Positions 1-64,000 of a stretch of 64,000 nucleotides of DNA are shown here, piece after piece. Position 1 is the first letter of the stretch; every line of letters begins with the position of its first letter. The notes beneath the pieces were generated by a model. The model did not search any database, was not told the origin of the DNA, and saw nothing but the letters and a program-made list of their open reading frames with translations. The position numbers and the translations under genes are program-made. The DNA is from Actinomycetes bacterium (GTDB taxonomy: Bacteria > Actinomycetota > Acidimicrobiia > Acidimicrobiales > RAAP-2), in NCBI GenBank assembly GCA_021779855.1, contig JAJXZW010000002.1, positions 1 to 64,000 on the forward strand. The letters are read 5' to 3'.

Positions 1-705
1 GCACAACGTCGGCGAGTGGCGCTTGGCGAGTGAGGCGATGACGGTGTCGTGATCTTTCACCTCGGCGTTGAGGAACTCCCAGCGCTTGGCCAGAGCCCTG
101 AGGGCGTGCTTCGACGCCGAGATCTGGTCATCGATCACGCCGGGACGAAAGCCCGAGCACCGTTGGATCAGCGCCTTGTCACGGAGCGTGTTGAGCTGCT
201 CTCGCAACTCGGGTGGCGTATTCACGACGACTGCTTTGAGGGCGATGATCGCGCTGGTGCGGTTCTTGCAGGCGATGTCACGCGCCACCTTGATCTTGCG
301 AATCATCTCGACCGCCCCATCGGCGCTCTTGGGGATCGCCGTCGCGGTGCCGGCGAGCACGCTGCGAGCCGCCAGCTCGGCGTCCAAGGTGTCGCTCTTG
401 CCGTTGGCACGACGAGCCCGACGATCACCACGGTTCACCTCGATCACCCGCAGACCTTGGCGGCGCAGGTGACTCGCGAGGCCGACGCCGTAGCTGCCGG
501 TGCCCTCGACGCCGAAAGCGACCGGTCGACCCAGGGACTTCGCCCAGCGCTCAAGCTCGCCGTAGCCGGCCGCGTCGGCGGGGACTCGGACGTCGCCGAG
601 ACGTTGACCCTCGATGTCCACGGTGACCGCTACGTGGACGTATTTGTGAGTGTCGACACCCACGACGACCTTGCTCGACGGTTCTGGTGGTGAGATGCTG
701 GCCAT
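1..705 (-). mobile_element. IS110-family transposase, N-terminal part (runs off the left window edge)
   Basis: Reverse complement from ATG at 705 translates without stops: MASISPPEPSSKVVVGVDTHKYVHVAVTVDIEGQRLGDVRVPADAAGYGELERWAKSLGRPVAFGVEGTGSYGVGLASHLRRQGLRVIEVNRGDRRARRANGKSDTLDAELAARSVL...; GVDTHK, EGTGSYG and KSDTLDAE are typical of the IS110 DEDD domain. Not in the ORF track because it has no stop inside the window. Confidence 0.9.
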
Positions 706-927
706 GACTGTTCTCCTTGAACGGTTGGTGCCAGCGGGTCGAGTGGGCGGACAGGACTGTGAAGAGTCAGAAGACGAAAGGCCCCTATTGGGTCACTCCC
801 GCCCGACTCGCTGGCGTCGGCATTGATCGTCGCCTGGCCGGGACCGACAGATCAACGCCAAGGCACATCGGCCAGTCGTAAGCACGAGTCAGGTCCCGGT
901 CGGGCGACCTCCCCAGTTAACTCACAG
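706..927 (-). ncRNA. Candidate IS110 bridge-RNA-encoding non-coding end
   Basis: About 220 nt without a convincing ORF between the IS3 break point and the IS110 ATG; contains perfect 8-bp arms CCGGGACC (838-845) and GGTCCCGG (892-899) enclosing a 46-nt loop. Position matches the 5' non-coding end of IS110-group elements. Confidence 0.4.
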
Positions 928-1581
928 TCGAACGCGTCGCCGACCGATCCGAAGGAGGGCATCAGCCCGGCTGACCTCACCCGCTCGATGAAGGACCACG
1001 ACGTGAACTGGACCCCGTGGTCAACGTGGACGATGCCACCGCGGCGAACCTTGCGCTGCGTGATGGCCCTGTCGAGGGCGTTCACGACGAGCTGACGCCT
1101 GGACGGAGTCGATGGACCAGCCCACGATTCTCCGGCTGCACGTGTCCATGACGCAGCAGCAGAAGACCTTTCGCTCGCGCGTGCGATGTTCCGTGATGTC
1201 GCTGACCCAGAGCTCGTCGAGAGCGCTGCGGGCGAACTGGCGCTCGACGAGGTCGTCGCTCGTGGGGATGCCCTTGATGCGCTTGACCTTCGCCGGGCCC
1301 GGAAGTCCAGCAATCCCCGCGTTGTGCATGAGGATCCCGACCAGGTTGACGCTGACCTCGATGCCGCGGCCCTTGGTCAGCTCGGCGTGGACACGCCGAG
1401 ATCCGTAGGTGCCGCGCGAGGCGACGTGGACCTCTCGAATGAGAGCCGTCAGCCACTCGCGACGCATCATGGTGGGCGACATCGGTCGGTTGCGATAGGC
1501 GTAGTAGCCCGGGGAGGAGACGTTGAGCACCCGACAGCACTGCTGGACGCTGAACCCGGCGTCGACCAGGATGTCGATCAC
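928..1581 (-). pseudogene. IS3-family OrfB integrase, frameshifted and C-terminally truncated
   Basis: GTG at 1581 overlaps orfA stop (GTGA). ...ALDELWVSDITEHRTRERKVFCCCVMDTCSRRIVGWSIDSVQA, then continues in another frame RQLVVNALDRAITQRKVRRGGIVHVDHGVQFTSWSFIERVRSAGLMPSFGSVGDAFD, then ends abruptly. Confidence 0.8.
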
Positions 1582-1886
1582 CGGGTGGACCCTTGTGGGC
1601 GGCGGGATCCCTCTCCCAGCAGTTCGTTCGCGCGTCGCAGGATCTCGACCTCGGCCTCGAGTTCGCGGATCCTCTTCCTCGCCCGGCGAAGGTCCCTCGA
1701 CTCGGTCGTCGTGCGGCCAGGAACCAACCCCCGGTCGACCTTGTCCTGCTTGACCCAGTTGTAGAGCGTCGTCTGGGTGACGCCGAGATCACTGGCGGTC
1801 TTGGCGACGCTCTGACCGGCCTCGACGAGAGCAATCGCTCGTCGACGAAACTCGGAGGGATACGCGGTGGGCATTGGTTGAGCCAT
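1578..1886 (-). CDS. IS3-family transposase OrfA (HTH)
   Basis: MAQPMPTAYPSEFRRRAIALVEAGQSVAKTASDLGVTQTTLYNWVKQDKVDRG...ELEAEVEILRRANELL; typical OrfA HTH and leucine-zipper region. Confidence 0.88.
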   Translation of the reverse strand: MAQPMPTAYPSEFRRRAIALVEAGQSVAKTASDLGVTQTTLYNWVKQDKVDRGLVPGRTTTESRDLRRARKRIRELEAEVEILRRANELLGEGSRRPQGSTR

Positions 1887-2124
1887 TCATCAAGGCCCGA
1901 ACTCAACAAGTGAAGTGGAAACCATTCCTGGGGCAGGTCAAGATGTCAACTAAAGCGACAGCAGTCCCGCCCGCCCCTCGCCCTCTGGCGTTTCCATCGG
2001 CGCGGAACGGAAATCTGGACCCACACTCGCAGTGTAACGAGCAGCAGCTTGATGCTTGCCGACGGCTCATCTAGGGTATCCACACCACGAACGACGCCCC
2101 GCAGGCGTGGATGAAGGTTCTGAC

Positions 2125-3627
2125 GTGTACGCACACGAGATGCGAATCCAAGGTTTCCGCTCGATCTCTCTCATCGACCCGATACCACTCGGACCGATAA
2201 CAGTTTTCGTCGGACCGAACAATTCTGGAAAGAGCGCGATTCTCCGTGCCCTCACGATGCTCCAGGAGCCAGTCGCCTTTAACACCGAGGACTACCACCA
2301 CGGCTCGGATCCAGACTTCGCCGTCGAACTGAAAGTGTCAAAGGAGAACGCGTTTCCAGTCCTTCGACTTAAGGACTCCCCCGACGGCACTGTTGTCACC
2401 ATAACAACGACAAACAACAGAAACAGGATTAGGACATTTCGCACCCTGTCAACGGAGGGCCAGGAGCAAGAGATCCCTCGCTTCGGCCCAACACGGAGTG
2501 AAGCGCTCATGGCTGGGTATTTCCACGACCGCCGCACCTTGAATTTCAATCCTTCGGTTAACGGGGCGATTGAGCAGACAATCGCTGGGGGCGACTACAA
2601 CCTCACCTCACGAATTGACGGAGCAATGTCCGGCCCCTCAGGAACTGTCTACCGTGAGCTCTGCCGCCGCGTCTTCGGAGTAGAAGTTGGGACGATATTC
2701 CAAAGCGACGGGAAGAACCCCGGCAGAACAATCGCAGACGAATTTGATGTATCGCTCTTGAGAATGGGTGAAGGCATTCGCAACTCGGTCGACATCCTTC
2801 AGGAACTATCTCGAAACAGAAACCATATCTACCTTATTGAAGAGCCGGAGTCGAATCTCCATCCTTCGGCTCTGAGGGAGTTTCTCCGCGTGCTCATTGA
2901 GTATTCCGGATCGAACCAATTCATTGTTTCAACACACTCCGACGTCGTAGTCAGGTATTTGGGATCAGAGGACTCCACCAAGATCCACCGCGTATCCCTC
3001 GACCAACTCTCGGTCGTGCCCCACACGGTTGTCGTACCATCATTAGACACCTTCGAGCGACGCGAAGCATTGGAGGATCTTGGCTTTCACTCCGAGCTGC
3101 CCATGGCGTGGATCGTCTTCGAAGAGAGTTCCGCCGAATCCGTCATTCGCGACTTTCTCATTCCCCAATTCTGTCCCCAACTTGCGGCCGTCCAAACCAT
3201 TTCTTGTGGTGGGTTACGAAAGGTTCGCGCACTAGTTGAAGATCTCGGCCGCACGATTCTGTGCCTATACGTGGCGCGCACAGGGGTGCCCGTATGGACA
3301 ATTGTCGATGGTGGCGAAGAGGAGGCGACAGTCGTACAACAGCTTCAAAGGGACTTCGCACAATTCGGCATCCATAAATTCATTCAGTGGAAGGCTCACG
3401 ACTTTGAGGAGTACCTACCAGCGAGATTCGCTGAAAACGTCAATCGGGTCAGGACCGAAGCCGATTCGACTAAGAGGCGAGAATTGAAGGGAGAGTTGAT
3501 TCACCAAGTACTTGACTGGGCGCTGGGCAACGTACCCGAGGCGCGGAGTGAGTTCCAGGAGTCAGCGACTGAGGTGCTCCTGGTACTGAGCGAGATTGCA
3601 GGCTCGCTAAGGCTCATTGAACCGTGA
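2125..3627 (+). CDS. OLD-like ATPase with C-terminal TOPRIM-like domain (candidate antiphage nuclease)
   Basis: Walker A GPNNSGKSAIL, signature-like LLRMGEGIRN, Walker B HIYLIEEPESNLHPSALREFL, H-loop IVSTHSD; C-terminal IVFEESSAESVIRDFLIP, PVWTIVDGGEEE, FEEYLPARF. GTG at 2125 has GAAGG 7 nt upstream; ATG at 2140 is an alternative. Confidence 0.8.
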   Translation: MYAHEMRIQGFRSISLIDPIPLGPITVFVGPNNSGKSAILRALTMLQEPVAFNTEDYHHGSDPDFAVELKVSKENAFPVLRLKDSPDGTVVTITTTNNRNRIRTFRTLSTEGQEQEIPRFGPTRSEALMAGYFHDRRTLNFNPSVNGAIEQTIAGGDYNLTSRIDGAMSGPSGTVYRELCRRVFGVEVGTIFQSDGKNPGRTIADEFDVSLLRMGEGIRNSVDILQELSRNRNHIYLIEEPESNLHPSALREFLRVLIEYSGSNQFIVSTHSDVVVRYLGSEDSTKIHRVSLDQLSVVPHTVVVPSLDTFERREALEDLGFHSELPMAWIVFEESSAESVIRDFLIPQFCPQLAAVQTISCGGLRKVRALVEDLGRTILCLYVARTGVPVWTIVDGGEEEATVVQQLQRDFAQFGIHKFIQWKAHDFEEYLPARFAENVNRVRTEADSTKRRELKGELIHQVLDWALGNVPEARSEFQESATEVLLVLSEIAGSLRLIEP

Positions 3628-3774
3628 ACCAGGCGGCTCTCGTGCAGTTGGAGGGTGCTGCGATAGAGAGTGCGCACTCTCCCACAACGCGAAACGAGTG
3701 CCACCGTCAGACGTGAGAGTGGTAAGTTGCGCTTGCCACCGAGTCCGCAATCCCTCAATGTGAGGAGTCCCACC

Positions 3775-3981
3775 TTGCAGTTGGTGCTCGTCAACTCAGA
3801 AGACGACAGAGAGCACGTCCACTATCGGCGAGACGGCGCACGGACTGATGACCATGAGGGGGTGACTTGGTGCGGTTTAGCTGTCACTGAAAATGCCCAA
3901 AGGGAGGGGCCTCTCTGCGGGAGGTGCGACACTGCGAGTGCCCTCAGTACATACACGAAGGCGGGTAACCCAAGGGCCTAG
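3775..3981 (+). CDS. Small putative zinc-ribbon-like protein
   Basis: TTG at 3775 with AGGAG 7 nt upstream; LQLVLVNSEDDREHVHYRRDGARTDDHEGVTWCGLAVTENAQREGPLCGRCDTASALSTYTKAGNPRA. Confidence 0.4.
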   Translation: MQLVLVNSEDDREHVHYRRDGARTDDHEGVTWCGLAVTENAQREGPLCGRCDTASALSTYTKAGNPRA

Positions 3982-4337
3982 AGGCGACGAATCCGCTCCG
4001 ACAAAGGTGTCACCTGGCGACAGGGTGGCGATGTAATGGCAAGCCCTTGTGGCGACGTCGTCCCGCGATCAACCCCGGCTGCTCTTCGCTGAGCCCTCTG
4101 TCTCCAATCGCAGATTCTCCACTCGGAGTTTGCGAAGAGCCGCTTTCCGACACCAACAGCGCGGAGTTATCCCGCGAGCCGCCAGTGCGTGGTAGTGGAC
4201 CCGTCTACTCGCGTCTCCGGCAGTGACAACCCGAAGCCGTGCTTCGTGAACTCCGACTTATGCTGACGCCCCATCGAGGTCCGCGCTCCGCACGATGTGC
4301 TGTGGGTGCGGCCGACTACTCCAACTCAATCGCCTAG

Positions 4338-4748
4338 TCATTCGGTGCTTGAACGCAGACCCACCAGCGCAGCTTCGAGTGCTTGTCGAACGCTTGCCGC
4401 ACGACTGAATGTCACAAAGTGGAACACTTCATCGGGATTAGTGCAGGCAACACGCACGTACATTTCGTCTGCCTTTCGCTTGTTATGGATGGCGTTGGCG
4501 AGAGAGCCGGCCGGACCAGCGATGAGCCACCAAGCCAGACGGCCCGAGTCTCGTGTCCGATCCGGTTCTACGAGGCCATAGGCGATAGAACGAACGGACT
4601 CCCATTCGATGCGCAGTTCACCTCGTCCATTCGTCCACACAAGGCCCTGACTGGAAACGACTAGCGGACCGCGACTACCTGGAGCACCTTCCAGCTTCAC
4701 CTCAAATATTCGACTTGTCGGCAACGTCCGCCACCAAGGTGTTGTCAC
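4338..4748 (-). CDS. Hypothetical small protein, possibly PH-like fold
   Basis: GTG at 4748 (VTTPWWRTLPTSRIFEVKLEGAPGSRGPLVVSSQGLVWTNGRGELRIEWESVRSIAYG...); alternating beta pattern and C-terminal helix; no recognised family. Confidence 0.45.
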   Translation of the reverse strand: MTTPWWRTLPTSRIFEVKLEGAPGSRGPLVVSSQGLVWTNGRGELRIEWESVRSIAYGLVEPDRTRDSGRLAWWLIAGPAGSLANAIHNKRKADEMYVRVACTNPDEVFHFVTFSRAASVRQALEAALVGLRSSTE

Positions 4749-5534
4749 ACGAGCATTATGACTCTGGGACTGGCAACCTGGCAATGCTGGCACTGGCTGG
4801 TCAGCGCCTTCATCGCTGGCTGAGGGTCGTTTTGTCGGGCCCCTGTTGCATGTGGCCCTTTTTCAATCAGTCAGTCGCCAGTGCGAAGTGGCAGACTTAT
4901 CGTTTCGCGTCTCCGCCACCAACAGGGTGAGGTTATCTAGCACGCGGCCAGGGGGTTGTTGCGGAATCGTCACCGTGCGTCTCCGACACCATGCAGTGGG
5001 AAGGATTCCACGAATCCGCGCCCTCGGGAGCGGCTCCCCGACACGGGAGTCGGGTTCGCGGCGGGCACCACCTGGCCGAAGCGGGCGCTCGATTCCGATC
5101 CCGACACGGATCGCTTGTACGGGGTGCACTGCGGGTGCGGCGCTTCGGCCGGCTGTAGCATCGCCAACGTGGCCCTTGACACTGGCCAGACCGCCCCACT
5201 CCACGACGATGAGAGCTGGGGGGCGGTGGCACCCGTCGTCCGAGTGGAGCGAAGCGTCCGCCGTGTCGGCCGCTGCCCCGACAGCCGGTATCCGCTCGAC
5301 ACCCAGTTCGGTCCGCCGGGTGCCGGGTACGGCATCGCCGACGGCGACATCCACCAGCCACCCGAAGTCAGCGGTCACGACACCGAGGCGCTCCACCTGC
5401 CCGTCAAAGGGGACCACCACACCCCACTAACACCGCCGGGAACCGGTGCCGCGGCCCGACTGGCCCGGCGCGCGTCGGGCGCCGCCAGCGTCGGGCGCGA
5501 CGGCGCACATGTGCACAGCGAAAGAGGAGTCATC

Positions 5535-5759
5535 ATGACAAACCAATCGTGGCCGCTCAAACGGGTGCTGTTCGCCTTGGCCGGCACGGTAATCCGGGCC
5601 AGCCTGGGCCCCGAGCGCCGCTCATCTCGCCGGCGGCTCGCCAGCGGGACGCTCGGCGTCAGCCCGATGCGGTACTCACGTACCGGGTGGTGCCCGGCCG
5701 GCCTGCTGCCCCGCCCCCTCGGGCTCCGCCCGACATGCGAGCCGGGAGTCGTGCGGTGA
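5535..5759 (+). CDS. DUF2892-like small protein, possibly frameshift-altered in the middle
   Basis: SD AGAGGAG then ATG at 5535: MTNQSWPLKRVLFALAGTVIRASLG...; C-term RYSRTGWCPAGLLPRPLGLRPTCEPGVVR. Stop overlaps the next gene start as GTGA (5756-5759). Confidence 0.5.
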   Translation: MTNQSWPLKRVLFALAGTVIRASLGPERRSSRRRLASGTLGVSPMRYSRTGWCPAGLLPRPLGLRPTCEPGVVR

Positions 5760-7036
5760 GCGGCCCCGCTCGTGCGAGGGTGGTGGTGCTCGGCAGCAGC
5801 TTCGCCGGGCTTACTACCGCCCGGTTCATCCGGGCCCGCTGCGGCGACGCCGTCGACCTCACCGTGGTGGACCGCAACCCGTACCTGATCTTTGTGCCCA
5901 ACATCCCGATGGAGGTCTTCGCCAATCACGATCCGCTCGTGTCAATGCACATGGAGACGGTCCGCTTCCACGACCACGACGGCAACAGGTTCTTCAACGC
6001 CGCGGTCACCGCCATCGATCCGGACCACAAGACGGTGAGTTTCGTGCCGACCGACCGGGCGGGATCGGCGTCCGAGACCATCGGCTACGACTACCTGGTG
6101 ATCGCCCTCGGCAACCAGCTGGCCTACGACCGCATTGACGGCTTCGGAGAATACGGCGATACCGTGTCGAGCGGGTACTACGGCGACAAACTGCGCCGCA
6201 AGTTGCACCACGGCTACCGGGGCGGGCCAATCGCTATCGGTTCGGCCCACTTCCATCAAGGCCTCGAGCGAAAGCCCGACTGGATGCCGGTCGCCGCTGC
6301 GGCCTGCGAAGGTCCGCCCTTGGAGTTGGCGCTGTCGATGGCCCACTGGCTCGAGGAGCGCCAGATGGGCGACGCTCGGAAGGTCATCTTGTTCACGCCG
6401 GGCAAGGTCATCGCCGAGGACGCCGGCGAGGCGATCGTCACCGAGTTCTTGGATCTCGCGACCTCGATGGGCTTTGGCTACAAGGCCGGCACCGAGGACG
6501 TCGTTCGCGTCGGCGCCGACGGGATCGACCTGGCGAACGGGGAGAGCATCGAAGCCGAGATCAAGATCGTGCTGCCCGACTGGGTGCCCCACGCCTTCCT
6601 CCGAGAACTGCCGATCACCGACGAGCAAGGGTTCGTGGTTACCGGCACCGACATGGCTAACCCGGACCACCCCGAGATCTTCGCGGTGGGTGACGCGGCC
6701 GCGCTCACCGTGCCCAAGCTAGGCTCGCTCGGCCATCAGCAGGCCGAGATCGTCGCCCGGCACATCGCCGCGGCCGTCGGCCGCCTCGACGGGGACAAGA
6801 TCGGTGATCGCTACCGGCCGGAGGTCGTCTGCTTCGGTGACATGGGTGGCCACAAGGGGTTTTACATCCACTCGGACACCTGGTACGGGGGCAAGACCAG
6901 TGTGTTCAAGATGGGCTACGCGCCCTGGGCGATGAAGATGGCGTTCAAGGAGATGTACTTCCGCTCCGGCGGCAGACCCGCGTCGTGGGGCGAGCCCGCC
7001 GCCGAGGCGACCATGGACCATCTACCCCTGCCGTGA
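5756..7036 (+). CDS. NAD(P)/FAD-dependent oxidoreductase, sulfide:quinone reductase-like
   Basis: ARVVVLGSSFAGLTTARFIRA (FAD-binding), ...IFAVGDAAALTVPKLGSLGHQQAEIVARHIAAAV; GTG at 5756 with GGGAG 8 nt upstream. Confidence 0.85.
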   Translation: MSGPARARVVVLGSSFAGLTTARFIRARCGDAVDLTVVDRNPYLIFVPNIPMEVFANHDPLVSMHMETVRFHDHDGNRFFNAAVTAIDPDHKTVSFVPTDRAGSASETIGYDYLVIALGNQLAYDRIDGFGEYGDTVSSGYYGDKLRRKLHHGYRGGPIAIGSAHFHQGLERKPDWMPVAAAACEGPPLELALSMAHWLEERQMGDARKVILFTPGKVIAEDAGEAIVTEFLDLATSMGFGYKAGTEDVVRVGADGIDLANGESIEAEIKIVLPDWVPHAFLRELPITDEQGFVVTGTDMANPDHPEIFAVGDAAALTVPKLGSLGHQQAEIVARHIAAAVGRLDGDKIGDRYRPEVVCFGDMGGHKGFYIHSDTWYGGKTSVFKMGYAPWAMKMAFKEMYFRSGGRPASWGEPAAEATMDHLPLP

Positions 7037-8043
7037 GCGGCCCGTCCGGAAGGATGAGATGAACGAGACGGCCTCTCCGCCTACATCTTCCCGACCAGCT
7101 TTTGCACCATTGTGAAGACACCGCGGGCGGCTCCCCTCCAAGGGTGGGAGGAGGTACCGGTTCAGCACTCGGCGCGTCCCGGAGCAGTGAGCGGCGAACA
7201 TACCCGAGGACGCCTCGACCGTTCGTGCCCACTGGTCGGCCACCTTCACACCCGACCCGCCCGCGGATCGCTGTCACGCGATCCTCGAAGCGACTAGCCA
7301 CGGGCGATCGGCGTGCGGGGAAGGAATGGCCCTACACGAATTGAGTTCCTCGACTGTGTTGCCACGCTCTTTGCCGGCGACATCCACCGGGCCGACGAGC
7401 TCGCGTAGTCCCCGCCGCGCCGCGGAGCACGGAGGTATCCACCTTCGTTCGGTAGCCCTCTCCAGCGCTCGCCGGCATCGGCGCTGAGCTGACGGCACCC
7501 GGTCCACGGGAGGCGGTAAAACCCAAGCCGGCGCGCTCACCCGTCTTCTACTCAATCGTCACCATCAGGGCTCCGGCTGGGTGGTAGTCGGCGACCCTGG
7601 TGGGAGGCGAACGCGGTGGACCCGGGGGCTGCTCGCGGCCCGACGGGCGAATCGCTTGGGGCCGGCCGGTTCCAGGGCGCCGTCGGAGGAGGCGACGGCG
7701 TCTCAGGATCGGCCCGTAGGAGAGAGCCGGGGCCGCAGCATCCCGTGTCGGCGTCACCTCGACCGTCCGCAGTGGCCTGTCCATCGGGCCGAGCCCCTGA
7801 GTGTGCTGGAGTCAACGGAGCCCCACGGGTTGCGGGCTCGGCTTCGTGTGTGGGCGTGGGGGCGAGGTCTCGTGATGGACCAGTGGCACGGACCGACGCC
7901 ATAGTACACGAACCACGTACCGTCGCTCGAACGCCCGTGTCCCGTTTCTGGCCCAGACACCCGGCCCCAGCGGCACCGAGCCCGGTTCTGGCCGAGCGGG
8001 CTGTCACACTTGGTCGGTGCGGGCACCGAGGTGGCATACGAGG

Positions 8044-8538
8044 ATGACCGTGGTAGGGCTTACGCTCGCCGCGGCCGCGGGACTGGCGTCGTGTACCGGC
8101 TCGCGGGTGTCCGGCTCGCACCGCGCGTCGCCGCAAGGTGCCGACGTGCTCGCGGCGAGGCGCGATCCGAAGAGCGCCCATCGGCTTCTCCTCGTCGCTC
8201 GGGCCTTCAACGACGCCTTCCAAGTGAATCGAGACGCTGCGGTCTACGGGCGATGGGACGCCGCGAGCCGCGCGATCATCTCAGGGCCGGCGTACGTGCG
8301 TCGTCATCGTGAGTGCCCGAACGACCCGCGCACTCCCGTCGACACCTGGGGTGTGTCGCGCGGTCCCGGCGGGGCGTGGCTAGTTCACTACGCCCTGGGC
8401 GGTCAGCAGTTGACCGACTGGTGGTACTACGTCGATGGACGGTTCGTGTTCGACCTCGCCCGGTCGAATCCCGCGGCGGTCGCCCTCTACCGGGCGTCCC
8501 CCGCCCGCTACCTCCAGCTGGCGGGCTGTGGATCCTGA
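8044..8538 (+). CDS. Putative lipoprotein
   Basis: MTVVGLTLAAAAGLASC lipobox signal peptide; coherent secreted domain. Confidence 0.6.
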   Translation: MTVVGLTLAAAAGLASCTGSRVSGSHRASPQGADVLAARRDPKSAHRLLLVARAFNDAFQVNRDAAVYGRWDAASRAIISGPAYVRRHRECPNDPRTPVDTWGVSRGPGGAWLVHYALGGQQLTDWWYYVDGRFVFDLARSNPAAVALYRASPARYLQLAGCGS

Positions 8539-8743
8539 GGGGGTCGACTCGTGCCCTCGCCGTGCGCATGACGCGTGCCGAGCTTTGCCGGGCTGGTCTT
8601 CACGCCCGCCCGTCAACCCGATTCGTCGGGTCGGGCGGGCGCGGCGTGGTCCTGGCCCCGGAGCGTCGCCCGGTGCCTGCGGGACTCGGGTGTTGGCTGT
8701 GCTTCACTGGCTCTCGGAGCCAGGCGAAGGGAGGCCGCGCGAC

Positions 8744-10084
8744 GTGGGAGTAACCGGTGCCGAGCGCTACGCGTACGGCGAGGACCCGTCTCAGTACGGG
8801 GACCTGTACCGGCCTCAGGGTCGGGCCCGTCCCGGGACGCTCGTCGTGCTCCACGGGGGGTTCTGGAGGGCGGCCTTCGGCGCTGACCACCTGGCCGGGG
8901 TCTCCGCGGACCTCTCCGCGCGCGGGTGGACCGTCTGGAACGTGGAGTACCGCCGGTTGGGCAACGGCGGAGGGGCCACGACGACGCTGGCTGACGTGTC
9001 GGCGGCGATCGATCATCTCCGCGGGATCTCCGACGTGGACGCCGGGCGGGTCGTCGCCGTGGGCCACAGCGCCGGGGGCCACCTCGCGGTCTGGGCGGCG
9101 GGACGCCGGGAGCTGGCGGCCGCCGGCCTGTGGCCGGCGCCCACGGTCGAGGTGCACGCCGTCGTGAGCCTCGCCGGGGTCCTCGACCTCGCTGCGGCGG
9201 TTCGCGAGGGGATCGGCGGCGGGGCGGCGGTGGAGTTCCTCGGCGGAATCCCCGAGGAGCGCCCGGAGCCCTTCGCGCTCGCCGACCCGCTCGCGCGGAT
9301 CCCGCTCTCCGCGGTGGTGCGCTGCGTGCACGCGCGCCCCGACGACCGCGTGCCCTTCGCCCAGAGCGAGACGTACGTGGCGCGCGCCCGGGCGGCCGGG
9401 ATGGACGCGGCGCTCGTCGAGGCCGTGGGGGACCACTTCTCGGTGGCCGACGCCGGCTCATCCGACTGGCCCGTCGTCCTCGGCGCGCTCGAGGAGATGG
9501 GGGTGCCCCGTCCGGTGAGCGGCGACGAGTCGGCCTCCGGCGACGGGGTGGGTGCGACCGTTGTGCGGCGCCTCTCTCGCGGCGAGGCCGATCTCTCCGA
9601 GCGGGTGGCCTCGCTCATCGCCCGCGCCTACCAGGGCGCCCAGGAGGAGCTCTTCACGAGCCCGGTGCCGCGCACGAGCGCCGAGGCGGTCGCCCGCCTC
9701 ATCCGGGCGGGTGAAATGGTCGTCGCCGAGAACGGCCGCGGCATCGTCGGGGTCGTCGTCACCCGTGCAGTCGACACCCGCGTGGGGTACGTCGAGATGC
9801 TCGCGGTCGCCCCCGAGGCGACGTCCCGGGGGGTCGCCCGCCAGATCCTCGACGCGGTCGAGGCGACGGGAGCCGCCCGGGGCCTGGAGACCATGGAGCT
9901 CGACCTCCTGGTGCCCGAGACCCCGACGCCCCACCAGTCGCGGCTGCGGGCGTGGTACGAGCGGCGCGGGTACGTGCCCGTGCGCGAGCGGCCCTTCGAG
10001 GACGTCGAGCCCACGGCTGCCGCCTTCCTGCGCCACCCGACGCGACTCGTACGGCTCGCGAAGGCCCTCGGGCGACGCGGGTAG
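8744..10084 (+). CDS. Fusion of alpha/beta hydrolase (kynurenine-formamidase-like) and GNAT acetyltransferase
   Basis: N-term VVLHGGFWR, VGHSAGGHLAVWAA, GDHFSVAD; C-term GNAT ...VGYVEMLAVAPEATSRGVARQILDAVEATGAARGLETMELDLL...YERRGYVPVRERPF; one continuous frame. Confidence 0.8.
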   Translation: MGVTGAERYAYGEDPSQYGDLYRPQGRARPGTLVVLHGGFWRAAFGADHLAGVSADLSARGWTVWNVEYRRLGNGGGATTTLADVSAAIDHLRGISDVDAGRVVAVGHSAGGHLAVWAAGRRELAAAGLWPAPTVEVHAVVSLAGVLDLAAAVREGIGGGAAVEFLGGIPEERPEPFALADPLARIPLSAVVRCVHARPDDRVPFAQSETYVARARAAGMDAALVEAVGDHFSVADAGSSDWPVVLGALEEMGVPRPVSGDESASGDGVGATVVRRLSRGEADLSERVASLIARAYQGAQEELFTSPVPRTSAEAVARLIRAGEMVVAENGRGIVGVVVTRAVDTRVGYVEMLAVAPEATSRGVARQILDAVEATGAARGLETMELDLLVPETPTPHQSRLRAWYERRGYVPVRERPFEDVEPTAAAFLRHPTRLVRLAKALGRRG

Positions 10085-10145
10085 CGCGCGGGCGGGGCCT
10101 CCTCGCCGGCCGCGCCGGTGTGCGGGGCTCGGGGACCCGTTCGAC

Positions 10146-11267
10146 TCAGCGCCGCGGGCGTCGGGGGCGCTGGCCGTTCAGGCGCGCGATGATCGCGACG
10201 GCCTCGTCGAGGCTGAGCTCCATCGTGGCCCGCCCGACCTGGAACTCGTAGCGCTGGAGCCGGTGCCCTTCCGATACGAAGGGGCGAGTGAAGGTCCAGA
10301 CCGACGTGGACTCGGCGACCTCGGCGACGCGCGCGTCCATCTCGTCACGGGTCGCACGGATGCGCAGGTGCATCATCGGGCTGCGCACGCGCTCGGGCAG
10401 GACATCGGGCCCGTCGAGGGCCCGGATCTCCCTAGCGATCGCCTGGGCTCGGCGGTAGTAGGCGAACATGTCCCGCGGTCGCTCACGCACGACCGAGAGG
10501 GCCGACGCGGCGTAGGGCCACATCATGTAGGGCCGGGCCCCGTGGCGCACGCGCCAGACCTCGAGTTCGTCGATGACCTCACGCGTCCCCGCCACGCAGC
10601 AGCCCGCAATCGCACCCAGCCCCTTGTAGAAGGAGACGTACACGGTATCGAAGAGCGCGCTGATCGCGGCCAGGTCCTTCTTCGCGCCGGTCGCGTAGTA
10701 CGGGGCGGCCTCCCAGAGGCGCGCCCCGTCGAGATGCACCGCGGCACCGCGCTCCCGCGCCCACTCCACGATCGCGACGAGTTCGTTCCACGTGGGCAGG
10801 TGCCCTCCGAGGTCGCGCTGGGGGAGCTCGACGAGCAGCGCGCCGACCGGCTCCTTGATCGAGGCGAGGGAGACCGCGTCGAGCGGGGCCATGGGTTCCC
10901 ACGGCACCCCGGCGAGGGCATCGCTGAGACCGTGGAGTCGGGTGAGGGCCCCCTCCTCGTGTTGGCGGAGGTGGCAGAAGCGGTGCATGGCCACGGTGTG
11001 GCACGAGCGCCGGTCGCAGTGCACGCGCAGGGTCGCCTGTTGGGCCATCGTCCCGGTGGGGATGAAGAGGGCGGCCTCCTTGCCGAGGAGACGCGCGATC
11101 TCAACCTCCAGCTTCTCCACGACGCCGCCGTGGCCGTAGACGTCGGGCGCGGTGTCGTCGGGGATCTGGTCCAGGAGGCCGGGCACGCTACGGGGCCCGT
11201 CCCCCGAGAGGAAGCGAGAACAGTTCGCCGCGAGGGCCTCGAGTCGGCGGGCGGAGGCGGCGGTCAT
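10146..11267 (-). CDS. Beta-eliminating lyase / low-specificity threonine aldolase
   Basis: PDVYGHGGVVEKLEVEIARLLGKEAALFIPTGTMAQQ...AAVHLDGARLWEAAPYY...FDTVYVSFYKGLGAIAGCCVAG. Leaderless -10 TAGCAT 6 nt from ATG 11267. Confidence 0.85.
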   Translation of the reverse strand: MTAASARRLEALAANCSRFLSGDGPRSVPGLLDQIPDDTAPDVYGHGGVVEKLEVEIARLLGKEAALFIPTGTMAQQATLRVHCDRRSCHTVAMHRFCHLRQHEEGALTRLHGLSDALAGVPWEPMAPLDAVSLASIKEPVGALLVELPQRDLGGHLPTWNELVAIVEWARERGAAVHLDGARLWEAAPYYATGAKKDLAAISALFDTVYVSFYKGLGAIAGCCVAGTREVIDELEVWRVRHGARPYMMWPYAASALSVVRERPRDMFAYYRRAQAIAREIRALDGPDVLPERVRSPMMHLRIRATRDEMDARVAEVAESTSVWTFTRPFVSEGHRLQRYEFQVGRATMELSLDEAVAIIARLNGQRPRRPRR

Positions 11268-11337
11268 CACGCGATGCTACAAGTCGCCCTTCCTCGCGTG
11301 GGGGGTCGCGCCCGCGTCGTCGGGCAGCGGGGATGCC

Positions 11338-11943
11338 CTAGTCGCGCACGGCGTCGGCCAGCCACGCAACGACCGAGGGGGTGCCGCGACCCGGGTTGAT
11401 GCTGAAGCTGACTCGGGTGAGGCCCTCGATGCGCCAACCCGAGGCGAAGGCGTCGCGAAGCTCGTGCTCACTGACTCGGCGCGGTCCCCAGTCGCCCGGC
11501 TCGTCGTCGCTGAAGCACAGGAGGTGGAGGTGGCCGCCGGCGTGCAGAATCGAATGGAGTGACGCGACGTAGCGAGCCCGATCCGGGTCGTCAAAGACGT
11601 GGAAGAGGCCGGAGTCGATGACGGTGTCGAAGGTCTCGTCCAGCCGATCGAGAGCAAGGGCGTCGTGGACCCGGAAGCGGGCCTCCACGCCTCGCTCGGC
11701 CGCCTTGGCCCGGGCCGTGGCGACGGCGCGCGGCGAGAGGTCCACTCCCAGGGCGCGGGCCCCGTGGCGCGCGGCGAGGATGGTGTGCTCGCCGGTGCCA
11801 CAGCCCACGTCGAGGAGGTCCCCGGTCAAGGCGCCGGCGTCGGCCAGGCGGGCGACGGCCCCCTGGGGCCGGCCGATGTCCCACGGGGGCGGGGGGCCGC
11901 CGTAGGCGTCGTCCCACCCGTTCGAGCCCTCGGCGATGGTCAC
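11338..11943 (-). CDS. SAM-dependent class I methyltransferase
   Basis: GDLLDVGCGTGEHTILAARHGARALGVDLSPRAVATARAKAAERG. Confidence 0.85.
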   Translation of the reverse strand: MTIAEGSNGWDDAYGGPPPPWDIGRPQGAVARLADAGALTGDLLDVGCGTGEHTILAARHGARALGVDLSPRAVATARAKAAERGVEARFRVHDALALDRLDETFDTVIDSGLFHVFDDPDRARYVASLHSILHAGGHLHLLCFSDDEPGDWGPRRVSEHELRDAFASGWRIEGLTRVSFSINPGRGTPSVVAWLADAVRD

Positions 11944-12350
11944 GGCGCAGTCTCTCACGGCGCGACCGGGCCCGCGCACTCGTCGACCCCCTCGACAGGG
12001 ACCGTCGCGCCGAGGGGTCCTCCGGGGAAGGTGAAGGTGAGGTGGCACGGATCGACGGATGGTTACGGCCCCGGGCCCGGCGCTGGCCGCAGCGACCCCG
12101 CTCTCCGAACACTCGGGCGCAGTGACCGAGTGGGCCTGGGCCACCGATGGACGGCTAGGCGGGTCTCGGGGTCGGGCCGGCGTGGATGGTCGGCCGTTGA
12201 TGACCCGGCCGGCCGGTTCAACGTGGTCGTGACCGCGCACCGGTGCGTCCGCGCGCTCGCGGTCACCGACGAGCACGCGCGCACGGGCGGCTAGTCGCTG
12301 CGCCGCGGTGGGGACGATGGTCCCTTCGGGCACCGGGTGGGGTGCGACCC

Positions 12351-12372
12351 GGGAGGACGCGACCGTCCTCCC
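12351..12372 (+). terminator. Stem-loop (8-bp stem, 6-nt loop) followed by a T-rich run
   Basis: GGGAGGAC-GCGACC-GTCCTCCC, then ctcccacatctgacctttttccc. Confidence 0.45.
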
Positions 12373-12472
12373 CTCCCACATCTGACCTTTTTCCCTACGG
12401 GACCGACGGGCGCGGCAGTGAGACTGACGACGGCCCGAAGCATAAGAGCCAGATAAGTGAGGAAAGCACACA

Positions 12473-13051
12473 ATGAAAGCCTCCCCAGCCAGCAAGCTCC
12501 TCGTCGCGGTCGCTCTCGCGGGCACCGTGGGCCTCGTCGCGGCCGGCGCCGGCGCGGCCGTCACGACGCCTACCCGCTCCAGCGCGCAGCCGGGCGCTCT
12601 GGCCAAGCCCAAGGTCGTCGCCTTCCGCGCGACCTACCACGGCACGATGTCGCTGCTGTGGAGCAGCTCGTCGGTGAAGGTGACCTCCCTCGTGGGCACC
12701 GGCGCGGCCCCCGGCGTGGGCACGACCACCCTCAAGGGCACGGGCGTCTCGTCGCCCTCGGGATCCTGTGACCCGTTCTCGGGCGCCGCGACGATCACCG
12801 GCGCCAAGGGCGGGCTCGTCTTGAAGGTCGTCTCCTCGGCCAAGCAGTCGGCCTGCGCCGCCGGGACCGCCGCGCCCACCACGGTCACCGTGAGGGGAGT
12901 GGCCACCGTCGTCAACGGTCAAGGCGTCTACCTGGCCGCCAAGGGGAGCCTCGCGATCAGCGGGTCGTTCTCCATCCAGTCCACGGCCGCGGGCTCCAAG
13001 GAGAGCGACCAGTTCACCGCGACCCTCGTCGGCAAGCTCACCGTCAAGTGA
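12473..13051 (+). CDS. Secreted hypothetical protein
   Basis: Signal peptide MKASPASKLLVAVALAGTVGLVAAGAGAA; SD GAGGAAAG upstream of ATG. Confidence 0.7.
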   Translation: MKASPASKLLVAVALAGTVGLVAAGAGAAVTTPTRSSAQPGALAKPKVVAFRATYHGTMSLLWSSSSVKVTSLVGTGAAPGVGTTTLKGTGVSSPSGSCDPFSGAATITGAKGGLVLKVVSSAKQSACAAGTAAPTTVTVRGVATVVNGQGVYLAAKGSLAISGSFSIQSTAAGSKESDQFTATLVGKLTVK

Positions 13052-13077
13052 TGACGGTGGAAAGAGAAAGGCACACA

Positions 13078-13737
13078 ATGAGGAGAGTCATAGGTAGCGC
13101 CCTCGCGGGCGTCTTCTGCTTGGGATCGGTGGTGCTCGTGGGGGCGGGCACGGCCGGCGCCCAGGGCACGACGACCACCACGACGACCACGCCGACCACG
13201 ACCACGACGGCCGCCCCCTTCGTGAGCGGTAACAAGTTCATGGCGGTGAACGTGGACACGGTCGTGGGCTCGGGCAGCCCGACGGGATCGGTGACCTCGG
13301 GCGGGTGCGGGCTCGAGAACGTCTTCGGCCAGGGGGCGACCGTGGTCTTCCGGATGTGGGGCATCGCCAACGCCACCGGACAGCCGCTCGTCACCTCCAA
13401 CGTGAAGAGCGTCGTCATCCAGGACCTGCCGGGCGTCACCACACCCCCCGCGATGGCCTACGCGTCGCGTGACGGGTACTGGACCTACGGCTGGAAGACT
13501 TCGTCCTCGACCCCGATCGGCGTCGTGCCCTTCAAGGTCGTGGTGACCCTCAACCCGATCGGCGCGGTCTACAAGACGGTGCGCGTCACCTACCGCGCCA
13601 AGGTCAACGGCGTGACCAAGGTGCTGCGCAAGACGGTCAAGGTCCTCGTCTCGGCCACGGTGCCCGCGGCGACCTACACCTTCACCCAGACCGGACTGGC
13701 CGCCACGTCCCAGCTCACGATCCAGCAGTCCGTCTGA
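13078..13737 (+). CDS. Secreted hypothetical protein with Thr-rich linker
   Basis: MRRVIGSALAGVFCLGSVVLVGAGTAGAQGTTTTTTTTPTTTTTAA; SD GAAAGG. Confidence 0.7.
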   Translation: MRRVIGSALAGVFCLGSVVLVGAGTAGAQGTTTTTTTTPTTTTTAAPFVSGNKFMAVNVDTVVGSGSPTGSVTSGGCGLENVFGQGATVVFRMWGIANATGQPLVTSNVKSVVIQDLPGVTTPPAMAYASRDGYWTYGWKTSSSTPIGVVPFKVVVTLNPIGAVYKTVRVTYRAKVNGVTKVLRKTVKVLVSATVPAATYTFTQTGLAATSQLTIQQSV

Positions 13738-13829
13738 ACGTCGGTAACCGCGGGACGCCCTAACGCAGTGCCCGGGTCCGGTCCGTCGCTCGGCGGGCTC
13801 GGACCCGGGTCACCCCAAAGGAGAGAACC

Positions 13830-15626
13830 ATGAGGATCGCACACGGGTCGACCCGGAGGGGCCGGGCGCTCACCACCCTGGCCGGCCTCTCGCTCGCGAC
13901 CGCCCTGCTCGCCACGGGCGGTCCCGGCGGGGCCGCCCCGACCTCGCTCACCGCCCCCCAGGCCTCGCCGGCCCAGGTCGCCGAGGCCCAGAACGCCGAC
14001 GCCCTCACGGCGCCGGCCAACCTCCCCGACGTCCCGGCCCTGCCGGGCCCGGTGAGCCCCGCCTTCACCCTGGGCAGCACGCTCGGGGTCCTCACCACCC
14101 GCTCCTCGGGCACCCAGTACGGGGTCTCGGGCTCGGGCACCGAGGGCCAGCCCCTCACGATCTCGGGCACGAAGCTGCCCGCCCACGCGAGCGTCGCGAT
14201 CGAGTGGGCGACCGCGAACGAAACCTGGGTCACGGACGTCGAGCCGTCGACGGTTAACTACCTCGGCACGGCGGTGAAGAACTTCAACGTGACCCTGGGG
14301 ACCGCCACGACCGACGCCGCGGGGTCCTTCAGCTACGCGACGACGGTTCCGGCCGACTTCGGGGGCCAGCACACGATCTACGCGGTCGTGCGCGGCCAGG
14401 AAGTCGCCCAGGGCGGCTTCACGACGATGCGGACCTTCACGATCTCGCCGACGCGCGGCCCGATCGGCACGATGATCCACGTCACCTACACCGGCCTCGG
14501 GGCGACGGCCTACACGCTGGGCTCGGCCCTGGACTGGGACAACCACTTCGTCGGTGAGTTCCAGGCCGCCTGGACCCGCGGGACCGCGTCCTTCGACATC
14601 CGCGCCGCCGGCCCGGTGGGCCGACACGTGCTCGAGACCGGCGCGGCCGTGGGCACGCTCTACATGAACTCCGACCAGTCGCCGATCCCCTACGCCAACC
14701 TGCTGAAGGCCTACTTCACGACCACCCCGGGCGGGACCCTGCCCGCGACCCAGGTCGACTGGCCGGCCTCGGTCACCCCGACGGTGAGCCAGTTCACCAC
14801 GGCCGACTCGACGGGCGTCGACCCGGCCAGCACCGCGACGGCCACGCTGTCGAGCTCGAGCGGCCCCGTCGGCTCGAAGGTGGCGGTGACCGTCACCGGT
14901 CTCTCGGGCAGCGGCCCCGACCAGTTGGTGTGGTCGTCGGTCGTGGGCAGCCGGGTGAACTGCCCGAACGGGGCGACCACCTGCTGGGCCTACGCCAGCA
15001 CCCCGCTCGGCTCGGCCCCGGTCAGCGGCGGCCAGCTGCGCGCGAACGTCACCGTCCCGGTGACGACCGCCGGCGAGCCCGGCGCCGGACTCGGCGGCTG
15101 GCACGTCATCCAGGTGGTGAGCGGCTCGGCCATCGAGGCCCAGGTCCCCTACTACGTCAAAGAGAGCGTGGTCGTCTACCGCGGCGCGGGTGGCCGGGTC
15201 ATCTCCGACGGTGTCGCGGCCGCGGCGCCGGTGCCCACCGACGTCACGAGTCCGACGCTGACCCAGGTGGCCGGCGTGGGTCGACCCACCTACACGTTCA
15301 AAGAAGGCGAGGAGTTCACCATCGCCCTCGACGGCGTCGGATGGACCGAGATCGACAACACCCTGGCGGTCGACTACGACAACAGCCTGGTCGGCTACGG
15401 GTGCGGGTTCAACTCGAACGGCTACACCGCCATCCACCTCTACGCGACCGGTGGTCCGGGCGTGCACCTCATCGACCTCTACCCCGAGCTCTACACGCTG
15501 AACCCGGACTACGCGACGACGGTCTACGGCATGCTCCCGGTCCTCTCCTACGCGCGCGACTTCCCGGGGCTGGCCCTCGGCTACCAGGTGCCGGCCTTCC
15601 GCTTCGCGATCCGGATCGTCAAGTAG
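13830..15626 (+). CDS. Secreted multi-domain beta-sandwich-like protein
   Basis: SD AAGGAGAG; signal peptide; repeated ISGT..PAHASV / TISPTRGPIGTMIHVTYTGLG / SSSSGPVGSKVAVTVTGLSGSG Ig/IPT-like segments. Confidence 0.75.
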   Translation: MRIAHGSTRRGRALTTLAGLSLATALLATGGPGGAAPTSLTAPQASPAQVAEAQNADALTAPANLPDVPALPGPVSPAFTLGSTLGVLTTRSSGTQYGVSGSGTEGQPLTISGTKLPAHASVAIEWATANETWVTDVEPSTVNYLGTAVKNFNVTLGTATTDAAGSFSYATTVPADFGGQHTIYAVVRGQEVAQGGFTTMRTFTISPTRGPIGTMIHVTYTGLGATAYTLGSALDWDNHFVGEFQAAWTRGTASFDIRAAGPVGRHVLETGAAVGTLYMNSDQSPIPYANLLKAYFTTTPGGTLPATQVDWPASVTPTVSQFTTADSTGVDPASTATATLSSSSGPVGSKVAVTVTGLSGSGPDQLVWSSVVGSRVNCPNGATTCWAYASTPLGSAPVSGGQLRANVTVPVTTAGEPGAGLGGWHVIQVVSGSAIEAQVPYYVKESVVVYRGAGGRVISDGVAAAAPVPTDVTSPTLTQVAGVGRPTYTFKEGEEFTIALDGVGWTEIDNTLAVDYDNSLVGYGCGFNSNGYTAIHLYATGGPGVHLIDLYPELYTLNPDYATTVYGMLPVLSYARDFPGLALGYQVPAFRFAIRIVK

Positions 15627-17742
15627 CCGGCGCCCGCCCGGCCCCCCGTCCGCCCTCCTTCCCCGGGGCGGGCGGGGGACCGGGCACGCGCGCGCGAGCG
15701 AGGGCGCGCCGCCCGAGCAACCCGAGGGCGCTCGGCAGTACCACCGCGCGCACCACCGCCACGTCGACGAGGACCCCCGCGGCGAGGCCGAGGCCCAGCT
15801 CGGCGAGGCCGGCCACCCGCCCGATCGCGAGCCCGCCGAGCGCCCCGACCATGACGAGGGCCGCGGCGCTCACCACCGCCCCGGTGCGCGACAGTGCCTC
15901 AACGATCGCGCGCTCGGCGTCGCCGTGGCGGTCGAACGCCTCGCGCGCGCGAGCGAGGATGAACACCTGGTAGTCGGTGGAGAGCCCGAGCAGGAGCGCG
16001 AAGAGGAAGACGGGCACCCACCCGTCGACCTGGCCGCCGGCCGGGGTGCCGAGGCCGAGGCGCACGACGGCCACGGTGGCCCCGAGGGCGACGGCCTGGC
16101 TGGCCAGGGCGAGGGCCCCCGAGAGGAGGGCCAGCACCCACGACGAGAGGGCCAGGCCGACGAGGAGGGACGTGAGCCCGAGCGCGACCGCGGCGACGAG
16201 GGGCGCGGCGGCGTAGACGCGCGCGAGGAAGTCCACGCCCTGGGCCGGCGCCCCGCCGACCTCGACGGTGGTGCCCGCGGGGAAGCGGGCCGCCGGCACG
16301 AGGACCCCGCGCACGCGCTCGACGAGGGCCTGGGCGGCGGGCGAGCCGAAGGCGTCGCGGGCGACGGCGTCGACCTGGGCGTAGCGCCCGGACCCGGCGA
16401 CGAAGGGCGCGGCGGTGCCCACGGCCGCGATCTCGACCTCGGGGTCGCGCGAGAGCGCGCTCGCCAGGCGCATCCGTGCGGCGGCCTCGCCCGGTGCCGC
16501 GTCGCCGCCCACCCGGTGCGTGTCGACGACCACGGTGAGAGGGGTGGCGACGCCCGGGCCGAGCCGGGTGCCCACGAGCTCGAGGGCGCGCACCGAGGCC
16601 ATGGACCGGGGCAGGGCGGCGAGGGTGAGGGGCGTGAGGCGCAGCGCCACGAGGGGGCTCGCGAGCGCGAGGAGCACTACGAGCGACCCGGCCAGGGCCC
16701 GGCGGCGCCGGGCGAGCACCGCACGGGCCAGCCGTCCCCAGGCATCGCGGGCGACGCGCGAGGGTCGTGGAGCCCGTGCACGGGGCCCGAGGAGCGAGAG
16801 CACCGCCGGGGCGAGGCTCAGTGCCGAGGCCACGGCGGCCAGCGCCACCACGAGTCCGGCGACCCCCAGGGAGCGGACGAAGTCGACCGGCTCGAGGAGC
16901 AGGGCCGCGAGCCCGGCCGCCACGACGAGCCCGGAGAGCACGACGGTGCGTCCGGCGCTCGCCATCGTGGCGACGACCGCGGCGGTGGGGTCGGCCGCCC
17001 CCCGGTCCTCCTCGCGCAGGCGGTGCACGAGCAGGAGGGCGTAGTCGACGGCGAGGCCGAGCCCGACCAGCTCGACGAGGTTGGGCGCGTAGAGCGAGAT
17101 CGTGAGGTGGCGCGCGAGGAGCTCGAGGACCGCGAGGGAGGTCCCGACGGTGGCCAGGGCGATGGCGAAGGGCACCACCAGCGCGGCGCCCACCCCGAGG
17201 GCGAGGCCGAGCAGGACGAGCGCCGCGACGAGCGCGACGGCGAGTCCCCGGTCGAGGTCGGCGCGCAGCACGGGACCCAAGTCGCTCTGCAGGGCCGGGG
17301 GGCCCGTGAGGAGCGCCCCGGCGGGCCCGTCGACGGCGAGGCGGCGGCGCAGGGTCCCGGTGAGGGCGGCCGCCCGGGTGAGATCGAGGGGCGTGCTCAC
17401 GACTGCGTACCAGACTCCGCCGACGGCCCGGCTCTCAACGATGCGGGCGTCGCCCACTCCGCGCAGCGCCGCCGCGAGCTCGGCGCGCAGGGTCCGCTCT
17501 CGGGCCGCATCCAGGCGCCGGCGGGCCACCACGACGGTGAACGACCCGTCGACGTTCTCGTGGAAGGCCCGCGCGAGGGTCGCGTCGGCGGCGGCCGAGG
17601 GCGTCCCGGGGACGTCGAGAGACGTCGAGAGCCGGCTCGAGAGGGACCCCGCGCCGCTGAACCCGAGGGTCGCGGCCACGGCCCAGAGGAGGAGGACGGC
17701 CACGCGGGCGCGCACCACGGCGCGGACCCAGCCCTCGGACAC
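15619..17742 (-). CDS. MMPL/RND-family transporter
   Basis: Multiple TM segments; GLGLAVDYALLLVHRLREE; FALLLGLSTDYQVFILARAREAF. Leaderless -10 TACACT 6 nt from GTG. Confidence 0.88.
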   Translation of the reverse strand: MSEGWVRAVVRARVAVLLLWAVAATLGFSGAGSLSSRLSTSLDVPGTPSAAADATLARAFHENVDGSFTVVVARRRLDAARERTLRAELAAALRGVGDARIVESRAVGGVWYAVVSTPLDLTRAAALTGTLRRRLAVDGPAGALLTGPPALQSDLGPVLRADLDRGLAVALVAALVLLGLALGVGAALVVPFAIALATVGTSLAVLELLARHLTISLYAPNLVELVGLGLAVDYALLLVHRLREEDRGAADPTAAVVATMASAGRTVVLSGLVVAAGLAALLLEPVDFVRSLGVAGLVVALAAVASALSLAPAVLSLLGPRARAPRPSRVARDAWGRLARAVLARRRRALAGSLVVLLALASPLVALRLTPLTLAALPRSMASVRALELVGTRLGPGVATPLTVVVDTHRVGGDAAPGEAAARMRLASALSRDPEVEIAAVGTAAPFVAGSGRYAQVDAVARDAFGSPAAQALVERVRGVLVPAARFPAGTTVEVGGAPAQGVDFLARVYAAAPLVAAVALGLTSLLVGLALSSWVLALLSGALALASQAVALGATVAVVRLGLGTPAGGQVDGWVPVFLFALLLGLSTDYQVFILARAREAFDRHGDAERAIVEALSRTGAVVSAAALVMVGALGGLAIGRVAGLAELGLGLAAGVLVDVAVVRAVVLPSALGLLGRRALARARVPGPPPAPGKEGGRGAGRAPAT

Positions 17743-17873
17743 CGGCGCAGTGTACAGAGCGCCCGGATGCGAGCGGGAGGGACCGAAGGCCCCGGTGGTC
17801 GCCCGACGGTGCCATCCACCCCGTCGAGCCCCCGCCTCGCTAGCCTGGTGGCAGCGCAGTTTTGGAGGTCAAC

Positions 17874-18110
17874 ATGGGCGATCTTCACGAGGCGGCGGCC
17901 ATCCACTGGGCTGAACGCTCAGGTCGGACGCGCCAGCCCGCGTCGGGGCCTTGCGGGTGCTCGAGGCACTCCTGTTGGCACCACACGCACTGCCGCTCGA
18001 CCGGGGTCGTGCGCGTGTACCGGGAGCCTCAGCCCAACCGGGAGTTCCCGCCGTCGGTCATCCTGTGTCGGGAGTGCGCCGCGCCGACCCAGCGCACGCG
18101 AGTGGCCTGA
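17874..18110 (+). CDS. Small Cys/His-rich protein, putative Zn-binding
   Basis: GGAGG 5 nt before ATG; MGDLHEAAAIHWAERSGRTRQPASGPCGCSRHSCWHHTHCRSTGVVRVYREPQPNREFPPSVILCRECAAPTQRTRVA. Confidence 0.55.
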   Translation: MGDLHEAAAIHWAERSGRTRQPASGPCGCSRHSCWHHTHCRSTGVVRVYREPQPNREFPPSVILCRECAAPTQRTRVA

Positions 18111-18615
18111 ACCCGGGTTCGACGACTCCTTGACCGGGCGGGCCGGGTCAACGCGACGGCGTGGATGATCACCGGGAACCGGGGTGACGCGCACGGCGCT
18201 CGGGCGGGTGCCGGGGTCTAACGGCACCTCGATCGCGCGGAAGCCCCCGACACCGGGGGGCGTGAGCGCCGGGCGTTACGGGCCGTCTGCTTCAGGGCGG
18301 GCCAGGGTGACGGCGGGGTGCTGCCGAGGGCGCGCGGACGCGGAGGCGGCACGCGCCCGCCACGGCGTCGAGGGTCGCCCTGGCGGGCGCGCCCCGACGG
18401 TGATGCCCCTAGCCGCCGAGAGCCTGCGGCCGCGGCGCGAGCCGCTCGATCGGCGCGCAGCGCCAACGGTGGACCCCGAGTCAGGCGAGTCCGTCCTTCG
18501 ACGGGACGCCACGCACCCGTCGCGGACGCTCGAGCGGCCCCGCCGGCGCTCGGCGCTCCAAGAGCACGTGCTGCCTGATGGCCGGGAGTGTCCGCCGTTG
18601 GCTAGGTTGGCCGTC

Positions 18616-19635
18616 GTGCGCCGCCTCGTAACCCCGCTCGCCCTCTCGCTCGTGCTCCTCGGCCTCCTCGCGGGACCCGCGGGCGCCTCGGGCACGACCA
18701 CCTCGACGACGTCGACGACCGCCCCGCCCTCCACCACGACGACGGCCAAGCCCGTCTACGTCGACCCGCTGACCGGCCTGCCCGACCCCCACCACCTCAC
18801 GCTGCACCGCTCGGCCCTCACCATAAAGATCGACAACACCCCGGAGGCCATGCCCCAGTACGGCGTACAGGACGCCGACGTCGTCTACGAGGAGATCGTC
18901 GAGGGCGGCATCACGCGTCTGGCCGCGATCTTCGACTCCCAGCTGCCCACGGTGGTCGGGCCCGTGCGCTCGGTCCGGCGCACCGATCGCGAGATCGTCT
19001 TCCCGATCGGGGGGATCTTCGCCTTCAGCGGCGGGGCGGAGTACGCCCTGCGCAGCATCGCCACGGCCCCCGTGAAGCTCTACGACGAGTCCAACAGCGG
19101 CGCCGCGATGTTCCGCGATCCCAACCGGGTCGTGCCCCACAACCTCTTCGCGAACGCCGAGCTCTTGATGCGCAAGGACGGCGTGCCCCGCCCCACCCGG
19201 CCGCTGTTCACGTACCTCGCCCCGGGTCAGTTCGCGCACGGGCCCAAGGTGCAGGCGTTCACCGTCGGCTTCGCGGCCGGCTACGCCGTCACCTACACGT
19301 GGAACCCGACGACGCGGCACTGGGACCGGTCGCTCTTCGGCGCCCCGGAGAAGTCGGCCAACGGGGTGCAGCTCGCCCCGAAGAACGTGATCGTGATGTC
19401 GGTCGACTACGTCGGGGGCGTGGGCGTGATCGACTCCTACGCGCAGCTGGTCGGCTCGGGGCCGGCCGAGGTCTTCACGGGAGGCGTCGTCCAGCACGGC
19501 CACTGGTCACGGTCGAACCTCTACCACCGCACCGTCTTCACCAACGACCAGGGGAAGGTCATCAAGCTCGCCCCCGGCCAGACCTGGGTCGAGCTGCTCT
19601 CGAACACCGAGAACGTGACGATCGTCCCGCGCTGA
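18616..19635 (+). CDS. DUF3048 domain-containing secreted protein (YerB-like)
   Basis: Signal peptide, Thr-rich linker, LTIKIDNTPEAMPQYGVQDADVVYEEIVEGGITRLAAIFDSQLPTVVGPVRSVRRTD. Leaderless -10 TAGGTT. Confidence 0.85.
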   Translation: MRRLVTPLALSLVLLGLLAGPAGASGTTTSTTSTTAPPSTTTTAKPVYVDPLTGLPDPHHLTLHRSALTIKIDNTPEAMPQYGVQDADVVYEEIVEGGITRLAAIFDSQLPTVVGPVRSVRRTDREIVFPIGGIFAFSGGAEYALRSIATAPVKLYDESNSGAAMFRDPNRVVPHNLFANAELLMRKDGVPRPTRPLFTYLAPGQFAHGPKVQAFTVGFAAGYAVTYTWNPTTRHWDRSLFGAPEKSANGVQLAPKNVIVMSVDYVGGVGVIDSYAQLVGSGPAEVFTGGVVQHGHWSRSNLYHRTVFTNDQGKVIKLAPGQTWVELLSNTENVTIVPR

Positions 19636-20082
19636 CTAGAGGTCGGCGCAGCCAGCCGCGCCGGCGAGGGTCTGGTGGCCGTGGGGGCCGCCCACCGGTC
19701 GCACGCCGACGCTCGTCCCGGTCCACTCCAGGGTGAACGACCCGTCCCCCGAGGGCCAGCGCTGGCCGGCCAGGGGCCCGCCCGGCCCCGTGGCCCAGGC
19801 GATGCCCGCCGGCGGGGGCGCGCCGTGGAGGGTCTCGTAGGCGGCGACGGCCGACTCGATCGCCGCGACGTCGGCCACGCACGCCGCGCGGGCGGCCGCC
19901 GGTGGGGCGCTCGACAGAGCCGAGACCGCTGTCGTGCCCCCCGGTCGCGTCGCGGGGCCGTGGCCAGGCGCCGGGCTCCCCCCGATCGTCTGGGAGAGGA
20001 CGATCGAGCCCAGTACGAGCACGATGACCACGCCGGCGAGCGCCGAGACGACCGAGACCCCGGCCTCGTGGGGGCCCCTCAT
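19636..20082 (-). CDS. Pilin-like / single N-terminal TM protein
   Basis: MRGPHEAGVSVVSALAGVVIVLVLGSIVLSQTIGG...ACVADVAAIESAVAAYETLHGAPPPAG resembles a type IV-like pseudopilin. Confidence 0.5.
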   Translation of the reverse strand: MRGPHEAGVSVVSALAGVVIVLVLGSIVLSQTIGGSPAPGHGPATRPGGTTAVSALSSAPPAAARAACVADVAAIESAVAAYETLHGAPPPAGIAWATGPGGPLAGQRWPSGDGSFTLEWTGTSVGVRPVGGPHGHQTLAGAAGCADL

Positions 20083-20363
20083 GGACGTCGCGCGCCGAGG
20101 GCGCTCGAGTGAGGCTCGACCGGGTCGATACGGTGGTGGGCCGTCCAGGGGTCCTCGGGCGTCGTCGCCCCGCGGCCCCGCGCCACCCGCTCCCCGCCGC
20201 CGACGGGCCGCCCGACGGCGATCACGTACGCCACCGGGTCGTGCCCGACGCGCGCTCTGACCACCCGGACTGACTCCCAACGCGCCCGTCGTGGGACCCG
20301 GCGCACCCGTGCGACGGTGGGCGAGGAGGGGGGCGACACGCCCTCCGGCCTAGCACGCCCCGA

Positions 20364-20891
20364 TCACGGCTCGCCCGCGAGCCGGAAGGACCGGGTCCTC
20401 GCGTAGGGCGCACCGGCCCTCGGGCGGGTGAAGAGCCCGAGGTCGGTGACGAGGAACGGGCGACGCACTCGGGCAGGGATGGCTCGGGCGTCGACCTCGG
20501 GGAGCGGACGATCCCGTCGGGCCCGCGCCAGGGTCAGGTGGGGGACGAAGGTGTACGCCCGCGGGGCTAGCCCGAGGGCCGCCTCGAGCGCACCGCGCAG
20601 CGCGGTGACGCCGTCGCCCTCCACCGTGAGGTACCGCACGCGCTCGTCGAAGGAGGCCACCTCGCCGAGGCGGACGGGGAACGGGGCGGTCCTGGCCGCG
20701 ACCGCCCGAACCGCGTCGAGCCACGCGTCGTCGGCCGGGAGCTCGGGTGGGGCGACCATGGTCACGTGGGGCCCGACGTCGCGCATCCCCAGGTCGGCCA
20801 GGACCCCCGCGAGTTCGCGACGGACTCGAGGCGGCGGCTGGAGCGCGAGGTAGCGCGACACCCGGGCCGCGGGGGGATCGCGCGAGACCAC
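20364..20891 (-). CDS. 2'-5' RNA ligase-like (2H phosphoesterase) protein
   Basis: Two HxT/S-type motifs: PHVTMVAPPE and PHLTLARARR. Leaderless -10 TAGGCT 6 nt from GTG. Confidence 0.8.
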   Translation of the reverse strand: MVSRDPPAARVSRYLALQPPPRVRRELAGVLADLGMRDVGPHVTMVAPPELPADDAWLDAVRAVAARTAPFPVRLGEVASFDERVRYLTVEGDGVTALRGALEAALGLAPRAYTFVPHLTLARARRDRPLPEVDARAIPARVRRPFLVTDLGLFTRPRAGAPYARTRSFRLAGEP

Positions 20892-21152
20892 GCCGCGAGC
20901 CTACGGTCGAGGGCTCGCCGGTGTCGCGAGGGCCGCGCCGGGCACCGGGGACGCGTCGGCCAGGGGTGATGAGCGGACCGGCCCGCGACGACGCCCGTCC
21001 GTGGCCGGAGGCCCTCGTCGACCTTCCGATCTCGCCCCCGCCACCACGGGACTCGCCGTCACGAGCGCCGCGGGGTCGGCGACGGCGGCGGACCGCCGAC
21101 GGAGCGCCGCTCGAGCGCGGGCGTCCCCGGGGGCGACCCTCGCGGGGACGGC

Positions 21153-21695
21153 CTACTGGCAGGTGAAGGACAGGTCGCGCGTGGTGACCCGACGCGCGTC
21201 GCCCGCCACCACGACCACCTCGGCCTTTCCCGAGGCCGTGCCGCCCGGCGGCACCGGGGCGGTCGTGAGGGGCTCGGGGGGCGTCTGGATCGGTGACGAG
21301 CCGGCCGACGTCGGGAGGCTCACCGTGACCTGGCACAGGCCGAGGCTCGCGCGGCCGCCCACGTTGGTGAAGGTGGCGCGGACCTCGACGAGGTCGGCGT
21401 TGAGCGGGGTGACCGAGGTCACTCGCGCCTCCAGTCGGGCCCCCGTGATCATCGCCTCGCTCACCACGACCCAGCCCACGAGGACCAGCACGATGAGCGC
21501 CGCCACGACGAGCGCACGGCGCCGGTTGCGCCGCCGCCGCGCGGAGAGGGGCTCGGCGGGCTCGGTCTCGGCGGCGACGCGGGCCCGCTCGGGGTGGGCG
21601 AGCAGGTCGGCCTTGGCCGCCCGGAACTCCTCGTCGGTGAGCTCGCCGGCGTCGCGGTGGGCGATCAGTCGGGCGAGCTCGTCGGCGACGCCCAC
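21153..21695 (-). CDS. SHOCT-like plus TM protein
   Basis: MGVADELARLIAHRDAGELTDEEFRAAKADLL (SHOCT-like), Arg-rich stretch, one TM helix, extracellular beta-domain. Confidence 0.65.
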   Translation of the reverse strand: MGVADELARLIAHRDAGELTDEEFRAAKADLLAHPERARVAAETEPAEPLSARRRRNRRRALVVAALIVLVLVGWVVVSEAMITGARLEARVTSVTPLNADLVEVRATFTNVGGRASLGLCQVTVSLPTSAGSSPIQTPPEPLTTAPVPPGGTASGKAEVVVVAGDARRVTTRDLSFTCQ

Positions 21696-21701
21696 GTCGG
21701 G

Positions 21702-22139
21702 TCAGTCGACGCGGACCAGCTCGACCACCGGGATGGCCCGGGACGTCTGGCGCTGGTACTCCGCGAACTGGGGGTACGCGTCGCTCTGGAGGCCGTAGAC
21801 GCGCGCCCGTTCGTCCTCCCCGAGCACTTCGGCCCGCGCCGTGTAGGTCTGGCCGTCGCGCTCGACGGTCACCGAGGGATCGGCCACGAGGTTGAGGTAC
21901 CAGTCGGGGTGCTCGGGGTGGCCCCCTCGCGAGGCGAACACGTAGACGTGGCCGTCGAGCTCGAGGTACATCATCGGGTTCTCGTAGGTGCGCCCGGTAC
22001 GGCGTCCGCGGGTGTGCAGCACCAGCAGCGGGGCACCGGCGAAGGGCCCCTCGTGCAGCACGCCGCCGCTCGCGCGCAGGGCGTCGATCACCTGGCGATT
22101 GAAGTCGTTGGGCTCGGGTCGGGTCGTGGTGTCGGTCAT
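21702..22139 (-). CDS. Deazaflavin-dependent nitroreductase-family (DDN-like) protein
   Basis: NDFNRQVIDALRASGGVLHEGPFAGAPLLVLHTRGRRTGRTYENPMMYLELDGHVYVFASRGG. Confidence 0.85.
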   Translation of the reverse strand: MTDTTTRPEPNDFNRQVIDALRASGGVLHEGPFAGAPLLVLHTRGRRTGRTYENPMMYLELDGHVYVFASRGGHPEHPDWYLNLVADPSVTVERDGQTYTARAEVLGEDERARVYGLQSDAYPQFAEYQRQTSRAIPVVELVRVD

Positions 22140-22177
22140 GGTCGCTCGCCTCAGACTACCGAGCCCCGCGCGCCGCG

Positions 22178-23815
22178 TCAGGAACCCGCCGGCGCGACCG
22201 AGGCCAGGTTGTTGCGCGACGGCGCGTAGCGCCCGGCGGGACCCCGACCGACCAGGCGCAGGATGTTGTTGGTCATCGTCGTCATGAGCGGGGCCGGACA
22301 GCCCGGGTCGCTCGGGGGGCACGGCCGCAGGTCGCCGATCCACACGTTGTTGCCGGTGTCCACGACGCCCGCCAGGCTGTGGGGATCGGTGAAGTAGACG
22401 AAGTCGGCGTAGGTGTAGCCGGCCCAGGTCGTCGAGCTGAAGGTCCCGGTCGAGGTCGGGACGGGTGAGTGCGAGAGGACCTCGAGGTTGGTGGGGTTGG
22501 CCGCAGACGGGATGACCCGGTCGATGTCCGAGGCGATGACTCCGGGGATGGTCGAGCCGTCGTGCAGCCCGGTCCCGCGGTAGAGCCAGGACCCGGCGTC
22601 GGTGACGACCATGGGCGCGCTCGCCCCCGGGGCCAGGTAGCCCACGTACTCCTCGCCGATCTGGGGCACCGGGGACCAGTCGGCCGGCGGGTCCTCCCAG
22701 GTGTTGCCGGTGACCTGGCCGGGCGGCCCGTGGCCGAAGAGGGGGTCCTCGGCGCCGTTGCGGTAGTCGACCTCCTGGCGGTCGGGACCGAGCGGCGAGG
22801 GCTGCAGGCGGGCGTGGCGCACCATCGCCGCCGCGCCGAAGTAGACGACGTTGACCCCGCGCGCGGTCGCGCGCAGCACGGCCATGCGCTCTTGGTAGGT
22901 CCAGGTCTCGTCGTGGTCGAGGGTGAGCAGCGCCCGGTGGGCGAGGAGGAGGGTCGGGTGCTCGTCGAGGGTGATGTCGGTGATGTAGGTCACGTCGAGT
23001 CCCTCCTTCTCGGCCAGGCGCACGAGGGGGTACTCGTTGGTGAGGAAGTCCGAGGAGCCGGCGCCCGTGTCGTAGGGGCGGTCGAAGGACACCACGCGGG
23101 CCCGGTTGCACGGGGGGTAGGAGCTGTTGTCCAGGATGCACGGCCCCACCCCGGCGTAGTAGGAGAAGCCGCCGTAGGTGTTCCAGCCCTGCTCGACGAG
23201 TGAGCGGTTCATGATGACGTAGGTCGCGTGGCTCTGCGGGTCCCAGATCGTGAGCGGGACGTAGCTCGCGGCGCGGGGGCCGGCCACGAGCTTCAAGAGG
23301 TAGTCGCCCGGCACGAACGCCGGGGTGACGACGAAGGTGAGCGACGGAGCCCAGTTGGCGCAGCTGACCATGTTCGTCGAGGGGTCGACCGGGCAGGCCG
23401 GTTGGCGCTGACCGTTGAGCAGGCCCGAGCTCCAGACCTCGCGGGCGCCGAAGCCGTGGTAGTAGCCCATCCGGTAGGCGACGACCCGGTAGCGCGGGAG
23501 GTCCGTCGCCACTCGCAGGGTGACGCTCTGGCCGATCGCCGCGTAGGTCGTGTCGGCGAAGCCCTGGATCGCCGTGACCGAGGTGTCGGGGCCGATGCGC
23601 CACGACGAGGTGCCCGGTCGCTTGTTCTCGGCGACGATGGCCGAGGACACCACGCCGTCGGGGCCGGGGTAGGTGCGCGCCACCGCGGTGGTCGTGGTCG
23701 CGCTCGCCGGGGGCGACGTGGTCGTCGTGGTCGAGGTGGCCGAGGCCGCCGCGAGGGGCGTCACGCTCAACGCGAGGGCCGCGAGACCCACGGCGAGTGT
23801 GCGGCGGCTCTTCAC
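22178..23815 (-). CDS. Secreted N,N-dimethylformamidase-beta-like protein
   Basis: Signal peptide plus Thr linker; SDFLTNEYPLVRLAEKEGLDVTYITDITLDEHPTLLLAHRALLTLDHDETWTYQERMAVLRATARGVNVVYFGA. Confidence 0.7.
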   Translation of the reverse strand: MKSRRTLAVGLAALALSVTPLAAASATSTTTTTSPPASATTTTAVARTYPGPDGVVSSAIVAENKRPGTSSWRIGPDTSVTAIQGFADTTYAAIGQSVTLRVATDLPRYRVVAYRMGYYHGFGAREVWSSGLLNGQRQPACPVDPSTNMVSCANWAPSLTFVVTPAFVPGDYLLKLVAGPRAASYVPLTIWDPQSHATYVIMNRSLVEQGWNTYGGFSYYAGVGPCILDNSSYPPCNRARVVSFDRPYDTGAGSSDFLTNEYPLVRLAEKEGLDVTYITDITLDEHPTLLLAHRALLTLDHDETWTYQERMAVLRATARGVNVVYFGAAAMVRHARLQPSPLGPDRQEVDYRNGAEDPLFGHGPPGQVTGNTWEDPPADWSPVPQIGEEYVGYLAPGASAPMVVTDAGSWLYRGTGLHDGSTIPGVIASDIDRVIPSAANPTNLEVLSHSPVPTSTGTFSSTTWAGYTYADFVYFTDPHSLAGVVDTGNNVWIGDLRPCPPSDPGCPAPLMTTMTNNILRLVGRGPAGRYAPSRNNLASVAPAGS

Positions 23816-23925
23816 GGTTTCCTCCGGCGTCGTGCCCGTCGCGAGAGTGTAGGGGCCCGGCGCGGGGTGCGCCGGTCAAGGGGCCTCGCTAGAGTCGGCG
23901 TGACGCTCTCGACAAGGAGGCAGCG

Positions 23926-24453
23926 ATGTCCCGTAACCCCTACGCCGAGCTCCCGGCCGTCCCCTCCTTCGAGGTCACCTCGGAGGACATCGACGGGGGC
24001 GCCGAGCTGCCCCGAGCCCAGGTGAGCGGCCTCATGGGCGCGGGCGGTACCGACACCTCCCCCCAGCTCTCGTGGCGCGGCTTCCCGAAGGAGACCGAGA
24101 GCTTCGCGGTCACCTGCTACGACCCTGACGCGCCGACCGCCTCGGGCTTCTGGCACTGGGCCGTCTACGACCTGCCCAAGGGCGTGACCTCGCTGCCCGC
24201 GGGGGCGGGGGACGGCCACGGGGGCCTGCCCGAGGGGGCGATCACCCTCGCCAACGACGCGGGCCTGCACCGCTTCATCGGCGCCGCCCCGCCGGCCGGC
24301 CACGGGCCGCACCACTACTACTTCGTGGTCCACGCCCTCGACGTCCCCAGCCTGGACCTGCCCGACGGGTCCACCCCGGCCTACCTGGGGTTCAACCTCT
24401 TCACGCACACCCTGGCGCGAGGGATGATCGTCGCCACCTACGAGCAGCGCTAG
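23926..24453 (+). CDS. YbhB/YbcL-family Raf-kinase-inhibitor-like (PEBP) protein
   Basis: [40 protein letters not shown]...[13 protein letters not shown]. Confidence 0.9.
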
Positions 24454-24502
24454 CCCAGCGACACGACGACCGTTGTCCCCGGATCCCCGCACGAGGCCGA
24501 CC

Positions 24503-25304
24503 GTGTCCGACCTGCTCTTCACCGCCTTCTCGAACCGGACCGACGCCCTCGAGCTCGCGGCGGCCGTCGGCGCGGAGCTCGCGGCGTCCGGCGTCGACTC
24601 GACCCTGCACCTGCTGGACGGCGCGGTCGAGCCCCCGGTCGGTCCGGAGACGGTCGTGGTCAGCCTCGGCGGGGACGGCACGTTCCTGAGGGCGGCCCGC
24701 CTGGCCCATCGAGCCGGGGCGCGGATCGTGGCGGTGAACCTAGGCCAGGTCGGCTTCTTGCTGGACGTGCCCTCAACCGAGGTGGCCTCCACGGTGGTGG
24801 GCGCCCTCGAGGACGCACCGGTCGTCGAGCGTCTGGCCCTGCGCATCGACGTCGAGGGCGTCGTGGAGGACGAGTTCGCGCTCAACGAGGTGGTGGTCGA
24901 GCGACCCGCGGCCGGACACATGGTGAAGGTCCGCACCTACGTCGACGACGAGGAGTACCTCACCTACACCGCCGACGGCGCCATGGTGTCCACGCCGACC
25001 GGCAGCACGGGCTACAGCCTGTCGGCCGGGGGACCGGTCGTCGACCCGTCGATGGGGCTACTGGTGATGACCCCGGTCGCTCCCCACTTCACGATCGACC
25101 GGTCGATCATCGTCCCCGCCGAGGCGGTCGTGCGTCTCGAGGCGCTCGACAAGCCAGCCGTGGTCGTGGCCGACGGGCAGCGCGTCGCGACGCTCGAGCC
25201 GGGCGGCTCGGTCGTCGTGCGGCGCAACGCGCGCCCCGTGCGGGTCGTGGCCACGCGCAACTTCGAGCTGGCCTCGCGCCTGCGGCGGAGTCTGCGCGAG
25301 GGCC

Positions 25305-25312
<8 letters not shown>
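24503..25312 (+). CDS. nadK: NAD kinase
   Basis: VVSLGGDGTFLRAARLAHRAGARIVAVNLGQVGFLLD; GAMVSTPTGSTGYSLSAGGPVV. Alternative TTG start at 24473. Confidence 0.93.
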
Positions 25313-29137
<3,825 letters not shown>

Positions 29138-29148
<11 letters not shown>

Positions 29149-30034
29149 GCCCCTGGAGGAGTACCTGCAGTGGCTGGCGGTGGAGCGCGGTCGCTCGCGC
29201 GCGACCCTGGAGGCCTACCGTCGCGACCTGCGTCGCCTCCTCGACTGGGCGACCGCGGGGGGTCGTGACCCCGTCGCCCTGACGCCGGAGGACCTCGAGC
29301 GCTACGCCAACGCGCTGCGCTCGACCCAGGCGCCGGCGACCGTCGCGCGAGCCCTCGCCGCGATCCGGGGCTGGTACGGCTTCCTCGTCGAGGAGCGGCT
29401 GCTCCCCGAGGACCCGACGGCCCGGCTCACGCCCGCGCGCCGGGGCCGCAGCCTGCCCAAGCCCCTCAGCGAGGAGGCCGTCTTCGCCATCATCGACGGC
29501 GTGGCCGACGAGAGCCCGCTGGGCCGGCGCGACCGCGCCCTGCTCGAGACGCTCTACGGCACCGGGGCGCGGGTGAGCGAGGTGTGCGGGATCGACCTCG
29601 CCGATCTCGACCTCGACGAGGAAGTGATCCGGGTGACCGGCAAGGGCAACAAGCAGCGTCTGGTCCCGGTCGGTCGAAGCCTGCGCCGGGCCCTCGACGC
29701 CTACCTCGCGCCCGGGGGACGGGGCGCGCTCGTGGCGAGGCGGCGCACCGACCGGCTCTTCGTGAACGCCCGGGGCGATCCGCTCAGCCGGCAGGGCGTG
29801 GACCTCGTGGTCCGGCGCCGGGCCCTCGCCGCGGGGGTGCCGTCCCGGGGCGTGAGCGCGCACGCCTTTCGTCACAGCTGCGCCACGCACATGCTGGCCC
29901 ACGGCGCCGACGTGCGCACGGTCCAAGAGCTCTTGGGCCACGCCTCGATCGCGACGACCCAGGTCTACACGGCCGTCGCCGTTGCGACCCTTCAGCGCGA
30001 GTACCGTGAGGCGCACCCCCGAGCCCACGACTGA
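29138..30034 (+). CDS. xerD: Tyrosine recombinase XerD-like
   Basis: LYGTGARVSEVCGIDLADLD; HAFRHSCATHMLAHGADVRTVQELLGHASIATTQVYTAV. Confidence 0.9.
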
Positions 30035-30040
30035 GAGCGC

Positions 30041-30664
30041 GTGAACACCTTCGAGATCTACTTCTTCATCGCGCTCATCCCGTCGATCGTGCTGCACGAG
30101 GTGAGCCACGGCTACGTCGCGTACCTCTTCGGCGACCCCACGGCCCGCGACGCCCACCGGCTCTCGCTGAACCCCCTTCGTCATATCGACGTCTTCGGGA
30201 CCCTGCTGCTGCCGGCGCTCCTCGTGCTCTCGGGGCTGCCGGCCTTCGGCTACGCGAAGCCCGTGCCGGTGAACCTGGGCCGGCTGCGCCGACCACGCCA
30301 GCAGGCCCTCTGGGTGGGTCTCGCCGGTCCCGCCACCAATGTGATGCTCTCCGCGGTGGGCTACGGCGTCTGCGAGTTCGCCATGCACGTCACCGGGAGC
30401 TACCACCTGTGGCTCTTCGGGATCGCGGTGGGGCTGTCGAACCTGGTGCTCGCCGTGTTCAACATGATCCCGATCCCGCCGCTCGACGGCTCGGCGCTCG
30501 TCGAGCGGTTCCTGCCGGTGCGCTCCCTGCCGCGCTACTACTACTGGCGGGCGCGCCTGCTGCCGTACCTGCTGATTCTGATCTTCCTCGACTACGCCTT
30601 CTTCCACGTCGGCACGACGTGGCTGGGCGACCTCGAGACCTGGTGGATCTCGCTCTTGCGCTAG
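30041..30664 (+). CDS. Site-2 protease family (M50) membrane protein
   Basis: IVLHEVSHGYVAYLFGDPTARDAHRLSLNPLRHID; NMIPIPPLDGS. Confidence 0.9.
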   Translation: MNTFEIYFFIALIPSIVLHEVSHGYVAYLFGDPTARDAHRLSLNPLRHIDVFGTLLLPALLVLSGLPAFGYAKPVPVNLGRLRRPRQQALWVGLAGPATNVMLSAVGYGVCEFAMHVTGSYHLWLFGIAVGLSNLVLAVFNMIPIPPLDGSALVERFLPVRSLPRYYYWRARLLPYLLILIFLDYAFFHVGTTWLGDLETWWISLLR

Positions 30665-31629
30665 CCGAGGCCCATCGCGCGCGCCGCGCGCTCGTAGACC
30701 GGACCGGCGACGTCCGACGCCGCGGCGGCTCCGCGGGCGGCGAGGTCGGCCAGGTGCTCGGGTGCCGCGAGCAGGTCGGCGTAGCGCTCGCGGACCGGCG
30801 CCAGCGAGCTCACCACGAGCTCGGACAGGTCCCGCTTCAGGTCGCCGTAGCGGGTGTAGCGCTCGGCCACGGCCTCGACCGAGGAGCCCTCGAAGCTGGC
30901 GAAGATCTCGAGCAGGTTCGTCAGTCCCGGCTTGTGCTCCCAGTCGGGCCGGACCTCGCCGTCGGTGTCGGTGACTGCGCGCGTGACCTTGCGCACGATG
31001 GCCTCGGGCGGGTCGACGATGAAGATCGAGCCCTGGGGGCTCGAGAGGGACTTGCTCATCTTGCGGGTGGGCTCTTGGAGGTCCATCACCCGGGCCGCCA
31101 CCGGGGGGACGACCGCGCGCGGCACCCGGAACGTCTCGCCGTAGCGGTGGTTGAAGCGCTGGGCCAGGTCCCGGCACAACTCGAGGTGCTGGCGCTGGTC
31201 GTCGCCGACCGGCACCTCCTCGGTCTCGTAGAGGAGGATGTCCCCGGCCATGAGCACGGGGTAGGTGAACAGGCCCACTCGGTAGCCGTCGCCGCGCTCG
31301 GCCTTCTCCTTGAAGGCGGTCATCCGGCCCAGTTCGCCGAAGCTGGCCACGCACTCGAGCAGCCAGTTCAACTGGGCGTGGTAGGCGACGTCGCTCTGGA
31401 AGAAGATCGTCGAGACCTCCGGATCCAGGCCCGCCGCGAGGAAGGTCGCGAAGAGCTCCGTGCGCTGTCGCGCCAGGGTCGCCGGCTCGATCGGCAGGGT
31501 GAGCGCGTGCAGGTCGACCACGCAGTAGAACGCGTCGGCACTCTGGGCGACCACCCACTGGCGCAGGGCTCCCAGGTAGTTGCCCAGGTGCAGGTCGCCG
31601 GAGGGTTGCATGCCCGAGAAGATCCGCAT
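30661..31629 (-). CDS. trpS: Tryptophanyl-tRNA synthetase
   Basis: MRIFSGMQPSGDLHLGNYLGALRQW; RKMSKSLSSPQGSIF. Confidence 0.96.
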   Translation of the reverse strand: MRIFSGMQPSGDLHLGNYLGALRQWVVAQSADAFYCVVDLHALTLPIEPATLARQRTELFATFLAAGLDPEVSTIFFQSDVAYHAQLNWLLECVASFGELGRMTAFKEKAERGDGYRVGLFTYPVLMAGDILLYETEEVPVGDDQRQHLELCRDLAQRFNHRYGETFRVPRAVVPPVAARVMDLQEPTRKMSKSLSSPQGSIFIVDPPEAIVRKVTRAVTDTDGEVRPDWEHKPGLTNLLEIFASFEGSSVEAVAERYTRYGDLKRDLSELVVSSLAPVRERYADLLAAPEHLADLAARGAAAASDVAGPVYERAARAMGLG

Positions 31630-31635
31630 CGGCCA

Positions 31636-31674
31636 ATGCTAGGAGAGGGCGGCGCGCGCACCGCGCTGTAGAGT
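31636..31674. promoter_or_regulatory. Divergent leaderless promoter pair trpS(-)/scpA(+)
   Basis: TAGCAT (minus, 31636-31641), 6 nt from ATG; TAGAGT (plus, 31669-31674), 6 nt from GTG. Confidence 0.65.
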
Positions 31675-31680
31675 TGCCCG

Positions 31681-32457
31681 GTGACCTTCGTCGTGACGAC
31701 GCCGGCCTTCTCGGGACCCGTGGAGCTCCTGGTCCAGTTGATCTCCGCGCACGAGGTCGACGTCCTCGAGGTGCCCCTGGCGCCGGTCGTCGACGGCTTC
31801 GTGGCCCACCTGCGCGAAGCCGCCGGCGCCGTGAGCATGGACGAGCTCTCCGAGTTCCTCCTGATCGGGGCGGTCCTGGTCGAGATGAAGAGCCAGCGGC
31901 TCCTGCCCGAGCCCGACGACGGGGAGCCGGACGAGGAGTTCGTCGGCTGGGAGGAGCGCGACGTCCTGCTCGCGCGGCTGCTGGAGCTGCGCACCTACGC
32001 GGGGCTGGCCGACGCGTTCGCCTCGCTCTTCGAGCGCGCGAGCCGCGGCTTCCCCCGGTTGCGCGGGGTGAACGAGGGCTTCGTCGTCGAGCCGCCGGAC
32101 CTGCTCGCCGGGGTCACCCCGTCCCAGATCGCGCTGGCCTACCTGCGCGGGATCGAGGAGAAGCCGGTTCCGGTGGTGCGGCTGGATCACGTGACCGTCG
32201 ACGCGGTGACCGTCGCCGAGACGGTCGTCGCGCTGGCCCAGAGATTGCCCAACCTCGGCCGCGTGACGTTCCGCCAGCTGACCGAGGGCCTCGAGACCCG
32301 CATCGAGGTCATCGTCCACTTCCTCGCCCTGTTGGAGCTGTGCAAGCTGGGTCACGTCGAACTCGGCCAGGGCCGGACCTTCGGGGACGTGCAGGTGGCC
32401 TGGATCGACTCTGATCGGGGCGTCGACATCGGAGGGGTGGACCTGTATGAGGGATGA
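31681..32457 (+). CDS. scpA: Segregation and condensation protein A
   Basis: FSGPVELLVQLISAHEVDVLEVPLAPVVDGFVAHLREA...VEMKSQRLLPEP. Confidence 0.93.
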   Translation: MTFVVTTPAFSGPVELLVQLISAHEVDVLEVPLAPVVDGFVAHLREAAGAVSMDELSEFLLIGAVLVEMKSQRLLPEPDDGEPDEEFVGWEERDVLLARLLELRTYAGLADAFASLFERASRGFPRLRGVNEGFVVEPPDLLAGVTPSQIALAYLRGIEEKPVPVVRLDHVTVDAVTVAETVVALAQRLPNLGRVTFRQLTEGLETRIEVIVHFLALLELCKLGHVELGQGRTFGDVQVAWIDSDRGVDIGGVDLYEG

Positions 32458-33040
32458 GCTCTCGCTCGAGCAGAAGCTCGAGGCCCTGCTCACCGTGGCC
32501 CTGGAGCCGATCTCGGCCGAGGAGCTGGCCGACGCCGTCGAGGCCGACGCGTCGGTGGTGATCGCGGTCCTGCGGACCCTGCGCGAGGAGTTCCACGCCG
32601 AGCGCCGGGGCTTCGAGCTGGCCGAGCTGGCCAGCGGCTGGGTGATGCAGTCCTCGCCGGAGGTAGCGGCCTGGGTCACGCGCTTCGCGAACCGCGACGT
32701 GAGCCACCGGCTGAGCTCGGCGGCCCTCGAGACCCTCGCCATCGTCGCCTACCGCCAGCCGGTCTCGCGCGCCCAGATCAGCGCGCTGCGCGGGGTGAAC
32801 GTGGACGGGGTCGTGCGACTGCTCGAGCAGCGCGGCTACATCGAGGAGCGCGGCCGTGCCCCGGCGCCGGGCCAGCCGATCCTCTACGGCACCACCGACC
32901 TCTTCTTGGACCGGCTGGGCCTCGCCTCGCTCGACGAGCTGCCGCCGATCGAGGAGTTCCTCACGCCGGTCGAGGAGGCCCGGGCGATCTCCGAGGAGAT
33001 GTCCGGCGAACTCGACGGAGCCGAGCCCGGGGCGCCCTAG
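32447..33040 (+). CDS. scpB: Segregation and condensation protein B
   Basis: LETLAIVAYRQPVSRAQISALRGVNVDGVVRLLEQRGYIEERGR; PILYGTTDLFLDRLGLASLDELP. Confidence 0.95.
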   Translation: MRDELSLEQKLEALLTVALEPISAEELADAVEADASVVIAVLRTLREEFHAERRGFELAELASGWVMQSSPEVAAWVTRFANRDVSHRLSSAALETLAIVAYRQPVSRAQISALRGVNVDGVVRLLEQRGYIEERGRAPAPGQPILYGTTDLFLDRLGLASLDELPPIEEFLTPVEEARAISEEMSGELDGAEPGAP

Positions 33041-33784
33041 GTGGAGGCGGGCGAGCGGTTGCAAAAGACGTTGGCTCGGGCCGGCTACGGGTCGCGGCGG
33101 ACCTGCGAGCTGCTGATCAGCGCGGGTCGGGTCACCGTCGACGGGCGCGTCGCGGTGCTCGGCAACCGCGTCGACCCCGAGGCCCGGGAGATCCGCGTCG
33201 ACGGGGTGATCGCCCCGACCTCCCAGAGCGCCGTCTACTACCTGGTCAACAAGCCCGCGGGGGTGGTGACCACGGCCTCGGACCCCCAGGGGCGCGCGAC
33301 CGTCCTCGACCTCGTGAACGCCCCGGTGCGGGTCTTCCCGGTGGGTCGGCTCGACATGAACACCGAGGGGCTCTTGCTCGTGACCAACGACGGGCGTCTC
33401 GCCCACCTGCTCACCCACCCGAGTTCCGGGGTGCCCAAGGAGTACCTCGCCCGCGTCGAGGGCGACCCCACCCCGGGCGACCTGCGGCGGCTGCGCGAGG
33501 GGGTCGAGCTCGACGACGGGGTGACCGCCCCGGCCCAGGTGAGTCGGGTGAGCGAGGGACTGATCCGCATCGTGATCCACGAGGGGCGCAACCGCCAGGT
33601 CCGGCGCATGTGCGCGGCCGTCGGCCACGAGGTGACCCGACTCGTGCGCACCCGCATCGGGCCCCTGAGCGACCCGACGCTCGCGCCCGGGGCCGCGCGC
33701 CCCCTCACGACCGCCGAGGTGCGCCGCCTGTACGAGGCCGTCGGGCGCAGCGACGGCGCCGCCTCCACTACCATTTCGCAATGA
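33041..33784 (+). CDS. rluB: Pseudouridine synthase (RluB-type)
   Basis: S4 domain; VFPVGRLDMNTEGLLLVTNDGRLAHLLTHPSS; IHEGRNRQVRRMCAAVGHEV. Confidence 0.92.
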   Translation: MEAGERLQKTLARAGYGSRRTCELLISAGRVTVDGRVAVLGNRVDPEAREIRVDGVIAPTSQSAVYYLVNKPAGVVTTASDPQGRATVLDLVNAPVRVFPVGRLDMNTEGLLLVTNDGRLAHLLTHPSSGVPKEYLARVEGDPTPGDLRRLREGVELDDGVTAPAQVSRVSEGLIRIVIHEGRNRQVRRMCAAVGHEVTRLVRTRIGPLSDPTLAPGAARPLTTAEVRRLYEAVGRSDGAASTTISQ

Positions 33785-34152
33785 CGACTCCGACGCTGCG
33801 GGCCCTGCGAGGCGCGACGACGTGCGGCGTGGACACGCCCCAGGCCATCACCGAGGCGACGCTCGAGTTGCTCGGCGAGATGATGGAACGCAACGGCGTC
33901 GACCACGACGACGTGGTGAGCGTTCTCTTCACGACGACCCCGGACCTTGTGGCGACGTTCCCGGCGACCGCGGCGCGCGAGATCGGCTTCGGGGACGTCC
34001 CCCTGCTGTGCGCCAGCGAGATCGCCGTGCCCGGCGCGATGGCGCGCTGCGTGCGCGTCCTGATGCACCTCTACACGACGCGCTCGCGCGCCGAGTTGCA
34101 CCACGTCTACCTGAGAAAGGCCGTCTCGCTTCGCGATGACCTCCCCAGCTGA
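33781..34152 (+). CDS. aroH: Chorismate mutase (AroH type)
   Basis: LRALRGATTCGVDTPQAITEATLELLGEMMERNGV...VLMHLYT. Leaderless -10 TACCAT inside the 3' end of rluB. Confidence 0.92.
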   Translation: MTTPTLRALRGATTCGVDTPQAITEATLELLGEMMERNGVDHDDVVSVLFTTTPDLVATFPATAAREIGFGDVPLLCASEIAVPGAMARCVRVLMHLYTTRSRAELHHVYLRKAVSLRDDLPS

Positions 34153-35203
34153 GCGCCGGGCCCACGTCGTCGGCCTCGGGCTCATCGGCGCCTCGGTGGC
34201 CCGGGCGCTGTCCGAGCACGGCTGGCGGGTCACCGGCGAGGACACCGACGCGGACGTCGTTGAACGGGCCCACGCGGCCGGGGTCGTCGCCGCGGGGACC
34301 CTCGACGAGGACGTGACGCTGTGCGTCGTGGCCACCCCGGCCGGCGCGGTGGCCGGGGTGGCCCGAACGGCGCTGGCCCGGGGATCGGATCGGCTCGTCG
34401 TCACCGACGTCGCCGGCGTGAAGGCCTCGATCGTCGCCGCCCTCGACGGTCCGCGCTTCATTGGCGGACATCCCATGGCCGGCTCGGAGAGGCGTGGCCT
34501 CGAGGGCGCGCGCGCCGACCTCTTCGCCGGGTGCACCTGGGTGCTCACCCCGACCGAGGCGACCGCTCCGGCGACCTACGGCTTCCTGCACGGGGTGTGG
34601 CGCGAGCTGGGGGCCAACGTGATCGCGGTGCCCGCCGCCGACCACGACCGGCTGGTCGCCGTGGCGAGTCACGTGCCCCACCTGCTCGCCGGCGCCCTGA
34701 TGAACGAGGCGGCCGACGCGGCCGAGCAGGACGCGGTCCTGCTGCAGCTGGCGGCCGGGGGGTTCCGCGACATGACCCGGGTGGCGGCCGGTGACCCGAG
34801 CATCTGGCCCGACGTGCTCTTCGAGAACCGCGCGGCGGTCAGCGCGTCGCTGGCCGCGCTCGAGGGCCGACTGGCCCGGCTGCGCCGGGCCCTGGAGTCG
34901 GGGGATCGCCCGACGCTCTCGGGCGACCTGCAGAGCGCCGCCGACGCCCGCCGTCGCCTGCCGGGACGGGCCCTGCACCCCGAGGAGCTCACCTACCTGC
35001 GCGTCGCGGTGAGCGATGAGCCCGGGGTGCTGGCCGCGGTGACCCGCACCGCCTCCGAGGCCCTCGTGAACATCTACGACATCGAGATCGCCCACGGGAT
35101 CGAGGGCACGGGCGGCACGCTGCTCCTCGCGGTGGAGGCCGCGCGGGCCGCGGAGTTCGCCGCCGCACTCTCGGCACGGGGCTTCGGGGTAGGACGGGAG
35201 TGA
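34136..35203 (+). CDS. tyrA: Prephenate dehydrogenase
   Basis: VVGLGLIGASVARALSEHGWRVTGED; HPMAGSERRGLEGARADLFAG; C-terminal ACT-like region. Confidence 0.9.
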   Translation: MTSPAERRAHVVGLGLIGASVARALSEHGWRVTGEDTDADVVERAHAAGVVAAGTLDEDVTLCVVATPAGAVAGVARTALARGSDRLVVTDVAGVKASIVAALDGPRFIGGHPMAGSERRGLEGARADLFAGCTWVLTPTEATAPATYGFLHGVWRELGANVIAVPAADHDRLVAVASHVPHLLAGALMNEAADAAEQDAVLLQLAAGGFRDMTRVAAGDPSIWPDVLFENRAAVSASLAALEGRLARLRRALESGDRPTLSGDLQSAADARRRLPGRALHPEELTYLRVAVSDEPGVLAAVTRTASEALVNIYDIEIAHGIEGTGGTLLLAVEAARAAEFAAALSARGFGVGRE

Positions 35204-36471
35204 CCGAGGTCGCGCCGCTGGCGCGGGTGCGCGGCTCGGTCCGGGTCCCCGGCGACAAGAGCTACTCCCACCGGGCCGTGCTCCTCGCGGCGCTCGCCGA
35301 GGGGGCGAGCACCCTGAGCGGGCTCTCGCCCGGGGCCGACGTCGCGGCGACCCTCGACGCCGTGGCCCGCCTCGGCGCCCGGGTGGAGGTCGACGAGGAC
35401 CGCCTGAGGGTGGGTGGCCCGCCGGGGGGCCTGCGCGCCAGCGCCGAGCCCCTCGAGTGCGCCAACTCGGGTACCACGATGCGACTGCTCTGCGGGGTGG
35501 TGGCCGGTGTCGCCGGGACCCACCGGCTGGTCGGCGACGCCTCCCTCTCGCGCCGCCCGATGGACCGGGTCGCGGCACCGCTGCGGCTGATGGGGGCGCG
35601 GGTGCGCGGGGAGGGGCCGACCCTGCACGCGCCCCTCCTCGTCGAGGGCGGGCCACTCACGGGCATCGACTACCGGGTCCCGGTGCCGAGCGCCCAGGTG
35701 AAGTCGGCCGTGCTGTTCGCCGGCCTCGGGGCGGCCGGACCGACGACCGTTGTGGAGGCGGTGCGCACCCGCACGACCACCGAGGACACGATGCGCGAGG
35801 CCGGCCTCACGCTCGGAGTGACCCCCGAGGGCGCCGGGCGGCGCGTCACGCTGAGCCCGGGGCGGCCGCACGCGCGGGGGTGGCGCGTCCCGGGCGACCC
35901 GTCCCAGGCCGCCTTCTTCGCGGTGCTCGGCGCCATCCACGAGGACGCCTCGCTCGAGGTGGTGAGCCTCGACGCCGCCCCCGAGCGGGTCGGCTTCGTG
36001 GAGGTCCTCGCCCGGATGGGCGCGCGCGTCGCCCTCCACGACCACGGGTCGTTCCACTCCCTCTCGGCCCTCTCCTCGGCGCTCGTCGCGACCGAGGTGC
36101 ACAGCCGGGAGATCCCCTCGGTGGACGAGGTGCCGATCCTCACCGTCGCGGCCTGCGCGGCCGATGGGGTGAGCGCCTTTCGCGCCATGGCCGAGCTGCG
36201 GGTCAAGGAGTCCGACCGCTTCGCCGGGTCGCTCGACCTGGCCCGTCGCCTCGGCGCGGCGGCCTGGGCCGACGGCGACGACTTCTTCGTCGAGGGGCTC
36301 GGCAGCGCGCGGCGCTTCGCGCCCTTCCACCTCGACGCGGGGCTCGACCACCGTATGGTCATGGCCGCGGCGGTCGCCGGCGCGGCCGGGCGCGGGTGCG
36401 TCATCGAGGGCGCCGAGACCGTCGCCACCAGTTACCCCCACTTCTTCCGCGACTTAGCATTGCTCGCGTGA
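35200..36471 (+). CDS. aroA: 3-phosphoshikimate 1-carboxyvinyltransferase
   Basis: VPGDKSYSHRAVLLAALAEG; ECANSGTTMRLLCG; RVKESDRFAG. Confidence 0.95.
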   Translation: MTEVAPLARVRGSVRVPGDKSYSHRAVLLAALAEGASTLSGLSPGADVAATLDAVARLGARVEVDEDRLRVGGPPGGLRASAEPLECANSGTTMRLLCGVVAGVAGTHRLVGDASLSRRPMDRVAAPLRLMGARVRGEGPTLHAPLLVEGGPLTGIDYRVPVPSAQVKSAVLFAGLGAAGPTTVVEAVRTRTTTEDTMREAGLTLGVTPEGAGRRVTLSPGRPHARGWRVPGDPSQAAFFAVLGAIHEDASLEVVSLDAAPERVGFVEVLARMGARVALHDHGSFHSLSALSSALVATEVHSREIPSVDEVPILTVAACAADGVSAFRAMAELRVKESDRFAGSLDLARRLGAAAWADGDDFFVEGLGSARRFAPFHLDAGLDHRMVMAAAVAGAAGRGCVIEGAETVATSYPHFFRDLALLA

Positions 36472-37094
36472 GCGACCGGGTCATCGCCATCGACGGACCG
36501 GCCGGGTCGGGGAAGTCCAGCGTCGCGCGGGCGCTGGCGAGCGCGCTCGGATGGTCGTTCCTCGACACGGGTGCGATGTACCGGGCCGTGACGGTGGCCG
36601 CCCTCGACCGGGGGGTGGAGCCGGCCGACGCGCCGGCCGTCGCGGCGCTCGCGCGCGCGGCGACCATCGAGACGCTCCCCCGGGTGGTGATCGACGGCCG
36701 CGACGTCGAGGACGAGATCCGCACCGCACGGGTCAACGAGGCCGTCTCGATCGTCGCGGCCAACCCCGAGGTCCGCGCCCAGATGGTGGAGCGCCAGCGG
36801 GCGTTCGCCGACCGCCAACCCCGGGGCACGGTGGTCGAGGGGCGCGACATCACCACGGTCGTCTTCCCGAACGCGACGGTGAAGGTCTTTCTCATCGCGT
36901 CGCTCGAGGAGCGGGCCCGACGTCGCGGCGAGGAGGGCGCGGCCTCGGTGGCGCGTCGTGACGAGGCCGACGTCTCGCGGGAGGCCTCGCCGCTGCGCCA
37001 GGCCCCCGACGCCCTCGTGCTAGACACGACGGGACGCTCCGTGGAGGAGGTCGTCGAGGAGATCCGCGCGTGGCTGAGTACGAGACCGCACTGA
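36468..37094 (+). CDS. cmk: Cytidylate kinase
   Basis: VIAIDGPAGSGKSSVARALASALGWSFLDTGAMYRAVT; VVEGRDITTVVFPNA. Confidence 0.96.
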   Translation: MSDRVIAIDGPAGSGKSSVARALASALGWSFLDTGAMYRAVTVAALDRGVEPADAPAVAALARAATIETLPRVVIDGRDVEDEIRTARVNEAVSIVAANPEVRAQMVERQRAFADRQPRGTVVEGRDITTVVFPNATVKVFLIASLEERARRRGEEGAASVARRDEADVSREASPLRQAPDALVLDTTGRSVEEVVEEIRAWLSTRPH

Positions 37095-37741
37095 GCCGGG
37101 GCTGGACCCCCGTCTACCGGTTCGCCCGCGCCCTGCTCGGGGGGCTCGCGCGACTGCTCTTCCGCCCTACGGTGATCGGCGCCGAGCACATCCCGGCGAC
37201 CGGCCCGGTGCTCATCGCGCCGATTCACCGCTCCAACGTCGACTTCGTCTTCACCATCTTCCTCTCGCGGCGCAAGGTGTACTTCATGGCCAAGGAGGGG
37301 ATCTTCAAGACGCGGTGGTTCTCGCTGGTGCTGCGCGACCTCGGCGCCTTCAAGGTCGAGCGCGGCTCGACCGACCGCGAGGCGATGCGCCTGTCCGAGC
37401 GGGCCCTGGGCGAGGGGCTGGCCCTCATCGTCTTCCCCGAGGGCACGCGCGGGGAGGGCTACCATGTCCAGCCTCTGCACGACGGGGCGATGTTCGTGGC
37501 CGCGCGCACCGGGGCCATGGTGGTGCCCGTGGGCATCGCCGGTTCGGACGAGGCGATGCCGGTGGGGGCCTGGCTGCCGCGCCCGTCGAAGGTGGTCGTG
37601 GTGGTGGGCGAGCCGATTCACCCGCCCGTGCCCGGTCCCGAGGGGCGCGTGAAGCGCTCGGAGGTGGCGGCCGCCTCCGAGGAGTTGCGACAACGGCTCG
37701 AGGACGTCTACCACCAGGCGTTGGAGCGTCGGGGCGCCTAG
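37070..37741 (+). CDS. plsC: 1-acyl-sn-glycerol-3-phosphate acyltransferase
   Basis: APIHRSNVDFVFTIF (HxxxxD-type motif); IVFPEGTRG. Confidence 0.88.
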   Translation: MAEYETALSRGWTPVYRFARALLGGLARLLFRPTVIGAEHIPATGPVLIAPIHRSNVDFVFTIFLSRRKVYFMAKEGIFKTRWFSLVLRDLGAFKVERGSTDREAMRLSERALGEGLALIVFPEGTRGEGYHVQPLHDGAMFVAARTGAMVVPVGIAGSDEAMPVGAWLPRPSKVVVVVGEPIHPPVPGPEGRVKRSEVAAASEELRQRLEDVYHQALERRGA

Positions 37742-38697
37742 TCGTCGACCACGGCGCGCGGCGCGTCGGTGAGCGCCGAGAGGACCGCGCTCGCCACGAC
37801 GCCGACCCACAGCAGGCCGACCGCGGCCAGGTGGGTGTCCTGCCAGGTGGCGGCGGCTCGGGTGAGGGCGCTGAGAGCGCCCATGCCCGCTACGACCGCG
37901 AAGAGGCCCACGGCGACCACGGCGCTGGCGCGCCAGTGGAGCGAGCCGCGCGCCCAGTGCGCGACGACGAAGGCCCCCAGCGCGACGGCCGCGAGTACGG
38001 CGAGGGACCGGTGGACGAGCTGCCAGTCGGCGAGTCCCGGCGCCCCGGCGGGACACAGGGGCCAGCCCGCGCACGCGCGCCCGGCGCCGTTCGCGACCAC
38101 GAGACTCCCGCCCACGACCGTCGCGAGGGTCGCGAGGAGGACGGCCCACCCGGAGCGCCCCAGGGCGCGCAGCGAGGCGCTCCGGCCCGGGCCCCAGAGC
38201 GCGACGGCGGCGCTGACGGTGGTGGCCCCGAGGAAGAGGAGCCCCACCACGAGGTGGACCGCCACGGTCCACGGCGCGTTCTTCGCGAGCACGGTGAGCG
38301 CGCCGAGCCCGGCCTGGACGACGACGAGGCCCACGGCGACCCCGGCCGGAGCGAGCACCGCGTGGCGACGCCGGGCGCGCCAGGCGGCGAGCGCCGTGGC
38401 CAGCGCGCACAGGGTCACGACCACGACGAGGTAGCGGTGGGACTGCTCGAGGAGGGCGTGGAACCGGTCGATCGGCCCGAGCCGGCCGTAGCAGAGGGGC
38501 CAGCTGGGACAGCCCATCCCGGAGTTCGTGACCCGCACGGTGCTGCCGAGCACGACGAGCGCGTAGGTCGCCACCGCCGTGACGAGCGCGAGGGCGAGGG
38601 CGGCGGTGCTCGCGCGGTCAGCGTCCTCGCGCGGCTGGGCGGCGGGGGCGGGTCGCAGGAGAGGCGACGGCGACGGCGACGGACCGGACTCGACCAC
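37738..38697 (-). CDS. ctaA: COX15/CtaA heme A synthase family
   Basis: VLGSTVRVTNSGMGCPSWPLCYG; HLVVGLLFLGATT; repeated TM; AAGGAGG upstream of GTG 38697. Confidence 0.9.
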   Translation of the reverse strand: MVESGPSPSPSPLLRPAPAAQPREDADRASTAALALALVTAVATYALVVLGSTVRVTNSGMGCPSWPLCYGRLGPIDRFHALLEQSHRYLVVVVTLCALATALAAWRARRRHAVLAPAGVAVGLVVVQAGLGALTVLAKNAPWTVAVHLVVGLLFLGATTVSAAVALWGPGRSASLRALGRSGWAVLLATLATVVGGSLVVANGAGRACAGWPLCPAGAPGLADWQLVHRSLAVLAAVALGAFVVAHWARGSLHWRASAVVAVGLFAVVAGMGALSALTRAAATWQDTHLAAVGLLWVGVVASAVLSALTDAPRAVVDD

Positions 38698-38800
38698 GGC
38701 GATGCCTCCTTGCACCCAACCGCCGGGGCCCACTTCGCCCGGCGAGTCGGCCGTCAGGCTAGCCCGGAGCGGGGACCGCTCCGGAATCGGCGCCGGGCGC

Positions 38801-39601
38801 TCAGCGCTCGCGCCACCAGGTGCCGAAGACGACCCGGGCGTAGCGGAAGCCGAAGAGCCAGTTCTTGCCCTTCTTCGTCGTGCCCGAGGCCCGTGGGTAC
38901 CAGACGGTCGGGACCTCGCTCGCCCGCCAGCCCCGCTTGAGGCAGGTGATCAGCAGCTCCGCCGTCTGGTACTGCTCTTGGACCAGACGGTCGACGACGT
39001 CGGCGAGCATCGTCACCCGCAGCCCCCGGTAGCCCGTGGAGGTGTCGGTGAGCTCCGCACCGGTCATCCGGTTCATGACGAAGGAGAAGAAGCGCACGCC
39101 GGTCTTTCGCACCACGTCGGTCGTCTTGTCGACCCCGAGCACCCGGCTCGCCACCACGAAGTCGGCCTCGTCATCCAGCAGGGGCTTCAGGATCTGGCCC
39201 ATCTCGGCCGGGTCGTTCTGGCCGTCGGCGTCGAGGGTGACGACGTACTTGACCCCGTGGTCGATGCAGTAGCGGTAGGTCACCTGCAGGGCCACCCCGT
39301 GGCCCAGGTTGACCGGGAACTCGATCACCCGGGCGGCCGGGAAGGTGCGGGCGATCTCGGCCGTGCGGTCCTCGCCGCCGTCGACGACCACGAGGACGGT
39401 GTAGGGCTGGCCGTCGATCGTCTCGGGCATCTTGGCCAGGACGTCGCCGATGTTGCCCTCCTCCTCGTAGGCGCACAGCGACGCCACGATGGACTCGGGG
39501 GTGAAGCCGGGGTAGTCGCCCTCGAAGCGCTCGAGGGCCTGGGTGATCGCGTACTCGCGCAGCCGCGCGAGCCGGCGCCTTTCCAGGTCGATCGTGGCCA
39601 T
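38801..39601 (-). CDS. Family 2 glycosyltransferase
   Basis: YTVLVVVDGGEDRTAEIARTFPAARVIEFPVNLGHGVALQVTYRYCIDHGVKYVVTLDADGQNDPAEM. Confidence 0.9.
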   Translation of the reverse strand: MATIDLERRRLARLREYAITQALERFEGDYPGFTPESIVASLCAYEEEGNIGDVLAKMPETIDGQPYTVLVVVDGGEDRTAEIARTFPAARVIEFPVNLGHGVALQVTYRYCIDHGVKYVVTLDADGQNDPAEMGQILKPLLDDEADFVVASRVLGVDKTTDVVRKTGVRFFSFVMNRMTGAELTDTSTGYRGLRVTMLADVVDRLVQEQYQTAELLITCLKRGWRASEVPTVWYPRASGTTKKGKNWLFGFRYARVVFGTWWRER

Positions 39602-39618
39602 GTCTCTCCTGTGGATCG

Positions 39619-39846
39619 CTAGAGGGAGTGGGCGCGCGCTACGACGCGCTCCACCATCGGCTCGACGTGCTCGAGCAGCTCGGTGGGGTGGTGCCGGTCG
39701 GGTCCCCGGACCTCCGCGGCGATCCGGGCATGGTCGGCCACCGAGATGGGATTGCCCACGTCGTGCCGGAGAGCCGTCACCACGACCTGCTCGTCGGGCA
39801 CGTCGCGCCCGGCGCGCGTCGAGGCGTCCGTTCGGGTGAAGGTCAC
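39619..39846 (-). CDS. Hypothetical small protein
   Basis: 75 aa; perfect leaderless promoter TAGTAT-TTTCCG-GTG. Confidence 0.55.
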   Translation of the reverse strand: MTFTRTDASTRAGRDVPDEQVVVTALRHDVGNPISVADHARIAAEVRGPDRHHPTELLEHVEPMVERVVARAHSL

Positions 39847-39878
39847 CGGAAAATACTATCCCGGTAGGGGTTTTGGCC

Positions 39879-40907
39879 CTAGGGGCCGGTGGCGAGGACC
39901 TCGGCCGCGCCGAAGTCGCGGTCCGACGGCTCCGACGGGTCCCCGTGGGCGCCCAGGGCCGCGTCGAGGACGCCACCGAGGGCGCGCAGCAGCTCGCGCA
40001 GCTCGGGCGGCGGGGGGAAGTACTCCTCCTCGAGGGTCGTCGAGCGGACCTCGATCCCCGCGCGCGGCGCGAGCCGAGCGAGCACCTCCTCCACGAGAGA
40101 CTCGGGCGCCGAGGCCCCGGCCGTCACGGCGACGACGCCGGAAAGGTCCTGGGGCAGCTCGTCGGCCCCGTTCACCCGCAGCACCGGGCCGGCGCACACC
40201 GTGGCCGCGACCTTCGCCAGAGCCACGGTGTTCGAGGAGTTGGCCGAGCCGATCACCACGACCGCGTCGGCGTCGACGGCCGCCTCGCGCAGCGCCGCCT
40301 GGCGGTTGGTGGTCGCGAAGCAGAGGTCGCTGCGCGACGGGGTCCAGACCTCGGGGAAGACCTCGGTGACCCGTTCGCGGACGTCGCGCCACTCATCGAG
40401 GCTGAGGGTGGTCTGGTTCAACAGGGCGACCGGCCCCTCGAGACCCCCGAGCGCGTCGACGTCGGCGGGCCGCTCAACCAGCCGCACCGCGGCGGGCGCC
40501 ACGGCCATCGTGCCGACGGCCTCCTCGTGGCCCTCGTGGCCGACGTAGAGCACGGTGTAGCCCTTGGACGCGCGGACCTTGAGCTCGTGGTGCACCTTGG
40601 TCACGAGGGGGCAGACCGCGTCGACGACCGTGCCGCCGCGGGCCCGGGCCCGCTCGACGACCTCGGGCGGCGAGCCGTGGGCGCTGAGCATGATCGGCGC
40701 ACCGGGGGGCGCGAGGGCCACGTCGTCGACGAAGACGACGCCCCGGCGCCGGAAGTGCTCGACCACCACGCGATTGTGGACGATCTCGTGGTAGCAGTAG
40801 ACGGGCGGCTCGAAGACCCGCGTCATCCAGTCGAGGGCCTTGATCGCCTTCTCGACCCCGGCGCAGAAGCCCCGGGGGGCCGCGAGCACGACCTTCTCGA
40901 CGTCCAC
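39879..40907 (-). CDS. ispH: 4-hydroxy-3-methylbut-2-enyl diphosphate reductase
   Basis: VVLAAPRGFCAGVEKAIKALD; IMLSAHGSPPEV; LNQTTLS; GSANSSNTVAL. Confidence 0.96.
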   Translation of the reverse strand: MDVEKVVLAAPRGFCAGVEKAIKALDWMTRVFEPPVYCYHEIVHNRVVVEHFRRRGVVFVDDVALAPPGAPIMLSAHGSPPEVVERARARGGTVVDAVCPLVTKVHHELKVRASKGYTVLYVGHEGHEEAVGTMAVAPAAVRLVERPADVDALGGLEGPVALLNQTTLSLDEWRDVRERVTEVFPEVWTPSRSDLCFATTNRQAALREAAVDADAVVVIGSANSSNTVALAKVAATVCAGPVLRVNGADELPQDLSGVVAVTAGASAPESLVEEVLARLAPRAGIEVRSTTLEEEYFPPPPELRELLRALGGVLDAALGAHGDPSEPSDRDFGAAEVLATGP

Positions 40908-40913
40908 GGGCCC

Positions 40914-40949
40914 AGCCTAGTTTCGGCCCCGGGAGTGGCTGCCTAGGCT
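40914..40949. promoter_or_regulatory. Divergent leaderless promoter pair ispH(-)/DUF512(+)
   Basis: TAGGCT (minus, 40914-40919) 6 nt from GTG 40907; TAGGCT (plus, 40944-40949) 6 nt from GTG 40956. Confidence 0.65.
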
Positions 40950-40955
40950 GGAGGG

Positions 40956-42338
40956 GTGTCCGGCGCCCGTATTTCCGCGATCACGCCGGGCTCGCCAGCC
41001 TCCCGGTGCGACCTCGCGGTCGGTGACGAGCTGGTGAGCGTCGGGGGGGTCGCCCCGGCCGACATCATCGCCTACCAACAGCTCGTCGACGGCCCCTCGC
41101 CGACCCTGGTCGTGCGCCGCCCCGGGGAGCCCCTCGCGCGCAAGGTCGTCGTCGACAAGATGGCCGGCGAGCCGGTGGGCCTGGCGATCGACTCAGCCGT
41201 CTTCGACCGGATCCGCACGTGCGACAACCACTGCACGTTCTGCTTCATCTACCAGTTGCCCAAGGGGCTGCGCCGCTCGCTCTACGTGAAGGACGACGAC
41301 TACCGCCTCTCGTTCCTCTACGGCAACTACACCACGTTGACCCGCTTCACCGAGCTCGACCTCGAGCGGGTCCTCGACGAGCGCCTCTCGCCGATCTACG
41401 TGTCGATCCACACGACGAACCCCGAGTTGCGCGCGGCCATGCTGCGCAACCCGCGGGGCGCCACGAGCCTGCGGTGGCTGCGCGAGCTGCTGGCGGCCGG
41501 GGTGAGCGTCCACGGCCAGGTGGTGGTCTGCCCGGGGGTCAACGACGGTGACGAGCTGGTGCGCACCCTCGACGACGTGATCACCCTCTACCCCGAGCTC
41601 GCCTCCCTCTCCCTGGTGCCGGTGGGGGTGAGCGACCTCTCGAACGAGGAGACGATGCGCCCGCACACGGCCGCCGAGGCCGCCGACGTGGTCGCGCTCG
41701 CCGAGCGCTACCAGGCCCTCACCCGGGACCTCTTCGGCTCCGCCCGGGTCTTCGCGAGCGACGAGTTCTACCTCGTGGCCGGGCTCGAGCCGCCGGGTCC
41801 GGAGTCCTTCGCCAGCCTCGACGAGGCCGAGAACGGCGTCGGCATGGTGGCCTCGTTCCGCCGGAGCTTCGCCGAGCGCACCGCGATGGCCCGCCTCGGC
41901 TCGGGCTTCTTCCAGTCCGTGGACGGCGCCCCGGCACTCGGCTATCGCGCGCCGCGCGCGCCCGGGTGCGTCGCGCCTCCCGGCGGGCCCACGGCCGGCG
42001 TGACGGTCCTCACCGGCGCGTACGCCGGGCCGCTCCTGCGCGACCTCCTCGACGAGCACGGCTACGCCCACGTCCAGGTCGTGGTCGTCGAGAACCGCTA
42101 CTTCGGCGGCAACATCAAGGTGGCGGGCCTGCTCACCGGCCCCGACCTCAACCGGGCCCTCGCCGGGGTGGCCCCCGGGCGGACCTGCCTGGTGCCCGAC
42201 GTCTGCCTCAACGAGGGCCGCTTCCTCGACGGCTCGACCCTCGAGGACCTCGTGCGCCCCGTGACCCCGGTGGCCACGACCGGCCTCGACCTGCGCCGGG
42301 CGCTCGACGCCGCCCTCGACCCGCTGGTGAGCACGTGA
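40956..42338 (+). CDS. PDZ-like / radical SAM / DUF512 protein
   Basis: ISAITPGSPASRCDLAVGDELVSVGG; RTCDNHCTFCFIYQLPKGLRRSLYVKDDDYRLSFLYGNYTTLT; NRYFGGNIKVAGLLTG. Confidence 0.92.
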   Translation: MSGARISAITPGSPASRCDLAVGDELVSVGGVAPADIIAYQQLVDGPSPTLVVRRPGEPLARKVVVDKMAGEPVGLAIDSAVFDRIRTCDNHCTFCFIYQLPKGLRRSLYVKDDDYRLSFLYGNYTTLTRFTELDLERVLDERLSPIYVSIHTTNPELRAAMLRNPRGATSLRWLRELLAAGVSVHGQVVVCPGVNDGDELVRTLDDVITLYPELASLSLVPVGVSDLSNEETMRPHTAAEAADVVALAERYQALTRDLFGSARVFASDEFYLVAGLEPPGPESFASLDEAENGVGMVASFRRSFAERTAMARLGSGFFQSVDGAPALGYRAPRAPGCVAPPGGPTAGVTVLTGAYAGPLLRDLLDEHGYAHVQVVVVENRYFGGNIKVAGLLTGPDLNRALAGVAPGRTCLVPDVCLNEGRFLDGSTLEDLVRPVTPVATTGLDLRRALDAALDPLVST

Positions 42339-43651
42339 GCCGCCCCCAGGTCGCCGTCGTGGGCCGGCCCAACGTCGGCAAGAGCTCCCTCGTGAACCGG
42401 CTGGCCGCCCGGCGCGTCGCCGTCGTCGAGCACCAGCGCGGGGTCACCCGCGACCGCACGAGCGCCGAGGTCGACTGGGCCGGCCGCTCCTTTGACGTCG
42501 TGGACACCGGCGGCTGGCTGGAGGCCGGTGACGACCTCGAGGAGAAGGTCTCGCGCCAGGCCGAGGCCGCCGTCGCCGGGGCCGACCTCGTCTTGTTCGT
42601 CGTCGACGCCGAGACCGGGCCGGTCGAGGAGGACGCGCGCGCCGCGCGCTGGATCCGCCGCAGCCACCGCCCGTTGCTGCTCGTCGCGAACAAGGCCGAC
42701 GACGCCGCCCGCGAGGCGGCGGCCTGGGAGTTTGTCGGCCTGGGCCTGGGCGACCCCTACGCGGTGAGCGCTTTGCACGGCCGCGGCGCCGGGGAGCTCC
42801 TCGACGCGATCGTGGCGCGGCTCCCGGAGGCCGGTGACGACGGACGCCCCGTCGACGAGGGCCCCGCTGGGGATCCGGCGGACCCGGGCGACGAGCTGCG
42901 GGTGGCGATCGTGGGCCGGCCCAACGTCGGCAAGTCGACCCTCTTCAACCGGCTCATCGGCGAGGAGCGCTCCGTCGTGCACGACCTCCCCGGCACGACC
43001 CGTGACGCCGTCGATACGGTCGTCGAGACCGGGGACGGACCCGTGCGCTTCATCGACACCGCCGGGCTCCGCCGGCGCGCGAGGACCGAGGCCGGGGTCG
43101 ACACCTACGCCACCCTGCGCAGCCTCAGGGCCCTCGACGGGGCCGACCTCGCGATTCTCGTGATCGACGCGACCGTGGGGGCCACCGGCCAGGACCAGCG
43201 CCTGGCCGAGCGCATCGCCGGGGCGGGCTGCCCGGCGGTCGTGGTGCTCAACAAGTGGGAGCTGGTCGCGACCGAGGCCCGCCCGGCGGTGCTCGCGTCG
43301 GTGGGCGAGCGACTCGCGTTCTTGGGCGACGCACCCCTCCTGAAGACGACGGCCACCACCGGGCGTGGCGTGCACCGCCTGTGGCCGGCGCTGGTCACGG
43401 CGGCCGAGGACTACGCCAAGCGGGTGCCCACGGGAGCCCTCAACCGGGCGATCCGCGACCTCCAGCAGCGCCAGCCGGCCCCGACGGGCAAGATCCGCTA
43501 CGCGGTCCAGGGCGCCAGCGAGCCCCCGACCTTCACGCTGTTCGTGGCCGGGCGGCTCCCCTCGACCTATCTGCGCTACGTCGAGCGGAGCCTGCGCGAG
43601 CGCTTTGAGCTCGGGACCTCCCCGATCCGAGTGAGGGTGCGCACCGAGTAG
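42335..43651 (+). CDS. der: Ribosome biogenesis GTPase Der
   Basis: Two G domains: VVGRPNVGKSSLVNRL and IVGRPNVGKSTLFNRLIGEERSVVHDLPGTTRD; KH-like C-terminus. Confidence 0.96.
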   Translation: MSRPQVAVVGRPNVGKSSLVNRLAARRVAVVEHQRGVTRDRTSAEVDWAGRSFDVVDTGGWLEAGDDLEEKVSRQAEAAVAGADLVLFVVDAETGPVEEDARAARWIRRSHRPLLLVANKADDAAREAAAWEFVGLGLGDPYAVSALHGRGAGELLDAIVARLPEAGDDGRPVDEGPAGDPADPGDELRVAIVGRPNVGKSTLFNRLIGEERSVVHDLPGTTRDAVDTVVETGDGPVRFIDTAGLRRRARTEAGVDTYATLRSLRALDGADLAILVIDATVGATGQDQRLAERIAGAGCPAVVVLNKWELVATEARPAVLASVGERLAFLGDAPLLKTTATTGRGVHRLWPALVTAAEDYAKRVPTGALNRAIRDLQQRQPAPTGKIRYAVQGASEPPTFTLFVAGRLPSTYLRYVERSLRERFELGTSPIRVRVRTE

Positions 43652-43833
43652 TGGAGCGGTGGTGCGAGACGTGCGACCGCCCCGTGGAGGGCGAGGTCTG
43701 CGAGATCTGCGGCGAACCCGTCCCCGAACCGACCCACGAGCCCGTCCCGTGGCGCTGGCGGCTCTTCATCGTCGCCACGGTCATCTACCTTGGGTGGCGC
43801 ATCTACCAGCTGATCCACTGGCTCGCCCACTGA
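43651..43833 (+). CDS. Small zinc-ribbon plus TM protein
   Basis: MERWCETCDRPVEGEVCEICGEPVPEPTHEPVPWRWRLFIVATVIYLGWRIYQLIHWLAH; start overlaps der stop by 1 nt. Confidence 0.75.
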   Translation: MERWCETCDRPVEGEVCEICGEPVPEPTHEPVPWRWRLFIVATVIYLGWRIYQLIHWLAH

Positions 43834-43869
43834 CCCTGGGTAGTGTGGCCTGCGTTCGAAGGAGGCACC

Positions 43870-44385
43870 GTGCCGATCTACGCCCTGGGTGAGCGCACCC
43901 CGACCGTCCACCCCGAGGCCTTCGTGCACCCCGACGCCGTGGTGATCGGCGACGTGCGCATCGGTGCCGGATCCTCGGTCTGGCCCGGGGCCGTCCTGCG
44001 CGGCGACTACGGGACGGTCATCGTCGGCGAGCGGACCTCGATCCAGGACGGGACCGTGGTGCACGCCGTCGCCGAGTTCCCCACGGTGATCGGCAGCGAC
44101 TGCGTGGTCGGCCACCTGGCTCACCTCGAGGGCTGCGTGATCGAAGACGGCGCCCTCGTGGGCAGCGGCTCGATCGTCCTGCACCACGCGACCGTCCACT
44201 CGGGCGCGACCGTCGCGGCGGGGGCCGTGGTGCGCAACCGCACCGACGTGCCCGAGGGCGCGCTCGCGGTAGGGGTCCCGGCCACCGTGCGCGAAGGGGC
44301 GAGCGACGTCGAGCTCATTCGCCACTCGGCCGAGCTCTACGTCAACAACGCCCGGCGCTACCGCGAGCAGCTCCGCGCGCTCTAG
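43870..44385 (+). CDS. Gamma-carbonic anhydrase-like hexapeptide-repeat protein
   Basis: Hexapeptide repeats; GDVRIGAGSSVWPGAVLRGDYGTVIVGERTSIQDGTVVHA; VGHLAHLEG. Confidence 0.88.
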   Translation: MPIYALGERTPTVHPEAFVHPDAVVIGDVRIGAGSSVWPGAVLRGDYGTVIVGERTSIQDGTVVHAVAEFPTVIGSDCVVGHLAHLEGCVIEDGALVGSGSIVLHHATVHSGATVAAGAVVRNRTDVPEGALAVGVPATVREGASDVELIRHSAELYVNNARRYREQLRAL

Positions 44386-45401
44386 GCGTTGGTGATCGCG
44401 ACGAGTCGCTCAAGGGCTCGCGCCGCGTGGCCCTCGACGACCGCCGCGCTCGCCAGGGCGAAGCCCTGGACGAGGCTGTCGACGCGGTCCGCGACGCGCA
44501 GCGCCAGGGCGGCGTTCGCGCAGACCACGTCGAAGACGGGTCCCTGACGACCCTCGAGGAAGGCCCGCACCACGCCGACGTTGTGGGCGAGGTCGCCGCC
44601 GCGGATCGCGATCGTCTCGTGGCGCAGTCCGAGCTCCCCGGGCGCGTCGAGGGTCTCGGGCACCACGGCGAGGGACGTCACGTCCATGAGCCTCGACGGC
44701 GCGGCGAGGGTGAGCTCGTCGAGCCCGTCGCCGCCGTGGACCAGGATCGAGTGGTCGGTGCCGCGCGCGAACAGCACCCGCGCCATGCGCTCGAGCTGGG
44801 GCTCGTGGGCCACGCCGATCAGGGCACGGCGCACGAGCCCCGGGTTGGCGAGGGGTCCGAGGACGTTGAAGACCGTCCGGAAGTTGAGGGCCCGCCGGAT
44901 CGGGCCGAGGTAGCCGAGGCCCTGGTGGTAGGCGGGCGCGAACAGGAAGCCGATGCCGGCCTCGTCGACGCAGGCCGCGGCCACCTCGGCCGGCACGTCC
45001 AGGCGGACCCCGAGCGCCTCGAGCACGTCGGCCGCCCCGACCGAGGAGGAGGCGGCGCGGTTGCCGTGCTTGGCGACGGGCACCCCGCACCCGGCGACCG
45101 CGAGGGCGGCCATGGTCGAGACGTTCACCGAGTGGAGCTGGTCGCCCCCGGTGCCCACGATGTCGATGGCCGCCGCTCCGACGTCGAAGGTCGTGGCCGC
45201 GTCGATCATGGCGTCGACGAAGCCGGTCATCTCCTCGACCGTCTCTCCCTTGACGGTGAGGGCGGTGAGGAAGCTCGCGATCTGCACGCCCTCGACCCGT
45301 CCGGCCAGGATCTCGGCGAGCGCGTCCCGGGCGGCCGCACGCTCCATGTCGGTGCCGCGCACGAGGGGGTTCAAGACCTCGAGGGCGAACGACGCGATCA
45401 C
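44382..45401 (-). CDS. trpD: Anthranilate phosphoribosyltransferase
   Basis: IDIVGTGGDQLHSVNVSTMAALAVAGCGVPVAKHGNRAASSSVGAADVLEALG. Confidence 0.95.
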   Translation of the reverse strand: MIASFALEVLNPLVRGTDMERAAARDALAEILAGRVEGVQIASFLTALTVKGETVEEMTGFVDAMIDAATTFDVGAAAIDIVGTGGDQLHSVNVSTMAALAVAGCGVPVAKHGNRAASSSVGAADVLEALGVRLDVPAEVAAACVDEAGIGFLFAPAYHQGLGYLGPIRRALNFRTVFNVLGPLANPGLVRRALIGVAHEPQLERMARVLFARGTDHSILVHGGDGLDELTLAAPSRLMDVTSLAVVPETLDAPGELGLRHETIAIRGGDLAHNVGVVRAFLEGRQGPVFDVVCANAALALRVADRVDSLVQGFALASAAVVEGHAARALERLVAITNA

Positions 45402-45421
45402 GCGCGGGCCTCTCGCAGCAT
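45398..45421 (-). CDS. Candidate leaderless mini-ORF MLREARA overlapping the trpD start (GTGA)
   Basis: TATCGT (45433-45428), TGCGAG, ATG CTG CGA GAG GCC CGC GCG TGA; TGA overlaps GTG of trpD. Confidence 0.35.
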   Translation of the reverse strand: MLREARA

Positions 45422-45427
45422 CTCGCA

Positions 45428-45468
45428 ACGATACCCGCGGTCGTCGTGGCGGCCCACCCGGGTACCAT
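45428..45468. promoter_or_regulatory. Divergent promoter region trpD(-)/trpCF(+)
   Basis: Minus -10 TATCGT (45428-45433); plus -10 TACCAT (45463-45468), 6 nt from ATG 45475. Confidence 0.6.
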
Positions 45469-45474
45469 GCCGTG

Positions 45475-46890
45475 ATGGGCGCCACCTACCTCGACGACAT
45501 CGTCGCGTGGCACCGCCGGCGCGCCGCCGCCGACGGCCGTGACTGGCGTGCCCGCCTCGACGCGCCGGCCTACGCCGGACCCTCGGCCCGTTCGGCCCTC
45601 GCCGGGGGACCGCGCCTGAAGGTCATCGCCGAGGTGAAGCGCCGCTCCCCGTCGCGCGGGGTGCTCCGGGCCGGCCTCGACGCCTCCGACCAGGCTCGCG
45701 ACTACGTCGCCGGGGGCGCGGCGATGGTCTCGGTGCTCACCGACGGGCCCCACTTCGGCGGGTCGCTCGAGGACCTGGCGGCGGTGCGCGCCGCCGTGCC
45801 GGTGCCCCTCCTGCGCAAGGACTTCACGGTCGCTGAGAACGACGTGCTCGACGCGCGCGACGCCGGGGCGGCCGCCGTGCTGCTCATCGTGGCCGCCCTC
45901 GACGAGGCCGAGCTCGCGCACTACCACGAGCTCGCCGAGCGCGTCGGGCTCGACGCGCTCGTCGAGGTCCACGACGAGGCCGAGGCCGCGCGCGCGTGCG
46001 ACGTCGGGGCGACCCTCGTCGGGGTGAACCAGCGGGACCTGCGCACCTTCGACGTCGATCCCGAGCGGGCCGCGCGGGTGGCGGCGTCCCTGCCCTCGGG
46101 GTGCCTGCGGGTGTGCGAGTCGGGGCTCGCGACCCCCGCCGACGCGCGCCGGGCCGCCGAGGCGGGCTTCGACGCCGTGCTCGTGGGCGAGGCCCTCGTC
46201 ACCGCCGCGGACCCGGTGGCGGCGGTGCGTGCCTTCGCCGCCGTCGAGCCGCGGCGGTCGCTCGCCGGGACCGTCAAGGTCTGCGGAGTGACGAGCGTCG
46301 AGGACGCTCTCGCGTGCGCCGAGGCCGGCGCGGACGCGATCGGGGTGATCCTCGCCGACTCCCCGCGCCGGGTGGCCCCCGAGCGGGCCCGGGCCATCGC
46401 CCGCGCGCTCGAGGGCCGTGCGATCCGCGTCGCGGTCTTCAAGGACCAGTCGGCCGACGAGATCCGCGCGGCGCTCGCCGGGCTCGCGGTCGACGCCGTC
46501 CAGGTGCACGGGCCGCTCGAGGCGGGCCTGCGCGACGAGCTGCGTGACCGCGGGGTCCGGGTCATCAAGGCCCTGAGCGTGGGCGAGGGGGAGTGGTCGA
46601 CCTACGACGAGCGCCGCGTCGACGCCGTGCTCGTCGACGGCCCGGTCCCGGGGTCGGGGCGCCGCCACGGCTACGCCGGGCGCGCCGAGCGGCCCTTCGC
46701 GGTGCCCGTGATCGTCGCGGGCGGGCTCGACGCGAGCAACGTCGCCGGAGTCGTCACGGCGACCGGCGCCGACGGCGTGGACTGCGCGACGGGGGTCGAG
46801 TCCGCCCCCGGGCGCAAGGACCCGGCCCAGGTCCGCGATTTCGTCGCGGCGGCGCGCGCGGCCCTCGCGCGAACGGGGGAGCGGCGATGA
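45475..46890 (+). CDS. Fused indole-3-glycerol-phosphate synthase / phosphoribosylanthranilate isomerase (TrpC-TrpF)
   Basis: N-half [17 protein letters not shown]...LLRKDFTV...[12 protein letters not shown]-half [27 protein letters not shown]...[12 protein letters not shown]. Confidence 0.93.
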
Positions 46891-48059
46891 GCGTGATGGG
46901 GGCCCCGGACGGGCGCGGTCGCTTCGGCGAGTTCGGGGGCCGCTTCGTGCCCGAGGCGCTCGTGCCGGCCTGCCTGGAGCTGGAGTCCGCCTTCACCGAG
47001 GCCTGGGCCGACCCCGCCTTCGTGGCCGAGTTCCACCAGACCCTGCGCCTCTTCGGCGGTCGCCCGACCCCGGTGACGCCGTTGGCCAGGCTCTCGGAGC
47101 GCCTGGGACTGCGCGTCTACGCCAAGCGCGAGGACCTCGCCCACACGGGCTCGCACAAGATCAACAACGTCGTCGGCCAGGCCCTGCTCACGCGTCGCAT
47201 GGGCAAGGGCCGCGTGATCGCCGAGACCGGCGCGGGCCAGCACGGCGTGGCCACCGCGACGGCGGCCGCCCGGCTAGGGCTCGACTGCACCGTCTTCATG
47301 GGCGAGGTCGACACCCGACGCCAGGAGCTCAACGTCTTTCGCATGGAGCTGCTCGGCGCGAAGGTCGTGCCGGTGACCACCGGGAGCCGCACGCTCAAGG
47401 ACGCCGTGAACGAGGCGCTGCGCGAGTGGGTCACCTGCGTCGCCGACACCCACTACTGCCTCGGTTCGGTGATGGGGCCCCACCCCTTCCCGTGGATGGT
47501 GCGCGAGTTCCAGCGCGTCATCGGTGACGAGGCTCGCGCCCAGCTCGAGGACCTCGGCGTCGGCGTGCCCGACGTCGTCGTCGCCTGCGTCGGCGGAGGC
47601 TCGAACGCGGCCGGGGTCTTCGCCGGCTTCGCCGACACCCGCGCGCGGCTGGTCGGCGTCGAGGCGGCCGGGGGGTCGGCGATCGGCCACGGCGCGCCCG
47701 GGATCCTGCACGGGATGCGCTCGATGCTGCTCCAGGACGAGTTCGGCCAGATCGAGGAGGCCCAGTCGATCTCGGCGGGACTCGACTACCCGGGTATCGG
47801 CCCCGAGCACGCCCACCTCGCGGCCTCCGGTCGGGCGCAGTACGTCGAGATCTCCGACGACGAGGTCCTGGACGGGCTCACCCTGTTGAGCGAGACCGAG
47901 GGGATCATCCCCGCGCTCGAGACGGCCCACGCGGTCGCCTGGGTCGCCGGCGCCGCCGGCAACGAGCTCGCGCCGGGCGCGACGGTCCTGCTCAACCTGT
48001 CGGGTCGGGGCGACAAGGACGTGGCCCAGGTGCGTGCCCTGATGAGGGGGGGCGGGTGA
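46887..48059 (+). CDS. trpB: Tryptophan synthase beta subunit
   Basis: [48 protein letters not shown]. Confidence 0.97.
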
Positions 48060-48829
48060 CCACCCTGGACGAGCGCCTGAGCGCGGCGCGCGCGGGCGGG
48101 CGGCGCGCGCTCGTGCCCTACCTGATGGCCGGGGCCCGCCCGGACTGGACGCGGCTGCTGGAGGCGGCCGTCGCGGGCGGCGCCGACGCCCTCGAGGTGG
48201 GCCTGCCCTTCTCGGACCCCATGATGGACGGACCCGTCATACAGGAGGCGGGCCTCGCGGCGCTGGCGGCCGGCACCACGCTGGACTCGGTCTGCGCCGA
48301 GCTCGGCGCGCTCGACCTCGGGGTGCCGCTCGTGGCGATGACCTACTGCAACGTCGTGTACCACTACGGCCTCGAGCGCGCGGCCGGCCGGCTCCGCGAG
48401 GCCGGGGTGCTCGGGACCATCCTGCCCGACCTCGCCCTCGAGGAGATCGATTCGTGGGCGGCGGTGTGTGACGCGGGGGACCTCGCGACCGTTCTGATGG
48501 TCGCGCCCTCGACGCCGCCGGAGCGGGTCGCGCGCGTGGCGGCGCGTTCGCGCGGTTTCGTCTACGCCGCGGCGCGCATGGCCGTCACCGGGGCCGCCGA
48601 CGGCCTCGGCGACGGGGTGGCCGTCGTCGAGCGGATCCGCGCGGTCTCACCCGTCCCGGCCTACCTCGGGATCGGCATCGCGAGCCCCGAGCAGGCCCGG
48701 GCGGCGGCGACGGCGGCCGACGGGGCGATCGTCGGGTCGGCCCTGGTGCGACGGGTGCTCGACGGGGCGAGCCCCGAGCAGGTCGAGACCTTCGTGCGGG
48801 GTCTCCGCGAGGCGATCGACGCGCCCTAG
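48056..48829 (+). CDS. trpA: Tryptophan synthase alpha subunit
   Basis: [61 protein letters not shown]. Confidence 0.95.
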
Positions 48830-48971
48830 GGTCGCTGGCCCCTGAGGCGCCGCGGCCATTCGCCTTTGTGGACGCGGCCCAGCGGATATCACGCACGGCG
48901 GGTCCCGCATGGTGTGTAATCACAGTGGGTCGTCACCCCGACGGCCCGCTGACACACGTGTGGGGGAATGA

Positions 48972-49532
48972 ATGGAACACAAGGTCGCGGACCCCGGCCC
49001 ACTAGGGCTTGCGGGTTTCGCAATGACAACGTTCTGCCTCAGCAGTGCGAATGCCAACATTTGGCATGGTGCTGGGCTTGAGGCAGCGCTGAGCTTGGCC
49101 CTCTTTTACGGGGGCATCGTCCAGGTCCTTGCCGGCATGTGGGAGTTCGTCCGAAAGAACACCTTCGGGGCTCTCGCGTTCTCGTCGTACGGAGCGTTCT
49201 GGCTGTCGTTATACGCCATCTTCCAGTTCCACCTGGCCGGCGGCGGCTCGGACACCGTAGGTATCTTCCTGCTCGGTTGGACGATATTTACGGCGTACAT
49301 GACCATCGCGGCGCTCCGAACGAACCTGGCGCTCGTCGTCGTGTTCGTCCTGCTGCTGGTGACCTTCCTGCTGCTGACCATCGGCAACTGGGGCGCCGGG
49401 CACGCCAGCGTGGTCCACGCCGGTGGCTGGGTCGGGATCGTCACCGCGGCCGCGGCGTGGTACACGTCGATGGCCGGGGTCGTCAACGAGACCCACGGAA
49501 AAGTCCTTTTCCCGGTCGGTCGGCGCGGCTAA
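48972..49532 (+). CDS. GPR1/FUN34/YaaH (SatP)-family acetate transporter
   Basis: DPGPLGLAGFAMTTFCLSSANANIWH; ALFYGGIVQVLAGMWEFVRKNTFGALAFSSYGAFWLS. Confidence 0.92.
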   Translation: MEHKVADPGPLGLAGFAMTTFCLSSANANIWHGAGLEAALSLALFYGGIVQVLAGMWEFVRKNTFGALAFSSYGAFWLSLYAIFQFHLAGGGSDTVGIFLLGWTIFTAYMTIAALRTNLALVVVFVLLLVTFLLLTIGNWGAGHASVVHAGGWVGIVTAAAAWYTSMAGVVNETHGKVLFPVGRRG

Positions 49533-49569
49533 CCTAGGGGTCACTGGTGGCTTGCCACCGGACCCAACC

Positions 49570-49610
49570 GCCAACAGCGCCCGCTCCGCAAGGAGTCGGG
49601 CGCTGTTGGC
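49570..49610 (+). terminator. Strong hairpin between the acetate transporter gene and acs
   Basis: Perfect 14-bp stem GCCAACAGCGCCCG / CGGGCGCTGTTGGC, 13-nt loop with inner CTCC...GGAG; no U-tract. Confidence 0.7.
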
Positions 49611-49692
49611 ATTCGTGGACGAATGAGGGGTACTGTCAGGAAAGTCGCCGACGAGGGTCGGTCGAGAGGGACACGCACGAGTAGGGGGAACG

Positions 49693-51657
<1,965 letters not shown>

Positions 51658-51662
51658 TCGGG

Positions 51663-53075
51663 CTAGGAGTCGAAACCCATCTTGAGAGCGTCGAGGAGGC
51701 GCAGCCACAGGTTGCGCCTCCCGGCGTTCTCGTCCGCGCGCCGTAGGGCCCGCTGGGTGACGCGGATGAAGATCCAGCGGAACGGCTCGGGCGGGAACGG
51801 CCACGGCTTCTTGCGCACCATCGAGAGCCGAGTGCGCTCGGTGTCGAGCCCGTCGAGCAGGTCGAGCATCGTGGAGGCCCCGAACCGCGTCGAGGCGACC
51901 CCGAGCCCGGTGAAGCCCATCACGTAGGCCACCTTGCCGCCGTGCGCGGTGCCCCAGAAGGGGGAGTAGCGCGTGCAGGTGTCGATCGAGCCACCCCAGG
52001 AGTGGGTGAACTTGATCCCGGCGAGCTGGGGGAAGGTCGTCAGGAAGTGGCGCACCAGGCGGTAGTAGGTCTCGGGGTTGAACTCGAACTCCCGCTGGGC
52101 CTTGCCCCGGAATCGGTAGATCGCGTCGTAGCCCCCCCAGAGGATGGAGTTGTCCTTGGTGAGCCGGTAGTAGTGGAACTGGTTGCCGGCGTCGCTCACC
52201 CCCTCGCGCCCGGCCCAGCCGATGCTCTCCATCTGCTCGGGGGTCAGCGGTTCGGTGACCAGGGCGAAGTCGTACACGGGCACCACGTACTTGCGCGCGG
52301 CGTGCACGAGCGACGGGAAGACGTTGGTGGCGAGCGCGACCTTGGCCGCGGTGACCGCCCCGAAGGGGGTGTGGACGCGCACGGCCTCGTCGACGTCCTC
52401 GAGCCACTCGACCCGGGAGTTCTCGTAGATGTGCACCCCCAGGGAGATGCAGGCCCGCTCGAGCCCCCAGACCAGGCGCGCCGGGTCCACCAGGGCGGTC
52501 CCGTCGTGGTCGTAGAGGCCCCCGAGGTAGGAGGGGGAGTGGATGCGTCGGCGCACGGCCTCGGCGTCGAGTAGGACGACGCTGTCGCCCATCTCGTTGC
52601 GCAGCCGCGCCTGCTCCTCGAGCTCCTTCATCTGCCAGGGGGCGACCGCGACGGTGAGCTCCCCGGTGCGCTCCCAGTCGCACTCGATCCCGTAGCGCTC
52701 GATGGTGCGCTCGATCTCGTCGAGGTTCTCCCGCGCGAGGCGCTCGATCGTCTCCATCTCCCGCGGGAAGCGCCGCAGGCCGTTGAAGAAGCCGTGGGTG
52801 AGCGAGGCCGAGCAGAAGCCGCCGTTGCGACCCGAGGCCCCGGCCCCGGTCTCGTACTGCTCGACGACCACGACCTCGCGCTCGGGGTCGCGCTCTTTGG
52901 CGTGCAGCGCCGTCCACAGACCGGTGTAGCCGGCGCCGACCACACAGAGGTCCGTCCCGACCTCGCCGATGAGCGCGGGGCGCGACTCGGGCTCCAGGGG
53001 GTCCTCGTCGAGCCACCAGAGCAGGGGCTGCACCTCACTGAGATGGCGGAGGACGAACGGGTCCTTCTTCTGCAT
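51663..53075 (-). CDS. FAD-dependent oxidoreductase (DAO family)
   Basis: DLCVVGAGYTGLWTALHAKERDPEREVVVVEQYETGAGASGRNGGFC; YVMGFTGLGVAST. Confidence 0.9.
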   Translation of the reverse strand: MQKKDPFVLRHLSEVQPLLWWLDEDPLEPESRPALIGEVGTDLCVVGAGYTGLWTALHAKERDPEREVVVVEQYETGAGASGRNGGFCSASLTHGFFNGLRRFPREMETIERLARENLDEIERTIERYGIECDWERTGELTVAVAPWQMKELEEQARLRNEMGDSVVLLDAEAVRRRIHSPSYLGGLYDHDGTALVDPARLVWGLERACISLGVHIYENSRVEWLEDVDEAVRVHTPFGAVTAAKVALATNVFPSLVHAARKYVVPVYDFALVTEPLTPEQMESIGWAGREGVSDAGNQFHYYRLTKDNSILWGGYDAIYRFRGKAQREFEFNPETYYRLVRHFLTTFPQLAGIKFTHSWGGSIDTCTRYSPFWGTAHGGKVAYVMGFTGLGVASTRFGASTMLDLLDGLDTERTRLSMVRKKPWPFPPEPFRWIFIRVTQRALRRADENAGRRNLWLRLLDALKMGFDS

Positions 53076-53078
53076 ACG

Positions 53079-53095
53079 TCCAACCGGAGGTTGGA
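53079..53095 (-). promoter_or_regulatory. Inverted repeat immediately upstream of the DAO-family gene
   Basis: TCCAACC-GGA-GGTTGGA, 7-bp arms, 3 nt upstream of the ATG. Confidence 0.5.
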
Positions 53096-53312
53096 ATCAC
53101 CCACTCTCGACACGTCTTTCGCGGGCCCGGAGCCCGTCGAACGCCGGTGGTCAGGCCGGCCTCTTGCCCCTCCAGCCTACCGGGCCGACCGGCTCGCGCC
53201 GGGCTCTCGCGCCGGCGGCGTACACTGCCCTGGCGCTGATGAGAATGTCGACACCACCCGCGGAATCCGGCCCGCCGCCCCCGCGCGCCCGTCCCCGGAC
53301 CGGGTGGGGCGC

Positions 53313-54005
53313 GTGAACGCGGTCCCCACGGTCGCCTTCGACCTGGAGACCACCGGCGTCGACCCCTTCAGCGACGTCCCCGTCTCCTTCGCCTTCGCCT
53401 GGCGCGACGACGCCGGCCCGATCGCCGCCGACACCGGGCTCGTCAACCCCGGACGGCCCATCCCCGCCGGGGCCACCCGCGTGCACGGCATCACCGACGC
53501 CGCGGTCGCCGACGCGCCGGGCCTCGCGACGGCCGTCCCGGTCCTCGCCGACCGGCTCGAGGCGATCTGGCACGAGGGTGGCGTCGTGGTCGGCATGAAC
53601 GTGGCCTACGACCTCACGATGGTCGACGCCCTCCTCGGTCGGCTGGGGCGGGCACGCCTGGGCGAGCGGGGTGTCGGGGCCGTCGCGGACGTGCTCGTGA
53701 TCGACCGCCACGTGGACCGCTACCGCCGGGGCCCGCGCACCCTGGTCGACCTCTGCGCCCACTACGCCGTCGAGCTCGACGGGGCCCATAGCGCCGCCGG
53801 GGACGCCGCGGCGACCCTGGAGCTCTACGAGCGGCTCGGCACGCGCTTCCCCGAGCTCGCGGCCTCGTCGCCCGAGCGGCTCACCGCGACCCTGGCCGCG
53901 TGGCACCGCGAATGGCTCACGGACTTCAGCGCCTACCTCGAGCGCCGGGGCGAGCCCCCGGTGGCTCCGGGCCGCTACGAGTGGCCCCTGCACGCGGCCC
54001 CCTGA
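53313..54005 (+). CDS. DnaQ-like 3'-5' exonuclease
   Basis: VAFDLETTGVDPFSDVPVSFAFA; GMNVAYDLTMVDALL; HSAAGDAAATLELYERL. Confidence 0.88.
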   Translation: MNAVPTVAFDLETTGVDPFSDVPVSFAFAWRDDAGPIAADTGLVNPGRPIPAGATRVHGITDAAVADAPGLATAVPVLADRLEAIWHEGGVVVGMNVAYDLTMVDALLGRLGRARLGERGVGAVADVLVIDRHVDRYRRGPRTLVDLCAHYAVELDGAHSAAGDAAATLELYERLGTRFPELAASSPERLTATLAAWHREWLTDFSAYLERRGEPPVAPGRYEWPLHAAP

Positions 54006-54006
54006 G

Positions 54007-54082
54007 TCGGGCTGGGGAGATTCGAACTCCCGATCTCTCGGCCCCCAGCCGAGCGCTCTAGACCAAACTAAGCCACAGCCCG
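54007..54082 (-). tRNA. tRNA-Pro (anticodon GGG)
   Basis: CGGGCTG...CTCGG-CTGGGGG-CCGAG...GGGAGTTCGAATCTCCC-CAGCCCG-A cloverleaf; 3' CCA not encoded; -10-like TAAAAT upstream. Confidence 0.95.
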
Positions 54083-54106
54083 TAGCCGGATGATTTTACT
54101 CGCTGG

Positions 54107-54262
54107 CTAGGGGGCCGAGCGGTGGGCCCCGTGGGGCTGGTCGGGATGGGTCAGCCAGGCCCGCGCCTCGCAGAGGTAGGCGATGGTCTCACCGGTCGCC
54201 TTGGCCTCGATCGCGTCGAGGATGCGCTGGTCCAGCGCTTCGACGATATCGCTCACCGACAT
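54107..54262 (-). CDS. Small hypothetical protein, 51 aa (below the ORF-track size cutoff)
   Basis: GGGGAGGACC-ATG; MSVSDIVEALDQRILDAIEAKATGETIAYLCEARAWLTHPDQPHGAHRSAP*. Confidence 0.55.
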   Translation of the reverse strand: MSVSDIVEALDQRILDAIEAKATGETIAYLCEARAWLTHPDQPHGAHRSAP

Positions 54263-54272
54263 GGTCCTCCCC

Positions 54273-54467
54273 TCAGCCGCCGGCGGCGGCGGTCACGACC
54301 TCGACCACCGTGCCGTCGGTGACCTCCGTCGTCGCCCATCGCGAGCGCGCGACGACGTCCCCGTCGAGCGCGACGGCGATGCCCCGGCTCGAGAGGCCGA
54401 GGCCCGCCACGAGATCGGCGACCGTGCCGCCCGGCCACGGCTGGTCCGCGCCGTTGACCCGAATCAC
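54273..54467 (-). CDS. thiS: Sulfur carrier protein ThiS
   Basis: VIRVNGADQPWPGGTVADLVAGLGLSSRGIAVALDGDVVARSRWATTEVTDGTVVEVVTAAAGG (terminal GG). Confidence 0.92.
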   Translation of the reverse strand: MIRVNGADQPWPGGTVADLVAGLGLSSRGIAVALDGDVVARSRWATTEVTDGTVVEVVTAAAGG

Positions 54468-55531
54468 GCCGGGCCCACCGCGTCGATCAGCCGACGGGCC
54501 GCCACCGGGGCCAGGGTCACGCCGTGTCGGTAGTGGCCCGACGACCACCACCAGCCACCGCCGAGCTCGGTCAGGAAGGGGCGAAGGTCGCCGCTCGCCG
54601 GGCGCAGCCCGACGCGCGTCTCGAGCAGGTCCGCCGTCTCGAGCTCGGGGATTACCTCGAGCCCGTCACGCACGAGCCGCTGTAGCTCCCCGAGCTCCAC
54701 GGCGCGCACCGCCGACTCCTCGGAGCTCGCGCCGAGCACGTTGTAGCGCTCGGCGCGCCCCACGGCGTAGAAGGGCCGCCCGTGGACGTAGGCCCGCACC
54801 ATCGGGAGGTGGTAGCGATCGGGCCCGACCACGCGCAGGGTCATCCCCCGCACCGGGCGTACCGACGTCCCCGGGGGCGCCTCGAGGCCCCCCGGCAGCC
54901 CGGCCGAACCCGTCGCGACCAGGCCGAGATCGCCCTCGAGCGGGCCGTCGTCGGTCTCGGCCACGGCCCGGGCGCCGTCGATCGAGCAGCGACGCACCCT
55001 CGTCGCGCGGTACTCGACCCCCAGTGCCTCGTTCGCGGCGCGCACCCGGGTCATCACCTCGTCCGGGTCGACCCAGGCGTCCCCTTCGACGAGGACGCCG
55101 TGGGTCACCCGCGCGCTCAGGCCCTCGTAGGGCGCGGGCTCGTCACGGCGGTTGAGCGCGCGCAGGGCGACGCCGTAGCCGCGAGCGACACCCGCGTACT
55201 GCTCCACGAGGCGTCGGTCGCCAGCGTCGAGTCCGACCACCAGCGTGCCGACCCGGTGCAGCGCGATCGCCTCGCCGGTCACCTCCGCGACCTCGTCGAC
55301 GAGGTCGCGCCACGCGTCGAGCGCCGCCCGATGCAGACGGTGGTTCTCCTCCTCGCCCGGCGCGGCCTCGCCGCCCGGGGCGAGCATCCCCGCGGCCGCC
55401 GCGGTCGCCCCGTGGCCGGGGGCGGGGTCGACGACCGTCACCCGCCACCGCGCGCGCGCCAGCGCGAGAGCGCTCACCTGACCGATGACGCCGCCGCCGA
55501 CCACGACGGCGCGTCGCGACGGGCTGGTCAT
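54464..55531 (-). CDS. thiO: Glycine oxidase ThiO
   Basis: AVVVGGGVIGQVSALALARARWRVTVVDPAPGHGATAAAAGMLAPGGEA; operonic with thiS (GTGA); leaderless -10 TACGCT. Confidence 0.92.
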   Translation of the reverse strand: MTSPSRRAVVVGGGVIGQVSALALARARWRVTVVDPAPGHGATAAAAGMLAPGGEAAPGEEENHRLHRAALDAWRDLVDEVAEVTGEAIALHRVGTLVVGLDAGDRRLVEQYAGVARGYGVALRALNRRDEPAPYEGLSARVTHGVLVEGDAWVDPDEVMTRVRAANEALGVEYRATRVRRCSIDGARAVAETDDGPLEGDLGLVATGSAGLPGGLEAPPGTSVRPVRGMTLRVVGPDRYHLPMVRAYVHGRPFYAVGRAERYNVLGASSEESAVRAVELGELQRLVRDGLEVIPELETADLLETRVGLRPASGDLRPFLTELGGGWWWSSGHYRHGVTLAPVAARRLIDAVGPA

Positions 55532-55613
55532 GTCCCCAGCGTACGACCGTCGCGGGCGGCCACCGGCCCGTCGCTATGATGACGGCGGGTCAGCGTTGCC
55601 CCGAGACGACGCC

Positions 55614-61476
<5,863 letters not shown>

Positions 61477-61520
61477 GGAACCCCGGGGTCGCTCGGTACT
61501 ATCGAGGCAAGGGGGAACCG

Positions 61521-63137
61521 ATGAAGAGCACGATGCAAGAAGCGCCGCTGTTGATCAGCGGCATCATCCGACACGGCGAGTACCTCTACGCGGACAAGAA
61601 GATCTTCACGGTCACGCCCGAAGGCGTCGACGAGGGGAGTTTCTTCGAGGTCTCCAAGCGGGCCGAGCGCCTGGCGGCCGCCCTGCGGCGTCTGGGCGTG
61701 GGCCCGGGCGACCGGGTGGGTACGTTCATGTGGAACAACCAGGCCCACGTCGAGGCCTACCTCGCCGTACCCTCGATGGGGGCCGTGCTCCACACCCTCA
61801 ACATCCGCCTCTCCCCGGACCAGCTCGCCTACGTCGTCAACCACGCGGCCGACAAGGTGGTGATCGTCGACGCGACCCTCGCACCGCTCTTCGCCAAGAT
61901 CCGCGACCAGGTCCCCACCGTCGAGGCGATCATCGTCAACGGGCCCGAGCCCACCGCGGTCCTGGGCGAGACGCTCGACTACGAGGCGCTCCTCACGGCC
62001 GAGCAGCCCGGCTTCGCCTGGCCCGAGCTCGACGAGCGCGACGCCGCGATCATGTGCTACACCTCGGGCACGACGGGCAACCCCAAGGGCGTCGTCTACA
62101 GCCACCGCTCCATCTGGCTGCACTCGCTCGCCTCGATGACGGCCAACTCGATCGGGCTGTGCGAGCGCGACCGGTGCCTCACCATCGTCCCGATGTTCCA
62201 CGTCAACGCGTGGGGGAGCGTCTACACGGCCTTCTTCGGGGGGGTGGAGTTGATCCTGCCCCAGATGTTCCTCCAGGGCGGCCCGATCATCACGATGTGC
62301 CGGGAGTTGCGACCGACGATCTCGCTCGCCGTGCCGAGCGTCTGGAACGACGTGCTGCGCGCCGCCGAGACTGAGCCCAACGTCGACTTCTCCAGCCTGC
62401 GCGGCATCCTCATGGGTGGCTCGGCGGTGCCCCGGCACATGATCGAGCAGTTCCGCGACCGCTACGGCATCGACGTGCTCCAGGGCTGGGGGATGACCGA
62501 GACGAGCCCGCTGGCGGCCGTCGCCATCCCGCCCTCGGGCACCCCGCGCGAACAGGAGATCGACTACCGGGCGAAGTCCGGCCGAGTGGTCGCCGGGGTC
62601 GAGATGCGCATCACCGGCGACGACGGCACGGTGCTGGCGCGCGACGGCAAGACCGTCGGCGAGTTCGAGATCCGCGGCCCCTGGATCACCGGCTCCTACT
62701 ACGGCACCGACGACCCCGAGAGGTTTCACGACGGCTGGCTGCGCACCGGGGACATCGGGACCCTCGACGCCGAGGGGTTCATGGTCGTGACCGATCGCAC
62801 GAAGGACGTCATCAAGTCGGGCGGTGAGTGGATCAGCTCGGTCGAGCTCGAGTCGGCGGTCATGGCCCACCCCGACGTCTTCGAGGCCGTCGTGGTGGCC
62901 GTGCCGGACGAGAAGTGGCAGGAGCGACCCCTGTGCTGCGTCGTACGCCGGCCGGGCTCGACGGTCTCGGCCGCCGAGCTGAAGGCCTTCCTCCAGGGGC
63001 GGGTCGCCAAGTGGTGGCTGCCCGAGCGGTGGTCCTTCGTCGATGCGGTCCCCAAGACGAGTGTCGGCAAGTTCGACAAGAAGGTGCTGCGCGCCCAGTA
63101 CGCCGAGGGCGACCTCGACGTCGAGGTCGTCGACTAG
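61521..63137 (+). CDS. Fatty-acid/acyl-CoA ligase (AMP-binding)
   Basis: [85 protein letters not shown]. Confidence 0.93.
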
Positions 63138-63340
63138 TGGGCCCCTTCGACGAGCTGGCCGACGAGCTGGCCGCCCTGGAGGCGAGGGTGAACGACGTCA
63201 TCTTCGACGCGGTGCGCCGTCAGATGCGCGACGGCGACGAAGAGGGCGCCCGCGACGCCGAACGCGAGCTCGCCAAGGTCCGCCGCCACCTGGCCCAGGC
63301 GATCGCGATCCTGCGCCGCCACGAGGCCGTCGGGGACTAG
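63137..63340 (+). CDS. Small helical protein, hypothetical
   Basis: [67 protein letters not shown]; 1-nt overlap with upstream ligase gene. Confidence 0.7.
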   Translation: MGPFDELADELAALEARVNDVIFDAVRRQMRDGDEEGARDAERELAKVRRHLAQAIAILRRHEAVGD

Positions 63341-64000
63341 TCCGCCGGGGCCGTCGCCACCCAGCGGTTGACCTCGTCGATGACGGTGCGCAGGGCCACG
63401 TAGCTGCGCCCGTCGAAGTCGAAGGCGAGGGTACCGTCGGGCTCGACGCGCAGCCCCTCGCCGAGGTCGAACTGGGGCACCAGCGCCCTCAGGCGGGCCA
63501 GCTGGTCGGGATCCGGGGCACGCCGCAGCTGCACCGTCGCGCGCGCGCCGTCCAGGGAGAACCCCCCGTAGTTGGCGTAGAAGCCGTCGATCTCGGCCAG
63601 GGCCTCGGCGACCCCCCGGGCCGGGCGCACCAGGTTGAGGTCCACCGACGAGACGTAGCCGCCCTCGATCAGGGTGTGGTCGACGAAGTCACGCCACGCC
63701 TCCCAGTAGGTCCCGTCGGCGGTGTCCAGCAGCACCACCGGCGCCGGGGTGGTCTTCCCGGTGTCGAGCAAGGTGACGATCTCGAAGAGCTCGTCCATCG
63801 TCCCGAGCCCGCCGGGCAGCATGACAAAGGCGATCGACGAGCGCGTGAGGGCCACCTTGCGGGTGAAGAAGTAGCGCATCGTCACGAGCATCGTCGCGAC
63901 GTCGATGTACGGGTTGGGGCTCTGCTCGAAGGGCAGGTCGATGTTGACCCCGATGGTCGCGTCCCGTCCGCCCCCCCGCGCCGCCGCCTCCATGATCCCC
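63337..64000 (-). CDS. LOG-family (TIGR00730-like) nucleotide-binding protein, N-terminus beyond window
   Basis: MEAAARGGGRDATIGVNIDLPFEQSPNPYIDVATMLVTMRYFFTRKVALTRSSIAFVMLPGGLGTMDELFEIVTLLDTGK. Confidence 0.9.
   Translation of the reverse strand, partial: GIMEAAARGGGRDATIGVNIDLPFEQSPNPYIDVATMLVTMRYFFTRKVALTRSSIAFVMLPGGLGTMDELFEIVTLLDTGKTTPAPVVLLDTADGTYWEAWRDFVDHTLIEGGYVSSVDLNLVRPARGVAEALAEIDGFYANYGGFSLDGARATVQLRRAPDPDQLARLRALVPQFDLGEGLRVEPDGTLAFDFDGRSYVALRTVIDEVNRWVATAPAD

Follow-up and report, generated by a model that had tools for sequence, protein, structure and literature searches.

Class 1 OLD proteins, represented by P2 Old, TsOLD of Thermus scotoductus (6p74) and E. coli YbjD/OldB, are stand-alone proteins of approximately 500-580 aa in which an N-terminal ABC ATPase is joined to a C-terminal Toprim domain; their genes have no conserved partner and are phage- and element-borne. 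TsOLD, BpOLD and GajA, the Class 2 protein of Gabija, cut DNA. The substrates published for other relatives include tRNA, which is cut by AriB of PARIS (PMC12409363) and, as cited in PMC13261556, by P2 Old. The archaeal OLD protein Cran1 acts in the cell cycle (PMC12796447). Little is understood about stand-alone OLD genes, which are rare.

The window analysed here, a stretch of 64,000 nucleotides from an Actinomycetes bacterium (contig JAJXZW010000002.1), contains a gene that resembles the Class 1 OLD genes in its stand-alone position, domain order, size and lack of a conserved partner. The encoded protein shares just 19% identity with TsOLD in the structural alignment. Class 1 OLD proteins possess the motifs VEG..(D/E) and DxD, whereas the window family has EESSAE in place of the former and most of its members have DxGxxE plus a His in place of the latter; moreover, unlike that of Class 1 OLD proteins, the C-terminus of the window family is missed by Pfam and, in isolation, by Foldseek.

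Other ATPase-Toprim systems are also matched. GajA has the same architecture (Foldseek E 5.6e-15 to 1e-11) but is longer than the window protein of approximately 500 aa, and no GajB-like helicase (UvrD/PcrA/Rep-like) was noticed beside the window gene, beside the second copy in the same genome or in the examined neighbourhoods, as judged from ORF readings and selected scans. AriA of PARIS is the top PADLOC defence-library match (E=1.6e-25), which is confined to the ATPase motifs, and the fused AriAB model matches as well (E=5e-14). PARIS (Class 4) likewise couples an ATPase to a Toprim nuclease, with DUF4435/AriB adjacent or fused to AriA; the window protein is a single 500-aa fusion that lacks a separate DUF4435 gene, and no Pfam DUF4435 match exists in or beside it. 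The retron Eco8 OLD (Class 3) and the PtuA proteins of retrons and Septu give structural and profile matches, mostly via the ATPase; no reverse transcriptase or HNH partner was noticed among the protein-coding genes of the examined neighbourhoods. Because no such partner genes were seen, membership in Gabija or PARIS was rejected, as was, more tentatively and from protein-coding neighbours, membership in a retron. Cran1 (Class 5, Sulfolobales) has a similarly incomplete DxD motif (LxD) and still nicks DNA (PMC12796447), but it is archaeal, has a membrane-protein partner and a cell-cycle role, and lacks the first rather than the second Asp.

The gene and its ATPase half

The ORF is intact over 500 codons, and its GTG start aligns with the starts of relatives. 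The gene and its ATPase motifs are located as follows:

2113-2117, + strand: GAAGG, likely ribosome-binding site 7 nt before the GTG, predicted from the sequence
2125-3627, + strand: OLD-like ATPase-Toprim gene, 500 aa, GTG start (ORF, Pfam, start alignment, structure model, HHalign)
2212-2235, + strand: Walker A, GPNNSGKS, residues 30-37 (sequence, family alignment)
2833-2865, + strand: Walker B and D-loop, LIEEPESNLHP, residues 237-247 (sequence, family alignment)
2929-2943, + strand: H-loop, STHSD, residues 269-273 (sequence, family alignment)

Walker A, Walker B, D-loop and H-loop, which define the N-terminal ABC-type ATPase of the OLD family, are all present, and Pfam matches to AAA_15 (E=8.5e-24) and AAA_21 (E=6e-20) agree with the complete set of ATPase motifs reported in a first-pass annotation of this DNA. 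DUF2813 also matches the ATPase part (E=8.6e-9). The same annotation had called the gene AT-richer than its flanks, and its GC content is indeed 54.2% vs 73.0 +/- 2.5% in 1.5-kb windows across the rest of the window. No terminator or sigma-70 promoter above chance was found near the gene. A 151-aa ORF at 4338-4793 (-) lies in the same lower-GC stretch and shows no significant family match.

Toprim evidence in the C-terminal half

The first-pass annotation had described a TOPRIM-like region that keeps the leading Glu (FEESSAE) and a FEEYL motif and reads VDGG instead of DxD. All three motifs are found, with VDGG at residues 394-397 (D395-G-G397):

3118-3138, + strand: Toprim motif 1, FEESSAE, residues 332-338 (HHalign); E334/E338 correspond to BpOLD E400/E404 (PMC6755086)
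3304-3324, + strand: Toprim motif 3, VDGGEEE, residues 394-400; D395 is kept and the second Asp is replaced by G397, with E400
3397-3420, + strand: HDFEEYLP, residues 425-432; H425 is coupled to G397/E400, and the invariant E428 is the probable metal-B Glu
3487-3489, + strand: invariant Lys455, candidate for the catalytic Lys/Arg of OLD nucleases (family alignment)

The full-length AlphaFold model has a pLDDT of 84.4 and a pTM of 0.82, and its top PDB match in Foldseek is TsOLD 6p74 (E=1.6e-16, 569 columns), followed by GajA and then the retron-Eco8 OLD; part of the structural score against TsOLD stems from the ATPase. When modelled alone (pLDDT 91), the C-terminal half adopts the order strand-helix-strand-helix-strand-helix-strand, as in Toprim, and the motifs follow strands 1, 2, 3 and 4 in a Toprim-like placement. 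With this isolated model as query, Foldseek yields nothing below E=0.001 from either the PDB or the viral library, and a Pfam search of the C-terminus returns no significant Toprim family match.

Alignment of the family C-terminus with 61 OLD Toprim tails by HHalign scores 94.2% (E=1.2e-7), with 95.7% for the members that have DxD and 79.8% for those that have DxG, and the reversed-sequence controls score 0.5-1.2%. The 61 OLD-type tails were collected for this comparison, and both sides were left untrimmed from the H-loop onward; an earlier run with trimmed tails had scored 60% for the whole family and was redone in this way against trimming bias. In the resulting register, E334 falls on the Glu of VEG, E338 on its +4 acid, D395/G397 on DxD and E428 on the C-terminal Glu, for which the BpOLD equivalents are E400, E404, D455/D457 and E508 (PMC6755086; TsOLD residues in PMC7049728). 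The second metal site, which comprises the acid at +4 from the Toprim Glu and the C-terminal Glu, is present as E338 and E428. From the HHalign score, the motif placement and the topology, and despite the negative Foldseek and Pfam searches, we conclude that the C-terminus probably is a divergent form of the Toprim domain of the OLD family, as recognized on profile evidence only. The absence of a Toprim fold from the predicted structure had been named beforehand as evidence against the annotation; the isolated-domain search gives it some weight, whereas topology, motif placement and HHalign favour a divergent Toprim.

The family and the two forms of its metal motif

Full-length relatives number at least 34 distinct sequences and come from Bacteroidota, Actinomycetota, Planctomycetota and Pseudomonadota as well as from a Nostoc plasmid and phages. 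Genome contigs contribute sixteen loci, from Bacteroidota, Actinomycetota (Kribbella, Micromonospora, Plantactinospora), Planctomycetota, Pseudomonadota and Dormiibacterota, and the locus L025 among these is split into two frames; nine viral contigs and one Nostoc plasmid carry other members, and further members occur in genomes from the class of the genome G463 and from the order of Micromonospora. A gap in E-values sets the family apart: its members lie below 1e-50, other ATPase-Toprim proteins above 1e-12. The host genome (2.06 Mb, 51 contigs) contains a second full-length copy on contig C44 that is 40% identical to the window copy. None of the 36 congeneric genomes in a first sample has a full-length copy, the only full-length match among 61 near relatives is in the window's own genome, and in wider samples 1/397, 8/395 and 2/349 genomes have one, centre genomes included. 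The presence of the gene across genomes is sporadic.

E334, D395, E428 and K455 are invariant in the 34 distinct members, 33 of which retain E338. At position 397, 20 members have Gly and 14 have Asp. Every G397 member has Glu400 and His425 (20/20), and every D397 member has Gly400 (14/14, the DGDxxG form), with His425 in one. The complete Glu plus DxD of the OLD Toprim is therefore kept by 14 members and lacking in the window protein and 19 others. This lowers but would not void OLD membership, since Cran1, which is accepted as an OLD protein, is likewise incomplete, and we assign the gene to the OLD family with high confidence.

In a tree built with the motif columns excluded, in which long branches are present, the window protein and the second copy are sister to a DGD-type Kribbella protein (support 100/98). 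The hypothesis that the DxG members form one clade is rejected (p-AU 0.0055), which indicates that the change at position 397 occurred more than once, in a direction that may be either way. The link between positions 397 and His425 has a simple Fisher p of 1.5e-8, which ignores kinship; by independent contrasts there are only 3 independent pairs (p=0.25), so that the kinship-corrected coupling is suggestive and not significant.

The alignment thus characterizes the altered motif as a conserved family state, one of two alternative forms, and not as decay. A nuclease-dead OLD protein, in which a non-catalytic Toprim would serve in structure or sensing and the phenotype would come from the ATPase alone, had been offered in the first-pass annotation as one option and would account for the lost second Asp; Toprim folds without metal ligands exist (PMC6755086), and the Toprim domain of E. 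coli YbjD is dispensable for its anti-phage phenotypes (PMC13261556), so nuclease chemistry may not be what matters. We nevertheless consider a dead enzyme unlikely, because DxG occurs in 20 of the 34 distinct members, always with the Glu at +5 and the His before the C-terminal metal-site Glu, and the remaining ligands are invariant or nearly so in the 34 rows. BpOLD D457A alone, at the position equivalent to G397, cleaves without discernible change (PMC6755086), and Cran1, which lacks the first Asp (L391-x-D393), is still an active nickase (PMC12796447), so that an enzyme without the second Asp need not be dead. In P2 Old, every metal-ligand mutant abolished killing (PMC7049728). Nuclease-dead decay was dropped as the first choice on the grounds of the strict residue coupling and the preserved ligands, and for the same reasons we favour a metal site that is remodelled and working. 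Replacement of the second Asp by Gly, together with E400 and H425, may have reshaped and not abolished the two-metal site (E334, D395 / E338, E428), and the window protein is on balance likely to be an active nuclease.

The best reading of these data is a subfamily of Class 1 (stand-alone) OLD defence nucleases that appears to be new as a subfamily. More tentatively, and at somewhat less than even chances, it might be an OLD subfamily in its own right, with a Toprim site that alternates over evolutionary time between DGDxxG and DxGxxE plus His. Such a toggle, if true, could alter the metal, the substrate (e.g. RNA instead of DNA) or the switching-on by the ATPase; no account of a Toprim nuclease whose catalytic site switches in this manner was found in the literature compared. 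The family lets the need for individual Toprim residues be studied as a natural experiment, in that the same protein occurs with DxD or with the paired Gly, Glu and His, and a scan that looks only for DxD would mistake many OLD-type proteins for dead ones.

Genomic context and proposed function

The position of the gene next to IS elements, as annotated earlier, is confirmed by the following features upstream of it:

1-705, - strand: IS110-type transposase (Pfam E=4e-19), truncated at the contig start
852-1968, - strand: IS3-type element whose frames are interrupted (ORFs 1578-1886 and 1021-1581/852-1313); the terminus at 1968 is found at other places in the genome too
1969-2031, - strand: stump (~20 codons) of a gene termed gene X, head-to-head with the nuclease gene and cut by the IS3-type element; 82% identical to C44:3597-3659

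The stretch 1969-2031 is recognized as the start of gene X by this identity and by similarity in 7 gene-X elements, and the similarity breaks at the IS3-type end. On C44, the second copy is also head-to-head with gene X (127-aa product), which is followed by a replication-initiator-like ORF (by reading; no Pfam match) and then by a large serine recombinase gene that overlaps tRNA-Leu(GAG) at its 3' end; this element looks intact. Gene X occurs in 8/99 congeneric genomes; wherever the downstream module is complete it is the same one, and the low-GC cargo on the opposite side differs. Two more of these elements lie at tRNA-Leu(GAG), which makes three genomes in all. Because the gene-X stump occupies the same head-to-head position, the window copy most plausibly represents cargo that remained on the IS-cut remnant of a serine-recombinase integrative element.

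Several observations concern these mobile sequences. The element with gene X, the initiator-like ORF and the large serine recombinase (L200, on G000:C44, 1982-6689, and L216-L223) is genus-wide, and its variable low-GC cargo includes a DUF2971 protein, a match to a DRT-type PDDEXK model, a ParB-like protein and others; it is a possible cargo hot spot for defence genes, and its variable cargo slot makes this integrative element one more source of genes such as this one. An IS-type end of ~74 bp is repeated in the host genome (window 1895-1968, C12:8158, C15:440, C15:68419, C44:294), in places without an obvious full element. Just 3' of the gene, 36 bp (window 3642-3677) are 89% identical to L221:827-862, a gene-X-bearing contig of another congeneric genome, and may be part of the element. 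A DUF6338 membrane protein is encoded directly downstream of the second copy (L200 1234-1884, -); it was rejected as a partner, as there is no trace of it in the window and it was not seen beside other relatives.

The neighbourhoods of 19 loci, 141 genes in all, share no recurrent family except one ABC-transporter pair, and the gene is therefore regarded as having no conserved partner. It is an isolated single gene, as are those of Class 1 OLD proteins. The first-pass annotation had noted that no partner gene follows, which holds at the window and extends to the relatives, and its options of a single-gene system and a fused ATPase-effector are equivalent here and both fit. Some relatives stand alone among core genes (L010 after dnaK, L012 after rpoB), a position that by itself does not indicate defence. 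Others lie downstream of a cluster of Vsr, cytosine methyltransferase and restriction-enzyme genes (L203) or adjoin AbiU and Type I R-M genes (L206). The phage copies occupy moron positions: L113 adjoins portal/terminase, possibly the site of P2 old; L114 is flanked by integrase and tape measure, and L119/L090 by J and tape measure; L120 follows tail gene D. The Nostoc plasmid copy follows ParA/ParB.

A defence role is quite likely. The N-terminal ABC-type ATPase would sense or gate, and the fused C-terminal Toprim would act as the nuclease: a phage trigger may lead to ATP binding or hydrolysis that frees the Toprim site, the freed site may cut phage DNA or host tRNA, and the cutting would block the phage either directly or through arrest of the cell. 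As with P2 Old, Gabija and PARIS, the protein most likely works as an ATP-gated nuclease that responds to infection. The combined reading of a stand-alone Class 1-like OLD nuclease, ATP-gated, with a remodelled metal site and carried as cargo on the integrative element now cut by IS elements, is probable. Of the earlier interpretation, the OLD-type ATPase/Toprim fusion with no conserved partner and a probable anti-phage role is retained, and the nuclease-dead option is not favoured.

It is improbable that the gene instead serves in maintenance, addiction or exclusion for mobile elements. Both copies in the host genome derive from gene-X/serine-recombinase elements, and the ParA/ParB neighbours and the phage-borne copies would fit such a role; however, the neighbours differ everywhere, copies lie beside R-M and AbiU genes or singly on chromosomes, and the cargo next to gene X varies in other elements. 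Phage- and plasmid-borne genes of this type usually target competitors, so that the two readings overlap. A housekeeping ATPase-nuclease for repair or the cell cycle, like Cran1 in Sulfolobales, is very improbable: homologues with such a role outside defence islands had been named in advance as counter-evidence, and several do lie among core genes, as is typical of Class 1 OLD, but the phage moron sites, the R-M loci, the sporadic presence, the alien GC and the mobile contexts argue against it.

Two neighbourhoods deserve separate mention. In a Cytophagales MAG (L012 3952-9482), the family member lies directly 3' of rpoB, where rpoC is expected. In L202 (5811-8438), the member adjoins an IS110-type transposase, identified by eye, and an ATPase that matches the PADLOC-type ATPase-Toprim_I-B ATPase (E=2.3e-45).
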